This document shows positions 1 through 64,000 of a stretch of 64,000 nucleotides of DNA, piece by piece. Location: positions 62,001 through 126,000 of the forward strand of contig JAIQGF010000005.1 in NCBI GenBank assembly GCA_020072845.1. The letters run 5' to 3'. Source of the DNA: Terriglobia bacterium (GTDB taxonomy: Bacteria > Acidobacteriota > Terriglobia > Terriglobales > Acidobacteriaceae). The position numbers and the translations under genes are program-made. Below the pieces are notes generated by a model. The model saw nothing but the letters and a program-made list of their open reading frames with translations. It was not told where the DNA came from and made no database searches. Position 1 is the stretch's first letter; each line of letters opens with the position of its first letter.

Positions 1-1182
1 GTCGGGTCCATGACGGCGCGATGTTGAATGTCTTGATCTGCGAACGCTGGTCGGTAGGACCAACCGGAAGGCCGTCCGGCCCGAGCCCGTTAGCCGCCAC
101 CAGCCCGTTCCATGCCGTCGCGTTTTGCATGTCGAACGAGTTCGGGTTCTGGAACCAGGAGCGCGTGAAACCCAGGTTGACGTGAATCGAGTCTGCCGTC
201 GAAACTTGGTAGTCCACTCGATCGAAGACGTTCTGTTGGTTGCCCTTGTCGTGCATCACCGAAAACTCTGGCGGATCGAGGAAGCGCCCGCTGTTAAGCC
301 CACTCAGCGCGATGAAATTCCCCCACTTCTGACCTCCGTAAGCCAGATTGAAATCGACATTGGAAGTGCCAAAGCTGCCGTAGGAAGTCGTCAGCGAGCC
401 CTTGGGCGTAGTCACGCCCTGCCCCGAACGGGTGGTTGCGTTGATGACGACACTGGTTTTGTCACCATACTGGGCGGGAGGGGCGCCCGCGATCACTTCC
501 AGCGACTCAATCGAATCAATCGGTATCTGGTTGGAAAAGACTTTGCTCTGTTGGTCCGTGATCGGCTGACCGTCAACCGAAAATGAGTTTTCCGCGTGAT
601 CCCCCATTCCGTGGAAAAGCCCGTTGGAATCCGCTGCGATTCCGGGGGTGGCGAGCGTAACCAGCGAACTGACCGATGACGACTGGCTTTCCAAAGGAAG
701 CTTGTCAAACAAACCACGATCGACGTCGGTGTGAAACGATGGAGTGTTTTCCAGGAGGTCTTCCGCTGTGCTTTCCACCGTTATGCTGGTGACGGCCTCC
801 CCCACCGCCAGGCTGACACCCACATTCACCGGCACGATCGACCGCACGTCAATGTCCTGAGCGTAGTGCGCAAACCCCGGCGCGTTCGCCGTGAGGTGAT
901 AGTTGTTAAATGGAACGTTGGGTATGTTGAATGTCCCTGCCTTGTTCGTAACCGCCGTGCGCTCAAAGCCGCTAACCGGGTTCCGAATTCCTACGGTTGC
1001 GCCTGGAATCACCGCGCCGGTGGGGTCACTGACCGTGCCCGTGATGGTTCCCGCGCCGCCCAGTTGCTGCGCTTGCGACAGCGGCGTGCTGGCGCACATC
1101 AGCAACCCGAGGACCGCAACCGCCGAGAACATCTTTCGCAGAGTGTTGGGTGCACGAAAATGCCACAAAGAAGTGCCGCTCA
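1..1182 (-). CDS. TonB-dependent receptor, Oar-like (N-terminal part)
   Basis: An open frame reads from an ATG at 1182 off the left edge of the window, giving 394 residues with no stop. GGAG lies 7 nt upstream of the ATG. Residues 1 to about 39 form a signal peptide (hydrophobic stretch around AVAVLGLLMCAS, ending near SQAQ). Residues about 44-125 are a carboxypeptidase-regulatory-like beta-sandwich (ITGTVSDPTGAVIPGA, then a TNKAGTFNIPNVP turn). A plug domain follows (SVDGQPITDQQ, IDSIESLEVIAGAPPAQYGD) and then the first barrel strands. This architecture is that of the large outer-membrane receptors of Acidobacteriota, which import unknown ligands using TonB energy. The substrate cannot be read from the sequence. 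A small Cys/His-rich membrane protein lies 148 bp upstream in the same orientation, the same order as at the second receptor near 3.6-6.3 kb. Confidence 0.92.
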
Positions 1183-1330
1183 TAATTTTTCTCCGTTTGC
1201 TTCTTCCCATCAACACGGATGGGCAGGTACAGGTGTTTCATTCGAAAAAAGAGGCCCGCGCCGGATTCGCGGAGCGGCGGAATTGATTCCGCCGTCCTAT
1301 CCGGGCGTGCTCCAATTCATGGTGTGGAAA

Positions 1331-1648
1331 CTAGACCGTGGCCGGCGGAGGACGGATGAAGAGGTCTGGCGAAAGCAACCGGCTGTGAGGATCGCTTTCC
1401 GGCAGGCTGATCGTACCGCGAATGCTGGTAACGGCCGGAAGCGGAGCGACTACTGAAGTCAGCACGGTCGGCGCATGCGCCGCGACACAGATAAGACAGT
1501 GCGTGGCGTTCGGGCCGCCGTCGCTGGCATGCGGGTGAACGTGGACGATCGCCGCCGTTGCCGCAAAGACGGCAAGGGCAACGCACAGCATGGCTGCCCA
1601 TCGCTGGCGGTTGGCCGTCCAAGAGCGAATTCGGCTTCGCAGAATCAA
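1331..1648 (-). CDS. Small membrane-anchored His/Cys-rich protein
   Basis: 105 residues from a TTG start; an internal ATG at residue 20 would give 86 residues and is a serious alternative, since the hydrophobic segment starts right there. Residues 20-34 are a membrane anchor or signal peptide. It is followed by HVHPH (residues 36-40) and HCLIC (H50, C51, C54), a compact set of potential metal ligands. The remainder is Pro/Ser-rich without recognisable domains. It resembles the small DUF2946-type proteins often found beside metal-related TonB receptors, but that is inference from the motif pattern. It is co-oriented with the receptor downstream, so co-transcription is likely. Metal handling is a hypothesis only. 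Confidence 0.6.
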   Translation of the reverse strand: MILRSRIRSWTANRQRWAAMLCVALAVFAATAAIVHVHPHASDGGPNATHCLICVAAHAPTVLTSVVAPLPAVTSIRGTISLPESDPHSRLLSPDLFIRPPPATV

Positions 1649-1877
1649 CCTGCCATCCCCGAGGTATGCTTCTGAGCCTAGATGCTATCAAACCCACGCG
1701 GGTTACATTGGTTTCGGTTTGAGTTGCGGCGACGACGGAATCAGGATAGGAATCATGCCCACGTCATGCGCTCAGCCGGCGGCTTTGAAGTAAACGGCCT
1801 GTCGTCCGATTCAGGACATTCCTCGCAGCTCCGATCGGAACTGGACACTCGCAACCAGAAACTGGAAACTAAGGACC

Positions 1878-2681
1878 GTGGCTTTAGTCGAAGTCCGCAA
1901 TCTGACCAAGATTTTCCCGCTCGGCGAATCCATCTGGGGTGGAAGCGCCAAGGGGGAAGTGCGCGCCGTGGACGACGTCTCGCTGGACATTCACCGCGGT
2001 GAGACGCTGGGGCTGGTGGGCGAATCGGGCAGTGGCAAGAGCACGCTGGGACGGTTGATCCTGCGGCTGATTGAGCCAACCTCGGGTAGCGTGCGCTTCG
2101 ACGAGCGCGTGGATGTGTTGTCGGCGAGCGCAGCGGGAGTGCGGCGGCTGCGGCGCGACATGCAGATCATCTTCCAAGACCCGTTCGGCTCGCTCGACCC
2201 GCGGATGAGAGTGACGGACATTTTGGCCGAGCCCGCGGTCATTCACCGCGCCCAGACCGGCCGCAACCAACCCGCGCCGCCCACCCCCGCCGAACTGCTG
2301 CGCGCCGTCGGCATGGATGAGTCGGCGCTCAGCCGTTTTCCTCACGAGTTCAGCGGCGGGCAGCGGCAAAGGATCGGGATCGCGCGGGCGCTGGCGCTGC
2401 GGCCGCGCTTCATCGTCGCCGACGAACCGGTGTCGGCGCTCGACGTCAGCGTGGGCGCGCAGATCATCAACCTGATGGCAGAACTGCAGCGCGAATTCGG
2501 CCTCACCTACCTGTTCATCTCGCACTCCATGCCGGTGGTGCGCTACCTGGCAACGCGCATCGCCGTGATGTACCGGGGCAAGCTCGTGGAGGTGGGCCCG
2601 GCGGAACAGATCATGACGCTGCCGGCACATGCGTACACCCGCAGTTTGCTGGCGGCCACGCCGGAGATGAGCCAACTGTGA
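1878..2681 (+). CDS. Oligopeptide/dipeptide-type ABC transporter ATP-binding protein (OppF/DppF-like)
   Basis: 267 residues from GTG. It has a complete ABC ATPase core: Walker [10 protein letters not shown] at 48-56, Q-loop [14 protein letters not shown] near 97, signature [15 protein letters not shown] near 158, Walker B FIVADEP near 178 and the switch His in ISHSM near 214. The FGSLDPRM stretch after the Q-loop and the C-terminal [13 protein letters not shown] are typical of the OppF/DppF branch, which energises peptide or nickel import through a membrane permease pair. At 267 residues it is shorter than the usual 300-330 because the C-terminal oligopeptide-type extension is nearly absent. 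No permease, binding protein or OppD partner is nearby, so it is an orphan subunit whose partners lie elsewhere, or a stand-alone ATPase. Confidence 0.88.
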
Positions 2682-2701
2682 TTGTGTTTGGTGATTTCTT
2701 G

Positions 2702-2829
2702 CCACGGAGGGCACAGAGGAGCATGGTAGAAACACACCCCATTCGCCACAGCACGAAGGCACAACCGCCAGCCCGCCAGCAGCCATAAACGATTTGCTTT
2801 TCCCTCTGTGTCCTCTGTGGCTATCTTCC
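2702..2829. repeat. Hairpin with 9-nt periodic arms (CACAGAGG type)
   Basis: The left arm is CCACGGAGG followed by GCACAGAGG at 2702-2719. The right arm is CCCTCTGTG followed by TCCTCTGTG at 2802-2819, running into GCTATCTTC. The arms are imperfect reverse complements 82 nt apart. The element fills the space between the convergent ABC ATPase gene (ends 2681) and thioredoxin-like gene (ends 2846). It belongs to the window-wide class of periodic-arm hairpins. Confidence 0.75.
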
Positions 2830-2845
2830 AAACGGCTCGGCAGCC

Positions 2846-3490
2846 CTACATCCCGGCTTCGGCCTTCATCTGGTCAATCAACTGGAACAATTGGCTGCGG
2901 TCCACCACCTCGATGAACGGCCGCCCGGTGCGGCTATTGTTCACCACGTAGAGCGTGGGCGTGTGCTGAATGCCAATGCGGATGCCGAGGTCGCGGTCGG
3001 CGCGCACGGCATTGGCGAATTTGTTCTGCGGGTCCACGACGAAGGGCAGCGCGACTTTGTGTTCCTGGGCAAATTTTTCCGCGGCGGCGCGCAGGCGCTG
3101 CTTCTGGCCAGCTTCGTCGGATGGATTCACGCCGGTGATCTCCTGCTGGTGCCGAAAGATGTACTCGCGGAAGTCCACGCCGAGGGCGGGCGACTTGCTG
3201 CCGAAAAAGCGCGCCAGAACCGCGGCATCAAACGACCAGAGATGCTGCGTCAGCGGGAAGTCGTAGCGGACCACCGGAATCTTGTAGGTTCTTCCGGCTT
3301 CCACCACCAGCGGAGCGGCGCGGGCGCAGTCGGGACACTCCAGGTCTTCAAAGACCACGATGGCCACCTTGGCGCCTTTGGGCGGACGCAGGATTTCGCC
3401 GGCGGTCTGCGCCCGCACTGCGATGGTTCCGCCGACCGCGAGAACCCCAAGAATGATCGGCCACGCACGGCTGCGCTGATTCATTTTCAT
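2846..3490 (-). CDS. Exported DsbA-like thioredoxin-fold protein
   Basis: 214 residues from ATG at 3490, chosen because it puts a signal peptide at the N terminus (MKMNQRSRAW, then a hydrophobic core ending VRAQT near residue 29). An in-frame start further upstream would add 46 Cys/Arg-rich residues with no export signal. The thioredoxin fold follows: strand VAIVVFEDLE, then active site CPDC (C52, C55), and a long helical insertion (ALGVDFREYIFRHQQEITG) as in the Thioredoxin_4/DsbA group. A cis-Pro loop is visible as TPTLYVV near residue 180. It probably acts as a periplasmic thiol oxidoreductase or disulfide isomerase. It lies between the two TonB receptor units and could serve their Cys-rich partners, which is inference. 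Confidence 0.85.
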   Translation of the reverse strand: MKMNQRSRAWPIILGVLAVGGTIAVRAQTAGEILRPPKGAKVAIVVFEDLECPDCARAAPLVVEAGRTYKIPVVRYDFPLTQHLWSFDAAVLARFFGSKSPALGVDFREYIFRHQQEITGVNPSDEAGQKQRLRAAAEKFAQEHKVALPFVVDPQNKFANAVRADRDLGIRIGIQHTPTLYVVNNSRTGRPFIEVVDRSQLFQLIDQMKAEAGM

Positions 3491-3632
3491 GTTGAGCGAT
3501 GCTCTTTTCCGTATAGATGCCCACGCCCACCGATGGTTGCGGAACAACGGTGCGCGACTCTGTAATCTACCGCATGGACACAGGGTATGCGCAAGCCCGG
3601 GGAGGGCGCCGGGGCCACAGTTTTTCATTTCG

Positions 3633-5807
3633 CTAATACTTGAACCGGTAGCGGACTTCGACCATCACTTCGCGCGGGTTGACGTAATGAGTGCCGCCGA
3701 AGGTGTTGCTGTTGTCGAGTAAGTAGTGGTTGTTATTCAAGTTCAGGCCGCTGGCCTGGATGGTCCAACTCTCGCCGAACGTCTTGCCCAGGGCAAGATC
3801 GAACGTGGTGTGCCGCGGGAGATGGAAGGGGCCGTCGCCGTCAAGAAACCCGGAACCATAGTGAAGGTTGGCGGACGTCCAGGCGCGCAGCGGCAGGCGC
3901 AGGGTGCCGCCCAGCGTGAGCGTGTCGCGCTGGTCGTGGTCGAGGGAGTACCAGGTGTCGGGCGGCGGCGAGAAATCCGTCAAACCGCCGGTTACGCCGC
4001 CAAAGCCTTCCGCCCACTGCCGCGAGAAGGCGAGATGAACGCTGGCGCGGCCGGCGATCTGCGGGGAACGCACGGTGGCTTCGTAGCCGCGAATGCGGGC
4101 GCGGTCAATGGTGAGCGGAAAAAAGATGTTGGAATTGCCGAGAACGTCGTGGTCGAAAAAGTTTTTCGCAGTGGTGCGGAAGTTGGCGAAGTCGAAGCTC
4201 CAGCCGCGAACCGGGATAGTGAGGCCAAATTCGCGCTGTTCGTCACGCTCTCCCTTGAGCGGCAGGAAGCCGAACCCCTGGCTGGCGGCAAGGGCGAGCA
4301 CCGGGCCACCCACGCTGAACAGCGGCGGCGCCTGGTAGTAGCGTCCGTAGAAGGCGCGCAAGGTCCAGCGCAGCCGCGGGATTTGCACCGTGGCGCCGAT
4401 ACGCGGGTCGGCCACGGTCTCGCTGACGGCGCCGCTGAAGTGCGTGAGGCGCACGCCGGCATTCAAGGTGAGCCATGATGCGGCCTTGAACTGGTCCTCA
4501 GCAAACAGGGACGCGAGGCTGCCCCACGCATGATCTGACGCGCTGAACGCACCGCCGTCGCTGGTCAACGCAAGTGCGCGCGATTCGTGCTGCATGAAGC
4601 CTGCCAGGCCGATGCGGGCATTGTGGCGGTCGTGGTCGATGCCGAGCGTGGCCACCCCGCCGGCATAGTTGGAGCCGCGATCGTCATTGAGGCTGCCCTG
4701 ATAGTGCGCGCTGTTGAAATGGTAGAACGGCGAGACGGTCAGCATCAGGCCCTCGGGCGAAGTGTGCACCCAGGAGAAGTTGGCGAAGACGTCGCGCTCG
4801 TTGTCCACGTCGCGCAGACCGGCGGCCTGGGCATCGGGATCGTTGGGGACCTGGTAGTGGTCGCCGCGGGCGGAGATCACGGATCGCAGTTGGTCGTTCG
4901 GCGTTTTGTTGTAGATCAACGACGCGAACGCGCTCAGGCCGCTTCCGAGATCGTGCAGCACCTGCGGGACCGGGGTTTCGAGACCGAGATCGGTACGGTT
5001 GCCGGATACGCTGCCGTAATAAGCGAAGCGCTCATTGTGGCTGCCGAAATTGAACTGGTCGTTGGTCTGGTTGAAGCTGCCGAAGCTGGTGACGAGTTCG
5101 GCCTGGCGGTCGCGCTCGAAGCCCGAACGCGGGACCACGTTGAGCACGCCGTAGGCGCGGTCGCCATATTCGGCGGAGTACCCGCCGCGCTGGATTTCCA
5201 GGTAATCGATGTCCTTGGGATCGAACTGCGGGCCGACATTGCTGGCGATATTGGTGTTCGGCACCGGAACGCCATCGAGCAGCCAGGTGACCTGGTGTCC
5301 GCCCCGCAGGTGCAGCTGGTCATGCACGATGACCGCGCTGGGCGTAAAGTCGGTGACCATGGCGAGACTGTTGGTGCGGTCGGCGCCGGGAGTCTGCGCG
5401 ATCTGCTCGCGGCTGACCAGGCTCGTGGTGGTGGAGGTCGTGGTACCGACCGATTCGGGCTCAGCGCGCACCTCGACCTCCTGCTTCACCCGCGCCACCG
5501 ACAGCGGGAAGTGCAATTCAGCAACGTTGCCGGAGATGATGGTGATGGGCTGGCGGGTATCGGCGAAGCCGGGTGCGGCGACCTCGACTTCATAGGCGCC
5601 GGCTGGGAGCGCCTCCAGGCGGAATTCGCCGAGATCGTTGGTGACCGCGGTCTTGCGGAAATCGGAGTTGACGGCGCGGATCACGACCTGGGCGCCGGCG
5701 ATGGGACGATGCTGGGCGTCGTGTACCAGGCCGCGAATGCCGCCGAAGACGGTGGCCTGGCACAGCGAACCGCATAAAAGGAGAAGCAAAGGCCAGCGCT
5801 TGCGCAT
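3633..5807 (-). CDS. TonB-dependent receptor with CarboxypepD_reg domain
   Basis: Complete, 724 residues, ATG start with AGGAG 8 nt upstream. Signal peptide residues 1-22 (LLLLLCGSLCQATVFG). Residues about 23-105 form the carboxypeptidase-regulatory-like domain (IRGLVHDAQHRPIAGAQV, then AGAYEVEVAAPGF). The plug spans about 130-230 (DQLHLRGGHQVTWLLDGVPV, IDYLEIQRGGYSAEYGDRA). The rest is beta-barrel ending in an aromatic-terminated strand (VEVRYRFKY). At 724 residues it is much shorter than Oar proteins (about 1000 or more) and closer to siderophore- or metal-chelate-type receptors. It is preceded by a small Cys-rich protein in the same orientation, separated only by a periodic hairpin, so the two are probably one transcription unit. 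The ligand is unknown; a metal chelate is plausible from the neighbour. Confidence 0.93.
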   Translation of the reverse strand: MRKRWPLLLLLCGSLCQATVFGGIRGLVHDAQHRPIAGAQVVIRAVNSDFRKTAVTNDLGEFRLEALPAGAYEVEVAAPGFADTRQPITIISGNVAELHFPLSVARVKQEVEVRAEPESVGTTTSTTTSLVSREQIAQTPGADRTNSLAMVTDFTPSAVIVHDQLHLRGGHQVTWLLDGVPVPNTNIASNVGPQFDPKDIDYLEIQRGGYSAEYGDRAYGVLNVVPRSGFERDRQAELVTSFGSFNQTNDQFNFGSHNERFAYYGSVSGNRTDLGLETPVPQVLHDLGSGLSAFASLIYNKTPNDQLRSVISARGDHYQVPNDPDAQAAGLRDVDNERDVFANFSWVHTSPEGLMLTVSPFYHFNSAHYQGSLNDDRGSNYAGGVATLGIDHDRHNARIGLAGFMQHESRALALTSDGGAFSASDHAWGSLASLFAEDQFKAASWLTLNAGVRLTHFSGAVSETVADPRIGATVQIPRLRWTLRAFYGRYYQAPPLFSVGGPVLALAASQGFGFLPLKGERDEQREFGLTIPVRGWSFDFANFRTTAKNFFDHDVLGNSNIFFPLTIDRARIRGYEATVRSPQIAGRASVHLAFSRQWAEGFGGVTGGLTDFSPPPDTWYSLDHDQRDTLTLGGTLRLPLRAWTSANLHYGSGFLDGDGPFHLPRHTTFDLALGKTFGESWTIQASGLNLNNNHYLLDNSNTFGGTHYVNPREVMVEVRYRFKY

Positions 5808-5820
5808 GAAGTGGCTCCTG

Positions 5821-5890
5821 CCGCGGATGAACGCGGATCAACCCGGATTCCACTCTTCCGATCCGCGGACATCCGTGAAAATCCGCGGTC
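5821..5890. repeat. Hairpin with 10-nt periodic arms (CGCGGAT type)
   Basis: Three 10-mers on the left (CCGCGGATGA, ACGCGGATCA, ACCCGGATTC) and three on the right (ATCCGCGGAC, ATCCGTGAAA, ATCCGCGGTC), reverse-complementary across a 10-nt loop. The right edge overlaps the stop codon of the Cys-rich protein at 5889-5891 (minus strand). It lies inside the probable two-gene unit with the receptor, so it may cause partial termination or act as a processing site. Confidence 0.85.
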
Positions 5891-6266
5891 AGATTGCTTC
5901 GGTGGCAGGTGCGCTGCGCGGCGGGGCGCGGGAGGCGTGCAGGCGGGAAGGAGCGGCAGCAGCTTGGGACAGTGACTCGGAGAGTTGGGGCGCGCGATAG
6001 ACGGAGAATGAGAACGCAATGGCGGCGGAGGCCAGGTGCGCGCGGGCATTGGGGAGAGCGTGGCACCATCCGCAGGTGTGGCAGACGGATTCGAATTTGG
6101 CGCCCGAGTTATTGTGCGAGTGGCAACCGTGGGCGGCGCGCATGCAACAGGCTGGCGAGGCTGGCGAAGAGGCAGCGGCAGCCAGAGCGGTGGCCATCGG
6201 CCAGCAGAGCGCCAGCACGATTAGCACCGCGGTCGCGCGCGCGAATTGGCGTTGGCCGCCAGTCAT
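5889..6266 (-). CDS. Small exported Cys/His-rich protein, partner of the TonB receptor
   Basis: 125 residues from ATG. Residues 10-32 are a hydrophobic signal or anchor (AVLIVLALCWPMATALAA). A dense ligand cluster follows: C40, C41, H46, C48, H49, H51, then C62, H63, C65, C68, H69 within VCHTCGWCHA. The C-terminal half is low-complexity Ala/Pro/Ser. No known enzyme domain is visible. The arrangement (small exported Cys/His protein directly upstream of a TonB-dependent receptor, same strand) repeats the arrangement at 1.3-1.6 kb, although the two small proteins share little sequence. A role in periplasmic metal capture or metal sensing for the receptor is a hypothesis. Confidence 0.7.
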   Translation of the reverse strand: MTGGQRQFARATAVLIVLALCWPMATALAAAASSPASPACCMRAAHGCHSHNNSGAKFESVCHTCGWCHALPNARAHLASAAIAFSFSVYRAPQLSESLSQAAAAPSRLHASRAPPRSAPATEAI

Positions 6267-6389
6267 GGGGAGTTAGAGTTGTCCCCGGTCTTTACGGATA
6301 CTCAAAATTACGGCCCCCACAGCTTGGCGCCAGTATGCGATGAAGCGGGGGCGAGGCGCAAGGCGGAAACCGAGGGCCGGCAGCCCGGG

Positions 6390-6419
6390 TTGAGCCGCAA
6401 ATTTCCCGTCTGCTAGAAT
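6390..6419 (+). promoter_or_regulatory. Candidate sigma70-type promoter of the EF-G paralogue
   Basis: TTGAGC at 6390-6395 and TAGAAT at 6414-6419 with an 18-nt spacer: four of six matches in the -35 element and five of six in the -10. The predicted start near 6426 leaves a leader of about 139 nt before the GTG at 6565. That leader contains an AACGCGC/GCGCGTT stem at 6478-6498. Confidence 0.5.
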
Positions 6420-6564
6420 CCTAGGTTTCATAGCTCTCCCGTTCGCCCTTCCGCAAGGGGACCCAATGGCACCCCATAACGCGCAAAGCCGGCGCGTTCT
6501 GGGGACCCCGCAATCCCGCCGGCGGTACAACCCGGGACGTGGAATGGCCTGAAGGAGTTTCATC

Positions 6565-8670
6565 GTGAAAGTTTATGAAGGCGTCAACGTGCGGAATGTC
6601 GTCGTGGTGGGCCACGGCCATGCCGGCAAGACACAACTGATCTCCGCCATGCTCTACACCGCCGGCACGACGCCGAAACTGGGGCGCGTGGACGACGGCA
6701 GCACGACCACCGACTTCGACGAAGAGGCCGTGGCGCGGAAGATGACAATTGCCAGCGCGGTGGCCTACGCCGAATGGAGAGGCACGAAGGTCAACTTCAT
6801 TGACACGCCCGGCTTCAACATGTTCGTCCACGAAGCCCGGATGGCGATGCCGGCGGTAGAGGGCGCTGTGGTAGCCGTGGACGGCGTCGGCGGGGTGGAG
6901 GTGGTGACGGAGAAGACCTGGCAGTTCGCGGAAGAATACAACCTGCCGCGGGTGATCGTGGGCACGCGCATGGACCGCGAGCGCGCCGACACCGAGCGCA
7001 TGCTGGAATCGGCCGTGGGGGCGTTCGGACGCGCCGTGATGCCGGTGCAGATTCCCATCGGCAGCGAGAAGAACCTGAGCGGCGTGGTCGACCTGGTCAA
7101 GATGAAGTCTTACACCTACGACATGGGCGGCAGCGGCCAGGGCAAGGAAGGCGAGATCCCGGCGAACCTGAAGGACGCGGCGCAAAGCGCGCACGAGAAG
7201 CTGGTCGAGCTGATCGCCGAGGGCGACGATGCGCTGATGGAAGAATTCTTCGACCAGGGCACCATCGGTGAAGAGCACCTGCTCGCCGGCCTGCGCAAAG
7301 CGTTGGACGAGCGGCGGATTTACCCCGTGCTGTTCACTTCCGGGCTGGGGAACATCGGGGCCGACCGGCTGCTGCAGTTCATCGCCGATTACCTGCCGGC
7401 GGCGACCGGGCGTCCGGCGGTGGAAGCCATGCCGGGCAGCGGCAACGGCTCGCCGCAGATGCGCAAGGTGGCGGACAACGAGCCCGCGTCGGCCTTCGTG
7501 TTCAAGACGCTCAACGATCCCTTTGCCGGCCGCATTTCGTATTTCAAGGTGTACTCCGGCGTGGTGAAGAACGACGCCACGCTGCAGAACTTCACCCGTT
7601 CCAGCTCGGAGAAACTGGCGCACGTCTCGGTGATGCAGGGCAAGAATATGGTTCCGGTGAACGAACTCCATGCCGGCGACCTGGGAGCGGTGGCGAAACT
7701 GCGGGACACGCTGACCGGCGACACGCTGGGCGACAAGGGATCGCCCATCCAGTATCCGCAGGTGAAGCTGCCGGAGCCGGCCATCACCTTTGCCATCGAG
7801 CCCAAGACGCGGGCCGACGAAGACAAGCTGTCCAACGGCATCGCCAAGCTGCGCGAGGAAGACGCCATGCTGCGCTTCTTCCGCGACGCGCAGACCAAGG
7901 AATTCCTGATCGCGGGCACGGGGCAGCAGCACATCGAGGTGACCGTCTCCAAGCTCAAGAAACGCTTCCACACGGAAGTCAATCTGAAGGCGCCCAAGGT
8001 GCCCTACCGCGAGACCATCCGCGGGCGCGCCGACGTGCAGGGACGTCACAAGAAGCAGACCGGCGGGCACGGGCAGTTCGGCGATTGCCGCATCAAGATG
8101 GAGCCGCTGCCGCGGGGAGCGAACTTTGAGTTCGTGAACGAGATTTTCGGCGGCTCCATCCCCAAGAACTTCATTCCCGCGGTGGAAAAGGGAATCGTGG
8201 AGGCGGCGCAGCGCGGTTTCCTGGCCGGCTACCCGGTGGTGGACTTCCGGGTGGTGCTCTACGACGGCTCCTATCACGACGTGGATTCCAACGAATTGTC
8301 GTTCAAGACCGCGGGCCGCATCGCGTTCAGGAAAGCCATGGAGCAGGCCAAGCCGACGCTGCTGGAGCCGGTCATGCGGGTGGAGATCGAGATTCCGGAC
8401 GAGTTCGCGGGCGCGATCATGGGCGATTTGAACGGGCGGCGCGGGCGCATCCAGGGCATGGACAACAAGGCCGGCAAGACGATTATTAGAGCCGAGGTCC
8501 CGATGGCCGAGATGCTGACCTACGGCGTGGACCTGACCTCCATGACCCAGGGCCGGGGGTCGTTCAACATGGAAATGAACCACTACGACATCGTGCCCGC
8601 ACAACAACAGGAGAAGATCATCGAGAACTACAAGAAGGCGCGGGGCGAGGAGACGGCGGAAGAGGAATAA
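6565..8670 (+). CDS. fusA: Elongation factor G paralogue with altered G motifs
   Basis: 701 residues, GTG start with AAGGAG 7 nt upstream. Full EF-G architecture: GTPase domain, domain II (FVFKTLNDPFAGRISYFKVYSG), domain III, domain IV (GGHGQFGDCRIKMEP) and domain V (MGDLNGRRGRIQGMD). The G motifs differ from canonical EF-G. G1 is GHGHAGKT (16-23) in place of the usual AHIDAGKT type, G3 is DTPGF instead of DTPGH, and G4 is TRMD (134-137) instead of NKMD. The His of DTPGH is the residue that positions catalytic water in translational GTPases, so hydrolysis may differ. These are features of the second EF-G lineage, whose members often act outside the main elongation cycle. A small unknown protein follows 16 bp downstream. 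Confidence 0.9.
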   Translation: MKVYEGVNVRNVVVVGHGHAGKTQLISAMLYTAGTTPKLGRVDDGSTTTDFDEEAVARKMTIASAVAYAEWRGTKVNFIDTPGFNMFVHEARMAMPAVEGAVVAVDGVGGVEVVTEKTWQFAEEYNLPRVIVGTRMDRERADTERMLESAVGAFGRAVMPVQIPIGSEKNLSGVVDLVKMKSYTYDMGGSGQGKEGEIPANLKDAAQSAHEKLVELIAEGDDALMEEFFDQGTIGEEHLLAGLRKALDERRIYPVLFTSGLGNIGADRLLQFIADYLPAATGRPAVEAMPGSGNGSPQMRKVADNEPASAFVFKTLNDPFAGRISYFKVYSGVVKNDATLQNFTRSSSEKLAHVSVMQGKNMVPVNELHAGDLGAVAKLRDTLTGDTLGDKGSPIQYPQVKLPEPAITFAIEPKTRADEDKLSNGIAKLREEDAMLRFFRDAQTKEFLIAGTGQQHIEVTVSKLKKRFHTEVNLKAPKVPYRETIRGRADVQGRHKKQTGGHGQFGDCRIKMEPLPRGANFEFVNEIFGGSIPKNFIPAVEKGIVEAAQRGFLAGYPVVDFRVVLYDGSYHDVDSNELSFKTAGRIAFRKAMEQAKPTLLEPVMRVEIEIPDEFAGAIMGDLNGRRGRIQGMDNKAGKTIIRAEVPMAEMLTYGVDLTSMTQGRGSFNMEMNHYDIVPAQQQEKIIENYKKARGEETAEEE

Positions 8671-8686
8671 TTCCGAGTTGTAGTTC

Positions 8687-8893
8687 ATGGCGCGCTTTGA
8701 ACAGTTCGAAATCTGGGAGTTCAACCGCGGGCGATGGGATTTCATTGCATCGTTCAAGGATTTCGACGTGGCGCACGTCATGGCGAGCAAACGCCGCTAC
8801 CGCGTGCGGCTCATGCAGGTGGTGTATGAAAACGGCAAGGCCGTGGATCAGCAAATACTGAGCGAGATCGGCGCCACGCGGGATGAACCGTAG
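8687..8893 (+). CDS. Small hypothetical protein downstream of the EF-G paralogue
   Basis: 68 residues from ATG at 8687, 16 bp after the EF-G paralogue stop, so probably co-transcribed with it. Composition is that of a folded soluble protein: MARFEQFEIWEF, then GRWDFIASFKDFDVAHVMAS and MQVVYENGKAVDQQIL, suggesting alternating strands and a helix. There is no signal peptide and no Cys. No strong ribosome-binding site is visible, so translation may depend on coupling to the upstream gene. I do not recognise a family. Confidence 0.65.
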   Translation: MARFEQFEIWEFNRGRWDFIASFKDFDVAHVMASKRRYRVRLMQVVYENGKAVDQQILSEIGATRDEP

Positions 8894-9066
8894 CTGGTAA
8901 TTAGGCCACCGACTAAAGTAACTTGCCGATGTCTTGGAATTGCGGCAAAATGGGTGCGATTCTCCTCCCCCTATTACTTCCTAAGTACCCTCCCACGAGC
9001 TTCCGCCAAAACGGGCCTATGATGTCACTTGCACGCGTTCCCCCGCGGGCGGGAAAGGGTGCGGCT

Positions 9067-9549
9067 ATGAGGAAAGCAAAGGGATTTTCGCTGATCGAGC
9101 TGCTGATCGTGGTGGCAATCATCCTCATCATTGCCGCGATCGCCATTCCGAACCTGATTCGATCGAAACTGGTGGCCAACGAGGCATCGGCGGTGGCGTC
9201 AGTGCGGACCATTACTACGGCGGAAACGGCCTACGCACAAACCTTTCCCAGTATCGGTTACACCTGCACCATCGGAGAGTTGGGCCCGCCGGCATCGGGA
9301 GGGCCAATCACCTCGAGCAGCGCGGGCATCCTGGACGCGGTACTGGCGTCGGGCGTGAAAGCGGGATACACCTTTTCGATTTCGAACTGCACGGGAGTTC
9401 CGATTTCCACCTACAGCTCGATGGCGGTGCCGCTCACCGTCGGCGCCAGCGGCACGCGCTCTTTCTGCTCCGACGTCAGCGGAATCATCAGGCAGGGAAA
9501 CGACGGAACGGCGGCGACATGCCAATCGGCCGGCATCGTGCTGCAATGA
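9067..9549 (+). CDS. Type IV pilin-like prepilin
   Basis: 160 residues from ATG at 9067, chosen because it gives a short class III leader MRKAKG followed by FSLIELLIVVAIILIIAAIA, the prepilin peptidase site and hydrophobic N-terminal helix with Glu5. Starts further upstream would place an implausible leader of about 50 residues before the cleavage site. After the helix comes IPNLIRSKLVANEASAVASV, typical of acidobacterial and deltaproteobacterial major pilins. A compact globular domain follows with four Cys (C103 and C112 regions, then two near the C terminus) that could form two disulfides. No other pilus assembly genes are nearby, so it is an orphan pilin or pseudopilin locus. Confidence 0.9.
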   Translation: MRKAKGFSLIELLIVVAIILIIAAIAIPNLIRSKLVANEASAVASVRTITTAETAYAQTFPSIGYTCTIGELGPPASGGPITSSSAGILDAVLASGVKAGYTFSISNCTGVPISTYSSMAVPLTVGASGTRSFCSDVSGIIRQGNDGTAATCQSAGIVLQ

Positions 9550-9553
9550 TTGG

Positions 9554-9707
9554 GTGATTTAGTGATTTGTGATTTAGTGATTTCATAACTTACGATTTCG
9601 TGATGTCCATCGGGCTCAGACGACCTTCAATTACCCCGCCGTTTTCCATCAAATCACTCAATCGCTGAATCACCCAATCACGCTATCGCCAAATCCCTCA
9701 ATTGCCT
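9554..9707. repeat. Hairpin with 7/8-nt periodic arms (GTGATTTA type)
   Basis: The left arm is GTGATTTA, GTGATTT, GTGATTTA, GTGATTTC at 9554-9584, starting 5 nt after the pilin stop codon. The right arm is a longer run of AATCACTC-like 8-mers from 9652 to about 9707. The arms are reverse-complementary in word content. The last word on the right includes the TTGCCT taken as the ruvB -35 element, so the array may contribute to the downstream promoter. Confidence 0.8.
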
Positions 9708-9730
9708 CGGCGGCGCTTTCGTCTTACTAT
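9702..9730 (+). promoter_or_regulatory. Candidate ruvB promoter, possibly giving a leaderless mRNA
   Basis: TTGCCT at 9702-9707 and TACTAT at 9725-9730 with exactly 17 nt between them; four of six matches in each element. The expected start point is 9737-9739, at the GTG start codon itself. No ribosome-binding site is visible upstream of the GTG, consistent with leaderless translation. Confidence 0.4.
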
Positions 9731-9738
9731 CGCCGCAC

Positions 9739-10773
9739 GTGCCTACATCCAAGGAAAACCCAGACCGCATTGTTTCCGCCGCTCCGCTGGACGACGATGC
9801 GTCGTTCGAACTGAAGCTGCGGCCCCGCCGCCTGCAGGAATTCATCGGGCAGGCGAAGGTCAAAGAAAACCTCGCGGTGGCCATCGAGGCGGCGCGCTCG
9901 CGCGGGGAAGCGCTCGATCATGTGCTGTTGTACGGCCCTCCCGGCCTGGGAAAAACCACGCTGGCCACCATCATCGCCAACGAACTGCGAACCCAGTTTC
10001 AGCAGACCTCGGGGCCGGCGCTGCAGATCAAAGGCGACCTGACCGCCGTCCTCACCAACATCCGCGACAAACAGGTGCTGTTCATTGACGAGGTCCACCG
10101 GCTTCAGCCCGCGCTCGAAGAACTGCTCTATTCGGCGCTGGAGGATTACAAGCTCGACATCATCATCGGGCAGGGGCCGTCCGCGCGTACCCACACCATT
10201 GACGTGCAGCCGTTCACCTTTGTCGGCGCCACCACCCGGGCGGGATTGCTCTCGTCCCCGCTGCGCTCGCGCTTCGGAATCGTGCTGCGGCTGGAGTTTT
10301 ACACGCACCAGGATTTGGAAATCATCGTGCGCCGGTCGGCGGAAATTCTGGGCGTGAAGATCGATGGCGAAGGCGCGTTGGAGCTTGCCTCACGCGCCCG
10401 CGGAACGCCGCGCATCGCCAACCGCCTGCTGCGGCGCGTTCGCGACTATGCCCAGGTCCGCGGCGGCGGCCACATCGATCGGGCGACCGCCGAGGCGGCC
10501 CTGCAGATGCTCGAGGTGGACCGCCACGGCTTTGACGAGATTGACCGCAAGCTGCTGCTCACCATCATCAACAAGTACCAGGGTGGTCCGGTCGGCGTGA
10601 ACACCCTGGCGGCGGCGTTGGCGGAAGAGCCGGACGCGATCGAGGAAATCTACGAGCCGTTCCTGATTCAAATCGGCTTCCTGAACCGCACGCCGCGGGG
10701 ACGCACGGTGACCCATCTTGCCTACGAGCACTTCGGGCTCAAGCCGGGACAAAGACAGAACACACTGTTCTAG
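9739..10773 (+). CDS. ruvB: Holliday junction branch migration ATPase RuvB
   Basis: 344 residues, GTG start. Hexameric AAA+ motor that drives branch migration with RuvA and RuvC. Visible motifs: [19 protein letters not shown] at the N terminus, Walker [10 protein letters not shown] near 65, Walker B FIDEVHRL near 115, sensor 1 region [18 protein letters not shown] near 157 (with the arginine finger) and the C-terminal winged helix ([21 protein letters not shown]). Length is normal. Neither ruvA nor ruvC is adjacent, so this is a split ruv locus. The upstream gap holds a periodic hairpin and a candidate promoter placing transcription start at the start codon. Confidence 0.97.
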
Positions 10774-10789
10774 GCCCGGCGCAACAGCT

Positions 10790-11275
10790 ATGGGCAGCAA
10801 CGGATTTGCTCGTCAACTAGCAACGGAACGGCGGTTGCAGTGCACCAGCCGCCTGGGGTGGTCCTGGCTCGCGCTGTGCGCCGCACTTGCCCTCCACGTT
10901 ACCGACGAAGCGCTGACCGGCTTTCTGAACGTGTGGAATCCGACCGTGGCCGCCGTGCATGCGCGCTGGCCGTGGTTTCCGATGCCGGCGTTCCGTTTCG
11001 ATGTCTGGCTGGGCGGATTGATCGCGCTGGTCGTCGTTCTGTTTGCGGCTTCGCCGCGCTTCTTTCACGGCGCTGGAGTCCTTCGCCTGCCGGCCTACGT
11101 TTTTTCGGCGTTGATGGTGGGAAATGGACTGGCACACGCGGTGGCAACCGCTCTCGGCCACACCGTTCCCGAAGTAAGGTTTGCGCGACCGGCGCCGGGT
11201 TTCTATTCTTCGCCCCTGTTGATCGCGGCGGCGGTGTGGGTCATCGTCGAATTGCGCCGCACCGCCGAGCCTTGA
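10790..11275 (+). CDS. Small polytopic membrane protein, HXXEE-like
   Basis: 161 residues from ATG at 10790, 16 bp after ruvB; an in-frame upstream start would overlap ruvB and is not needed. Three or four hydrophobic segments are visible: around WLALCAALALHV, LGGLIALVVVLFAAS, YVFSALMVGNGLAHAVA and PLLIAAAVWVIVEL. HVTDEALTGFLNVW near residue 37 resembles the HXXEE motif (His, two residues, two acidic residues) of a family of membrane proteins of unknown function, and the length fits. No catalytic assignment is possible. Its close spacing to ruvB suggests read-through rather than a functional link. Confidence 0.7.
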   Translation: MGSNGFARQLATERRLQCTSRLGWSWLALCAALALHVTDEALTGFLNVWNPTVAAVHARWPWFPMPAFRFDVWLGGLIALVVVLFAASPRFFHGAGVLRLPAYVFSALMVGNGLAHAVATALGHTVPEVRFARPAPGFYSSPLLIAAAVWVIVELRRTAEP

Positions 11276-11309
11276 GCCGGCGCTACGGCTTACGCTTTCC
11301 CCCGCCTGA

Positions 11310-11747
11310 TCATCCTCCCGGAGCATCGTTGGTCATGTACTGCTCCATGGTGTCGAGGCGTTCGGTGAGTTCGTCAACGCGCCACTGCAGCAGATTGCGG
11401 ATGGAGAGCATGGCGATCAGACGGCCTTGATCGTCCACCACGGGAAGATGGCGGAAGTGGCGCTCCATCATGATGGCGAAGGCCTCGCCGGGCGACGTAT
11501 CGGCCGTGGCCAGAATGACCGGGGCCGTCATCAGACCGGCGACCGCGGTCGTGGCGGGATCGAGGCCGCTGAGGGCGAGTTTGCGCAGGACATCGCGCTC
11601 GGTAAAGATGCCGGCGACCACTCGCTTTTCGTCCACCACCGTGACCGCGCCGACGCGATGCTCGAGCATGATCTGGATCGCATCGGCCGCGCTCGTCTCC
11701 GGTTGGACGACGGCAGGATGCTCGTCACAGAGATGGAGTAAGCCCAT
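11310..11747 (-). CDS. Two-CBS-domain protein
   Basis: 145 residues, ATG. Two tandem CBS motifs form one Bateman module: residues about 12-66 (ADAIQIMLEHRVGAVTVVDE, then GIFTERDVLRKLA) and about 73-128 (VAGLMTAPVILATADTSPGE, HLPVVDDQGRLIAML). Such stand-alone modules bind adenine nucleotides and regulate partner proteins. The C-terminal tail (LLQWRVDELTERLDTMEQYM) is an amphipathic helix that could mediate dimerisation. The gene is divergent from the downstream Ser/Thr kinase gene, with about 195 bp between their starts. The partner is unknown. Confidence 0.9.
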   Translation of the reverse strand: MGLLHLCDEHPAVVQPETSAADAIQIMLEHRVGAVTVVDEKRVVAGIFTERDVLRKLALSGLDPATTAVAGLMTAPVILATADTSPGEAFAIMMERHFRHLPVVDDQGRLIAMLSIRNLLQWRVDELTERLDTMEQYMTNDAPGG

Positions 11748-11889
11748 GAGCGTCTCCTTGGAATCCTCGCATTATCCCCAACACCCCTGCGGAAGAGGTC
11801 AGATTATGACGGTTGCGCGCGCCGGCTTCAAGTGGTGATGTAACCAAGCGAATTCTAGCGTCGGTTATCCCTCCCCCCGGTGCCCCGCG

Positions 11890-11918
11890 TTGATTTTGTG
11901 ACGGGGCAGACCTAAGAT
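11890..11918 (+). promoter_or_regulatory. Candidate promoter of the Ser/Thr kinase gene
   Basis: TTGATT at 11890-11895, a 17-nt spacer, and TAAGAT at 11913-11918; four of six matches in each element. The predicted start near 11925 gives a leader of about 18 nt before the GTG at 11943. Confidence 0.4.
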
Positions 11919-11942
11919 GCCGATACCGCGGGGTACGCCGCC

Positions 11943-14381
11943 GTGATCGGGCAAACCATCTCCCACTACCGCATTGTGAAGAAGCTGGGCGGCGGCGGCA
12001 TGGGACTGGTGTACGAGGCCGAGGACATCCGCCTGGGCCGGCGAGTCGCGCTCAAGTTCATCCCCGAAAACGTCTCCGGCAACGGCGCGTCGCTGGAGCG
12101 GTTCACGCTGGAAGCGCGCGCCACCTCCTCGCTCAATCATCCCAACATCTGCACCATTTACGACATCGCCTCGCACAACGGCATGCCGTTCATCGTCATG
12201 GAGTTGCTCCAGGGGCACAGCCTGAAGGACCGGCTGGACCGTGGACCGCTGGATGCTCTGGAGGTCCTGGACATCGGCATCCAGATCGCCGACGCGCTGG
12301 AGGCGGCGCATGCGCAGGGCATCGTGCATCGCGACGTGAAGCCGGGAAACATTTTTCTGACGCACCGCGGGCAGGCGAAAATCCTCGATTTCGGGCTGGC
12401 GAAACTGGCGCCGGAGCACCAACTGGTGGCCGTCGGCGATAGCGACGGCGGGCGCGGGCCGCGTCACCGGCCCAGCGAGGCGATCACGGAGATGAACGTG
12501 ATCCCGGGAACGACCGTGTACATGTCGCCGGAGCAGGCGCGGAACGAGCCGATCGATGCGCGCAGCGACTTGTTCTCGCTCGGCGTGGTGCTGTACGAGG
12601 CGGCGACCGGGCACAAGCCGTTTATGGCCAGGACCTCAGTGCTGGCGCTGGCGGCGATCCAGCACCAGAAGCCGGTGTCGCCGCTCACCCTGACCCCGTC
12701 GCTGCCGCCGGGGTTCGAGCCGATCATCGGCAAGCTGCTGGAAAAAGACCGCGAGCTGCGCTACCCCAGCGCGCACCATCTGGGTCAGGACCTGCGCGCC
12801 TTGAAACGGGAGCTGGAACTGCAAGCGGTGGGGGCGGAGGTGCCGGCGCGGGCGCCGGTCGCGCCCACCCGGACATTCCGCAAGCTCAGCGTGCGGCAGA
12901 TCTACACGCTGGTGGGCATCGCGGGGCTGCTGGTCATGATCCTGCTGGTGATTACGATTTGGTGGGCGAAGCACGGCGGCGGCGGCCCCGCGCCGGTGGC
13001 GGCCAACAACACCATCGTGGTTCTGCCCTTCAACAACGTGAGCGGCGACCCGGATACGGATTACCTGCGCTTTGCCGTGCCCGACCAGTTGGTGAAAATC
13101 CTGGCCTACACGCGCTCCATGGAGATCCGGCCGGTGCCCTCGGCTGCGAAGTACCTGCAGGGGAACTTCGATCCGCAGCAGGCCGGGCGCGAGCTCCACG
13201 CCGCCAACGTGCTGACCGGGCACTACATGAGCCAGGGCGACCGGCTCATCATCACCTTGGACGACGTAGACACGCGCTTCAACCGCTTGGTGTGGCAAGG
13301 CACGGTGACGGTGCCGGCGTCGAACCTGCTGACTCTCCAGGAAGAGCTGGCGGCGCAGGTTCGGCAGGGATTGCTGCCGGCGCTGGGGTCGTCTTCGGCG
13401 ATGATCGCGACCGCCACCCAGCCGCACGATGCCACCGCCTACGATCTCTACCTGCGCGGCTCGGCGCTGCCTCACGACGCGGCGCCCAATAGCACCGCCA
13501 TGACCATGTTGGAGCGCTCGGTGGAGTTGGACCCGAAGTTTGCGCCGGCCTGGGACGCGCTCGGACTGCGCTACTACTACGAATCCCAGTACTCGGCCGG
13601 AGGCAAAGAGGCGCTGCAAAAGTCGGCCTCGGCCTATGAAAAGGCGCTGGCCTTGGATCAGAACCTGATTTCGTCGGCGGCGCACCTGACGCGCTTGCGC
13701 GCCGAAGCCGGCGAGATCGCCAAGGCCTACAACGAGGCCGTCGACCTGGCGAAGCGGCGGCCGGAAAACGCCCAGGCGCACTTCACCCTGGCCTACGTGC
13801 TGCGCTACGCGGGCGCCCTGCACAATGCGGCCAGGGAATGCGATGCGGCGCTGCAACTGGATCCCGGCAACTACGACTTCCGCTCGTGCTCGTTCGTGTT
13901 CTTCGAGTTGGGCAACACTAATCGAGCGCTGGAATACGTCCACCTGGACAGCGGGTCCGACTGGGCGGCGAGCGTGTTTCCGGCAATTCTGGTCCGCGAG
14001 AACAAGCCCGAGGAAGCCAAGGTGGCGGCGACCAAGATTTCGTCGCGTCCCGCCTGGTACGCCGGTCTGCTGCAGGCGTGCCTGCAGCCCGTGTCACCGG
14101 CGGAAATGCATAAGCTGACGCTGGCCGCGGCGCCCAGCATCCTGGAGCAACGCGATCCCGAGTTCCGCTACTATCACGGGTCGTTGCTGGCGTGGTGCGG
14201 CGAACTGGACACGGCGTCGGCGCTGATCGGCAGCGCCATCGAGCAGAATTACTGCTCGAACACGGCGCTGCTTAGCGATCCGGCTTTGGCGAAGCTGCGG
14301 GCGGCCCCCGAGTATTCGGCGCTGGCGGCCCAAGCCAAGCAGTGCCATGACCGGTTTACGTCCGCAACCGGCCGGCGGTGA
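11943..14381 (+). CDS. Transmembrane Ser/Thr protein kinase with TolB-like and TPR sensor region
   Basis: 812 residues, GTG start. Residues about 8-290 are a Hanks-type kinase domain: glycine loop LGGGGMGLVYEAED, VAIK-type lysine in RVALKFI, catalytic loop HRDVKPGN near 129, DFGLAK near 149 and activation-segment end MSPEQARNEP near 195. Residues about 320-342 are a single membrane helix (IYTLVGIAGLLVMILLVITI). The outer part begins with VVLPFNNVSGDPDTDYL, a TolB/FlgO-like nucleotide-free domain common in acidobacterial kinases, followed by at least five TPRs (for example SVELDPKFAPAWDALGLRYYYE, ARECDAALQLDPGNYDF). All catalytic residues are present. It is likely a membrane receptor kinase using TPRs for ligand or protein sensing. 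A HEAT-repeat protein gene follows. Confidence 0.94.
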   Translation: MIGQTISHYRIVKKLGGGGMGLVYEAEDIRLGRRVALKFIPENVSGNGASLERFTLEARATSSLNHPNICTIYDIASHNGMPFIVMELLQGHSLKDRLDRGPLDALEVLDIGIQIADALEAAHAQGIVHRDVKPGNIFLTHRGQAKILDFGLAKLAPEHQLVAVGDSDGGRGPRHRPSEAITEMNVIPGTTVYMSPEQARNEPIDARSDLFSLGVVLYEAATGHKPFMARTSVLALAAIQHQKPVSPLTLTPSLPPGFEPIIGKLLEKDRELRYPSAHHLGQDLRALKRELELQAVGAEVPARAPVAPTRTFRKLSVRQIYTLVGIAGLLVMILLVITIWWAKHGGGGPAPVAANNTIVVLPFNNVSGDPDTDYLRFAVPDQLVKILAYTRSMEIRPVPSAAKYLQGNFDPQQAGRELHAANVLTGHYMSQGDRLIITLDDVDTRFNRLVWQGTVTVPASNLLTLQEELAAQVRQGLLPALGSSSAMIATATQPHDATAYDLYLRGSALPHDAAPNSTAMTMLERSVELDPKFAPAWDALGLRYYYESQYSAGGKEALQKSASAYEKALALDQNLISSAAHLTRLRAEAGEIAKAYNEAVDLAKRRPENAQAHFTLAYVLRYAGALHNAARECDAALQLDPGNYDFRSCSFVFFELGNTNRALEYVHLDSGSDWAASVFPAILVRENKPEEAKVAATKISSRPAWYAGLLQACLQPVSPAEMHKLTLAAAPSILEQRDPEFRYYHGSLLAWCGELDTASALIGSAIEQNYCSNTALLSDPALAKLRAAPEYSALAAQAKQCHDRFTSATGRR

Positions 14382-14447
14382 AGCATCCCCGCTGGCAGTA
14401 CGCGGACGCTTGGCAACCCGGCCAAGTGCTCATAAGCTAGCCCTGAG

Positions 14448-16694
14448 ATGCTCGACTCCAAGCAGCTCAAGGTCGTGGGCCTGCGCTTCGCACGCGCGCT
14501 GCAGATCGCGGTGCGGACCTCGGGCATGTTATCCCCCGACCACAGTGTCGCCGCCGGGCCGATCCAGGACAGCTACAACCAGCTCAATTCGATCTTGAAA
14601 GAACAGCACGCTTTTACCTTTGGGTTCGTGGAAGGGCGAATCCTGGTGGACACGGTCCTGACCACGGCGCGCGGCTTGAACCAACTGGAAGATGACTTCC
14701 TGAAACGGGGCGTGAGCGCGCTGAAGTTTGAAGCTGGCCTGCCACTGGCGCGCTACAAGGCGGTGTTGGCGATGCTGGCCACCCCGTTAAGGAAGATTGA
14801 AGAAATCGGCGGGACCGCGCCCTTTCTTGCGCGCCATGAAATTGAGGGTGTGCACATTTTCCCGGCGAGCAATACGCAGAAGCGTACGGCCAGCGGCGAC
14901 ACGGTGCTGGAGATGGACGCAGAGGCGTTTCTGCGCGCGCAAAACGCGGAAGAAGCGGGCGCCGGCAGCGTGTTCGCCGGATTGTTGGATTCCGCCGCCC
15001 CCGGCGGAGGGGGACTGAGCGGCGGCCCGGATGAAATCCTGTCGCGGGTGACGCCACTCCTTGAGGCTGCCATGGCGGGTCAGGGCGGCGAGCCGGAAAA
15101 GGCCTACGCGTCGCTGGCGCAGGTGCTGCAGGGCCTGCGTCCCGACGCGGTGTTGGCGGCGTTTCCGCCGTCGCGCCGGGAAGAAGTGAAATCGCTGCCG
15201 GCGAAAGAAGTCGCGGCGGAACTTGTGCAGTCGCGGGCGATGGACTGGGCGGCACAGCAATTGGCCTCGGTGCCCAGCGGCGGCGACGCGTTCGTCGTTG
15301 AAGAGCAGGTGGTGCATGCGCTGGCACGCAGCCTGCATGCCACGCAAATGGCGGAGAAGCTGGCGGGACGGCTGGCGAAATTCTTCCAGGAATACAGCTT
15401 CCCCACCCACCTGGTGGAAAAGGTGCAGACCGAGCTGACCTGGATCGCGCTGCCGCCGCAAGAAAAACACAAGCGGTTGCTGGCGATCGAGCGCTTTCAA
15501 CGCAGCGATTTCAGCCGCCTGATGGAACACGTGCGCGAGCTGATGCGCAAAGCGTTCGCCGTGGACGCGACGGAGCTCGCGCTGCATTACCTGAAATTCC
15601 TGGACCGCGAGCCCGACCAGATCGAGGTCGAGGAATTGTCTCGGCTGCCGGAGTTGATCACCGCCCTGGCCGGCGTGCACACAGGATTTGCGCAGACTGC
15701 GACCGACAAGCTGCTGGAGTTGCTGCAGCGCGATGTCTTCGAATCGTTCCGCCACATGCAGGTGCTGAACGCGCTGGTGGCGCTGTCGAAGTCGGCGGCA
15801 ACCTACGAGGATTACGACATCGTGCAGAGCGCCGGTTCGGCCATGGAGCAGTTGCTGGCCGACAACCGCGAACGTCACGCCGCGTGCTGCGGCAAGATGC
15901 TGGGCCTATTACTGCCGCCTTCGACCTTCGAACGCGTGGTGGAGCTCTACCTGGAGAAGCGGGCCGACTCGGCGTGGGCGCGCCGAACCGCGGCCATGAT
16001 CCACCGCGCCGGCGCTCCGGCCGTGGAGTTCCTGTTCCAGCGGCTGGAGGTCGAAGGCAACGGCCAGAACCGGATGGCGATCATACGGCTGATCGCGCGC
16101 ATGGGACCGGTGGGGATCGAGGTGGTGCGGCAACGCCTGGCAGATTCGCGTTGGTACGTGGTGCGCAACGCCTGCATGCTACTGGGGGATTTGGCGGACC
16201 CCGATATGGCGGTGCACGTGGCGCCGGTGCTGCAGCACGCCGACGTTCGTGTGCAACGCGCGGCGGCGGAGGCCCTGATCAAGACACGCGCGGCAGGGCG
16301 GGCGCAACTCTTGGCAGCGGCATTGCCGTTCTTGCTGGATGATGTGTTGGGGCAGGCATTGAATGAACTGATGTTCCTGAAGACTCCGGAGACGGTCGGC
16401 GATCTGGAGAAATTCCTGTTCTCCGACAGTCCGGGGCGGAACACGCATATGACGCGGGGCGTGCAGGCGCTAGCGGAAATCGTTTCCGAGAAAGCCGCCG
16501 CGGTGCTGGCGCGTGTGGTGACGGATCGCAGCCTGCAGCTTCCGCCGCGAAAAATCGCGCTTGATGCCCTGCTGCGCAGCAGCACGCCGGCAGCGCGCAC
16601 CGCGCTCGTTAATTTCACGGCGTCCTTCCCTGACGACGCGCTCACTGCCGAAATCCGGCGCGGCATCGGCGGCCTTTCCGCCTCGGCAGATTGA
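14448..16694 (+). CDS. HEAT-repeat protein of unknown function
   Basis: 748 residues, ATG. No signal peptide or membrane segment, so probably cytoplasmic. The N-terminal third (residues about 1-120) is helical with FTFGFVEGRILVDTVLTTARG and a Gly-rich linker around 180-200 (SAAPGGGGLSGGPDE). The C-terminal third has clear HEAT repeats: MAIIRLIARMGPVGIEVVRQ, WYVVRNACMLLGDLADPDMA and VRVQRAAAEALIKT near residues 540-620. It follows the Ser/Thr kinase by 66 bp and precedes rnr by 36 bp in the same orientation. It may therefore be a scaffold or substrate of the kinase, which is inference from position only. Confidence 0.88.
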   Translation: MLDSKQLKVVGLRFARALQIAVRTSGMLSPDHSVAAGPIQDSYNQLNSILKEQHAFTFGFVEGRILVDTVLTTARGLNQLEDDFLKRGVSALKFEAGLPLARYKAVLAMLATPLRKIEEIGGTAPFLARHEIEGVHIFPASNTQKRTASGDTVLEMDAEAFLRAQNAEEAGAGSVFAGLLDSAAPGGGGLSGGPDEILSRVTPLLEAAMAGQGGEPEKAYASLAQVLQGLRPDAVLAAFPPSRREEVKSLPAKEVAAELVQSRAMDWAAQQLASVPSGGDAFVVEEQVVHALARSLHATQMAEKLAGRLAKFFQEYSFPTHLVEKVQTELTWIALPPQEKHKRLLAIERFQRSDFSRLMEHVRELMRKAFAVDATELALHYLKFLDREPDQIEVEELSRLPELITALAGVHTGFAQTATDKLLELLQRDVFESFRHMQVLNALVALSKSAATYEDYDIVQSAGSAMEQLLADNRERHAACCGKMLGLLLPPSTFERVVELYLEKRADSAWARRTAAMIHRAGAPAVEFLFQRLEVEGNGQNRMAIIRLIARMGPVGIEVVRQRLADSRWYVVRNACMLLGDLADPDMAVHVAPVLQHADVRVQRAAAEALIKTRAAGRAQLLAAALPFLLDDVLGQALNELMFLKTPETVGDLEKFLFSDSPGRNTHMTRGVQALAEIVSEKAAAVLARVVTDRSLQLPPRKIALDALLRSSTPAARTALVNFTASFPDDALTAEIRRGIGGLSASAD

Positions 16695-16730
16695 TTCGCC
16701 TTCCCGGGGGGCGCCGCATCCAATGAGGCG

Positions 16731-19391
16731 ATGATTTCCGACAGTGCCATCCTGCGAAAAATCGGCCAGCAGCCGAAGCAGTCAGCCGGGCTGAAGCAAC
16801 TGCTGCGCGAGCTGGGTGTGCGCGGCGAAGACCGGCGCGCGTTCGCCGCGCAGTTGGACCAACTGGTGCGGCGCGGCGAACTGGTGGCGCACGAGGGCGA
16901 CCGCTACGCCATCCCGAAAAAAGCTGCCGATAAGAACCTGGTATCCGGCCGCTTGACTATGCACCGCGACGGCTACGGGTTCGTGATTCCCGACAGCGAG
17001 GAGTTGCGCCAGCGTCTGAACGGCGATATCTACATCGGCCCTCAAAATACCGACAACGCCATGCACGGTGACCGCGTGCTGGTGGAATTGCGCCGGGAAC
17101 GCGGTGATGGGCGCGCGGAGGGGCAGATCGTCAAGGTCATCGGGCGCGCCCACGCTACCGTCGTCGGCACCTTCCACTATGGGGCGCGCTCCGGGGTCCT
17201 CGGCAGGCCCGGTGTTGGCCTGACGGGGTGGAATTACGTCACGCCCATGGACGAAAAGATCACGCTCGACATCGTGATCCTGCGCGGCGCCGAAATTCCC
17301 TCTGGCGGTGTCATCCTGAGCGAGCACGCCGGACTTCCGCGCGGCGAAGCCGCGCATCATGGCGCGCGAGTCGAAGGACCTAAATCACGCGCGAAGCGCA
17401 TCTCCGTTGATCGCGTGCTGGGCGCGGAGGCCAAGCGCACGGAAGTGGCGGAGGACCTGGAGAATGTCGTCGTCGATGTCGAGCTTACCGAGTGGCCGAC
17501 TCCGACCCAGAACCCGCGCGGGCGCGTGGTGGAGATCCTTGGCTACGAGGACGATTTCGGCGTGGACGTGGAGATCGTGATCCGCAAGTACCACCTGCCG
17601 CACCGCTTTCCCACCGCGGTGCTGGCGGAGGCGCAGGCATTCGACAACATTATTCCGGCTCGCGAACTGCGCGGGCGGCGCGACTACCGCACCCTGCCGG
17701 TCGTGACCATCGACGGCGAAACGGCACGCGATTTTGACGACGCGGTGTTCGTGCGCCGCTTGCACAACGGAAATTTCCAGCTCCAGGTGCACATCGCGGA
17801 TGTGGCGCAGTACGTGCGCGAGGCATCGGCGCTGGATGCGGAGGCGCGGCTGCGCGGCAACTCGGTTTACTTCCCCGACCGCGCCGTGCCGATGCTGCCC
17901 ATCGAGCTATCCACCGACCTGTGCTCGCTGCGTCCGCACCTGGACCGGCTGGTGCTGTCATGCGTAATGGAGATCGATTCCAAAGGCGACATCGTGGGCT
18001 ACGAAATTAGTCCGGGCGTCATCCGCTCGGCGGAGCGCATGACCTACACCGACGTGAACGCCATCCTGGAAGGCGACGCCAAGCTGCACCAGCGTTATCA
18101 CGCGCTGGTGGACGTGTTCGAGCTGATGCGCGAGCTGGCCATGATCCTGAACCGCAAGCGCGTGCGGCGCGGCTCGATTGATTTCGACCTGCCGGAGCCG
18201 GTGATTGAGTTCGACGAATTCGGGCTGATGAAGACGATCACGCGCTCGGAGCGGAATTTTGCCCACCGGCTGATCGAGGAGTTCATGCTGGCCGCCAACG
18301 AGAGCGTGGCCTCGTACCTGGAGAACAAGGGCGTGGAGTCGCTCTACCGCATCCACGAAAAGCCCGATCCCAAGCGGGTTTACGAGTTCGAAAATATTGC
18401 GGTCGCCTTTGGCTATTCCCTGGGCGTGGGCGCGCTGCCGGTGAAACGTTTCTCCTACACCGATCAGCGGCGGCCGGGGCGAGGTCCGGGGCGGACGCGC
18501 TCGGGCCAGCAGCGGCACGAGATGGAAATCCCGCAAGACCTGCCCATCACGCCGCGCATGTACCAGAAGCTGACGGAGAAGATCGCGGGCAAGCCGGAGG
18601 AACGGATTTTGTCCTACCTGATGCTGCGCTCGCTGAAGCAGGCGAAATATTCCGAGGAGAATGTCGGGCACTTCGCGCTGGCGGCGCCCACCTACACCCA
18701 TTTCACCTCGCCCATCCGGCGCTACCCGGACTTGATCGTGCACCGGATCTTGAAGCAGGTGCTGCGCGATTCGGCGGAGAAGCACGATGGCCCGGTGCCC
18801 CTGGGCGTGGGAGTTCTGAGCGAAAAACGTGGAGCTTGGGCGGACGGCAGTCGCCAGTCGCCGGTCGCCAGTCGGCAGGAAAAGCAGGAGTCGCCGTGGG
18901 GGAAAGGATCGCCGAAGCGGGCAGGACATCGGGAGCGGACACGAGACACGGGCGAGGATGCCCTCGCCACCCACGAGGGCCCGATCCCGCCCGAGGTGCT
19001 GCACGAAATCGCCATGGAATCGTCGGAATCGGAGCGGCGGGCCGACGATGCCGAACGCGAGCTGATGGAATGGAAGAAGATCAAGTTCATGCAGGACCGC
19101 GTCGGCGAGGACTTCGAGGGCCTGATCACCAGCGTCACCAGGTTCGGGTTCTTTGTCGAGCTGATGGACATGTTCATCGAGGGCCTGGTGCCGCTTTCCA
19201 CGCTCACCGGCGACCAGTACACCTATCACGACAGTACGAAGCAGATCGTCGGCCAGCGCACCAAGAAGAAGTACTCGCTGGGAGACAAAGTGCGCGTGAT
19301 CCTGGACCGGATTGACAACGTGCAACGCAAGCTGCAGTTCGCGGTCGTCGAGGAGATGCCGTCGCGGGCGCAGCGGCGCCCCAAGGGATAG
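16731..19391 (+). CDS. rnr: Ribonuclease R (3'-5' exoribonuclease) with a lineage-specific insertion
   Basis: 886 residues, ATG. Domain order: helix-turn-helix-like N terminus (LKQLLRELGVRGEDR), cold-shock domains (GRLTMHRDGYGFVIPDS), RNB catalytic domain with IDGETARDFDDAVFVRR near 330 (the Mg-binding Asp cluster), and a C-terminal S1 domain (EDFEGLITSVTRFGFFVEL, about 785-875). RNase R degrades structured RNA and handles stalled-ribosome mRNA. Between FTSPIRRYPDLIVHRILKQV and the ERRADDAERELMEWKK helix, usually a short link, there are roughly 55 extra residues (about 698-753). They are rich in Ser, Arg, Gln and Lys and encoded partly by a heptamer array at 18850-18877. The insertion is charged and probably a surface loop. 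Confidence 0.96.
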   Translation: MISDSAILRKIGQQPKQSAGLKQLLRELGVRGEDRRAFAAQLDQLVRRGELVAHEGDRYAIPKKAADKNLVSGRLTMHRDGYGFVIPDSEELRQRLNGDIYIGPQNTDNAMHGDRVLVELRRERGDGRAEGQIVKVIGRAHATVVGTFHYGARSGVLGRPGVGLTGWNYVTPMDEKITLDIVILRGAEIPSGGVILSEHAGLPRGEAAHHGARVEGPKSRAKRISVDRVLGAEAKRTEVAEDLENVVVDVELTEWPTPTQNPRGRVVEILGYEDDFGVDVEIVIRKYHLPHRFPTAVLAEAQAFDNIIPARELRGRRDYRTLPVVTIDGETARDFDDAVFVRRLHNGNFQLQVHIADVAQYVREASALDAEARLRGNSVYFPDRAVPMLPIELSTDLCSLRPHLDRLVLSCVMEIDSKGDIVGYEISPGVIRSAERMTYTDVNAILEGDAKLHQRYHALVDVFELMRELAMILNRKRVRRGSIDFDLPEPVIEFDEFGLMKTITRSERNFAHRLIEEFMLAANESVASYLENKGVESLYRIHEKPDPKRVYEFENIAVAFGYSLGVGALPVKRFSYTDQRRPGRGPGRTRSGQQRHEMEIPQDLPITPRMYQKLTEKIAGKPEERILSYLMLRSLKQAKYSEENVGHFALAAPTYTHFTSPIRRYPDLIVHRILKQVLRDSAEKHDGPVPLGVGVLSEKRGAWADGSRQSPVASRQEKQESPWGKGSPKRAGHRERTRDTGEDALATHEGPIPPEVLHEIAMESSESERRADDAERELMEWKKIKFMQDRVGEDFEGLITSVTRFGFFVELMDMFIEGLVPLSTLTGDQYTYHDSTKQIVGQRTKKKYSLGDKVRVILDRIDNVQRKLQFAVVEEMPSRAQRRPKG
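18850..18877 (+). repeat. In-frame heptamer array (GTCGCCA)x4 inside rnr
   Basis: Four tandem 7-mers: GTCGCCA at 18850-18856, GTCGCCG, GTCGCCA and GTCGGCA ending at 18877. They encode part of SRQSPVASRQ. Because 7 is not a multiple of 3, each copy is read in a different frame. This is a single arm; the only nearby candidate for the other arm is a weak GGAGTCGCC at 18889. Confidence 0.85.
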
Positions 19392-19482
19392 TTGACGGTT
19401 GCTCATTGCCGGTGGTTGGCCGCTCTCACCAACCCTGCAATTCGTCTGTCACTCACACCTGTGATTCCCGTCACGTCCGAAA

Positions 19483-19512
19483 CTGTCACCGACATCTCAC
19501 ATTTGTTTTAAA
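19483..19512 (+). promoter_or_regulatory. Weak candidate promoter of acnA
   Basis: CTGTCA at 19483-19488 and TTTAAA at 19507-19512 with an 18-nt spacer; four of six matches each. This AT-rich patch is the only one in the 190-bp rnr-acnA gap. No operator is apparent. Confidence 0.28.
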
Positions 19513-19581
19513 CTGGATGGTTATCGTTGGCCCGCGGAAGCATCCATACCGGCCACAACTCATACCAGATTGGACATAGCC

Positions 19582-22389
<2,808 letters not shown>

Positions 22390-22432
22390 CGGCGGCGGCG
22401 GACGCGAGCACGGGAAGCACGGTGACGTAAAG

Positions 22433-22583
22433 CAGTGGCCAGTGGTCAGTGGCCAGTCACATGTCGCAGAGGGCAGCGGCACTTCTCAGTGGGATGTCAT
22501 AGCATGTTGCCGAGAATTTCTGTGGCGCGGGCGCCCTCGTCCGCGCGTGTTCCTTACTGGCCACTGGCCACTGACCACTATTT
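22433..22583. repeat. Hairpin with heptamer arms (CAGTGGC type)
   Basis: Left arm: CAGTGGC, CAGTGGT, CAGTGGC, CAGTCAC at 22433-22460. Right arm: ACTGGCC, ACTGGCC, ACTGACC, ACTATTT at 22556-22583. The arms are reverse-complementary in 7-nt register, with a loop of about 95 nt. The right arm runs into the TAG stop of the convergent bicupin gene (complement of 22578-22580). It may serve as a bidirectional terminator for acnA and that gene. Confidence 0.88.
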
Positions 22584-23276
22584 AAATTCCACCTCAATGA
22601 AGTGCGCTTGCTGCTTACCTACGTTCATCATCTCGTGCGTGGCGCCGGCGCCGATCCATTTCACCTCGCCGGCCCTCTGATGGACCATGGCCGCCGGCTT
22701 GCCCTGCGGCATGTTGTGCAGGTCGAGATCGCTGAGCGCGACCACCAGGAACGGAAACTTGTGCGTGTGCTTGTGCAGCATGCCGCCGGCAGCGATCTGC
22801 ACGTCCTGGACGCGCACCTGGCTGTTGTCCACGACGGTATCACTGAGGCCGCCGTGGCCAACGTCGAGGCCGCGCTCCGCTGTGGTCTCCTTGGGCGGGC
22901 CGGATTTCTTCTTCAGGATTTCGATGATGAGATCGCGGAACAGCGTGTCCCCGGTATTAATGAGGCGATGGATCACCGGGGCCACTGAGAATCGGACTTC
23001 GCCCTTGCCGGCGCGCCCCTTGGTCACGGAGCGTCCCAGCACGGCGTTCTGCATCTCCGCCGGCTCAAGTATGACGGCGAGATAGTCGTTGTCGTGGCGG
23101 TGCATAAGCGTGGACTGGTGCGCCGGCACGATGACGTCGTACACCCTGGTGTACTCATTCTCCAGCACAAGGTGATGGTGCGGCTCCTGGGAGAGAGGCA
23201 CGGCGGTGTCGTTGTCGGCGGCGGCACAGAATGAAATGGCGGCGCAAACGAGCAGGAACGCGAGTATCGGCTTCAT
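22578..23276 (-). CDS. Exported bicupin protein
   Basis: 232 residues, ATG. Signal peptide residues 1-19 (MKPILAFLLVCAAISFCAA). Two cupin-like halves are visible. The first has YDVIVPAHQSTLMHRHDNDYLAVIL, with a HxH pair in the expected metal-ligand position. The second has VQIAAGGMLHKHTHKFPFLVVAL, again with an HxHxH cluster, and ends with GATHEMMNVGKQQAHFIEVEF. These secreted bicupins are common in Acidobacteriota and their substrates are mostly unknown. The gene converges with acnA and shares the periodic hairpin between them. The close distance from the downstream end of the dgt-like gene (60 bp) suggests it could be co-transcribed with it. Confidence 0.82.
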   Translation of the reverse strand: MKPILAFLLVCAAISFCAAADNDTAVPLSQEPHHHLVLENEYTRVYDVIVPAHQSTLMHRHDNDYLAVILEPAEMQNAVLGRSVTKGRAGKGEVRFSVAPVIHRLINTGDTLFRDLIIEILKKKSGPPKETTAERGLDVGHGGLSDTVVDNSQVRVQDVQIAAGGMLHKHTHKFPFLVVALSDLDLHNMPQGKPAAMVHQRAGEVKWIGAGATHEMMNVGKQQAHFIEVEFK

Positions 23277-23335
23277 CGGAACTTGATTTTAGCTGAAGCG
23301 GCGCTGCCGCGGCCGGGCCGTCGCTCGACTGCCAT

Positions 23336-24454
<1,119 letters not shown>

Positions 24455-24458
24455 GACT

Positions 24459-24476
24459 ACAGTTTCAAGTTTCCCA
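24459..24476. repeat. Short AGTTTCAAGTTTC repeat upstream of dgt
   Basis: ACAGTTTCAAGTTTCCC sits immediately upstream of the dgt start codon. It shares its core word with the arrays at 24879-24908 and 29974-30003, but has only two copies. Confidence 0.6.
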
Positions 24477-24497
24477 TTTTTACTTGCAAGTATTCAT

Positions 24498-24782
24498 TTA
24501 ACTGCCGCAACGCGATTCCTTTTGCCGACGCACCCGCCTGGAGAGGAGAGCCTTCGCCTTTTCCAGTTCGGCGCGCCGCTCCGCGCTTAATCCGCGGCCC
24601 GCCCGGTTGATGAAGTACGTGAGCATTCTCATTCCCGAGGCCGGCCCCTTGGGCGAAACCTCTTTCGACGCCAGCGACCGTGCGATTGTGGCAGCGCTCC
24701 TGGTGAACAGCCCCGGAGGCGGATAAGTTGAAGCTGTCTTTACGTTCGCAACCCATCTCTTGCTCTGCTTTGCATTTGCCAT
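24498..24782 (-). CDS. DUF3175 family protein
   Basis: 94 residues, ATG with GGAGGAG 5 nt upstream. The sequence has the layout of the DUF3175 family: a basic N terminus (MANAKQSKRWVANV), then PPPGLFTRSAATIARSLASK, a central GMRMLTYFINRAGRGLSAERR segment and a Lys/Arg-rich helical end. The MxMLTxxINRAG segment is the family hallmark as I know it. The protein is strongly basic and could bind nucleic acid, but the function of the family is not established. It sits 43 bp upstream of dgt in the same orientation and downstream of a strong terminator closing the TPR gene. Confidence 0.85.
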   Translation of the reverse strand: MANAKQSKRWVANVKTASTYPPPGLFTRSAATIARSLASKEVSPKGPASGMRMLTYFINRAGRGLSAERRAELEKAKALLSRRVRRQKESRCGS

Positions 24783-24846
24783 GGGTCTCCTCCATGTCCA
24801 GGATGCAGTCTCGGCTGCGCCACGAAATCAGGTCGCTCCGGATGAA

Positions 24847-24878
24847 ACAGAAAAGCCCGGCCATCCTTCGGCCGGGCC
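24847..24878 (-). terminator. Rho-independent terminator of the TPR gene
   Basis: On the minus strand an 8-bp stem GCCCGGCC/GGCCGGGC (24855-24862 paired with 24870-24877) with a 7-nt loop is followed by TTTTCTGTTT. It is the clearest intrinsic terminator in the window, about 30 nt after the stop codon of the TPR gene. Confidence 0.85.
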
Positions 24879-24908
24879 AACTGAAACTGAAACTCGAAAC
24901 TGAAACTA
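24879..24908. repeat. AACTGA-type array abutting the TPR gene stop
   Basis: ACTGAA, ACTGAA, ACTCGAA, ACTGAA, ACTAGG. Read on the minus strand, the stop codon TAG is the first unit of TAGTTTCAGTTTCG. It is the same word family as at 29974-30003, which also begins at a TAG stop. Confidence 0.75.
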
Positions 24909-27005
24909 GGGTTTCACCGCTTCCGCTTTGCGCTCGTTCTGCTTGGCGAGTTTCACTTTGGCGGTGTCGAGCTTCTTCTGCACCTTGGCAACCTCGGTGG
25001 TGTCCACCTCGGCCGAGACGCTCTTGGCCCATTCCGCCAGGGCGCGCTCCCAGTACGCTGCCGCCAGCTTCAGCCGTTCGGTTTTCTGCAGCAGGTCGCC
25101 CATGTGGTCGAGCACCGTGGGATCGTTCTGGGTGCGATCCATGGCCTTGCGCAGGTTCTCTTCCGCGAGCTCGTAATTGCCCAGCTTGAAATAGGCCCAG
25201 CCCAGCGAATCCAGGTATGCGCCGTTCTGCGGGTCGAGCTGGATGGCCTTTTTCACGTATCCCAGGGCCTCGTCGAGCCGGACCCCGCGGTCGGCAAGCA
25301 TGTAGCCAAGGTAATTCAAGGTGACGGCGTTATTGGGATCGGTGGCCAGCACCTTCTTGAACATCTCCTCGGCGCGGTCGTACTTCTTCTGCCGCTCGTA
25401 GATGGAGCCGGCGACAAAGCTGACGTAATCCTTCTCTTCCTGCTTGGTGGAGAGCGGTTCAGCCTTGGCCAGCGCCTCTTCCGCTTCCGGCCAGCGCTTC
25501 AAGCGACTGTACATCTGCGCCAGCGCGATGTAGACCTCGCGATCCTCGGCCGTTCCCTTCAGCATGCCCTTGGTCACGCTGAGGGCCTGGTCCACCTGCC
25601 CGGTATCGGCCAATTGCCCGGCCAGCACCAGCTTCAGGTTGCGGTCTTTCGGTACCTTCTCCACCGCTTCCTGCGCCACCGCCGTAGCTTCCTTCCACTC
25701 CTTGGCTTCGCGGTAGGTGTCGATCAGCTGCTGGTATCCGCGGGTGACGTTGTCGTCGCCCAGCGTCAGCATCTTCCGGAACGTGTCAATGGCGAGCTGC
25801 GTCTTCCCGGTATCGCGATAGATGCTGCCCAGCCGCTCCAGGAATACAGCGCGGTTGTTGCGCTCGCCGGTCGTGTAATTGCCGTCCGCCTTCTCGCTCT
25901 TTTGCAGCAGGCGGTTGAGGACCTGGATGGAATCGTCGAACTTCCCCTGCGCCTGGTAGATGACCGCCATGTTGTACGGAACTTCCAGCGAGTCCTGGAC
26001 TTCGGCTTCCGCCTTTTTCAGGGTGGCGAGCGCGTCGTCAAACTGGCCGTTGCGGCGCTGGATTTCGGCGATGCGCATCAGGCTCTGCGCATCGTGCGGA
26101 TCGGATTCGACGATGGTCTTGTACTGCTCCAGCGCAGCTTCGGTCTGATTGTCGTTCATCAGGTTCTGCGCCAGGCCGCGGACCGCGTCCAGATTGTCGT
26201 GGTCAATCTCCACCGACTTCCTGTACGCCGCCACCGCGTTCTTGTAGTCCTTCTGCTGCTCGTAGGTGTAGCCGAGCGCGGAGTACAGCTTGCTGCTGCG
26301 CTGCGATTCGGGAACACCCTTCAGCACCTCGGCCGCCCGCGCGGAATCTCCTTCCTCGTTGTAGAGGTAGGCGAGCGTGGTGAGCGCCTCTTCCGATCCG
26401 GGCTCCAGGCTGACCGCGGTCTTGAATTCGTTCTCCGCCTTCAGCAGCTCATTGTTCAGCCGGTAGAGGCGCCCGAGCAGAACGTGGTTATCCACCACCT
26501 TGGGCTCGATGCGGACGATCGCCTCGTACTGCTCAATGGCGCGTTTCAGGATCTCCGTGGATTGCGCACCCGCCTGCGAATCCGGCAGCGAGCGCAGGTA
26601 AATGCGCCCCAGCAGCTTGCGCGCCTCCAGGTTGTCGGGATCGCGTTTGACGATCTCCTGGGCTTCCAGGACGGCGTCGCGAATGCGTCCCGTCTTGGCA
26701 TAGAGCTCGGCCAGCCCGGAATTCAGGTATTCGGAAGCGGGGTCGTTCTCGATCGCCAGCCGGTATTCGTCGATCGCCTTGTTGGCGTACTCCGGACGGC
26801 CGTACATCGCCACCAATTCCTCGTACATGTGCGCCATGGCGTAGTGATAGTAGGCGGCGGCGTGGTCGGCTTTCTTGCCCTGCTTGGGCACGGTTTGTGG
26901 GGACAATTGCTCGGCAGGCCCTGCGGGTTTCGCAGGAGCGGTTTGCGCGACACCAGCCAGGGAGGCAAGCAGAAGCACGGCAACAGCAGGCTTACCGGTA
27001 ATCAT
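24906..27005 (-). CDS. Large exported TPR-repeat protein
   Basis: 699 residues from ATG at 27005, chosen because AAGGA lies 5 nt upstream and the signal peptide (MITGKPAVAVLLLASLAGVAQT) then starts properly; a GTG 11 codons upstream is less likely. Nearly the entire mature protein is TPRs, roughly 14 units, with typical lines such as AIDEYRLAIENDPASEYLNS, AVAAYRKSVEIDHDNLDAV and AEEMFKKVLATDPNNAVTLN. The C-terminal part (ALGYVKKAIQLDPQNGAYLD, AEENLRKAMDRTQNDPTVLD) resembles BepA/LapB-like TPR solenoids. It is probably a periplasmic or outer-membrane-facing scaffold. No lipobox is visible. It ends at a strong intrinsic terminator, so it forms its own unit. The partner is unknown. Confidence 0.92.
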   Translation of the reverse strand: MITGKPAVAVLLLASLAGVAQTAPAKPAGPAEQLSPQTVPKQGKKADHAAAYYHYAMAHMYEELVAMYGRPEYANKAIDEYRLAIENDPASEYLNSGLAELYAKTGRIRDAVLEAQEIVKRDPDNLEARKLLGRIYLRSLPDSQAGAQSTEILKRAIEQYEAIVRIEPKVVDNHVLLGRLYRLNNELLKAENEFKTAVSLEPGSEEALTTLAYLYNEEGDSARAAEVLKGVPESQRSSKLYSALGYTYEQQKDYKNAVAAYRKSVEIDHDNLDAVRGLAQNLMNDNQTEAALEQYKTIVESDPHDAQSLMRIAEIQRRNGQFDDALATLKKAEAEVQDSLEVPYNMAVIYQAQGKFDDSIQVLNRLLQKSEKADGNYTTGERNNRAVFLERLGSIYRDTGKTQLAIDTFRKMLTLGDDNVTRGYQQLIDTYREAKEWKEATAVAQEAVEKVPKDRNLKLVLAGQLADTGQVDQALSVTKGMLKGTAEDREVYIALAQMYSRLKRWPEAEEALAKAEPLSTKQEEKDYVSFVAGSIYERQKKYDRAEEMFKKVLATDPNNAVTLNYLGYMLADRGVRLDEALGYVKKAIQLDPQNGAYLDSLGWAYFKLGNYELAEENLRKAMDRTQNDPTVLDHMGDLLQKTERLKLAAAYWERALAEWAKSVSAEVDTTEVAKVQKKLDTAKVKLAKQNERKAEAVKP

Positions 27006-27207
27006 CAAGGTCCTTAAACGAGACAAATATCCCACCACGGTTGGATGCCGAACTCATCCTGCGGGTGTCACTGTAATTTTACGCGAAATTGGCGGAGTAG
27101 TTGCGGTCGGGCTGGAAAAACAGCGGTTACTTAGGTCCGTACGGCTATCTGGGATATGAGAGATGGCGATTCGGTTCGCTTCCCGTGCACACTCGGACCG
27201 TGGGACG

Positions 27208-27239
27208 CTAACTCCTCTAACTCCCAACTACTAACTCCC
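27208..27239. repeat. CTAACTCC nonamer array after purH
   Basis: CTAACTCCT, CTAACTCCC, AACTA, CTAACTCCC, ending 4 nt before the purH stop codon (27244-27246, minus strand). Only one arm is present. Confidence 0.7.
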
Positions 27240-27243
27240 GGTT

Positions 27244-28821
27244 TCAGTGCCGGAAGTGCCTCACTCCCGTAGTCACCATGGCCAAGCCGAGCTTGTTGGC
27301 CGCGTCAATCACTTCCTGGTCGCGGACTGAGCCACCCGGCTGAATGATGGCGGTGGCGCCGGCTTTTGCGATCTCTTCCACGCCGTCCGGGAAGGGGAAG
27401 AACGCGTCCGAGGCGGCAACCGAGCCCTGGGTCCCGAGCACCGACTTCATGGCGCCGATCTTGGCGGAGTCCACGCGGCTCATCTGGCCCGCGCCGACGC
27501 CCACGCTGCGGCCGTCCTTGGCGTACAAGATCGCGTTCGACTTGACGTGCTTGCATACTTTCCAGGCGAAGAGCAGGTCTTTCATCTCCTGCTCGGTGGG
27601 CTGACGCTGGCTCACCACCTTGACGGTCGCGGGATCGAGTTGGTGCAGGTCGCTGTCCTGCACGAGCACGCCGCCGGAAACGGCCTTGATAACGTACTTC
27701 ATGGGGCCGGGTGTCACCTCCAGAACGCGCAGGTCCTTGCGCTTGCCGAAGCGGGTGCGCGCGGCTGCGTCGAAGGAAGGCGCGATGATGCACTCGATGA
27801 AGAGCGCGACTCCGTTGTGGCGCAGGCCGGCGATGGCTTCCGCAATCGCGCCGTCCACCGGGCGGTTGAGCGCGATGACACCGCCGAAAGCGGATACGGG
27901 ATCGCACTCGAAGGCGCGATGGAAGGCCTCGATCGGGTCCTTGCCGGCGGCGCTGCCGCAGGGGTTGGTGTGCTTGATGATGGCGCAGAAGGGCTCGTCG
28001 AATTCGGCGGCCAGGTCCCAGGCGGCCTGCAGGTCGACAATGTTGTTGTAGGAAAGTTCTTTGCCCTGGAGCTGCTTGCCGTTGGCCACGCCCACGTCGC
28101 TGCCGTCGGAATACATGGCGGCTTTCTGGTGCGGGTTCTCGCCGTAGCGCAGGTCCATGACCTTGTTGTAGCGCAGGCGCAGGATCGGCGGGAAGCCGCC
28201 CTGGGTCTGCAGTTCAAAGTCGCCGTTGGCGTGCACGCGCTCCAGCGTCGAGGCAATGGCGGAGTCGTAGGAGGCGGTGAGCGCGAACGCCTTCTGCGCC
28301 AGCTTCCACTTAGTGCTGCCGCAGAGTTCGCCGCCGGACGATCGCATTTCCTCCACGATGGCCTGGTAGTCGGCGGGCGAAGTCACCACCGCGACATCAT
28401 GAAAATTCTTGGCGGCGGAGCGAATCATCGACGGCCCGCCGATATCAATGTTCTCGATCATCTCGTCCAGGCGCACGCCGGGCTTGGCCGCGGTCTTCTC
28501 GAAGGCATAGAGATTCACCACCACCATATCGATGGGCTGGATGCCGTGCTCGGCGACGGTGGAGCGGTGCTCCGGATTGGAGCGCATGTGCAGGATGCCG
28601 CCGTGCACGCGCGGGTGCAGGGTTTTGACGCGGCCGTCCAGCATCTCGGGAAAGCCCGTGAGTTCGGAGATGTCCTTGACCTTGATGCCGCCGTCGCGCA
28701 GCAGGCGCGCAGTGCCGCCGGTCGAGATCAGTTCGACACCGAGGTCCGCCAGTTGCCTGGCGAATTCCACCAGTCCGGTCTTGTCGGTGACGCTGAGGAT
28801 GGCGCGCTGGATCTTTGCCAT
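27244..28821 (-). CDS. purH: Bifunctional AICAR formyltransferase / IMP cyclohydrolase
   Basis: 525 residues, ATG with GGAAGGA 5 nt upstream. Catalyses the last two steps of de novo IMP synthesis. The N-terminal cyclohydrolase (MGS-like) domain shows [33 protein letters not shown] and [19 protein letters not shown]. The C-terminal formyltransferase domain shows [13 protein letters not shown] near 220, [11 protein letters not shown] near 267 (catalytic Lys-His) and the end [20 protein letters not shown] with [15 protein letters not shown]. Length is normal and all motifs are intact. No other purine genes lie in the window, so purH is not part of a pur cluster here. Confidence 0.97.
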
Positions 28822-29135
28822 GAATTCCTTCCAATGAGCCCAGGATTTTGCGGGAACCGAAATTAAATCTTAGCAGTGACCGTAGTAGCTGTGACGGGCG
28901 TCACGTTGTGGAGGTACATGTTTTCACGTGAGCGCGAGCGGCGTGGGACCACCGAGACACAGAGGTCATCGAGACCCACCGAGAAAACCGGAAAACGAAA
29001 AACTCGGTGTGCTCGGTGTCTCGGTGGTGAATGAGAAGCGTGAGAGCAAGACGCGCTCGAGGGCGAGCGCGCTCCACCTGATGTCAGGTCTGAGCGACAC
29101 AATCGAAGTCGTGACCTGATGCATCGATGACCACG
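28822..29135. other. Intergenic region between purH and the MmcB-like gene
   Basis: 314 bp. The purH-proximal 120 bp, read on the minus strand, must hold the purH promoter; no convincing -35/-10 pair was identified. The rest consists of a nonamer-arm hairpin (28950-29029) and a GC-rich tail (29050-29080). No gene is supported. Confidence 0.6.
28950..29080. repeat. Nonamer-arm hairpin plus GC-rich tail, copy 1
   Basis: Left arm: CACCGAGAC, ACAGAGGTC, ATCGAGACC, CACCGAGAA (28950-28985). Right arm: CTCGGTGTG, CTCGGTGTC, TCGGTGGTG (29003-29029). After the right arm comes a tail with ACGCGCTCGAGGGCGAGCG and CGCTCCACC (29050-29078). A second copy of right arm plus tail lies at 29872-29959 in the same orientation, so the MmcB-like gene is bracketed by direct repeats. 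Confidence 0.85.
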
Positions 29136-29726
29136 CTACACGCGCAAATACCCGTTCGTCTCCGCCGGATCGCTGACCCCCTGCGGCAGCGTGCCCCCGT
29201 TGTAGCGCGCCAGCCGGTTCTCCCATTTCAAGAAGTCGGTGATGGTCTGCGGCTCGATACGGATTTCCACCCGCCGCAAACTTGCCAGCAGCAGGTTCAT
29301 TTCGTTGAGCAGACCCTCGGGCGTGCGCAGCGACTTGCGCTTATTGCAAGCGACCGCGACCTCCACCTTGCGGCCTCGCACTACCAGCAGTCCCCAGCCG
29401 GAGGGCAGTTCGGTGGCGGCGATCAGCCCCGCCGGCGCCATGTAGAAGCGCTCGCAGCCCAGCGCGCCTTGCGGGTCCAGGCGCCACGGCTTGCCGCGGT
29501 CGGCGAGGAAGTCGGCGCGCGAGATCTTGCACTCCACCAGCACCGAGCGGCAGCTAGCACCCCGTCGTGCGCGGCGCACGCCGGGGACCCCGCGCGAAAC
29601 ACCCTTCCAGCCGATCACATCGGGAACTTCGCCCGTGCAGCAGGCCTGCTCGGAAAGAATGATCCCGCAGCGATAGTTTGTGCGCAGCCAGCGGACAGCC
29701 AGTTCGACCAGGGCCTGGTGGGTCAT
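29136..29726 (-). CDS. MmcB-like PD-(D/E)XK nuclease-fold protein
   Basis: 196 residues from ATG at 29726; an in-frame TTG 12 codons upstream is less likely. The fold is suggested by an N-terminal helix (HQALVELAVRWLRTNY), then CGIILSEQ, PDVIGW (the PD of the nuclease motif near 38) and SVLVECKISRADFLAD (the ExK motif near 62-76), followed by FYMAPAGLI and LPSGWGLLVV. ECKxSRxDFxxD is the signature of MmcB-family proteins, which are DNA-repair associated. It is an isolated gene bracketed by direct repeats on both sides. A C-terminal helix-rich extension (LLNEMNLLLASLRRVEIRIE) may mediate oligomerisation. Confidence 0.8.
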   Translation of the reverse strand: MTHQALVELAVRWLRTNYRCGIILSEQACCTGEVPDVIGWKGVSRGVPGVRRARRGASCRSVLVECKISRADFLADRGKPWRLDPQGALGCERFYMAPAGLIAATELPSGWGLLVVRGRKVEVAVACNKRKSLRTPEGLLNEMNLLLASLRRVEIRIEPQTITDFLKWENRLARYNGGTLPQGVSDPAETNGYLRV

Positions 29727-29767
29727 GGTTCCACTGTGTTCCCCGATAGGGGCAGATGACAAGTAAC

Positions 29768-29847
29768 CACCGAGACACAGAGGTCACCGAGGCTCACTGA
29801 GAGAACTCACAAAAAAACAACTCGGTGTCCTCGGCGTCTAGGTGGTG
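29768..29847. repeat. Nonamer-arm hairpin, second copy
   Basis: Left arm: CACCGAGAC, ACAGAGGTC, ACCGAGGCT, CACTGAGAG (from 29768). Right arm: CTCGGTGTC, CTCGGCGTC, TAGGTGGTG (29821-29847). It is the same element as at 28950-29029, with the same word order, and sits 42 nt upstream of the MmcB-like start codon. Confidence 0.85.
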
Positions 29848-29871
29848 AAAGAACTTTGGATTGTGGCTTAT

Positions 29872-29959
29872 TCTCGGTGCCCCTCGGTGGTCTCGGTGTC
29901 TCGGTGGTGAAGAAAAGCGCAGAAGAAAGAACGCGATCGAGCGCAAGCGCGCTCCAACT
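29872..29959. repeat. Right arm plus GC-rich tail, copy 2
   Basis: CTCGGTG words from 29872 lead into TCTCGGTGTC and TCGGTGGTGAAGAAAAGCGC, then ACGCGATCGAGCGCAAGCG and CGCTCCAAC. It matches the tail of copy 1 at 29003-29078 in order and orientation. Confidence 0.75.
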
Positions 29960-29973
29960 CACAATTCGGACCT

Positions 29974-30003
29974 GCTGAAACTGAAACCGAAACTTGAAAC
30001 TAG
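29974..30003. repeat. AACTGA-type array at the stop of the MXAN_5187-like gene
   Basis: CTGAA, ACTGAA, ACCGAA, ACTTGAA, ACTAGC. On the minus strand the TAG stop codon is the first unit of TAGTTTCAAGTTTCGG. It shares its word with the array at 24879-24908. Confidence 0.75.
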
Positions 30004-30599
30004 CTCTTCGCCTTCGCCTTTAGCCGCACCTGGCCTTTCTGGACCTCGACCGAGTATTCCACCCCGGGGCAGCCGGATTCGCCGCGAATCTGCTCGGTCT
30101 TCTTCTTCACGAAGGCTTTGAACGCATCGAAGCTGTTGGGGTCCGCCGGCTGTCCCGCCTTCTTCTTTGCCTCCATCATGGCGTCGAAAAGCGACTTGAC
30201 CGCCGCGTGGTCGGTCTCGACGTCGGAGCAGTGAATCTTGAAGGGCTGCACGGCGGCGCCGGCTTCCAGCGCCGCGGCGGCAGCCTGCTCTTCCTCGCGC
30301 CGCATGCCCGAAATCCCGAGCACCGCGTCCTGCGGCCGCCGGTAGCCCTCTTCCTTGATCTTCATCTTCTGGCGCCACAGGTCGCTGAACAGCGCATAGC
30401 GCTGCGCGATGCCGTTGTACTTGAAGCGCTGCGGAAAACTGAGCTTCGCAGAGTCGCTGAACTTCCGGAGGAGGTTTTGCACGCGCCACTCGGTGTCGGA
30501 GGGCGGTTTCTTGGAGCCGCCGCCGAAAAAGATGTCGTACTCGATCTTCAGCCGACGCACGCTCTCTTCCAGAACGTTCAGTTCCTCGTCGACAGTCAA
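30000..30599 (-). CDS. MXAN_5187-like conserved protein
   Basis: 199 residues from a TTG at 30599, chosen because AGGAG lies 6 nt upstream. An in-frame ATG near 30820 would read through a GC-rich hairpin and give a 70-residue low-quality extension. The N-terminal part (VDEELNVLEESVRRLKIEYD, then IFFGGGSKKPPSDTEWRVQN) carries the RxLxxxYxxFFxGxxKxPP pattern of the MXAN_5187 family of uncharacterised proteins. It is followed by KFSDSAKLSFPQRFKYNGIAQ and a helical C terminus. It is probably cytoplasmic with helical-bundle character. It lies just downstream of gltA in the same orientation, but a strong hairpin separates them. Function unknown. Confidence 0.8.
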   Translation of the reverse strand: MTVDEELNVLEESVRRLKIEYDIFFGGGSKKPPSDTEWRVQNLLRKFSDSAKLSFPQRFKYNGIAQRYALFSDLWRQKMKIKEEGYRRPQDAVLGISGMRREEEQAAAAALEAGAAVQPFKIHCSDVETDHAAVKSLFDAMMEAKKKAGQPADPNSFDAFKAFVKKKTEQIRGESGCPGVEYSVEVQKGQVRLKAKAKS

Positions 30600-30751
30600 G
30601 TTGCTCTCCTGCGTTGATGGCTGGCCACGCGGCGGGAATATACCACTTCTGATTTGCGTTTTGCGATTGCTGATCAGGTGCGCAGCGCGCGATTCCGCTG
30701 CCGCCGCAACTCCGCAACGCAGCGTAAGCAGGAGCAAGGTCCACCGACGCA

Positions 30752-30812
30752 GCCGGCAGTCCGTATCCCCCCAGAAACGGACTGCCGGCCACGGCCTGCC
30801 GGCAACGAGCTG
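30752..30812 (-). terminator. Hairpin at the 3' end of gltA, built of heptamers
   Basis: A perfect 13-bp stem GCCGGCAGTCCGT/ACGGACTGCCGGC (30752-30764 paired with 30777-30789), loop 12 nt. The right side continues in a 14-nt period (GACTGCCGGCCACG, GCCTGCCGGCAACG, AGCTGCCGG). No T-tract follows, so it may act in Rho-dependent termination or RNA stability rather than as an intrinsic terminator. Confidence 0.7.
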
Positions 30813-30823
30813 CCGGTTCATGG

Positions 30824-32131
30824 TTACCGCGTCGCGAACGCCTGCTCGGTCCGCTTCGTTTTTTCGATCTTCCGCAGTTCGTGGCCCAGGTAAACCTGCC
30901 GCGGACGTGCGATCTTCTGCTCCTTGTCCTCCAGCAACTCCTGCCACTGCGCCAGCCAGCCGGCCATGCGCGGGATGGCGAACAGCACGGTGAACATCTC
31001 GGGTCTGAAGCCCATCGCCTGGTAAATGATCCCGCTGTAGAAATCCACGTTGGGATAGAGCTTGCGGGTAATGAAGTACTCGTCCTCGAGCGCGACTTTC
31101 TCCAGTGCGATGGCGATGTCGAGCTTGGCGTTGCGGCCGGTGATCTTGAACACATCCTCGGCGGTCTGCTTGATGATGCGCGCGCGGGGATCGTAGTTCT
31201 TGTACACGCGGTGCCCGAAGCCCATCAGCTTGCCCTTGCCCTCCTTGATGCGCTTCACGTACTCGGGGATGTTCTTGACGTCGCCGATCTCGTCCAGCAT
31301 GCGCAGCACGGCTTCGTTGGCGCCGCCGTGCAGCGGACCGGCCAGCGCCGACGCCGCGCCCGCCGCCGACAGGTAGGGATCGGCCTGCGAGCTGCCCACC
31401 GAGCGCATCGCGTTGGCGGAGCAGTTCTGCTCGTGATCGGCGTGCAGGATGAAGAGCACGTCGAGCGCCCGCGCCATCACCGGATTGGCCACGTACTTCG
31501 GCTCCACCATCTTCCACAGCATGTTCATGAAATTCTCGGGGAAGCTGAGGTCGTTGTCGGGATAGACGAAGGGATATCCGAGGCTGTGCCGGTACGAATA
31601 CGCCGCAATCGTCGGAATCTTGGCGATCAGGCGGATGATCTGGTGCTGCCGGCATTCCGCATCGGCGATGTTCTTGGCCTCCGGGTAGATGGTGGAGAGC
31701 GCCGCCAGCGTGCTCACCAGGATGCCCATGGGGTGCGCGTCGTGGCGGAAGCTCTTCATGAACTGTTTGGTGTTTTCGTGCAGCATGGTGTGGTGCGTGA
31801 TCTGCTTCACCCACTCGTGCCTTTGTTCGGGTGTGGGCAATTCGCCGTTGAGCAGCAGGTACGCAACTTCCAGGTAGGTGCAGTTCTCCGCCAGGTCCTC
31901 GATGTTGTACCCGCGGTAGCGCAGAATGCCTTTGTCGCCGTCAATGAAAGTGATCTTGCTGCGGCACGATGCCGTGTTCATGAAGGCTGGGTCGTATCCC
32001 ATCAGGCCGAAGTCATTGGGATCGGTCTTGATCTGCCGCAGGTCCATGGTACGGATGGTGCCGTTTTCAATCGGCACGGTGTACGTCCGGTTGGTCCGAT
32101 TGTCGACGATGGTGAGCGTGTCGTTGGCCAT
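30824..32131 (-). CDS. gltA: Citrate synthase
   Basis: 435 residues, ATG with AGGAGG 5 nt upstream. Condenses oxaloacetate and acetyl-CoA, first step of the TCA cycle. Catalytic segments: NCSANAMRSVGSSQADPY (His at ADHEQNCS), SALAGPLHGGANEAVLRML (second His), LMGFGHRVYKNYDPRA near 313 and KLYPNVDFYSGIIYQAMG (catalytic Asp near 369). The domain with TASCRSKITFIDGDKGILRY near 55 is characteristic of the NADH-sensitive type-I hexameric enzymes. Length is normal. It is divergent from acpS across a 332-bp gap. Confidence 0.97.
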   Translation of the reverse strand: MANDTLTIVDNRTNRTYTVPIENGTIRTMDLRQIKTDPNDFGLMGYDPAFMNTASCRSKITFIDGDKGILRYRGYNIEDLAENCTYLEVAYLLLNGELPTPEQRHEWVKQITHHTMLHENTKQFMKSFRHDAHPMGILVSTLAALSTIYPEAKNIADAECRQHQIIRLIAKIPTIAAYSYRHSLGYPFVYPDNDLSFPENFMNMLWKMVEPKYVANPVMARALDVLFILHADHEQNCSANAMRSVGSSQADPYLSAAGAASALAGPLHGGANEAVLRMLDEIGDVKNIPEYVKRIKEGKGKLMGFGHRVYKNYDPRARIIKQTAEDVFKITGRNAKLDIAIALEKVALEDEYFITRKLYPNVDFYSGIIYQAMGFRPEMFTVLFAIPRMAGWLAQWQELLEDKEQKIARPRQVYLGHELRKIEKTKRTEQAFATR

Positions 32132-32463
32132 GAATTCCTCCTCGGCGTACGCCCGGCTGAGGTCCTCGGCGCACGCCGGTCTTGCGCGTGCTGGGGTGGA
32201 GGCCGGTTACCGGCGGTGCCGGAACAATTGAGTGCAGCCCGCCAAATTAGTCCTTTTTGGGGCCGTTGGCTAGCGTCGGATTCACCCGCCCCTGTGTTTC
32301 GTTCAAATTTTGGCTTGGAACGTTGGCCCGCCGTCAAGACCGCCTGGGCTGGTGAATCCGAACCCTTGGCGGCGCATTCTGTTCGTCAGGAATTCCTTTC
32401 GGTGTACATTGGACCGCAGATGGTGTGTTGCATTTCCCAAGTTGGCATTCGCAACCCAAGCGC
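32132..32463. other. Divergent gltA-acpS intergenic region
   Basis: 332 bp between two start codons on opposite strands. Near gltA there are GGCGTACGC and GGCGCACGCC repeats. No clear sigma70 pair, operator or small ORF with coding features was identified. Both promoters should lie here. Confidence 0.5.
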
Positions 32464-32844
32464 ATGATCGTCGGTACCGGCATTGACATCGCCGAAGTCC
32501 CCAGAATCGCTGCCGCTATCGAGCGTTTCGGCGGCCGCTTCCTGCGCCGCATCTTCACCGAAGAGGAAATCCGCTACTGCGACTCCAAGGCCAACCGCAT
32601 GGAAAGATACGCGGCGCGTTTTGCGGCCAAGGAAGCCGCGCTCAAGGCCATCGGCACCGGCTGGAAACACGGCGTGGCATGGACTGATGTCGAGGTCCGG
32701 CGCGAGCCCGGCGGGCGCCCCACCATCGCCTTCACCGGCAAGGCCGCTGAATTCGCCGCGCGCCTTGGCGTCACGCGAGCCTCACTGTCGCTGTCGCACA
32801 CCAAGGATCAGGCGATTGCGTCCGTGATATTGGAAGATTCGTAG
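32464..32844 (+). CDS. acpS: Holo-[acyl-carrier-protein] synthase
   Basis: 126 residues from ATG at 32464 (MIVGTGIDIAEVPRI), which matches the canonical start; an upstream in-frame start would add 13 residues before the universal GxGIDI. Transfers phosphopantetheine from CoA to ACP. Mg-binding and catalytic motifs: GTGIDIAEV near 4-12, ARFAAKEAALKAIG near 53-66 and LSLSHTKDQAIASVI near 108-122. Length is normal. The stop codon TAG lies inside the first heptamer of a downstream periodic hairpin. The gene is not in a fatty-acid cluster here. Confidence 0.95.
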   Translation: MIVGTGIDIAEVPRIAAAIERFGGRFLRRIFTEEEIRYCDSKANRMERYAARFAAKEAALKAIGTGWKHGVAWTDVEVRREPGGRPTIAFTGKAAEFAARLGVTRASLSLSHTKDQAIASVILEDS

Positions 32845-32908
32845 CCGGCAGTCCGTAGCCGGTAGTCCGCTTCCTGAGCCGGGCTACTGCCTACCGACTA
32901 CGGGCTAC
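32841..32908. repeat. Hairpin with heptamer arms (GTAGCCG type)
   Basis: Left arm: GTAGCCG, GCAGTCC, GTAGCCG, GTAGTCC at 32841-32868, overlapping the acpS TAG stop. Right arm: GGGCTAC, TGCCTAC, CGACTAC, GGGCTAC at 32881-32908. Both arms have four 7-mers in register, separated by a 12-nt loop. It ends 14 nt before the next start codon. Confidence 0.92.
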
Positions 32909-32922
32909 GCCTGGAGAATTCA

Positions 32923-35397
32923 TTGTCCGAATCCGTGCTTGTAGTCCAGCCCGCGTCCCAACTCGCGCCCCAAGCCGATCGTCGCACCCATCTCGCCGGC
33001 GTGCTCATGATGAGCTTTGCCAGCCTCTTGCTGGAACTGGCGCTCACCCGCCTCTTCTCCGTGATCCTCTTCTACCACTTCGCCTTTCTGGCGATCTCGA
33101 TTGCCCTTCTCGGCCTGGGCGCCGGCGGGGTGGTTGCCTACCTCGAACGGATCCGGCTGGCGCGCTGGGACACGCGCACCTTGGGCTCGCGCCTGGCCGC
33201 CGCCAACGCCGTGCTGCTGCTGGTCGTCCTGGAGGTTGATCTGCACGCCCCGGTTTCGGTCGCGTTCGACTTGACGCCCGAGGTAATGCTGCGGCTGGCG
33301 CTGATGTACATCGTGTCCGCGCTGCCGTTTTTCTGTACCGGGCTGTTGTTTTCGGTTGTATTCGCGCGCGAAACCCGCGGCATCACCGAACTCTACGCCG
33401 CCGACCTCACCGGCGGCGCGCTCGCCTGCCTCGCCATCGTGCCCTTGCTGAACTTTGCCGGCGGGCCGAACTCGATCCTGGTCGCGGTGATCGCCTCCGC
33501 GGCAGCCTCCGCTATCTGGGCGCGCACGCCCCGGTCGCGTCGCTTTGCCCTGGTGCTGACGGCCGCTTTCGCCCTGCTCACCGCGGCCAACTATTCCGGC
33601 AAACTCATCGATATTGTCTACGCCAAGGGCGTGCGCCGCGATCAGCCCTGGGTCCTGTTTGCGCGCTGGAACGCCATTTCCCGCGTCGAGGTGGACGAGC
33701 AAGGCGACGCCAGAGTCATCGTCATTGATGCCGATGCTTCCACCTGGATCATGAACACCGATCCCCATCACTGGAGTGAGGACTACAAGGAAAACCTGAT
33801 GTCGGCGGCGCCGGGAATCGTCAACGTGCTGCGCCCGCGCGGCGACTACGCCATCATCGGCCCCGGCGGCGGCGTTGACATCCTGCGCGCCCTCGCCAAC
33901 GGCAGCCCCAGCGTCACCGCCATCGAGATCAACCCGATTATCGTCAACGACATCATGCGCGGGCGCTGGGCCGATTGGTCATTTCACCTCTATGATCAGC
34001 CCGAGGTCCACGTTCATCTCGGTGACGGACGCTCCTGGGTGCGCCAGGCGCGCCAGCAGTTCGACGTTGTGGAAATGACGCTGGTGGACACCTGGGCCTC
34101 CACCGCCGCCGGCGCCTTCGCCCTGAGCGAGAACAACCTGTACACCGTCGAGGCCTTCCGCCAATACTTCGATCACCTCAAGCCCGATGGCATCATTGCC
34201 ATCACGCGTTGGGAGTTCAGCCAGCCGCACGAGGCGCTGCGCGTGGTTTCGCAGGAATTGGAAGTGCTGAAGCGCGCCGGAATTTCCAATCCTTCGTCGC
34301 ACTTCATCGTCGTTTCCGAGCGCCCGCTCGATAAAGATGGTGTCCCGGTCGTGGTCCTGTTCAAGAAATCGCCGTTCACTCCGTCTGAGGAAGCCGCGGT
34401 GCGCGCCCATCTCGCTCAGTATCCGGATTTGCATGTGCTTTACACGCCCAGCGACGCCTCGACTCCGCAACCAGGGGACTGGCGCCGCCCTGGACCACAC
34501 AGCTTCCGCGCGTTGGTCGAGATCGGCGATGCGCAATCCTTCGCCGCCGCGTATCCCTACAATGTGGCGCCGGTGTTTGACAGTTCGCCGTTCTTCTTCT
34601 TCACTATGAAGACGCGCGACGTCATCTCGCGGCTCGCGGGCGGCGGCGATCGTGGCGTGGACTGGAAAAACAACCTCGGCGTCGCTGTCCTCGCCATGGT
34701 GCTGGTCGTGTCGGTCGTCTGCGTGCTGTTGTTCCTGATTCTGCCGCTTGCCGTGACGGGTGTTCATCCGCAATCGGCAATCGGCAATCGACAATCGGTA
34801 ATTCCTCTCTTCTACTTCATCGCCATCGGCCTCGGCTATATCCTGGCCGAAATCGCCTTCATCCAGCGCTTCGTTCTCTTTCTCGGCCACCCGACCTACG
34901 CGCTCACCGTGGTCATCTTCCTCATGCTGCTGGCCAGCGGCGCCGGCAGCATGCTGTCGCGGCGATGGTTGTTCGATCCACTGCAGGTGCGGACGCCGCT
35001 CGTCCTCGTTGTCGTGATACTACTGGCATATGTATGGGTGCTGCCGCCGCTGCTGCGGGCAATGGTTGGTTTGCCATTCTTGCTGAAGCTGATGATCAGC
35101 GCCGCCGCCCTGGTTCCCCTGGGACTCGCCATGGGGATGCCGTTCCCCAGCGGCCTGCGCGCACTCGCGGCGAGCAGCCTCGCGGCGAGCAGCCTCGCGG
35201 CGGGAAGCGCGCAGCAGGACAACGCTATCGAGTGGGCGTGGGCCTTGAACGCCGCATCCAGCGTGCTGGGCTCGGTGCTGGCGATGGTGATTGCCATCCA
35301 GTTCGGCTTGAGCTGGACGCTGGCCTCGGGTGCGCTGGCGTATGTGCTCGCGCTGGCGCTGGTCCCGCGGCTGCGAACCTCACCGCCGGCTCTCTGA
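32923..35397 (+). CDS. Membrane-embedded spermidine-synthase-like protein
   Basis: 824 residues, TTG start with GGAG 6 nt upstream. The N-terminal part has about six membrane helices (HLAGVLMMSFASLLLELALT, FLAISIALLGLGAGGVVAYL and others). The middle is a Rossmann methyltransferase fold of the spermidine synthase type, GPGGGVDILRALANG near 313, VTAIEINPIIV, HVHLGDGRSWVRQA and DVVEMTLVDTWAS. The C-terminal part again has about seven helices (LGYILAEIAFIQRF, AYVLALALV). Such fused proteins are widespread and functionally unassigned, although the aminopropyltransferase fold is clear. Two oddities: an in-frame heptamer array at 34771-34798, encoding a soluble loop between helices, and a duplicated 3' segment, 97.7 percent identical to 39266-39609. 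Confidence 0.87.
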   Translation: MSESVLVVQPASQLAPQADRRTHLAGVLMMSFASLLLELALTRLFSVILFYHFAFLAISIALLGLGAGGVVAYLERIRLARWDTRTLGSRLAAANAVLLLVVLEVDLHAPVSVAFDLTPEVMLRLALMYIVSALPFFCTGLLFSVVFARETRGITELYAADLTGGALACLAIVPLLNFAGGPNSILVAVIASAAASAIWARTPRSRRFALVLTAAFALLTAANYSGKLIDIVYAKGVRRDQPWVLFARWNAISRVEVDEQGDARVIVIDADASTWIMNTDPHHWSEDYKENLMSAAPGIVNVLRPRGDYAIIGPGGGVDILRALANGSPSVTAIEINPIIVNDIMRGRWADWSFHLYDQPEVHVHLGDGRSWVRQARQQFDVVEMTLVDTWASTAAGAFALSENNLYTVEAFRQYFDHLKPDGIIAITRWEFSQPHEALRVVSQELEVLKRAGISNPSSHFIVVSERPLDKDGVPVVVLFKKSPFTPSEEAAVRAHLAQYPDLHVLYTPSDASTPQPGDWRRPGPHSFRALVEIGDAQSFAAAYPYNVAPVFDSSPFFFFTMKTRDVISRLAGGGDRGVDWKNNLGVAVLAMVLVVSVVCVLLFLILPLAVTGVHPQSAIGNRQSVIPLFYFIAIGLGYILAEIAFIQRFVLFLGHPTYALTVVIFLMLLASGAGSMLSRRWLFDPLQVRTPLVLVVVILLAYVWVLPPLLRAMVGLPFLLKLMISAAALVPLGLAMGMPFPSGLRALAASSLAASSLAAGSAQQDNAIEWAWALNAASSVLGSVLAMVIAIQFGLSWTLASGALAYVLALALVPRLRTSPPAL
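34771..34798 (+). repeat. In-frame heptamer array (CAATCGG)x4
   Basis: CAATCGG at 34771-34777, CAATCGG, CAATCGA and CAATCGG ending at 34798. The array is read as PQSAIGNRQSV in a loop between two predicted membrane helices. The word resembles heptanucleotide STRR repeats of cyanobacteria in length and style. Confidence 0.88.
35035..35378 (+). repeat. Long direct repeat, copy A
   Basis: 344 bp inside the 3' end of the spermidine-synthase-like gene. It aligns without gaps to 39266-39609, offset 4231 bp, with 8 mismatches by eye (about 97.7 percent identity). It contains an internal 15-bp tandem (CTCGCGGCGAGCAGC) encoding LAASS repeats. Confidence 0.92.
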
Positions 35398-35488
35398 ACC
35401 GTCTTCCGCAGTGGAAAAAAGCGACTGTTGTTCCGGGCTATTGCTTGGCAGCTACCAGCCCACTAATCTGCTACACGCGAGGTAGATA

Positions 35489-37618
35489 ATGCGCCGACTG
35501 CTTCCGACATTGCTCCTCCTTGCCGCCAGCGCGGTTGCGCAGGTCGGCGTATCGGGCGGGGTGAATCATCCCCCATCGGGCTTATCGGGGAATGCTACCC
35601 GGATTCAAGGGAAAGCTGTGGATGGTCCGACCGCTCCCGACCAGATGCCGTTTTACAACGGCACCAAGATCGGATGGTTCGTTGATCCCGTCGTTCGCAT
35701 GCATCGCGATTGCGGCATCGTAGGCTCGGGCAACGAAACCGCTGCGCTGAATACCTGCATCGCCAAGCTGCCGAACTATACCGGCGTCCTGCAGTGCGAC
35801 AAGCCCGGCATGATCATCTACTCCAACGGAGTTGTGGTGCGCGACAAGGTGGGCATCCGCATCGAAACCGCGGGCGGCGGGCATACTCTCAACAATTACT
35901 GCCAGCTCATTTACACCGGCGCCGCCGGCGGGACGGTCATCGACGTGGAGCGCACGCGGGACTCGGTGATCTTCAAGGGATTCAAGGTTTATGCGGGCGC
36001 CGCCGATATCGGTTTCCAGACCGGGCAGACCGGGAGCGGCGGCAACATCGCCACCAGTGACTCGTTCGAGGAAATCCAGCTCGTCAACGACACCGGAAGA
36101 TCAACCTTTATCGGCTTCATGATTGGCGATCGCACGGCGAACAACAGCGACGAGATGAAATTCAACCACGTCTCAGTGGCTAGTATCGGCTGCACCAAAT
36201 GCGGTACCGCATTCCAGAGCGTCAACACCAACGTATATGGCACCGAATTTCGTGCGATCAACTTATCTAACGTGGCGGTGGGTTTCAACTGGTACGCCAA
36301 TGCCAGCGTTGACAAAGTGAACGCCACCTCTGTTGGCCTGCTCTATAAACTTCATGGCAACAGTCAGACCTTTCATGTCCAGCATGAAGACATTGAGTTC
36401 GTTGACCAGATACTACAGGTTCCTGGCGGCGGTGGCGGCGTCACTCTAGTAGAAGAGCATGGGCGCGTCATCCTGAATATTCCAGCAGCTGGTGGAGTAA
36501 GCGGAACCTCCGGGCATCCGGCCTGGGACAACTCCGGCGGCGGCAGTCTCAGGATCAGGAACATAACCACCGGTGGCTATGGGCTGCCGGGGCTCACGCT
36601 GCTGAAGGGATGCAATACCTGCAAAGCCGATGTTGATTTCTATGATCCCGGGATCACAACCTACGGGCTGGGAAGCGGCGGGGTACCTTACAATCCGCTA
36701 AATGTTATCGCCAACACCGGGGTTCAGAGTGGGCATGGGAGCTACTACCAAACTTGGGTCGGTCAACCCTTTCTCGACGACAAAGGAATGATGGTCCCTG
36801 CTTTTGGATTGATGCAATTCAATGGCGCTTACGGGCTTAACGGCGATTTCTTGCCATGCACCCGAGAAAACATCTGCTTGCATGAAGGCCAGATTGAATT
36901 CACGGGTGTGCATTCTATTTTCAACATTCCATCTATCCGCTACACGGGGACCGCCGGTTCGACGGCACGGGACTATGCTGTGGTCGCTTGCGATGACACC
37001 AGTTGCGCGGCTGGTCATCGGTCGATTCCGAGCGGCGTTGTTCACATAAACAACACACGGGCAGCACTCGATGGCAGCGACTATGTAACGCTGACTTGGA
37101 CTCCGGCCATGAACGTGAACAAGTATGGCATCCTTCAACGAGGTCCGTCACAGACTTGGAACCTGCTGATGTCGAACATTTCCTGTTCGACCAATCCATG
37201 TACCGCAAACGTCACAACTGATAGCAGCACCTATACGTCGGGGTATCCGTCGGACAACGAGACGGGCGGAGTAATCCTGCGCGGCGCCATCAAGATGGGC
37301 AAATCGGCGACGCAGACGGCAGCGGTGGATTTCACTTATGCGACCGTCACAGGTCTGACTACTGCGCCTCTTACTTACAATCACAGCGGAACGCAACGGA
37401 CGGCAACGCATCTGGTGGTGGATTCGTGCACGCTTGGTACCGATTGCAGCGTGACACTCACTGGCTCGGCGGGATTCACCAGTTCATCCAGTTACACCTG
37501 CGTCTGCCAAGATGAGACTGCTATCGCCGGTTGCAAAGTGGTACAGACTTCGGGCAGCGCATTTGACATCACAGGCATGGGGACGGACACGATCCGCTAT
37601 TTCTGCGCGGGCAACTGA
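35489..37618 (+). CDS. Exported beta-helix-type surface protein, unknown function
   Basis: 709 residues, ATG with GAGG 6 nt upstream. Signal peptide residues 1-18 (MRRLLPTLLLLAASAVAQ). The mature protein is rich in Gly, Asn, Thr and Ser with short turn-strand patterns: TRDSVIFKGFKVYAGAADIG, FNHVSVASIGCTKCGTAFQS and ADVDFYDPGITTYGLGSG. These are typical of a right-handed parallel beta-helix as in pectate-lyase-like and tail-spike proteins. A fibronectin-like C-terminal section follows (VTLTWTPAMNVNKYG, then a strand-rich end). Cys pairs (C215/C218 region and near the C terminus) could form disulfides. No catalytic triad can be assigned. Base composition is visibly more AT-rich than flanking genes, consistent with acquisition. 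Confidence 0.78.
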   Translation: MRRLLPTLLLLAASAVAQVGVSGGVNHPPSGLSGNATRIQGKAVDGPTAPDQMPFYNGTKIGWFVDPVVRMHRDCGIVGSGNETAALNTCIAKLPNYTGVLQCDKPGMIIYSNGVVVRDKVGIRIETAGGGHTLNNYCQLIYTGAAGGTVIDVERTRDSVIFKGFKVYAGAADIGFQTGQTGSGGNIATSDSFEEIQLVNDTGRSTFIGFMIGDRTANNSDEMKFNHVSVASIGCTKCGTAFQSVNTNVYGTEFRAINLSNVAVGFNWYANASVDKVNATSVGLLYKLHGNSQTFHVQHEDIEFVDQILQVPGGGGGVTLVEEHGRVILNIPAAGGVSGTSGHPAWDNSGGGSLRIRNITTGGYGLPGLTLLKGCNTCKADVDFYDPGITTYGLGSGGVPYNPLNVIANTGVQSGHGSYYQTWVGQPFLDDKGMMVPAFGLMQFNGAYGLNGDFLPCTRENICLHEGQIEFTGVHSIFNIPSIRYTGTAGSTARDYAVVACDDTSCAAGHRSIPSGVVHINNTRAALDGSDYVTLTWTPAMNVNKYGILQRGPSQTWNLLMSNISCSTNPCTANVTTDSSTYTSGYPSDNETGGVILRGAIKMGKSATQTAAVDFTYATVTGLTTAPLTYNHSGTQRTATHLVVDSCTLGTDCSVTLTGSAGFTSSSSYTCVCQDETAIAGCKVVQTSGSAFDITGMGTDTIRYFCAGN

Positions 37619-37707
37619 TTGCTTGAACCTTCGCGTGAAATGTGCGGCATGGCAATTCTGCGCCGCGAGCGAAACTGCCCCTCATGCGCGTTTTCAGGAA
37701 TGAAATC

Positions 37708-39120
37708 ATGACCCCTTGGCGGACAGCTACACATTTGCGGTATCTGCGGTATGTTGGCGTCAGTGCCGTTGTCCTCCTGCCGTGCTGGTGGACTGCCCAC
37801 ATACAATCCGCCGATTTTAGTAGCCATGTATACAACGGTTGGCTGGCAATTCTAGCGAAAAGTGGGCGGGCCAATGGCGTCTACGTTGACCTTCGGTTCA
37901 CGAATGTATTGTTCGACTGGATCTGCGAAGCTTTCGCAAGAATCGTGGGCTTCGGTCCAGCGGAGCATTTAGTAGCATCGGCACTAGCCCTATTATTCTT
38001 TTGGTCTTGCTTTGCGTTTATCGCAAGCGCAAGCGAACGCACGCCCTGGCACCTGGTTCCCTTCGTTGCCGTTTTGACATACAGCCGGGTATTCTATCTT
38101 GGATTCATGAACTTCTATCTGGCAACAGGGCTCGCTCTTGCTGCTCTCGCATGTGTGTGGCGTGTGCGCAGCCGCCAACGGTTCATGCTGGCGGCAGGTC
38201 TGCTTCTGTTATCGGCAGTCGCCCAGCCTCTTCCTCCGATTTGGGCGGTTTGCATAGCGGGATACTGGTGGGCGCAGTCGCGCGTTGGAACGGCGCGACG
38301 ACTGGCGTTGTTCAGTGGCAGCATCCTAGGTTTGATTGCTGTTAGTCTCTTGTTGCGAGCGAATCTCTCGTCGCAGTTCGGCCCGGCGAAATATCATCTG
38401 AGCACGGGGCTTGAACAATTTGTTCCTGTGGTTTCGAGAACGTTCGTTATCTCCTCCGTGGTCATCGGTTGTGCGTTGTTCGTCTATATCCTTCGCGCTG
38501 TACTGACCAGCCAGGTCGTTCTCAACCTCGTGCCTGTCTACCTCTTGTTTGTATGTGCCGGGGTACTGCTGCCGGACAGCGCGCTTCCGCCGAACACGAG
38601 CTCGTTTTTTACATTGATTCCGCTGCGCATCGGTCTGTTCTCGGGCGTGCTGATGTTTGCGGCCATGGGACGGATGCGGCCAACCCGCTCGCAACTTCTG
38701 CTGGCGATAGCCGCTGCCGGTCTGTATTTCGCAACGTTGCTCGCTTACGACACCAAACTGGAGAACTGGGAAGAGAGAATAGAGGCTGTCGTCTCCACTG
38801 TACCTCAGGGAAGTCGGGTCGTAGCAGTGATCACTGACGCGCCTTTTGCTGTTCGACATCTCATCGATCGCGCTTGTATTGGCCGCTGTTATAGCTTCGC
38901 GAACTACGAGCCGACCACAGGACAGTTTCGAGTGCATGTGCTGCCCGGGTCGCGAAGCAATGTGGATACGTTTTTTGGTTCGCTCCAGTTGCAGGCAGGG
39001 CGGTTCACCGTGCGCGCCTCGGACGACCCGCTGCTTGAAATAGCCCGGTGTGCCGATGGCGATGATAATTTATGTCTGCGAGTGTTACATGCGGGAGATT
39101 CTACAGCTCCCCTTCACTGA
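37708..39120 (+). CDS. Polytopic membrane protein, possibly GT-C glycosyltransferase-like
   Basis: 470 residues from ATG at 37708 (AGGA 8 nt upstream); an ATG eight codons earlier lacks a binding site. About ten hydrophobic segments are visible, including VGVSAVVLLPCWWTAHIQSA, ASALALLFFWSCFAFIASAS and LNLVPVYLLFVCAGVLLPD. The first extracytoplasmic loop carries SADFSSHVYNGWLAILAK with acidic and aromatic residues, as in GT-C enzymes that use polyprenyl-phosphate donors. The conserved DD or DE motif is not clear. The C terminus (from about residue 365) is soluble and includes VVAVITDAPFAVRHLIDRAC. Part of the same AT-richer island as the preceding gene. Function unknown. Confidence 0.72.
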   Translation: MTPWRTATHLRYLRYVGVSAVVLLPCWWTAHIQSADFSSHVYNGWLAILAKSGRANGVYVDLRFTNVLFDWICEAFARIVGFGPAEHLVASALALLFFWSCFAFIASASERTPWHLVPFVAVLTYSRVFYLGFMNFYLATGLALAALACVWRVRSRQRFMLAAGLLLLSAVAQPLPPIWAVCIAGYWWAQSRVGTARRLALFSGSILGLIAVSLLLRANLSSQFGPAKYHLSTGLEQFVPVVSRTFVISSVVIGCALFVYILRAVLTSQVVLNLVPVYLLFVCAGVLLPDSALPPNTSSFFTLIPLRIGLFSGVLMFAAMGRMRPTRSQLLLAIAAAGLYFATLLAYDTKLENWEERIEAVVSTVPQGSRVVAVITDAPFAVRHLIDRACIGRCYSFANYEPTTGQFRVHVLPGSRSNVDTFFGSLQLQAGRFTVRASDDPLLEIARCADGDDNLCLRVLHAGDSTAPLH

Positions 39121-39217
39121 GCCGCTGCGGTTCCAGATGGCTGGAGTTCAGTTGGGTTGACCCCAAGCGCACGCTCGACTAGCTTTCGCATTATCCACAC
39201 AGCTGTCGAGAAATCCG

Positions 39218-39628
39218 GTTCGACACCTGCGCGTGGAATCCATCGCACTGTTGCTGACCTACATCTGGGTGCTGCCGCCGCTGCTGCGGGCATTGGTTGG
39301 TTTGCCATTCTTGCTGAAGCTGATGATCAGCGCTCTCGCCCTGGTTCCCCTGGGACTCGCCATGGGGATGCCGTTCCCCAGCGGCCTGCGCGCACTCGCG
39401 GCGAGCAGCCTCGCGGCGAGCAGCCTCGCTGCGGGAAGCGCGCAGCAGGACAACGCCATCGAGTGGGCGTGGGCCTTGAACGCCGCATCCAGCGTGCTGG
39501 GCTCGGTGCTGGCGATGGTGATTGCCATCCAGTTCGGCTTGAGCTGGACCCTGGCCTCCGGTGCGCTGGCGTATGTGCTCGCGCTGGCGCTGGTCCCGCG
39601 GCTGCGAACTTTATCGCTGGCTCCCTGA
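39218..39628 (+). pseudogene. 3' fragment of a second spermidine-synthase-like gene
   Basis: Encodes LLLTYIWVLPPLLRALVGLPF onwards, matching the last 120 or so residues of the spermidine-synthase-like protein at 32923-35397. Upstream of 39266 the similarity falls to a diverged level (GTTCGACACCTGCGCGTG here against GTTCGATCCACTGCAGGTG in the full gene), yet is still recognisable back to about 39218. No methyltransferase domain or start region is present. It is a truncated remnant, with its last 344 bp recently homogenised with the intact gene. Confidence 0.85.
39266..39609 (+). repeat. Long direct repeat, copy B
   Basis: Second copy of the 344-bp tract at 35035-35378, same orientation, no indels. 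Together they bracket the two-gene island at 35.4-39.2 kb. Confidence 0.92.
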
Positions 39629-39834
39629 GTTACAAAACTTTACGCCCGCGTCGAATCTTTTTACACAACCCAGTGGGGCGCGGGTTTACTCTCAATGATG
39701 GCCGCCTAAGCGCCTGCAAATGCGCCGGCGGAACATGGCATACAATCAGAGTTTTGGGGCCGGTTTGATCTTCGGGACGGCACCGCCACGCACCTCCCCT
39801 CTGGCGTGATGTCCGCCGACGACCGGAATTCCGA

Positions 39835-41016
39835 ATGTCTCGTGCACGCATTGTCATCATTCTCGGCTGCGTCCTGCTGATCGTAATCGGCGCCACTGCC
39901 GTCCGCTATACGAAGAAGACGCCCCCAAATTCGAAGGGGCCGGCGCCAAGTGCCGCCGGCCGCGGCGTGCCCGTACTCGCCGAACCGGTTGCCACGCGTG
40001 ATGTGCCGGTGTACCTGCGCGGTCTCGGGTCAGTGTCGGCGTTCAACACCGTTACGGTGAAGGCGCGCGTGGACGGCCAGATCACCAAGATCAACTTCCA
40101 GGAGGGGCAGGAGGTCAAGCAGGGCGACCTGCTGATTGAGATTGATCTGCGCCCCTACGAGGTGCAACTGCACACGGCGGAAGCCAACCTCGCCAAAGAC
40201 GAAGCGACCCTCGCCGACGCCAAGCTGAACCTGACCCGCTACACCGATCTGTACAAGCAGGGCGTCGTCAGCCAGCAGCAGTACAACACGCAGCAGTCGC
40301 TGGTCGGGCAATTGCAGGGCTCCATCAGCGCCGACCAGGCCGCGATTGAAAATGCCAAGCTGCAGCTCGTGTACTCGCGCATCACGTCGCCGATCGGCGG
40401 GCGCATCGGGCTGCGGATGGTGGACATCGGGAACATCGTGCACGCCACCGACCCGAACGGGCTGCTGGTCATCACCCAATTGCATCCCATCGCGGTGCTG
40501 TTCACGCTGCCGGAAGACTACATCCAGCAGGTGTTGCAGCACATGCGCAAGGGGCAACTGGAGGTGGACGCCTACAGCCGCGACGACCGCACCAAACTTG
40601 CCAGCGGCAAGCTGCTGACCCTGAATAACGAAATCGATCCGACCACGGGCACCAACAAGTTCAAAGCGGTGTTCCAGAATGAAGACCGCGTGCTGTGGCC
40701 CAACCAGTTCGTCAACATCCGGCTGCTGCTCGAAATCCAACAAAACGCAATCACGGTTCCGCTGGCCGCCATCCAGCGCGGCAACCAGGGAACCTTCACC
40801 TATGTCGTGAAGTCCGACAACACGGTGGAACCGCGGGTCGTCAAGGTGGGGGTCACCGAAGGGAACCTGGCTTCCATTGAGTCGGGCCTGCAACCGGGTG
40901 AACTGGTGGTCACCGACGGCCAGGACAAGCTCCAGCCCGGCGCCAAGGTCGAAGTGCAGCGCGGCAGCCGGTCCGGCGGGCCGCCGCCGAAAGCGAACGG
41001 GGCCGCGGGATCATGA
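39835..41016 (+). CDS. RND efflux periplasmic adaptor (MdtA-like)
   Basis: 393 residues, ATG. Membrane-fusion protein linking an inner-membrane RND pump to an outer-membrane channel. N-terminal membrane anchor ([20 protein letters not shown]) without a lipobox. Lipoyl halves are visible ([20 protein letters not shown] near 70, [20 protein letters not shown] near 175), with the coiled-coil hairpin between them. A beta-barrel section has [16 protein letters not shown] near 220, and the end is Gly-rich. The ATG of the next gene overlaps its stop by 4 bp, so translation is coupled. MdtA-like is inferred from the two pumps that follow. Confidence 0.93.
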
Positions 41017-44000
41017 ATCCGTCCCGCATTTTTATTCTCCGGCCGGTTGCCACCTCGTTGCTGACCGCCGGATTGCTGCTGGTCGGTCTGGTAGCCTACC
41101 GGCAACTGCCCGTCTCCGCTTTGCCGCAGGTGGATTACCCCACCATCCAGATTCTGACGTTTTATCCCGGCGCCAGTCCCGAGGTCATGGCGTCGTCGGT
41201 GACCACCCCGCTGGAGCGGCAATTCGGCCAGCTCCCCGGACTGAACCAGATGACCTCGACCAGCTCCTTCGGCAGCTCGATCGTGGTGCTGCAGTTCAAC
41301 CTCAACGAGAGCATTGACGTCGCCGAGCAGGAAGTGCAGGCCGCGATCAACGCTTCTTCCACGTATCTGCCGCGCGATTTGCCGAACCCGCCCATCTACA
41401 CCAAGACCAATCCCGCCGACGCGCCCGTGCTTACCCTGGCGCTGACCTCCGACACCCTGCCGCTGTCGAAGGTCGAGGACCTGGCCGACACCACGCTGGC
41501 GCAGAAGATTTCGCAGATTCCCGGCGTCGGACTGGTGTCCATCAGCGGCGGCCAGAAACCCGCGGTGCGCGTGCAGGCCAACCCGACCGCGCTGGCCTCC
41601 TACGGGCTCGGCCTGGAAGACCTGCGCACCGTGCTCACCCAGGCCAATGTGGATCAGGCCAAGGGCAGCATCGATGGCGCGCGGCTGGCGTACACCATCG
41701 GCGCCGACGATCAGCTCATGTCCAGCGATGGGTACAAGCCCGTCATCATCGCCTATCGCAACGGCTCGCCGGTTCGCGTCATGGATGTCGCCACCGTCGT
41801 GGACAGCGCCGAAAACGTGAAGCAGGCGGCGTGGGAGAACACGCACCCGGCGGTCATCATGAACATCCAGCGCCAGCCGGGCGCCAACATCATCAGCGTG
41901 GTGGACCGCATCCAGAAGCTGTTGCCAACCTTGCGTTCGGCACTGCCCAAGGCGGTGACCGTCAGCGTGCTTGCCGACCGCACCGAAACCATTCGCGCTT
42001 CGGTGGCCGACGTCAAGTTCGAGTTGATGCTGACCATCGCGCTGGTCGTGATGGTGATGTTCCTCTTTCTGCGCACCATCTCCGCCACCGTGATTCCCAG
42101 CATCACCGTGCCGCTCTCTCTCGTGGGCACCTTCGGCGTGATGTTCCTGCTCGGCTACAGCCTCGACAACCTCTCGCTGATGGCGCTGACCATCTCCACC
42201 GGATTCGTGGTGGACGACGCCATCGTGATGATCGAAAACATCGCGCGCTACATCGAGGTGGGCGATTCGCCGGTGATGGCGGCGCTGAAGGGCTCGGAGC
42301 AGATCGGGTTCACCATTGTGTCGCTGACCGTCTCGCTCATCGCGGTGCTGATCCCGTTGTTGTTCATGGGCGACGTGGTGGGGCGGCTGTTCCGCGAATT
42401 CGCGGTCACCCTGGCGGTCACCATCCTGGTGTCCGCGGTGATTTCGCTGACCTTGACACCGATGATGTGCGCCACCCTGCTGCGCCACCGGACCGAAAAG
42501 GAGCAGGGCTGGTTCTACCGCAAGTCGGAGCAGTTCTTTCACGCGGTGATCGAAAAGTACGGCACCTCGCTGCGCTTTGTCCTCCGTCACCGGCGGGAGA
42601 CGCTGCTGCTGACGGTGGGCACGCTGGCGCTGACCATCTTCCTCTACATCGTCGTGCCCAAGGGCTTTTTCCCGGTGCAGGACACGGGCTCGATTCTCGG
42701 AATTTCCGAGGCGACGCAGACGGTCTCGTTCCAGGCCATGGCCGATCGTCAGCAGAAGCTCGCGGAGGTCATTCTCAGGGATCCGGACGTCGCGAATCTG
42801 TCCTCCTTCATCGGCGTGGACGGAATTAACACCACCATCAACACCGGCCGCATCCAGGTGAACCTCAAGCCGCGCGAGCAGCGCAGCGCCACCGCGTCGG
42901 AGATCATCCGGCGGCTGCAGCCGCAGGTGGCGCAGATCCAGGGCATCACCCTCTACATGCAGCCGGGGCAGGACTTGACGGTGGAGGACCGGGTCAGCCG
43001 TACCCAGTACCAGTACACCATCGAAGACGCCAACGCGCAGGAGTTGGGCGAGTGGACGCCGCGGCTGGTGGACAAGCTGCGCACCCGGCCGGAACTGCGC
43101 GACGTCGCCAGCGACCAGCAGAACGGCGGGTTGCAGGCGGCCATTTCCATTGACCGCGATACCGCCGGGCGCCTGGGCATTCTGCCCGCCGATCTCGACA
43201 ACACGCTCTACGATGCCTTCGGACAGCGCCAGGTCTCCACCATCTTCACGCAATTGAACCAGTACCACGTCGTGCTGGAGGTGGATCCCAAATTCCAGCA
43301 GCACCCGGATTCGCTCAAAGACATCTACGTGCGTTCGGCCACCGGCGCGGCCATTCCGCTGACCGCGTTCACTCACATCGAGCGCGTCAATGCGCCCCTG
43401 ACCATCAATCACCAGGGTCAATTCCCTGCCGCCACCCTGTCGTTTAATATCGCGCCCAAGCTTTCGCTCGGACACGCCGTCACTGCGATCCAGCAGGCGG
43501 AGAAGGAAATCGGGCTCCCGGCAAGCATCCATGCCAGCTTCCAGGGCACGGCGGCGGCGTTCCAGTCGTCGTTGAAAAACGAGCCGCTGCTGATCCTGGC
43601 GGCGGTCATCACCGTGTACATCGTCCTGGGCGTGTTGTACGAAAGCTACATCCACCCCATCACCATCCTGTCCACGCTCCCGTCGGCCGGTGTGGGCGCG
43701 CTGCTGGCGCTGTTGCTGTTTGGCATGGACCTGGGAGTGGTCGGGCTCATCGGCATGGTGCTGCTGATCGGCATCGTGAAAAAGAATGCCATCATGATGA
43801 TCGACTTCGCGCTCGAGGCCGAGCGCAAGGAGGGCATGCCGCCGGAAGATGCCATTTACCAGGCGTGCCTGCTGCGCTTCCGGCCGATCATGATGACCAC
43901 CATGGCCGCGCTCTTCGGCGGACTGCCGCTGGCCTTGGGCCGCGGCACCGGTTCGGAGTTGCGCCATCCTCTGGGCATCACCATTGTCGGCGGGCTGCTG

Positions 44001-44129
44001 CTCAGCCAGTTGCTCACGCTCTACACCACGCCCGTCGTTTACCTCTTCTTTGACCGGCTGGCGCGCAAGCTGTCCCGCTACCGCGTCGGCAATCCCATTG
44101 GTGCCGAGTCGGTGCCGGCGGCGGACTGA
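41013..44129 (+). CDS. RND efflux pump, inner-membrane permease (first of two)
   Basis: 1038 residues, ATG overlapping the adaptor stop. Hydrophobe/amphiphile efflux family (AcrB fold, 12 helices, two large periplasmic loops). Proton relay residues are present: Asp-Asp in [17 protein letters not shown] near 400 and the Lys in [19 protein letters not shown] near 920. N terminus [20 protein letters not shown] is typical. With the next gene it resembles MdtB/MdtC pairs, in which two different permease protomers form a mixed trimer. Substrate range cannot be predicted from sequence. No TolC-type outer-membrane gene lies in the window. Confidence 0.95.
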
Positions 44130-44131
44130 GT

Positions 44132-47100
44132 ATGAACGTTTCCGCTCCTTTCATACGCCGGCCGGTGGGCACCTCGCTGCTCGCGGTGGCGGTGTTGATG
44201 GCGGGCTCCATCGCCTATTTCCTGCTGCCGGTATCGCCGCTGCCGGAGGTTGAGTTCCCCACCATCTCCGTGTCGGCCGGCCTGCCCGGCGCCAGCCCGG
44301 AGACCATGGCATCGGCGGTCGCGACGCCGCTGGAGCGGCAGTTCGGCAGGATCGCCGGCATTACCGAGATGACCTCGTCGAGCCAGCTCGGCTCCACCAA
44401 CATCACCATGCAGTTCGATCTCAGCCGCAACATTGACGCGGCGGCGCGCGACGTCCAGGCAGCCATCAACGCGGCGCGCGGACAGCTCCCGGCCAATCTT
44501 CCCAACTCACCGACCTATCGCAAAACCAATCCCGCCGACGCCCCCATCATGGTGCTCGCCTTGACCTCGGCCACGCAGCCGCTGGCGCGCATGTACGACG
44601 CGGCCGATTCCATCCTGGCGCAAAAAATCGCGCAGGTCGAAGGTGTGGGGCAGGTGATTGTCGGCGGCGGCGCCAAGCCCGCGGTCCGCGTACAAACCAA
44701 CCCGACGCAGCTTGCCGCCTACGGCATTGGCATGGACGACGTCCGCAACGCGCTCAACCGCGCCAATGCCAACAGTCCCAAGGGAGAGCTGAGCGGCGAC
44801 CGTGATTCCTTCGCCATTGCCGCTGACGACCAGCTCAAGGTCGCCGACCAGTACAAGCCGATGGTGGTGACCTACCGCAACGGCGCGCCCGTCCGCCTCG
44901 ACCAGGTTTCCAACGTCTTTGATTCCGTGGAGGATGTCCGCAACGCGGCGCTGTTCAATAGCCAGCCCGCCGTGCTGATGATCATTTTTCGCCAGCCCGG
45001 CGCGAACATTATCGGCACCGTGGACCGCATTCGCGGGCTGCAGCCTCTCTTTCAGGCCTCCATCCCCGGTTCGATGAAGCTGTCGGTGGTGAACGACCGC
45101 ACCACCACGATTCGCAGCTCGGTGCAGGACATCGAGTTCACGCTTACCATCGCCGTCGCGCTGGTCGTCCTGGTGATCTTCCTTTTCCTGCGCAACGCGG
45201 CCGCAACCTTCATTCCCAGCGTCGCCGTCCCGCTGTCGCTGCTCGGCACCGTGGCGCTGATGTACCTGCTGCATTACACCATCGACAACCTGTCGCTGAT
45301 GGCGCTGACCATCGCCACCGGGTTCGTCGTGGACGACGCGATTGTCGTGATCGAGAACATCACGCGCTACATCGAGGCCGGCGAGCACCCCGTGCGCGCC
45401 GCCTTCAAGGGCTCCAGCGAGATCGGCTTCACCGTGCTCTCCATGAGCACTTCGCTGGTGGCGGTGTTCATTCCCATCCTGCTGATGGGCGGGATCGTCG
45501 GGCGCCTGTTCCGCGAGTTTGCCGTTGTCTTGAGCATGGCCATCGCGGTGTCGCTGGTCGTTTCCCTGACCACCACGCCCATGCTCTGCGCCAAGTTCCT
45601 GCGCGCCGAGTCCGAGGTCAAGCACGGCCGCCTCTATCGCCTCAGCGAGCGGGCCTTCCACGGAATGCATTCCACCTACGCCGCCGGGCTGCGCTGGGTC
45701 TTGCGCCATTCGGCGTTCATGCTGGCGGTCATGCTCGCCACCATGGCGTTTGCCGTGTATCTGTACATCATCGTGCCCAAAGGCTTTTTCCCGCAGCAGG
45801 ACACGGGGCGGCTGATGGGCAGTATTCAGGCGTCGCAGGATATTTCATTTGTCTCGCTGCGGCAGAAGCAGCAGCAGTTCAGCGACATCGTCCTCTCCGA
45901 TCCCGCCGTGGACACGGTGGGCGCGTTCACCGGTGGCGGCGCCAGAAATACGGCGCGCTTTTTCATCCAGTTGAAGGGCCAGCGCAAGGCCAGCGCCGAC
46001 CAGGTGATCGGCCGCCTGCGCGCGAAACTCGGCCGCATTCCCGGCGCCGCCCTCTATCTCCAGCCCGTACAAGACGTGCGGGTCGGCGGGCGCATGAGCA
46101 ACGCGCAGTACCAGTACACGCTGCAGGATGCTGATTTGAGCGAGCTGAACGAGTGGGCGCCGCGCCTGCTGCAGCGTCTCCGGACGATGAAGGAGCTGCG
46201 CGACGTTTCCAGTGATCAGCAGAACCAGGGCCTGGAACTGCACCTGGCCATTGACCGCGACACCGCCGGAAGGCTCGGCGTCCAGGCCCAGCAAGTCGAC
46301 GAATCTCTGTACGACGCTTTCGGCCAGCGCCAGGTCTCCACCATTTACCGGCAGCTCAACCAGTACCACGTGGTAATGGAAGTCGCGCCGGATTTCCAGC
46401 AAAACCCGGATGCTCTCAAGAATATTTACGTGCACTCGGCCAAGGGACAATTGGTTCCCCTCAGCGCCTTCGCCCACTACGAAACCGGGAACACAGCGCT
46501 GGCGGTCAACCACCAGTCACAGTTCCCCTCCACCACCGTTTCCTTCAACCTGGCGCCCGGGGTGTCGCTGGGGCAGGCGGTGCGCGTCATTGAAGAAGCG
46601 GAACGCACCATGCGCTTCCCCGGCAACATCATTGCGAGTTTTTCCGGCACCGCCGCCGCCTTTCAGGAATCGCTGAAAAACCAGCCCATCCTGATCCTGG
46701 CCGCGCTGCTCACGGTGTACATCGTCCTCGGCGTGCTCTACGAGAGCTACATGCACCCGGTCACCATCCTGTCCACGCTGCCCTCGGCGGGCGTGGGCGC
46801 GCTGCTGGCGCTGCTCATCACCCACACCGATCTCACCATCATGGCGCTGATCGGCATCATCCTGCTGATCGGGATCGTCAAGAAGAACGCCATCATGATG
46901 ATTGATTTCGCCCTCGAGGCCGAACGGCGCGACGGCATGGAGCCGGAGAAGGCCATCTACCAAGCCTGCTTGCTGCGCTTCCGCCCGATCATGATGACCA
47001 CCATGGCGGCGCTGTTCGGCGCGCTGCCGCTGGCCCTGGGCGGGGGCGTGGGCGCCGAGCTTCGCCGTCCGCTGGGACTGACGATTGTCGGCGGCCTCAT

Positions 47101-47242
47101 CGTCAGCCAGGCGCTGACCTTGTTCACCACGCCGGTGATGTACCTCTACCTCGACCGGTTGCGCTGGAAGCTGATGCGCCGCGGCGGCAGGCAGCCACAC
47201 GAAATGCGCGATCGCGCCGGCCTGGAGCCGCACGCGCCCTAA
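44132..47242 (+). CDS. RND efflux pump, inner-membrane permease (second of two)
   Basis: 1036 residues, ATG 2 bp after the previous stop codon, so clearly one operon. Same AcrB fold with Asp-Asp in [17 protein letters not shown] near 399 and Lys in [20 protein letters not shown] terminus NVSAPFIRRPVGTSLLAVAV. It is paralogous to the gene before it, with strongest similarity in the relay helices and in [18 protein letters not shown]. Likely partner in a heterotrimer of the MdtBC kind, although independent homotrimers cannot be excluded. The operon ends here; a PIN/HTH pair follows convergently. Confidence 0.95.
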   Translation: MNVSAPFIRRPVGTSLLAVAVLMAGSIAYFLLPVSPLPEVEFPTISVSAGLPGASPETMASAVATPLERQFGRIAGITEMTSSSQLGSTNITMQFDLSRNIDAAARDVQAAINAARGQLPANLPNSPTYRKTNPADAPIMVLALTSATQPLARMYDAADSILAQKIAQVEGVGQVIVGGGAKPAVRVQTNPTQLAAYGIGMDDVRNALNRANANSPKGELSGDRDSFAIAADDQLKVADQYKPMVVTYRNGAPVRLDQVSNVFDSVEDVRNAALFNSQPAVLMIIFRQPGANIIGTVDRIRGLQPLFQASIPGSMKLSVVNDRTTTIRSSVQDIEFTLTIAVALVVLVIFLFLRNAAATFIPSVAVPLSLLGTVALMYLLHYTIDNLSLMALTIATGFVVDDAIVVIENITRYIEAGEHPVRAAFKGSSEIGFTVLSMSTSLVAVFIPILLMGGIVGRLFREFAVVLSMAIAVSLVVSLTTTPMLCAKFLRAESEVKHGRLYRLSERAFHGMHSTYAAGLRWVLRHSAFMLAVMLATMAFAVYLYIIVPKGFFPQQDTGRLMGSIQASQDISFVSLRQKQQQFSDIVLSDPAVDTVGAFTGGGARNTARFFIQLKGQRKASADQVIGRLRAKLGRIPGAALYLQPVQDVRVGGRMSNAQYQYTLQDADLSELNEWAPRLLQRLRTMKELRDVSSDQQNQGLELHLAIDRDTAGRLGVQAQQVDESLYDAFGQRQVSTIYRQLNQYHVVMEVAPDFQQNPDALKNIYVHSAKGQLVPLSAFAHYETGNTALAVNHQSQFPSTTVSFNLAPGVSLGQAVRVIEEAERTMRFPGNIIASFSGTAAAFQESLKNQPILILAALLTVYIVLGVLYESYMHPVTILSTLPSAGVGALLALLITHTDLTIMALIGIILLIGIVKKNAIMMIDFALEAERRDGMEPEKAIYQACLLRFRPIMMTTMAALFGALPLALGGGVGAELRRPLGLTIVGGLIVSQALTLFTTPVMYLYLDRLRWKLMRRGGRQPHEMRDRAGLEPHAP

Positions 47243-47335
47243 TCGGCATGACCGCCCCGTTGTAAACAAAGGCAAAATGTCCACGACTTCACAAAGATTT
47301 GGGTTAGATGATGGGGTGCCGTGACAGGGTGGGAC

Positions 47336-47899
47336 TCAAATCTTTTCTACCAGTGCGACGAAGTTTGGCGCGACGCGCTTCAGGGTGACCAAAATATCTG
47401 GACGTTGTAAGCCTATGTTAATCGCCTGGTCATCCAACTTTCCTAGCACCAGAAACGGATTTAGGTGGAACTGATGAATCAGAAAATCGTCCGCCGAATG
47501 ACAGAGGATGTCGAACTGCGCAAGATAATCTGCAGGGAAGTGCTTGATATTATCCGTAACGATTGCCTGCGCATGGCCGGCGATCGCCGCTGCCAATACG
47601 TGCCTGTCGTCCTTGTCCGGGATGCCCGTAAGAGCCTCTGCTAGGCATGGAGGGGGCACCACAAGAGCTTCCGGAAACGCCTTGCGCATTTCGGTGATTC
47701 GGTGCTGGCACTGTTCGGGTGTGAGCTTGATCTTGTGCTCCAGCGCATGACCGACCTCTTGAAGTATGAGATCACTCCACAAAGGTCGGTACATCGCTGG
47801 ATCTTCTGCGAGAGTTAGAAGGGTGTCGCAGAGGCACATTGGTACGAGCACAGCGGCATCAAGCAGGGCCGTGTACTCATTGTCCTGATTTAAAATCAT
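47336..47899 (-). CDS. PIN-domain protein, toxin candidate
   Basis: 187 residues, ATG overlapping the upstream gene by 23 bp. PIN-fold ribonuclease pattern: LLDAAVLVP near 12-20 (first Asp), a Glu in LILQEVGHALEH near 44, TGIPDKDDRHVLAAAIAGHA near 90-110 (Asp pair) and AIVTDNIKHFPADYL near 111-126 (fourth Asp). All four acidic residues expected for Mg-dependent RNA cleavage are visible. The C-terminal 60 residues are not part of the PIN core and may set specificity. It follows a small HTH protein in the same operon, the standard toxin-antitoxin layout. Toxicity is untested. Confidence 0.85.
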   Translation of the reverse strand: MILNQDNEYTALLDAAVLVPMCLCDTLLTLAEDPAMYRPLWSDLILQEVGHALEHKIKLTPEQCQHRITEMRKAFPEALVVPPPCLAEALTGIPDKDDRHVLAAAIAGHAQAIVTDNIKHFPADYLAQFDILCHSADDFLIHQFHLNPFLVLGKLDDQAINIGLQRPDILVTLKRVAPNFVALVEKI

Positions 47900-48353
47900 C
47901 GGGCACTCTGTCGTAGGTACCCTGTTCGTATTCCTGGCGCGCCAAGTCGTCTAACGTTTTGCGGCGCGCAGTGTCACGTTTGGCTTTATACGCAAGCACA
48001 TCACGGACATACAAACGTCTGTGGGTTCCTACCATGTGGAACGGGATTTCCCTCTTCTCCAGCAGGCCGATCAAGAACTGGCGAGACACGCCAAGCAACT
48101 TGCTGGCCTCGACAGTGGTCAGCAATGCGTTGCTTTGCAGTATGGTTACCGAGTGACCAGCTTTCAGGTCGGCGAGCAGCGTGCAAAGAAACGAGTAGAG
48201 AGTGCTCGGCAGCACTTGAGTCCTGCCATCTGGACCGACAAGTTTTGCCTCCGCAGTGCGCAGTTTTTCGTAGATGTCCTGTATTTCACGCTGGTCTTTC
48301 TCTGAAACTGCAGCCGCGGCACTGGGAATCAGTATTTCCTCCTTGGGCGTCAT
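47877..48353 (-). CDS. HTH/excisionase-type protein, antitoxin candidate
   Basis: 158 residues, ATG. The N-terminal part is helical (EKDQREIQDIYEKLRTAEAK). A MerR/excisionase-type winged helix lies at about 80-125 (LLTTVEASKLLGVSRQFLIG, then IPFHMVGTHRRLYVRDVLAY). The C terminus is short and acidic-basic (TYDRVPDDFKSG), likely the toxin-binding tail. The gene overlaps the PIN gene by 23 bp. Upstream are direct repeats that are good candidates for its operator. The pair sits between two RND operons, a common place for mobile TA cassettes. Confidence 0.82.
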   Translation of the reverse strand: MTPKEEILIPSAAAAVSEKDQREIQDIYEKLRTAEAKLVGPDGRTQVLPSTLYSFLCTLLADLKAGHSVTILQSNALLTTVEASKLLGVSRQFLIGLLEKREIPFHMVGTHRRLYVRDVLAYKAKRDTARRKTLDDLARQEYEQGTYDRVPDDFKSGQ

Positions 48354-48421
48354 AGTCGTTTCACCGTCCCGCGCCTCCTCTTTGGAATCAGGTTCGATCC
48401 CTTTGCATGGGTCTCAAAATT

Positions 48422-48475
48422 AGATGCTACATCTGCTATATCTGCTACAAATGTAATTGATATCTGCTACAAGTG
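48422..48475. promoter_or_regulatory. Iterated ATATCTGCTACAA operator-like repeats
   Basis: ATATCTGCTACAAATG at 48438-48453 and ATATCTGCTACAAGTG at 48460-48475 (22-bp spacing, two helical turns). Two shorter relatives lie just before: AGATGCTACA from 48422 and ACATCTGCTA at 48429-48438. The stretch lies between the HTH gene (start 48353, minus) and the lipoprotein adaptor gene (start 48620, plus), so it can serve either. Confidence 0.75.
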
Positions 48476-48619
48476 CAAGGGAAGAATTGCAAGATGTTCC
48501 CCGCGATCCACGCCGTAAACACAGGTAAAATGTCGGCATCGGCCCGAATCCTCGGCGCAAATCGCAGCATCGAAGAGTAAGCGGTCACTTACTTCGCCCG
48601 CGGGGTATTGCCGACAAAA

Positions 48620-49816
48620 ATGAACAGTCAAGAACACATGAGGCCCCGCTCTTTGAAATTGCGCAATCTCTCGATCCTGCTGGTCGCGATCGCGGCCATT
48701 TCCCTTCTGCCCGGTTGCAGCAAGAACACCGCGCAGGCGGCCGGTCAACGTCCCCCGGCGCCCGTCATCGTCGCGACCGTGGACCAGCGCGACGTCCCGG
48801 TTCAGGTCACCGCCATTGGCAACGTCGAGGCGTATCAGACGGTACAAGTCCGCTCGCAGGTGAATGGTCAGATCGAGCGCGTGTTCTTCAAGGAAGGCGA
48901 CGACGTCCGCAAGGGTCAAATGCTCTTCCAACTCGACAAGGCGCCGTTCCAGGCGGCACTGGAGCAGGCCGAAGGCAATTTGCAGCGCGACCAGGCGAAT
49001 GCCGTCAACGCGCAGGCGCAGGCCGGACGCTACACCGCCCTGGAGACCCAGGGCGTGATTTCGCGCGAGCAGGCGGAACAAATGCGCACCCAGGCGCAGG
49101 CGAATGCTTCCGCGGTTAACGCCGACAAGGCCGCGGTGGACGCCGCCCGGGTGCAACTGCGCTACACCGATATCAAGGCGCCGATTGATGCCCGCGCCGG
49201 AGCCTTGCTGATCAACGTCGGCAACCTCATCAAGGCCAACGACACCCCGTTCCTGGTGCAGCTCAATCAGATTCAGCCCATCTATGCGACCTTTTCGGTT
49301 CCGGAAACGCAGCTCCAGGCGGTGCGGCAGTATTCCGCCGGCGGACGTCTCAAAGTTCTTGCCTATCCCAAGGGCCAGACCGCCAATCCCGCCGAGGGCA
49401 CGCTGACCTTCATTGATAACGGCGTAGATCCCACCACCGGCACGGTGAAGCTCAAAGCCACCTTCCTCAACCAGGACAGGCGCCTGTGGCCGGGTGAATT
49501 TGTTGACGTGGTGCTGAATCTTTCGGTTCGCAAGAACGCGATCGTTGTCCCGACCAAGGCGATTCAGACGGGCCAGCAGGGTAGCTACGTTTTGACCGTG
49601 TCCCTGGACAATACGGCCAAGGCGCAGCCGGTCCAGACTGTCGGCACGTTTGAAAACCTGACGCTGGTTGCCGGCGGTCTCGCCAAGGGTGACCGCGTCG
49701 TCGTGGATGGACAGCTCCGGGTCGTGCCCAATGGAAAGGTCATCGTGCAGGGCACGGCTTCCCCCAGCGCGTCGGCGGCTCCCGCGGCGGCGCCGCCGGC
49801 CGGAGGCAGCCAGTGA
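48620..49816 (+). CDS. RND efflux adaptor, lipoprotein type
   Basis: 398 residues from ATG at 48620; alternative starts at 48608 (TTG) and 48638 (ATG) are in frame. The lipobox LLPGC near residue 33 makes it a lipoprotein, unlike the adaptor at 39835. Fold: lipoyl half (YQTVQVRSQVNGQIERVFFK near 65), helical hairpin rich in Ala and Gln (AEGNLQRDQANAVNAQAQAG), second lipoyl half (LRYTDIKAPIDARAGALLI) and beta-barrel (LNQIQPIYATFSVPETQLQA near 205). The tail is Ala/Pro-rich. The stop overlaps the start of the pump gene (GTGA, 4 bp). Confidence 0.93.
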   Translation: MNSQEHMRPRSLKLRNLSILLVAIAAISLLPGCSKNTAQAAGQRPPAPVIVATVDQRDVPVQVTAIGNVEAYQTVQVRSQVNGQIERVFFKEGDDVRKGQMLFQLDKAPFQAALEQAEGNLQRDQANAVNAQAQAGRYTALETQGVISREQAEQMRTQAQANASAVNADKAAVDAARVQLRYTDIKAPIDARAGALLINVGNLIKANDTPFLVQLNQIQPIYATFSVPETQLQAVRQYSAGGRLKVLAYPKGQTANPAEGTLTFIDNGVDPTTGTVKLKATFLNQDRRLWPGEFVDVVLNLSVRKNAIVVPTKAIQTGQQGSYVLTVSLDNTAKAQPVQTVGTFENLTLVAGGLAKGDRVVVDGQLRVVPNGKVIVQGTASPSASAAPAAAPPAGGSQ

Positions 49817-52800
49817 GTATCTCCGAGCTCTTCATCAAGCGGCCGATCATGACCACGCTGGTCATGGCCGCCATTTTGATCTTCGGCATTTTCGCCTACA
49901 CGCTACTGCCGGTGAGCGACCTGCCCAACGTGGACTTCCCCACCATTCAGGTGATCGCGCAACTGCCCGGCGCGAGCCCGGAGACGATGGCGTCCTCGGT
50001 GGCGACCCCGCTGGAGAAGCAGTTCTCCACTATCGCCGGCATTGATTCGATGACCTCGACCAACGCGCTGGGCAGCGCCAACATCACCATCCAGTTCAAT
50101 CTCAGCCGCAGCCTGGATGGCGCCGCGCTCGACGTGCAGTCGGCTATTTCCAAGGCGGCCAGCCAACTGCCGCCCGAATTGCCGACGCCGCCGTCGTTCC
50201 AAAAGGTGAATCCCGCCGACCAGCCCATCCTGTATCTCGCCGTCAGCTCGCCGACGCTGAAGCTTTCCGACGTCGACGAAGCGGCCGAAACCACCCTGGC
50301 GCAGAACATCTCGATGGTGAACGGGGTGGCGCAGGTCGCCGTTTTTGGCTCCCAGAAATACGCCGTCCGGGTGCAGCTCGATCCGCGCCAGATGGCCAGT
50401 CGCCAGATCGGGATCGACGAAGTGGACAGCGCCCTGCAAGCCGGTAATACCAATACCCCCACCGGCACGCTCTACGGTAACGCCCACACCTTTACGCTGC
50501 TGTCGAACGGTCAACTGCAGAACGCGGCCCAGTTCGGCCCCATGATCGTCGCCTACCGCAACGGCTCGCCGGTTCGCCTGAATGAACTCGGCCGCGTCAT
50601 TGACAGTGTGCAGGACGACAAGAGCGCCAGTTGGTACAACGGCGACCGCGCCGTCGTCCTGGCCATCCAGCGCCAGCCCGGCACCAACACGGTCGAAGTC
50701 GTGAACGGGGTGAAGGCGCTGCTTCCCCGCCTGGAGCAGCAGATTCCGGCCGCGGTGCGCGTTGACACCCTGTACGACCGCTCGGAGTCGATTCGCGCCT
50801 CCGTGAACGACGTGAAGTTCACGCTCCTGCTCACCATCGCTTTGGTGGTCATGGTGATCTTCCTCTTCCTGCGAAACATCTCGGCCACCATCATTCCGTC
50901 CTTCGCGCTGCCGATGGCCATTATCGGCACGTTCTCGGTGATGTACCTGCTCGGCTACAGCGTGGACAACTTGTCCCTGATGGCGTTGACGCTCTCTGTG
51001 GGATTCGTGGTGGACGACGCCATCGTCATGCTGGAAAACATCGTCCGCCACATGGAAATGGGCAAGAGCGCGATGCAGGCTTCCATCGAGGGCTCGCGCG
51101 AGATCGGCTTCACCATTCTCTCCATGACCATCTCGCTGGCGGCGGTGTTCATCCCGCTGCTGTTCATGGGCGGCATCATCGGCCGCCTGCTCCACGAGTT
51201 TGCCGTCACCATCGGCGTCGCCATCCTGGTGTCCGGTTTCGTTTCCCTCACCCTGACCCCCATGCTGTGCAGCCGCTTCCTCAAGCACCAGGCGGCCAGC
51301 GAGCACGGCCGCTTCTATCAGGTCACCGAGCGCCTCTTCGATGGCTGGCTGCGCGGCTACGACTGGTCGCTGCAGAAGGTTCTGCGCCACAAGTTCGCCA
51401 CCCTGATGGTTTCCTTCGTCGTGATCGCTCTGACGGCGTACTTGTTCGTGGGCATCAGGACCGGATTCCTGCCCGACGAAGACCAGGGTCTGGTGTTTGC
51501 CTTCACCGAAGCGCAACAGGGAATCTCGTTCCACGACATGTTTGACCTGCAACAGAAGGTCACCGAGGTCGTGCGCCAAGATCCCAACGTCATGAACCTG
51601 ATTTCTTCCATGGGCGGGAATCCTTCTTTCGGCGGTTCCCTGAACCAGGGCCGGATGTTCTTCCGCTTGAAGGACAAGAAGGACCGCGTCAACCACATGA
51701 GTGCGGCGGAGATCATTCAGGAACTGCGCCCCAAGGTGGCGCAGGTGCCCGGCATCAACGTCTTCCTGCAGATTCCTCCGACCATCCGCATCGGCGGCAA
51801 CCTGACCAAATCGCAGTACCAGTACGCCTTGCAGACGCCCGATTTACCCGGACTTTATTCCAGCGCGCCCAAGCTGGAAGCGGCCTTGCGCAACCTGCCG
51901 CTGCTGCAGGATGTAACCAGCGACCTCCAGGTCAAGAACCCCCAGTTGACCATTCAGGTGGACCGCGACAAGGCTTACGCCCTGGGCGTGACCCCGGGCC
52001 AGGTGACCGACGCGCTCTACTCCGCCTACGGCACGCGCCAGATCAGCACCATCTATACGCCCAACAACGAGTACTACGTCATCGTCGAGCTGGCGCCGCA
52101 GTTCCAGAACAATCCGGCCGAGTTGTCCTCGCTCTACATTCGCTCCAACGCCGGCAAGCTGGTCCCGCTCGACACCGTCTCCAAACTCGTACCCTCTTTG
52201 GGTCCGCTCACCGTCAACCACCTTGGGCAACTGCCGGCAGTCACCATCAGCTTCAACCTGAAGCCGGGCGTCGCGCTCGGGGACGCCACCCACGCCGTCG
52301 AGGAACAGGCACGCAAGATCCTGCCGCCCGACATCGTCGGCACCTTCCAGGGCACGGCGCAGGCCTTCCAGCAATCGTTCACCGGCATGGGACTGCTGCT
52401 GGTCGCTGCCATCCTGGTCATCTACATCATCCTCGGCGTCCTCTACGAAAGCTTCGTCCACCCGCTCACGATTCTCTCCGGCCTGCCCTCGGCCGGTGTG
52501 GGCGCGTTGCTCACGCTGCTGCTCTTCCACCAGGAGCTGAACCTGTACTCCTTCGTGGGCATCATCATGCTGATCGGCATCGTCAAGAAGAACGCCATCA
52601 TGATGATTGACTTCGCGCTGGAGGCCGAGCGCAAGGAAGGCAAGTCGCCGGAGGAATCCATCTACCAGGGCGCGCTCGTCCGCTTCCGCCCCATCATGAT
52701 GACCACCATGGCGGCGCTGATGGGCACGTTGCCTATCGCCATTGGTTTCGGCGCCGGCGCCGATGCGCGCCGCGGGCTCGGCCTGGCGGTGGTCGGCGGA

Positions 52801-52962
52801 TTGCTCTTCTCGCAGCTCGTGACCCTGTACATCACGCCCGTCTACTACGTGTACCTCGACCGCCTGCAGCACAGCTTCCAGAGCTGGCGCGAGCGCCGCA
52901 AAGCGCAATCCATTCCGGAACTCGGCGAAGCCGCGCTCCTCGGACAGCAAGCCGACGACTAG
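49813..52962 (+). CDS. RND efflux pump, inner-membrane permease (HAE1 type)
   Basis: 1049 residues, GTG start overlapping the adaptor stop. AcrB fold with Asp-Asp in [17 protein letters not shown] near 399 and Lys in [19 protein letters not shown] near 930. N terminus SISELFIKRPIMTTLVMAAI. It is paralogous to the two pumps at 41013 and 44132 but has its own lipoprotein adaptor, so the two loci are independent systems. The HTH/PIN pair and a set of iterated repeats lie upstream. No outer-membrane factor gene is adjacent. Likely a multidrug or solvent exporter; the substrate is unknown. Confidence 0.95.
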   Translation: MSISELFIKRPIMTTLVMAAILIFGIFAYTLLPVSDLPNVDFPTIQVIAQLPGASPETMASSVATPLEKQFSTIAGIDSMTSTNALGSANITIQFNLSRSLDGAALDVQSAISKAASQLPPELPTPPSFQKVNPADQPILYLAVSSPTLKLSDVDEAAETTLAQNISMVNGVAQVAVFGSQKYAVRVQLDPRQMASRQIGIDEVDSALQAGNTNTPTGTLYGNAHTFTLLSNGQLQNAAQFGPMIVAYRNGSPVRLNELGRVIDSVQDDKSASWYNGDRAVVLAIQRQPGTNTVEVVNGVKALLPRLEQQIPAAVRVDTLYDRSESIRASVNDVKFTLLLTIALVVMVIFLFLRNISATIIPSFALPMAIIGTFSVMYLLGYSVDNLSLMALTLSVGFVVDDAIVMLENIVRHMEMGKSAMQASIEGSREIGFTILSMTISLAAVFIPLLFMGGIIGRLLHEFAVTIGVAILVSGFVSLTLTPMLCSRFLKHQAASEHGRFYQVTERLFDGWLRGYDWSLQKVLRHKFATLMVSFVVIALTAYLFVGIRTGFLPDEDQGLVFAFTEAQQGISFHDMFDLQQKVTEVVRQDPNVMNLISSMGGNPSFGGSLNQGRMFFRLKDKKDRVNHMSAAEIIQELRPKVAQVPGINVFLQIPPTIRIGGNLTKSQYQYALQTPDLPGLYSSAPKLEAALRNLPLLQDVTSDLQVKNPQLTIQVDRDKAYALGVTPGQVTDALYSAYGTRQISTIYTPNNEYYVIVELAPQFQNNPAELSSLYIRSNAGKLVPLDTVSKLVPSLGPLTVNHLGQLPAVTISFNLKPGVALGDATHAVEEQARKILPPDIVGTFQGTAQAFQQSFTGMGLLLVAAILVIYIILGVLYESFVHPLTILSGLPSAGVGALLTLLLFHQELNLYSFVGIIMLIGIVKKNAIMMIDFALEAERKEGKSPEESIYQGALVRFRPIMMTTMAALMGTLPIAIGFGAGADARRGLGLAVVGGLLFSQLVTLYITPVYYVYLDRLQHSFQSWRERRKAQSIPELGEAALLGQQADD

Positions 52963-53262
52963 GGTGGTGTCGGGTACTGAGGATGATCCATTACAAGTAG
53001 CGGCTCATCGTGCATTCGGATAAATCTCGTGAAATCCCCATATCACCAGCGTTGGGCCGGGAATCCCGTTTCGGGTGAAACAAGTGATAAGCGCTGTGGC
53101 TGTTCACGCCAGTTGACGACAGAAATGCACTCCGAAGGCATGCGAAGAAGAATCCTTCGCGGTAGATGAGCGTCCATCGAGGGGGTGTTGTTTCGTGCGC
53201 CGTGTTTAGGTAACCCTTCGAGTTCCGGGCCGTCTAATTCGTGATCTTGCAAGCGAGGGCAG
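52963..53262. other. Intergenic region before the GT39-like gene
   Basis: 300 bp. Contains GTGAAATCCCCATATCAC at 53029-53046, related to two sites downstream of the next gene. No clear promoter, hairpin or ORF with coding character was found. Confidence 0.5.
53029..53046. repeat. GTGAAATCC element, copy 1
   Basis: GTGAAATCCCCATATCAC, with GTGA/TCAC ends. Related copies at 54888-54901 and 54956-54971 bracket the GT39-like gene. Confidence 0.55.
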
Positions 53263-54816
53263 ATGGCATCAGCAAATGTTGGGCGGAACCTCTGGCAACA
53301 TACTGCGGATGCTCCAGGCGACACCCGTACGGATTCTTCACCTAGGGCCAAAGCCGTGGCGGTCATCGCCGTAACCGTCGCAGCCGTTCATCTGCTCACG
53401 AACGGCCGCTATGGCTTTCATCGTGACGAGCTTCAGACCTTAAGCGATGCCATGCATCTGGACTGGGGATTTGTGCCATATCCGCCGTTCACGCCTTTTC
53501 TGGAGCGAATAGGCCTGGGAATGTTCGGAGTTTCGCTGGTCGAATTAAGGCTGTTCTCAGTCCTCGCGCAGAGTGCAGCAATCGTCGTCACTGGGCTTAT
53601 GGCAAGCGAACTTGGCGGCGGGCGCTGGGCGCAGGCCGGCGCGGCTCTTGCCGTTGCTGTCTCGCCGCTGCCTCTGTTCGAGGGAACAGAATTTCAATAC
53701 ACGACCTTCGATTACCTGTGGTGGGTGTTGACTGCTTATTTCGTGATCCGCCTGCTGAAGACCGAGAACCCGCGATGGTGTTTGGCGATTGGCGCGGTGG
53801 TTGGCATTGGCCTGATGACCAAGTACACGATCGCGTTTTTCGTGGCGGGAATTCTGATTGGATTGCTCCTGACGGGCGCACGACGCTATCTAGCAAGCAG
53901 GTGGCTTTGGGCGGGAGTTGGTCTGGCGGTGCTGATCTTTCTGCCTAATTTGCTCTGGCAACTGCGACACGATTTCATCTCCTTGCATTTCCTCCGGTAT
54001 ATCCACGCGCGCGATGTCGGCGAGGGGAGAGCAGAGGGGTTCTGGCAAGCTCAGTTCTTATCCAACGCCAATCGTTATGCGGCACCACTGTGGATCGCCG
54101 GCCTGATCGGTTTCTTGCTGAACCAGCGCTACCGAACGCTGGCGTGGATGTATGTAACTCCCCTTGTGATCTTCTGGCTGACGAGAGGACGCGGTTATTA
54201 CACGGGAGCGGCGTATCCAATGCTGATGGCCATGGGCGGTGTCACAATCGAAGACTGGCTGAAACACCTGCGACGCCTCTGGCGCGGGATCATCCAGATC
54301 GCGTACCTCATCGCGCTGATCGCGTGGGGCGTTTACGTTTCCACTGTGATTCTCCCCCTCGCGTCAAGCGGTCCGCTCCGGGATCGTGCTCTCAATAACA
54401 ACGGAGACCTGCGCGAAGAAATCGGGTGGAACGAATTGGTCAAGACGGTCGCTGATATTCGGGACTCCTTGCCTGCGGAGCAGCGGCAGAACGTTGGGGT
54501 GTTGGTCGGCAACTACGGCGAGCAGGGCGCAATCGAGATACTCGGTCCCGCCTATCACCTGCCTCCGCCCATCAGTGGTACGAATTCCGCATGGTTTCGG
54601 GGATATCCCTCCTCGCCGCCGCCCACGCTGATCGTTGTCGGGCACTCGCGCGAGTACATCGATAAGATGCTCACCTCGTGTCAACTCGCCGGCCATAATA
54701 GCAATCGCTATGGCGTGCATAACGAAGAGGCCGACGATCACCCCGACATCTTTGTGTGTGGTTCCCCGCGTCTGCCATGGCCCGAATTCTGGAAGCGATA
54801 CCGGAGCTTCGGCTAA
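53263..54816 (+). CDS. GT39-like (ArnT/PMT type) membrane glycosyltransferase
   Basis: 517 residues, ATG. N-terminal helix around VAVIAVTVAAVHLLTNG, then YGFHRDELQTLSDAMHLDWG near 49-68, which carries the acidic pair after the first helix typical of GT-C family 39 enzymes (here RDE). About ten further helices follow, including LWWVLTAYFVIRLLK, GLMTKYTIAFFVAGILIGLL and YTGAAYPMLMAMGG. The C-terminal soluble part (about 385-517) has VGVLVGNYGEQGAIEILG and VVGHSREYIDKML. Family members transfer sugars from polyprenyl-phosphate donors to lipid A or proteins. The acceptor here is unknown. Bracketed by GTGAAATCC elements. Confidence 0.85.
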   Translation: MASANVGRNLWQHTADAPGDTRTDSSPRAKAVAVIAVTVAAVHLLTNGRYGFHRDELQTLSDAMHLDWGFVPYPPFTPFLERIGLGMFGVSLVELRLFSVLAQSAAIVVTGLMASELGGGRWAQAGAALAVAVSPLPLFEGTEFQYTTFDYLWWVLTAYFVIRLLKTENPRWCLAIGAVVGIGLMTKYTIAFFVAGILIGLLLTGARRYLASRWLWAGVGLAVLIFLPNLLWQLRHDFISLHFLRYIHARDVGEGRAEGFWQAQFLSNANRYAAPLWIAGLIGFLLNQRYRTLAWMYVTPLVIFWLTRGRGYYTGAAYPMLMAMGGVTIEDWLKHLRRLWRGIIQIAYLIALIAWGVYVSTVILPLASSGPLRDRALNNNGDLREEIGWNELVKTVADIRDSLPAEQRQNVGVLVGNYGEQGAIEILGPAYHLPPPISGTNSAWFRGYPSSPPPTLIVVGHSREYIDKMLTSCQLAGHNSNRYGVHNEEADDHPDIFVCGSPRLPWPEFWKRYRSFG

Positions 54817-54887
54817 AGCGCCGCAGACAAGATGTCGGATATTCGCACCAATATTCAATCGTTTGAGTCGTTTGCTCTTCAACTGGC

Positions 54888-54971
54888 GTGAAATCCCCGA
54901 CTACCGGGCGGTGTAGTCGGCTACCCGGACAAATGCATTGGTGCTCGTAATTGTTGTGAAATCCTTATCAC
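54888..54971. repeat. GTGAAATCC elements, copies 2 and 3
   Basis: GTGAAATCCCCGAC at 54888-54901 and GTGAAATCCTTATCAC at 54956-54971. The second is the closer relative of the copy at 53029-53046. Confidence 0.5.
54897..54920 (+). terminator. Small hairpin after the GT39-like gene
   Basis: 8-bp stem CCGACTAC/GTAGTCGG (54897-54904 paired with 54913-54920) with an 8-nt loop. No T-tract follows, so it is a weak terminator candidate. Confidence 0.4.
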
Positions 54972-55043
54972 TAGTTAAGCGGGTATTGATAACGGTCAAC
55001 CTCGACGGACCAACGTCCTCTGCTCACTGTCCCCTGGCGTAAA

Positions 55044-56273
55044 ATGATCTCGTCCATGTCTCCCCGCGCCATCATTCGCGAAGCCTTGCGCGCTCTGTTC
55101 CGCAACAAATTGCGGAGCACGCTCACCGTGCTGGGCATCACCATCGGCATCGGCGCCGTCATCTGCGTCGTCGCCATCGGCCAGGCCGGCTCCGCCCAGG
55201 TAGAGGAGCAGCTCAACAATCTCGGCGACAACTTTGTGTGGATCGAAGCCGGTTCGCGCGCGCCCAGCGGCATCCGCACCGGCAGTCATGGCACCAAGAC
55301 GCTGCTGCAGAGCGACGTCGAGGCCATCCTCAAGCAGGTGCCGCTCATCAAGCTGGCCTCCGCCAACGTCGATTCCCACACCCAAATCGTGTACGCCAAT
55401 AAAAACTGGTTCACCGGCTACCGCGGCGTCGCCCCGGAATATTTCCAGATCAAGCGCTGGCCGATGTCGCTGGGCGCGCCCTTCACCCACGCCGACGTGG
55501 AGCGCGCCAGCGACGTCTGCGTCATCGGCGAGACCGTGCGGCAACAGCTCTTCGACATCGAAGACCCCATCGGCAAGGTGATCCGCGTTGGTACGCTTCC
55601 CTGCCAGGTCATGGGCGTGCTGGTTGCCCGTGGACAAACCGGCTTCGGGAACGACCAGGACGACACCGTCGTCATGCCCTACACGACCGCGCAGAAAAAG
55701 CTGAAGGGCACCTCCTGGCTCGACGATATCGTGTGCTCCGCCGTTTCTGCGGATGCCATCAATCCTGCCATCCAGCAGATTGCCGAGCTGCTGCGCGACC
55801 GCCACCACATCCGGCGCGGCCAGGACGATGACTTCAACATCCGCCGTCCCGACGAATTCATCAACGCGCAACTGGAAGCTCGCCGCACCTTCTCCCTCCT
55901 TCTCATCTCGATTGCTTCCGTGTCCCTGCTGGTCGGAGGCATCGGCATCATGAACGTGATGCTGGTCTCCGTCACCGAACGCACCCGCGAGATCGGCGTC
56001 CGCATGTCCATCGGCGCCACCGATGGCGACGTCGCCAAGCAGTTCCTGGGCGAAGCCGTCATGCTCAGCCTGTTCGGCGGATTGTTGGGCGTCGCTTTCG
56101 GGGTGGCCGCTTCCTACCTCGTCGGACGCGCCCTGCAATGGCCCATGGAAATTCCGCCGCAAGCCATCGTTATCGCGGCGCTGTTCGCCGTTGCCGTCGG
56201 CGTCTTCTTCGGCTTTTATCCCGCGCGCAAAGCCTCCAAGCTCGACCCCATCGAAGCCCTCCGCTTCGAGTAG
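55044..56273 (+). CDS. MacB-type ABC permease (FtsX-like), orphan
   Basis: 409 residues, ATG; a second ATG at codon 5 is possible. MacB architecture: first helix near 19-45 (LRSTLTVLGITIGIGAVICV), a periplasmic core domain of about 220 residues (NFVWIEAGSRAPSG, GVAPEYFQIKRWPMSLGAPF, DVCVIGETVRQQLF), then three C-terminal helices in an FtsX-like block (SVSLLVGGIGIMNVMLVSVT, TREIGVRMSIGA, and a PARKASKLDPIEALRFE end). It lacks the N-terminal ATPase domain of full MacB, and no separate ATPase or adaptor gene lies next to it. It probably transmits mechanical force for efflux or lipoprotein handling with partners encoded elsewhere. Confidence 0.92.
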   Translation: MISSMSPRAIIREALRALFRNKLRSTLTVLGITIGIGAVICVVAIGQAGSAQVEEQLNNLGDNFVWIEAGSRAPSGIRTGSHGTKTLLQSDVEAILKQVPLIKLASANVDSHTQIVYANKNWFTGYRGVAPEYFQIKRWPMSLGAPFTHADVERASDVCVIGETVRQQLFDIEDPIGKVIRVGTLPCQVMGVLVARGQTGFGNDQDDTVVMPYTTAQKKLKGTSWLDDIVCSAVSADAINPAIQQIAELLRDRHHIRRGQDDDFNIRRPDEFINAQLEARRTFSLLLISIASVSLLVGGIGIMNVMLVSVTERTREIGVRMSIGATDGDVAKQFLGEAVMLSLFGGLLGVAFGVAASYLVGRALQWPMEIPPQAIVIAALFAVAVGVFFGFYPARKASKLDPIEALRFE

Positions 56274-56283
56274 GCTGCAGACG

Positions 56284-56337
56284 CCGGTCTCCGGTCGCCC
56301 GGTCCTGCCGCCTGAAGACTGGCGACTGACGACTTCC
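56284..56337. repeat. Hairpin with heptamer arms (CCGGTCT type)
   Basis: Left arm: CCGGTCT, CCGGTCG, CCCGGTCC at 56284-56305. Right arm: GACTGGC, GACTGAC, GACTTCC at 56317-56337, reverse-complementary. It starts 11 nt after the MacB-like stop codon. Confidence 0.82.
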
Positions 56338-56493
56338 CTCATCACAGCACCCTGTGCGTTCTATCACCGTTTTCCCGGACTGTTTGACATAGCGTCACGC
56401 TGTATTGACGCGGCCTGCGCCACATGCTTCCCAATTTGGGAACCGGAAGCGCTCGTCTCGCCCCCCAGTTTTGTCCGTGATTCGGAGGATTCG

Positions 56494-58578
56494 ATGAAGA
56501 TCCGGCTCACTATCCTCGCCTTGGTCCTCATTCCCGTTCTGGTGGCAGGCGGATTTGCGGTCACCCACAAGCCCATGACCGCCCCCGTGGTCGCGGTTCT
56601 CGGGGCGGTGATGATCTGGCTCGCCTACACCCGTTACGCCCGGCGCATTGATGCCGATGTCATCCGTCCCGATGACAAGAAAGCCACGCCGGCGCGCATG
56701 TACATGGACGGGGTCGATTTCATGCCCACCAGCCGTAATGTGCTCTACGGCTATCACTTCAAATCCATCGCCGCCGCCGGACCCATCGTCGGTCCCATCG
56801 CCGCCGCCACACTTTGGGGCTGGATGCCGGCGCTGCTGTGGCTGACCCTCGGGGTTTCGTTCCTGGGTTGGGCCAGCGACTACTCGGCGATCGTGGTCGC
56901 CGTCCGCAACGACGGCAATTCGCTGTCCGCCATCGCCCACCGGCTGATTGCTCCCCGCGCCCGCATCATCCTGTTCGTATTTATCTTCTTTTACCTGTTG
57001 CTGCTCGCGGGAGCATTCGTCGGCATCATGGCGGGCATTTTCGATCCCCGCGCCGACGTTCCCTTTGGCATCTTCATGCTCGCCATCATGGGCCTGCTGA
57101 TGGGGCAGATGCTCTATAAGTGGAAAATGGACCTGATCCTGGTGACCTTCATCGCCGTGGCGCTGACGCTCGGCGGCATGGCGCTGGGCGCCAAGGGCAT
57201 CAGCAGCGCCAAGGGCACGGGGCCTGATGGCAAGCCGGCGGCCGCCATCGTTTTCGGCGGCCCGATCAATTCGCAGGTAGTGAGACTGGGCAACCTCATC
57301 AACCGCATCAGCGGCCGCGAGCCCCTCTACACTGTGGTCGATCCGACCAAGGCCGACCCGCGCCTGGCGACCACCATCATCACGCCCGACGGCAAGGTGG
57401 TGCCCAAGTACGTGGACCAGACCGGCGCCATCAAGATGATGCCGTCGTTCATTTTCTGGTGCCTGATGGTGTTCGTCTTCTCCTACCTGGGGACCGTATT
57501 GCCCATCTGGCGCTTCGCCCAGCCGACCAACTACATCGGCTTCTGGGTGACGTTCATCACCATCGGGCTTTCGGCGCTGGGCGCCATTGTCGGCGGCGTG
57601 CGTGCGCTGCTTGGCAATCCCGAGATGATCAAGGCCGTCACCTTCCAGACCAAGGTGTTCACCACCTGGATGCCGATGTCGCAGGCCAAGGACGCGGCCG
57701 GCGGCCTCCTGCAGGCCGTTCCTGCCATCCAGCCGATCTGGCCGATGCTGTTCGTGACCATCGCCTGCGGCGCCATCTCCGGCTGGCACGCGTTGGTCGG
57801 CTCCATCGGCACGGCGCGCCAGCTCGAATATGAAACCGACGCGCTGCCGGTCGGCGGCGGCGGCATGTTCTCCGAGAATGCGCTCGCCCTGCTCTCGCTG
57901 GTGGCGGTTTCCATCGCCGGCGGCGCGGGTGCGGGAGCGTTCGCGGCGGGCGTCGGCAAGCTGCTCGGCATCGTCACCTTCGGCGCCATTTCCCCGGCTT
58001 ACGGCACGGCTCTGGGCTTCGGCGTGTTCGTGGTGATCGTGCTGACCATGGTGCAGCTCGTCTTCCGCGTCATGCGTGTGACCTTGGGCGAGTGGCTCGG
58101 CGATGCCTGGGTTGGCTTCAAGAACCCGCACATCTCCGCCATCGTCTCCATGGCCCTGGCGCTGGCGCTGGTCCTCAGCGGCACCTGGATCTACCTGTGG
58201 CAGTTGTTCGGCGCCTCCAACCAGTTGATGGCCGCTCTCAGCCTGCTGATCGTCAGCCTGTGGTTGAAGTCCATCGGCCGCAGTCCGCGGTACGCCTTCT
58301 GGCCGATGATCTTCATGTACGTCACCACCATGGCCGCGATCCTGGTGACCGGCTACAACCTCTACGCCAGCATCCTGTCCAATCCCAAAATCGCGGCGCA
58401 GCCGATCAATACCTTCGGCGCGATTGCGATGTTGATTGTGGCCGGGTTGCTGTTCATCGCCGCGCTCTTCATCGCGTACGACGCATTCAAGGCGTGGCGC
58501 AAGCTGGACCTGAAGGGCGTCACGCCCACTCCCGCCCGCGACCGTGAACGCCCGCTGACGGCGGCAGCGCACGATTAG
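56494..58578 (+). CDS. cstA: Carbon starvation protein CstA-like transporter
   Basis: 694 residues from ATG at 56494 (GGAGG 5 nt upstream), which gives a proper first helix (LTILALVLIPVLVAGGFAV). Family members import peptides or pyruvate under carbon limitation. Signature segments: KKATPARMYMDGVDFMPTSR near 65, YGYHFKSIAAAGPIVGPIAA near 85, WLTLGVSFLGWASDYSAIV and ARQLEYETDALPVGGGGMFSE near 443. About 16 helices. The C-terminal cytoplasmic tail is short. Length matches CstA/BtsT. It probably stands alone, because a hairpin separates it from the MacB-like gene and the next gene is convergent. Confidence 0.94.
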   Translation: MKIRLTILALVLIPVLVAGGFAVTHKPMTAPVVAVLGAVMIWLAYTRYARRIDADVIRPDDKKATPARMYMDGVDFMPTSRNVLYGYHFKSIAAAGPIVGPIAAATLWGWMPALLWLTLGVSFLGWASDYSAIVVAVRNDGNSLSAIAHRLIAPRARIILFVFIFFYLLLLAGAFVGIMAGIFDPRADVPFGIFMLAIMGLLMGQMLYKWKMDLILVTFIAVALTLGGMALGAKGISSAKGTGPDGKPAAAIVFGGPINSQVVRLGNLINRISGREPLYTVVDPTKADPRLATTIITPDGKVVPKYVDQTGAIKMMPSFIFWCLMVFVFSYLGTVLPIWRFAQPTNYIGFWVTFITIGLSALGAIVGGVRALLGNPEMIKAVTFQTKVFTTWMPMSQAKDAAGGLLQAVPAIQPIWPMLFVTIACGAISGWHALVGSIGTARQLEYETDALPVGGGGMFSENALALLSLVAVSIAGGAGAGAFAAGVGKLLGIVTFGAISPAYGTALGFGVFVVIVLTMVQLVFRVMRVTLGEWLGDAWVGFKNPHISAIVSMALALALVLSGTWIYLWQLFGASNQLMAALSLLIVSLWLKSIGRSPRYAFWPMIFMYVTTMAAILVTGYNLYASILSNPKIAAQPINTFGAIAMLIVAGLLFIAALFIAYDAFKAWRKLDLKGVTPTPARDRERPLTAAAHD

Positions 58579-58620
58579 TTGTGGAAGCGCACGGCTAGAG
58601 GTGGAAGCGCACGGCGGAAC
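58561..58620. repeat. 20-bp tandem unit spanning the cstA stop
   Basis: Three aligned 20-mers: one ending in the cstA stop region (GCGGCAGCGCACGATTAGTT) and two that follow, sharing GTGGAAGCGCACGGC at 58581-58595 and 58601-58615. The coding end of cstA seems to be the source of the first unit. Confidence 0.65.
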
Positions 58621-58682
58621 TTGTCCCGACCCTGAGCGCAGCGAAGGGGAGGGAGCCGAGCGAATAAGGACTTGCTACTTGT

Positions 58683-58737
58683 TGTCATTCCGAACGGGCG
58701 ACCCGAGCGACAGCGAGGGAGCCCGCGAGGAATCTGG
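58683..58737. repeat. Dispersed TGTCATTCCGA...GAGGAATCT element
   Basis: TGTCATTCCGAACGGGCGAC through CGAGCGACAGCGAGGGAG to GAGGAATCTGGGT. This type of element (TGTCATTC, an AGCGA-rich middle, then GAATCT) is a common dispersed intergenic sequence in many environmental bacteria. It ends at the stop codon of the next, convergent gene. A related CTTGTCCCGACC string precedes it at 58620. Confidence 0.6.
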
Positions 58738-58739
58738 GT

Positions 58740-59360
58740 TCACAGCTTTTGCATGACCGCGCGCATGGCTTCGAATACTTCGCGCGGCTCGTGCTTGCGC
58801 ACTTGATCGAGACGCCACTGCGCTTCCAGTTGAGGTTCGGTGGCGCGCAAGGTGAACCGCACCAGCGGGCAGCCTTCGAGTGTGGCGGCAGCAAGCACGT
58901 CAAGAGCCGGACGCTGTTGCTGTGGCGCGGAGGCCACCAGCGGCGCCGGCGCGGTGGCCGGGACCCAGCCTTCGTGCTTTTCGGCCACGGCCAGCGTCCA
59001 GGCGTTTGGGTCGTGGGCCACGATTTCCAGCCGCGGGTGCTTGTTCAGCGTCCCGCGGAAAATAAACAGGTCGCGCCGGCCGCGCAGCCGGGCGATCCAC
59101 CACAGCAGCGCCACGTCGCGCGGCTCGAGTACCACCAGCACCTCGGCCTCGCGAAACGGCGGCTTCGCTTGACCGATTTTGAGCTCGACGACGGACGAGC
59201 CCAGCCAGCGCAGCGTGGTCTTCTCGCCGATCAGCGGCAGGCCTCGTTGCAGCCAGCGCAGCGCGTCCTCGCCCTTGCGGACGTTGCTGTGCGTGCCGGC
59301 TGCGAACCAGCCGACCACCAGGACAACGACGGCGATGAACAAAACCAGGTTGAGCGACAT
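58740..59360 (-). CDS. Single-pass membrane protein, unknown
   Basis: 206 residues from ATG at 59360; a GTG four codons earlier is less likely. One N-terminal membrane helix (MSLNLVLFIAVVVLVVGWFA) leaves the rest cytoplasmic or periplasmic. The soluble part has HSNVRKGEDALRWLQRGLPL, TTLRWLGSSVVELKIG, EAEVLVVLEPRDVALLWWIA and RRDLFIFRGTLNKHPRLEIV, a mixed alpha/beta fold with no motif I recognise. It is convergent with cstA and divergent from the small-protein/ATPase cassette, whose first gene starts 57 bp away. It might belong functionally to that cassette, given the close spacing. Confidence 0.75.
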   Translation of the reverse strand: MSLNLVLFIAVVVLVVGWFAAGTHSNVRKGEDALRWLQRGLPLIGEKTTLRWLGSSVVELKIGQAKPPFREAEVLVVLEPRDVALLWWIARLRGRRDLFIFRGTLNKHPRLEIVAHDPNAWTLAVAEKHEGWVPATAPAPLVASAPQQQRPALDVLAAATLEGCPLVRFTLRATEPQLEAQWRLDQVRKHEPREVFEAMRAVMQKL

Positions 59361-59417
59361 GCCCGACGCCACCGCAGGGCTATTGTGGCATGCGCGGCGC
59401 TCGCGCGGCTATGACGT

Positions 59418-59711
59418 ATGAACATGGGGGCAACGGCAGTGTCGGGTGAGGCATGGCGCAAGGTCCGCGAATTCATCCATGGCTTTTACGCCTATGAGTT
59501 CGAGCGCCAGGCGCTGGAGATGCGCGGCGAGATCGAGTCGGTGTTCATGCTGCTCACCTTTGGAGACATGCTCGGCGTGCCCGTGCTGCCGCCGCTGTAC
59601 TCGCTGCGCCTGCTGCCCTACGTCGTTCCCCAGGTCGAGACCTGGAAGCGCCGTGTCATGCGCGAACGTGATTTGTCCGACAAGGAAGAGTTTCACTTGC
59701 ACGGAGTTTGA
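59418..59711 (+). CDS. Small protein, partner of Get3-like ATPase (paralogue 1)
   Basis: 97 residues, ATG at 59418; no ribosome-binding site is obvious. Residues about 40-72 are hydrophobic with prolines (MLLTFGD, then GVPVLPP and YSLRLLPYVVP). They are followed by TWKRRVMRERDLSD, a basic then acidic end. The same GD, GVPxLPP, YSLRLLPYVVP, TWKRR series occurs in the small protein at 59830, so the two are paralogues. N-terminal residues 1-38 are amphipathic helices. No known family is recognised. The segment could be a membrane-dipping or chaperone-bound hydrophobic element handled by the ATPases encoded downstream. Confidence 0.82.
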   Translation: MNMGATAVSGEAWRKVREFIHGFYAYEFERQALEMRGEIESVFMLLTFGDMLGVPVLPPLYSLRLLPYVVPQVETWKRRVMRERDLSDKEEFHLHGV

Positions 59712-59713
59712 GG

Positions 59714-59813
59714 ATTGACGAATTTACGTATTGAAGAATTGACGAATTGGTCGGGCAGCCTGACCTTCCACCGCCCCCAGGAATCCGTCAATCCGTAAAT
59801 TCTGCAATTCGCC
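59714..59813. repeat. Hairpin with octamer arms (ATTGACGA type)
   Basis: Left arm: ATTGACGA, ATTTACGT, ATTGAAGA, ATTGACGA at 59714-59745. Right arm: AATCCGTC, AATCCGTA, AATTCTGC, AATTCGCC at 59782-59813. It begins 2 nt after the stop of paralogue 1 and fills the gap to paralogue 2. Confidence 0.9.
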
Positions 59814-59829
59814 AACCGAGGAGAACCGC

Positions 59830-60096
59830 ATGTCAGAAGAAGAAAAACAGGGTTTACTGAGCAAGTTAAAAGAGATCGCCTATGGCATGAGCACTCATGA
59901 CATGTCGCGCTACGCCATGCGCACGCGCGCCAGCATGGAGCACCTGTTCATCCTCATCACCATGGGCGACCTGATCGGCGTTCCCATCCTCCCGCCCTAC
60001 TACTCGCTGCGCCTGCTCCCCTACGTGGTCCCGAACATCGCCACCTGGAAGCGCCGCATGCTGCGGGAGAAGGACGTTTCCGACGCCATGTTCTAG
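59830..60096 (+). CDS. Small protein, partner of Get3-like ATPase (paralogue 2)
   Basis: 88 residues, ATG with GAGGAG 8 nt upstream. An N-terminal charged helix (SEEEKQGLLSKLKEIAYGMS) precedes a hydrophobic proline-containing segment (LFILITMGD, then GVPILPP and YSLRLLPYVVP) and TWKRRMLREKDVSD. It is clearly homologous to the gene at 59418 over the last 55 residues, with the strongest match in the hydrophobic segment. It precedes two paralogous ATPase genes, giving the order small-small-ATPase-ATPase. The conserved segment is a candidate ATPase-binding or client region. Confidence 0.85.
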   Translation: MSEEEKQGLLSKLKEIAYGMSTHDMSRYAMRTRASMEHLFILITMGDLIGVPILPPYYSLRLLPYVVPNIATWKRRMLREKDVSDAMF

Positions 60097-60104
60097 GAAG
60101 TTCT

Positions 60105-60185
60105 CGGTCCTCGGTTTACGGTTTTCGGTAATAAGTGCTCGTCTTGGTTTTGCCTACCGACCACCGACAACCGATAACCGAAAAC
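60105..60185. repeat. Hairpin with heptamer arms (CGGTTTA type)
   Basis: Left arm: CGGTCCT, CGGTTTA, CGGTTTT, CGGTAAT at 60105-60132. Right arm: CTACCGA, CCACCGA, CAACCGA, TAACCGA, then AAACG, at 60154-60185. It starts 9 nt after the stop of paralogue 2 and lies between the small-protein and ATPase genes. Confidence 0.92.
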
Positions 60186-60221
60186 GTTTTGAGCATTGAT
60201 TTCGCACTCATAAGGACTCCT

Positions 60222-61211
60222 ATGTCATTCAAAGAAACCTTCGAAGCGAACAAGGAACGGCGCTACATCATGTTTGGCGGCAAAGGCGGCCTGGGCAAGA
60301 CCACCTTCTCCGCCGCCACCGCTTTCTGGCTGGCGCAGCAGGGCCACAAGGTGCTGGTCTTTTCCGTGGACCCGCAAGCCTCGCTCAGCGACATCTTCCA
60401 GAAGGATATTTTCGGCAAGGGCGCGGTCAAGATCATGGACAACCTCTACGCCCAGGAAATTGACGCCGACAGCCACATCAAGAACTACCAGAACGAGATT
60501 CGCAAGAAAATCCTCGACATGTACGGCCTGGACAAGGTGCCGGAAGAGATCGAGCACTACATCCAGGCGGCTTCGGCCGAGCCCGCCATGGAGGAATCGG
60601 CCATCTTCGACGCCGTGGTCGACATCGTAGTCGGCGGCGACTACGACTACTACATCTATGACCTGGTGCCCCTCGGCCACGCCCTCTATTACCTCTCCAT
60701 GGCCAAGGTCTATGACGAGTGGATCAACCGCATCACCAAGCTGCGCGAGGAAATGCGCCAGCACGAAGAGATGGTGGCGCGCATCAAGCGGCAGAAGACC
60801 ACCGAGGAAGATCTCGTCCTCACCGAGTTGCTGTACATCAAGAACCGCATCAACCAGTCCTCCGGCATCCTCACCGACCGGAAGAAGACCGCGTTCTTCT
60901 TCGTCGTCGTGCCCGAGGAGATGATCATCCTCGATACCGTGAAGGCGGCGCAGTTGTTTTCCAAGTTCGACGTGCCCATCGCCGGCTATGTCGTCAACCG
61001 CGTGCTGCCGCCGGAACTGGCGGGCCAGGACATTCCCGCCTACCTCAAGAATCGCCTCAAGATGCAGGGGCGCTACCTGGAAGAGATCGATAAGACCTTC
61101 GGCAAGCAGGTGATCAGCCGCGTGCCCGAGTTGGAACGCGATATCACCGGGCTGAAGATGATCGAAAAACTCGCCGGGCTGATGTACGGCAACGGAAACG
61201 GGAGGCACTGA
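60222..61211 (+). CDS. ArsA/Get3-like P-loop ATPase (subunit 1)
   Basis: 329 residues from ATG at 60222 (AAGGA 5 nt upstream). Deviant Walker A GGKGGLGKTT at 19-28, switch I SVDPQASLSD with Asp50 (equivalent to the catalytic Asp of Get3), and switch II region YDLVPLGHALYYL, where Get3 has DTAPTGHTLRLL; D147 is kept. The protein has no Cys, so the CxxC zinc motif of Get3 and the Cys triad of ArsA are absent. The insertion after switch II is predicted helical (DEWINRITKLREEMRQHEEM). It is likely half of a heterodimer with the next gene product, working on the small proteins or another client. Get3-type targeting ATPases deliver tail-anchored proteins in eukaryotes. Function here is inferred. 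Confidence 0.9.
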   Translation: MSFKETFEANKERRYIMFGGKGGLGKTTFSAATAFWLAQQGHKVLVFSVDPQASLSDIFQKDIFGKGAVKIMDNLYAQEIDADSHIKNYQNEIRKKILDMYGLDKVPEEIEHYIQAASAEPAMEESAIFDAVVDIVVGGDYDYYIYDLVPLGHALYYLSMAKVYDEWINRITKLREEMRQHEEMVARIKRQKTTEEDLVLTELLYIKNRINQSSGILTDRKKTAFFFVVVPEEMIILDTVKAAQLFSKFDVPIAGYVVNRVLPPELAGQDIPAYLKNRLKMQGRYLEEIDKTFGKQVISRVPELERDITGLKMIEKLAGLMYGNGNGRH

Positions 61212-61214
61212 GCC

Positions 61215-62222
61215 ATGCCGGAGATCAAGACTTCACTCACCGATTTCATGACCGAGCACCCGCAGATGAAGTTCAGCTTCTTCGGCGGCAAGGGCGGCGT
61301 GGGCAAGACCGTCATGGCCGGCGTTACCGCTCTGCACCTGGCCGGGCAGGGCAAGCGCGTCATGCTCGCCTCCACCAATCCGGTGCACTCGCTCAGCGGT
61401 TTGCTCGACCAGGACGTTTACGGCAAGCCTACGGCGGTCAAGAACGTTCCCAATCTCTGGGCCTACGAGATTGACACCAAGGAGACCATCGAGCGCTCCA
61501 AGCAGGACATCAAAACCAAGATCCGCTGGTTCCTGAAGTTCGCCGAAATCTCCACCCAGGCGGATATGTTCGTCGAGAGCGCCACCATGAACCCGGCCTT
61601 CGAAGAGTCGGCCATGTTCGAGAACATGGTGGACCTGATGTTCAAGAACGAGTACGACGCCTACGTCTTCGACACCGCGCCCACCGCCAACGCCCGCCGC
61701 CTGCTCGGCATGAGCAAGGTCTATTCGCTGTGGGTAAACAAGATGGTGAAGTCGCGCGAGGAGGCGCAGTCCCTCCGTGACCTGTTCTCCTTCACCAAGA
61801 AGAAAGAGGCCGACCCGCTGATGGACTACCTGCTCAGCTTCCGCGAGCGCATCGCGCACGCCCGCGATCTGCTTACCGATCCGGCCCTGACCGCGTTTTT
61901 CTTCGTCACCCTGCCGGAAGCGCTGCCCATCGCGGTCATCAAGCGCTTCATCAACTGGTTTCACGATTTCGGCATTCCCGTCGGCGGCGTCATCGTCAAC
62001 ATGCTCATCGACAAAGCGCAGGTGCGCACCGACTCGCCCGAGTTTGTGCGCAACCGCGTCGCCATGCAGGACAACTACATGGCCGAGATTTGGCGCGACT
62101 TCGACAACGTGCGCGCCGTCGTCCCCTTGTTCGATGATGAAGTCCGCGGCACCGCGGCGTTGAAGATGGTGGGAGACTACGCCTTTCCGCAACCGGTCGC
62201 GGCCGCCGGGACGGGCAAGTAA
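61215..62222 (+). CDS. ArsA/Get3-like P-loop ATPase (subunit 2)
   Basis: 335 residues, ATG, 3 bp after subunit 1. Deviant Walker A GGKGGVGKT at 24-32. Switch I is STNPVHSLSG: the catalytic Asp is replaced by Asn55. Switch II is DTAPTANARRLL near 153, close to the Get3 consensus DTAPTGHTLR but without GH. No Cys is present. Each subunit therefore departs from consensus at a different switch, which suggests a composite active site in a heterodimer. Helical insertion: VNKMVKSREEAQSLRDLF. It ends 37 bp before a strong hairpin at 62259. Confidence 0.9.
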   Translation: MPEIKTSLTDFMTEHPQMKFSFFGGKGGVGKTVMAGVTALHLAGQGKRVMLASTNPVHSLSGLLDQDVYGKPTAVKNVPNLWAYEIDTKETIERSKQDIKTKIRWFLKFAEISTQADMFVESATMNPAFEESAMFENMVDLMFKNEYDAYVFDTAPTANARRLLGMSKVYSLWVNKMVKSREEAQSLRDLFSFTKKKEADPLMDYLLSFRERIAHARDLLTDPALTAFFFVTLPEALPIAVIKRFINWFHDFGIPVGGVIVNMLIDKAQVRTDSPEFVRNRVAMQDNYMAEIWRDFDNVRAVVPLFDDEVRGTAALKMVGDYAFPQPVAAAGTGK

Positions 62223-62766
62223 GCTTCACGATCTTCTAGGAGTCTCATTCTTTCTTGCCCACCCTTCGGAAACCGCGAAGGGTGGGGCACCCACGTTTTG
62301 CTGGGGATTAAAGGACGCGCCACCCGCCTCGGGAGTCATGTCCTGACACACCGTCCGCAACGCGTCATTGCTTTCCGCCATCCTTGGAGAGGAAGACCCC
62401 CCGATAAGCACAAATCACTGGCAGCACCATGCCATCGTGTAGCTGTCAAGGTGGACGGGGTGCTGGGGCACATTTCGGGAATGGTCTGTTCCGATTCTAG
62501 AACAACCTTGCAAAATTTCTTTGTTTCGCGTTTCCGGAACTACGATCTGGTTGTTTCCTGCAGGCCGCGACTTCCGTTCGCGGCGACTTGACCGACGACG
62601 TACTCGCGGTGGAGGCGTGTTTCAGGGGTCGGCAAGTTCTCAGAAAACTATTTTCCGGACCTTGACCGCAAGGACTTGGGGGGCGGGGTTCGTTTTTCCC
62701 AAAATTCCGCCCGCTTGATTGATCTCTGGCCCAGGAAAAACTCAACCAACTCAGCAAGGAGGATCC
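62223..62766. other. Intergenic region before the cysteine-ladder gene
   Basis: 544 bp. It starts with a GC hairpin (62259-62287) and otherwise has no supported gene. A frame of 97 codons at 62298-62591 is present but has Arg/Ser/His-rich composition, no ribosome-binding site and no domain. AAGGAGG at 62756-62762 belongs to the next gene. A promoter for that gene was not identified. Confidence 0.6.
62259..62287 (+). terminator. Hairpin closing the ATPase cassette
   Basis: Perfect 11-bp stem CCCACCCTTCG/CGAAGGGTGGG (62259-62269 paired with 62277-62287) with a 7-nt loop. No T-tract follows. The same CCCACCCTTCG hairpin type is known to me as a frequent dispersed element in Acidobacteriota, so it could be either a terminator or a repeat. 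Confidence 0.55.
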
Positions 62767-64000
62767 ATGCCAGATCGAAGTCTTGAGCTTGATGTTTTCC
62801 GCGACCTCATGGAGGAAGCCGGCACCATCGGCCAGCTCGCCAAAGACAAGGAGGCATTCACCGCTGCCTATGAGGCGTTCCGCGCCGGTGACTCGGAGAA
62901 GTTCCATGCCATTCTGGAGCGGCTACGCCTGCGTCCGTACTGTCGCCTGATTTGTGAGTGGTTTCGCAGCAAGGAGTGCATCTTCCTCTGCCTCGAACTC
63001 TGCGGACCACCCAAGGTCATCGAGAAACCCAACCCGCACGACCTCGCTGATGCCATCGTGCGCATCACCGCCAACGAATCGCTGGTAAAGCAGCTCGTAC
63101 AAGTGCTGGAAAAGCGCGATCACAACGCCTTCCAGCGCATCGTCGCCGAGCACAAACTCGGTCTCCTTTGCCACTTCTTCTGTCACTGGCTCTGCGTGAT
63201 CCGTTACCGCCTGCTATGCCGATGGGTCTGCAGCCCCGAAAGAATTGAGAAGCCCGATCTTGCCGGCGAACTCAAGGCTGCCGGGCTCGCCCTCCGGCAA
63301 TTACTCGAACACAAACAGGCCTTTGACCAGGCGGTGGCCGCCTCTGATGCCGGGGACTCCGCCAAGCTTGGCTCGGCTATTCAGGCTGCCGACCTGCTTT
63401 CCCGGTGCCGTTTCATTTGCGAGTGGTTCTGCAGTTGGCGTTGCACGCTGGTCTGCCTGAACCTTTGCCGGCAGTATCCGGTCCGGGAGAGCACGAACCA
63501 CATAGAGGAAGCATTAGCATTTGCCAAAGCGCTGCAGCCGCTCCTCCAGAACCTCACCCAGTTCGAGCGTTTGAGCGTGGCCGTCGGCTCGGGAGACACC
63601 AAAGCCTATGATGCCATTCTGAAGGAGTTCAAGCTGCCGCATTTCTGCATTCAGCTATGCCACTGGGTCTGCGGATTGCGCTGCCGCCGCTTCTGTAACC
63701 TCGCATGCCCGCCGCAGCAGTTGTATCCCTGGTTCACCTCCATCGGGCGTTACGACTATCTCACCGACATTCACAGTCCGCACGGCCTAGGCGTAGACGG
63801 GCTGACTAATGACGGTCGCGCCTTCTACTCCAACCTGCGCCTGAATGGCATTCTCTCGCAAACGCTGGGTGGCCAGCAGTTGGAGTATCGCTTCGAAACC
63901 CGTCCCACGGACAACGATGGCAATCCCACCGGCCCCTGGTCACCCGTACTGCCCGCCCAGATCGCCCGTACCGAAATTGGGCATTGGGAACGCTTCAAGC
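62767..64000 (+). CDS. Cysteine-ladder modular protein (N-terminal part), unknown family
   Basis: Open from ATG at 62767 (AAGGAGG 4 nt upstream) to the right edge, 411 residues seen. Four modules of 76-80 residues. Each has a helical front (for example FTAAYEAFRAGDSEKFHAIL; FDQAVAASDAGDSAKLGSAI) and then cysteines every fourth residue. The ladders are C59, C63, (R67), C71, C75, C79; C135, C139, C143, (Y147), C151, C155; C214 to C234, six in a row; C294 to C314, six in a row. CEWF and CHWVC recur. After module 4 comes a Cys-free, strand-rich domain (YPWFTSIGRYDYL, LNGILSQTLGGQQLEYRFET). No signal peptide. Possible roles: metal-cluster scaffold or disulfide-stabilised stalk. I do not recognise the family. 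Confidence 0.9.
   Translation, partial: MPDRSLELDVFRDLMEEAGTIGQLAKDKEAFTAAYEAFRAGDSEKFHAILERLRLRPYCRLICEWFRSKECIFLCLELCGPPKVIEKPNPHDLADAIVRITANESLVKQLVQVLEKRDHNAFQRIVAEHKLGLLCHFFCHWLCVIRYRLLCRWVCSPERIEKPDLAGELKAAGLALRQLLEHKQAFDQAVAASDAGDSAKLGSAIQAADLLSRCRFICEWFCSWRCTLVCLNLCRQYPVRESTNHIEEALAFAKALQPLLQNLTQFERLSVAVGSGDTKAYDAILKEFKLPHFCIQLCHWVCGLRCRRFCNLACPPQQLYPWFTSIGRYDYLTDIHSPHGLGVDGLTNDGRAFYSNLRLNGILSQTLGGQQLEYRFETRPTDNDGNPTGPWSPVLPAQIARTEIGHWERFK

Follow-up and report, generated by a model that had tools for sequence, protein, structure and literature searches.

Two-rung alpha-hairpinins and small Tims are the closest precedent for the cysteine-ladder protein described here. In the account of the alpha-hairpinins given in PMC7191063, CX3C motifs lie on two antiparallel helices and disulfides join Cys1 to Cys4 and Cys2 to Cys3, while the small Tim proteins are presented in PMC3759932 as helix-loop-helix proteins with twin CX3C motifs and an inner and an outer disulfide, which can bind Zn when reduced. 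Cysteines are also carried by helical bundles in the Csp proteins, described as tetramers of Cys-lined four-helix bundles with His/Met at the open end; among them, a monomer of the cytosolic Csp3 takes as many as 20 Cu(I) into its four-helix bundle, bound for the most part by Cys (PMC7558416). A spacing of one cysteine at every fourth residue is further described for the Cys-rich domains of minicollagens (CXXXCXXXCXXXCXXXCC; PMC4195985).

Gene, protein and ladder pattern

The window analysed here, a whole stretch of 64,000 nucleotides from a Terriglobia bacterium, belongs to a genome of 4.23 Mb (27 contigs, 100% complete). The gene of the cysteine-ladder protein (residues 1–411 of 663; 62767..64000) runs off the right edge of the window, with all of its features on the plus strand. 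Its ATG at 62767 is preceded at a distance of 4 bases by a strong and clear ribosome-binding site, aaggagg, read from the sequence (62756..62762), and its stop is reached 758 bases outside the window (L002:9758, or 64758 in the numbering of the window). The product consists of four helical modules followed by a strand-rich C-terminal part. Each module contains four helices: module 1 (residues 4–79; 62776..63003) carries the ladder C59 C63 R67 C71 C75 C79 (62941–63003), module 2 (residues 90–155; 63034..63231) the ladder C135 C139 C143 Y147 C151 C155 (63169–63231), module 3 (residues 165–234; 63259..63468) the ladder C214 C218 C222 C226 C230 C234 (63406–63468), and module 4 (residues 245–314; 63499..63708) the ladder C294 C298 C302 C306 C310 C314 (63646–63708). 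The start of the C-terminal part (residues 317–411 of 317–663; 63715..64000) lies within the window, with strands assigned from the model of a relative, L004, that is of low confidence, and its four further cysteines (520, 564, 632 and 661) are all beyond the window.

The first ladder positions occur at residues 59, 135, 214 and 294 (spacing of 76, 79 and 80), and the occupancy of modules 1–4 is CCRCCC, CCCYCC, CCCCCC and CCCCCC, with R67 and Y147 as the only substitutions. Within residues 1–330, all of the cysteines (22/22) are on ladder positions, and a lag of 4 between cysteines occurs 16 times, with no occurrence of lags 1–3 or 5–7. When the Cys positions of the first 330 residues were shuffled 200,000 times, any 6-of-6 window was present in three shuffles and two or more windows holding at least five Cys in 50 shuffles, compared to eight such windows, partly overlapping, in the real protein. 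Residue positions and shuffling bear out the first-pass annotation of the window, which had described i+4 Cys ladders in four modules with exceptions at R67 and Y147. It had also anticipated a strand-rich continuation past the window, and the sequence obtained beyond 64000 extends the protein to residue 663, and its statement that there is no signal peptide agrees with the hydropathy of 19-residue stretches, by which none is apparent in the window protein (top mean of 0.18 in the first 60 residues). By the same measure a hydrophobic N-terminal signal was found in none of the 12 members of the family (highest 19-residue mean, 1.14, in the first 60 residues).

The view of the same annotation that no known family has this pattern held in the searches made. 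Nine of the 12 members scanned against Pfam at E up to 1 matched no named family, and both this search and that of NCBIfam (own protein and 14 module pairs, E up to 1) gave weak matches only; a profile search of PDB sequences at E up to 10 returned no named family and no Csp-type match. Among the open-licence papers listed, no publication on the ladder family was recognised by title or abstract start. Several specific candidates were considered and set aside. A Nif11-like leader had no Pfam match in nine of the 12 members, the effector-associated domain EAD2 gave one weak match under its cut-off (L006 only, E 0.02), and for a role in anti-phage defence PADLOC had no matches to the own protein or that of L014. 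The sole PADLOC match, to BovA at E 2e-7 and covering a portion of that model, came from a CHAT neighbour in L015. An origin in phages or plasmids was likewise rejected, as the window protein (P0001) and the L030 protein had no match in phages or plasmids; no match to either was confirmed in viral contigs, and no PHROG match was found in four members scanned.

Relatives and the paired loss of cysteines

Using six exact peptide patterns scanned over the genome contigs of 84,980 species, three relatives were found: L004, the nearest, from a Terriglobia MAG (69%), L005 from a Thermoleophilaceae MAG (40%) and L006 from an Actinomycetales MAG (33% over 9–333). Profile searches added members in G181, G933, G903, G1045, G1209, G1323, G1370 and G1408, and the resulting set of 12 proteins (the window protein and 11 relatives; 447–787 residues) comes from the phylum of the window (Acidobacteria) and from the Actinobacteria. 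Seven of the 12 possess four modules and five possess two (L014, L019, L030, L031 and L033); these two-module proteins show that one module pair constitutes a complete unit. The family is rare. The ladder protein occurred in one of 61 genomes of close relatives of the host (its own only; single-sequence search), 2/396 genomes of the phylum of the window (second draw, 1/148), 4/299 of its class and 3/193 of the class of G181, and in 1/396 and 1/149 genomes of the phylum of the actinobacterial relatives and 2/199 and 2/148 of their classes, all of these counts being lower bounds from overlapping draws that include query genomes where drawn and from a first look that scores only some candidates per genome.

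All modules (38/38) share a single register, in which their first ladder positions occupy the same alignment column. Variable cysteine positions among homologues, named in the first-pass annotation as an outcome that would speak against its reading, were not what was found: Cys is present at 210 of the 228 ladder positions of the 12 proteins. Mean module identity within one protein, with Cys excluded, was 0.258 for odd-odd, 0.241 for even-even and 0.195 for odd-even comparisons, with overlapping ranges, a modest sign that the repeating unit may be the module pair.

Eleven of the 19 module pairs in the 12 proteins are complete and eight have missing Cys, 18 in total. In each of the eight lossy pairs a missing Cys at position i of the first module is accompanied by a missing Cys at position 7−i of the second, and a parallel rule fits none of them (0/8). 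The loss is 3/4 in the own protein, L004, L005 and L032, 6/1 in L006 and L033, 5/2 in L008, and 1/6 together with 5/2 in L013; a same-helix couple of neighbouring CxxxC cysteines is never lost together. The chance of the antiparallel rule is 9.3e-4 with four independent events (3/4, 6/1, 5/2 and the 1/6 of L013) and 2.4e-7 if all eight losses are independent, where some losses are common by descent and the independent events are few, four to five. The rule was first noticed among eight proteins, six with losses, and in the four proteins found afterwards the losses of L032 and L033 both obey it, both repeating losses seen earlier. In three modules (the first of L006, the first of L033 and the second of L013) a blind window scan scored two registers equally and gave the one not used here; the register used in these modules, on which the 7−i rule there depends, is that of the multiple alignments, and the alignment of all modules confirms it (38/38).

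Because the losses are cross-module pairs and never take a same-helix CxxxC couple, the working unit would be two Cys from two helices, and the cysteines seem to work in twos across the antiparallel ladder helices of modules 1:2. In the seven proteins that have modules 3 and 4 the ladders of both are invariant, so the same antiparallel two-Cys pairing of modules 3:4 is presumed by homology. L006 and L032 each have two off-ladder cysteines (alignment columns 202 and 318), neither of which is present in the other five four-module proteins, and their joint presence is as a gained disulfide would behave. L032 has a lone further off-ladder Cys, C118, that lacks an evident partner, and the number of C-terminal cysteines is odd in six members. 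An extra Cys pair was observed in L008 and L013 (residue 314 and residues 354/358, within PPGC and LCKQH), absent from those columns in the other four-module proteins compared. Cross-helix pairing of the ladder cysteines appears well supported. As an unpaired Cys is a liability, we infer that the pairwise loss and gain may be the trace of selection on disulfides.

The first-pass annotation had judged disulfides less likely and had favoured a chain of metal sites or clusters, which may be put as a row of four-Cys Fe-S or Zn sites along each ladder. Regular Cys spacing and the lack of an apparent signal peptide are in keeping with such a row, and some adjacent rung couples are intact in every protein, giving room for a few sites. 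Against this, each loss removes two Cys from two helices and not four, L013 keeps rung 6/1 with no neighbouring rung after its loss of 5/2, and pair 1 of the own protein keeps five rungs, an odd number. A four-Cys chain is considered very improbable, and neither judgement of the annotation is supported, as Cys losses are paired across modules in 8/8 lossy pairs, which is what disulfides predict.

Helical model, predicted rungs and gene neighbourhoods

An AlphaFold2 model of residues 1–320, based on four sequences (own and three relatives), was confident (pLDDT 91.7, pTM 0.89) and consists of four repeats of four helices with the ladder on the last helix of each (56–79, 132–155, 211–233 and 291–313); in modules 3 and 4 the sixth Cys falls one residue beyond the helix end. 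In an idealised Crick coil model that tests Cb distances only, six antiparallel Cb-Cb pairs were placed in disulfide range without backbone clash with a right-handed wrap only, at 3.9–4.0 residues per turn and a steep tilt of about 20–40 degrees. No sampled arrangement worked at ≤3.8 residues per turn or with straight helices, and the model works equally for the longer Cys-Cu-Cys spacing of two-Cys Cu(I) sites. Foldseek of the helical part returned no matches at E 0.001 against the PDB, an absence that does not prove a new fold, and none at E 0.001 in a viral structure library; in a second PDB fold look the best result was a Z of 3.0 over 173 residues. The C-terminal part is strand-rich in an AlphaFold model of L004 (pLDDT <50 over most of its length) and occurs as two types, that of the four-module proteins, which has diverged in L006 and L032, and that of the two-module proteins. 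The two-module type had a weak likeness to PDB entry 2yn3 (E 0.012), which is titled a putative inner membrane protein and which we take to be an Ig-repeat adhesin, and the four-module type had no match. Pfam gave no match for the C-terminal part of the own protein or three two-module C-termini, and a search of six genomes with the two-module C-terminal profile gave no convincing further copies (one extra match, E 0.013).

With moderate confidence, we consider these proteins to be a new family of paired four-helix modules with antiparallel Cys rungs, probably disulfides. The building unit would be a pair of four-helix modules, each with cysteines at i, i+4 … i+20 along its final helix, and in pairs 1:2 and 3:4 the ladder helices would run antiparallel, such that Cys k meets Cys 7−k in up to six rungs. 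The predicted rungs are C59-C155, C63-C151, C71-C143, C75-C139 and C79-C135 in pair 1, where R67/Y147 would be a lost rung, and C214-C314, C218-C310, C222-C306, C226-C302, C230-C298 and C234-C294 in pair 2. The paired cysteines would be in contact, and as disulfides rather than Cu(I) bridges; these would form on meeting an oxidising environment and result in a helical clamp of high stability, to which the strand-rich, perhaps Ig-like, C-terminal part is attached. A structural or surface role of the protein may be envisaged. The bacterial cytosol is normally reducing, and because none of the 12 members shows a signal by hydropathy, the site of oxidation is the weak point of the disulfide reading. 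A six-rung right-handed zipper, present once or twice per chain and in two phyla, with no known fold found and no apparent signal peptide, might tentatively point to an unrecognised export route or oxidising compartment, a suggestion that we hold to be possible but doubtful.

There was no operon common to the members among 36 distinct neighbours scanned in the 12 loci, a selection of the genes present and some of them mere open frames. Two consecutive ArsA/GET3/TRC40-type ATPases (TIGR00345) occur in the window (60222–61208 and 61215–62222), preceded by a pair of small open frames that have no Pfam match (59418–59708 and 59830–60093). A gap of 544 bases separates the second ATPase gene from the ladder gene, which stands by itself. 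These ATPases were rejected for now as a partner, none occurring among four scanned neighbours of the nearest relative (L004/L016, G446). A sigma-70-like gene adjoins the ladder gene in L015 (G181; E 2.8e-5 and 4.6e-5, narrowly short of the cut-offs) and in L030 (G1209; region 4 above its cut-off), and the adjoining gene of L032 is sigma-like by eye and has no such Pfam match. At both L015:8900-15927 and L032:5833-12770, which represent two families within the phylum of the window, the ladder gene and the sigma-like gene are divergent and a TPR-CHAT gene follows at some distance downstream. BTAD regulators are located <50 bp from the ladder gene in two actinobacterial classes and in different orientations (L005:498-1274 and L033:3674-4483). 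Other neighbours occur in single loci. The G1370 ladder gene is followed immediately by a DUF1360-like gene (L032:5499-5831, minus strand; E 0.00036, with a bit score narrowly below the cut-off). A B12-binding radical SAM gene (L031:9398-10990, minus strand) is located at a distance of about 2.6 kb from the two-module ladder gene of L031. At L033:411-2224 (minus strand) an MbnB/TglH/ChrH-type enzyme and a small neighbour without Pfam match are divergent from a two-module gene.

Three further alternatives were considered. The ladders could be a cytosolic, Csp-like Cu(I) store in which paired thiolates of two antiparallel helices hold a buried row of Cu(I). Such a store would need no signal peptide, none being apparent here as in cytosolic Csp3, two-Cys sites likewise predict pairwise loss, and the coil model permits their spacing. 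The MbnB/TglH/ChrH-type gene, of a Pfam family that presumably belongs to the MNIO class, is divergent from the L033 ladder gene at about 80 bp, and some peptides made by this enzyme class are described as chelating copper (PMC12452194). However, Pfam (9/12 members, E up to 1) and PDB sequences gave no Csp-type match, none of the 36 scanned neighbours apart from the MbnB-type gene matches a recognised copper transporter, chaperone or regulator family, the same-helix CxxxC couple is never lost, and two off-ladder Cys were gained jointly in two proteins. A Cu(I) store is held to be unlikely; in terms of fit, disulfides rank first and two-Cys Cu(I) sites second, and four-Cys sites fit less well.

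The protein could also be a reversible thiol switch or redox reservoir, flexible when reduced in the cytosol and zipped under oxidative stress, which would be consistent with pairing without an apparent export signal and with the regulator genes that adjoin several members (sigma-70-like in L015 and L030; BTAD in L005 and L033). This is rated as quite improbable, as the 36 scanned neighbours include no redox enzyme family except for an aldo/keto reductase in L033 and the C-terminal part looks structural. Lastly, an enzyme could act on the ladders and modify their cysteines, by a RiPP-like thioether or in another way. Of 14 module pairs, two gave weak matches to TIGR04117 (best E 0.58), two to TIGR04118 (best E 0.44) and two to TIGR04449, the halocin C8 domain (best E 0.012), and candidate enzymes are the B12-binding radical SAM gene near the L031 gene and the MbnB/TglH/ChrH-type gene beside that of L033. 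The weak TIGR matches may reflect Cys content alone, each candidate enzyme is found in one of the 12 loci among the 36 neighbours scanned, with the radical SAM gene not adjacent, and the ladders are in conserved folded modules and not in a cleavable core, and we regard modification as the least probable of all.

Comparison with known systems

If the disulfide pairing set out above is true, the 20–22 ladder Cys of the four-module members, in proteins without an apparent signal peptide, imply either an unrecognised oxidation route or thiols kept reduced for paired metal. One disulfide map or metal measurement would separate both options, with the predicted bonds available residue by residue.

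The known systems differ from the ladder proteins to varying degrees. The Cxxx-repeat radical-SAM targets (TIGR04117 and TIGR04118), known from their family names, also possess Cys-Xaa-Xaa-Xaa repeats, but the Cxxx-repeat RiPP model was not significantly matched (E 0.44–0.58). Minicollagens are cnidarian and have terminal domains ending in CC together with collagen repeats, whereas no ladder ends in CC and no Gly-X-Y repeat was seen by eye in the translations. The likeness to Csp1 and Csp3, as these are described, lies in the many Cys on bundle helices and, for Csp3, in the lack of an export signal. Unlike Csp, the losses of the ladder proteins pair across modules. No sequence match of Csp type was found in Pfam (9/12), in NCBIfam (own protein and 14 pairs) or among PDB chains in the profile search; the PDB fold searches also reported none, though a four-helix bundle with a Cys-lined core might be present nonetheless.

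Small Tims have two rungs and are eukaryotic and Mia40-dependent, unlike the ladder proteins, and their Pfam family had no match at E up to 1 in nine of the 12 members scanned; the alpha-hairpinin Pfam family likewise had none in 9/12. An alpha-hairpinin, as described, is a short plant peptide with one loop and two CX3C motifs forming two rungs, compared to up to six rungs between helices about 55–60 residues apart in 66–76-residue four-helix modules. The ladder helices are also separated by three other helices, in proteins of 447–787 residues, a layout different from that of the alpha-hairpinins. The first-with-last sum rule described for alpha-hairpinins may be shared, as the losses of 8/8 lossy pairs follow it and the bonds here are predicted. 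If true, the cysteine ladder would be nature's extension of the twin-CX3C helix clasp to six rungs, threefold the number in alpha-hairpinins and small Tims, and would offer a ready-made template for designing helical proteins with cross-links.
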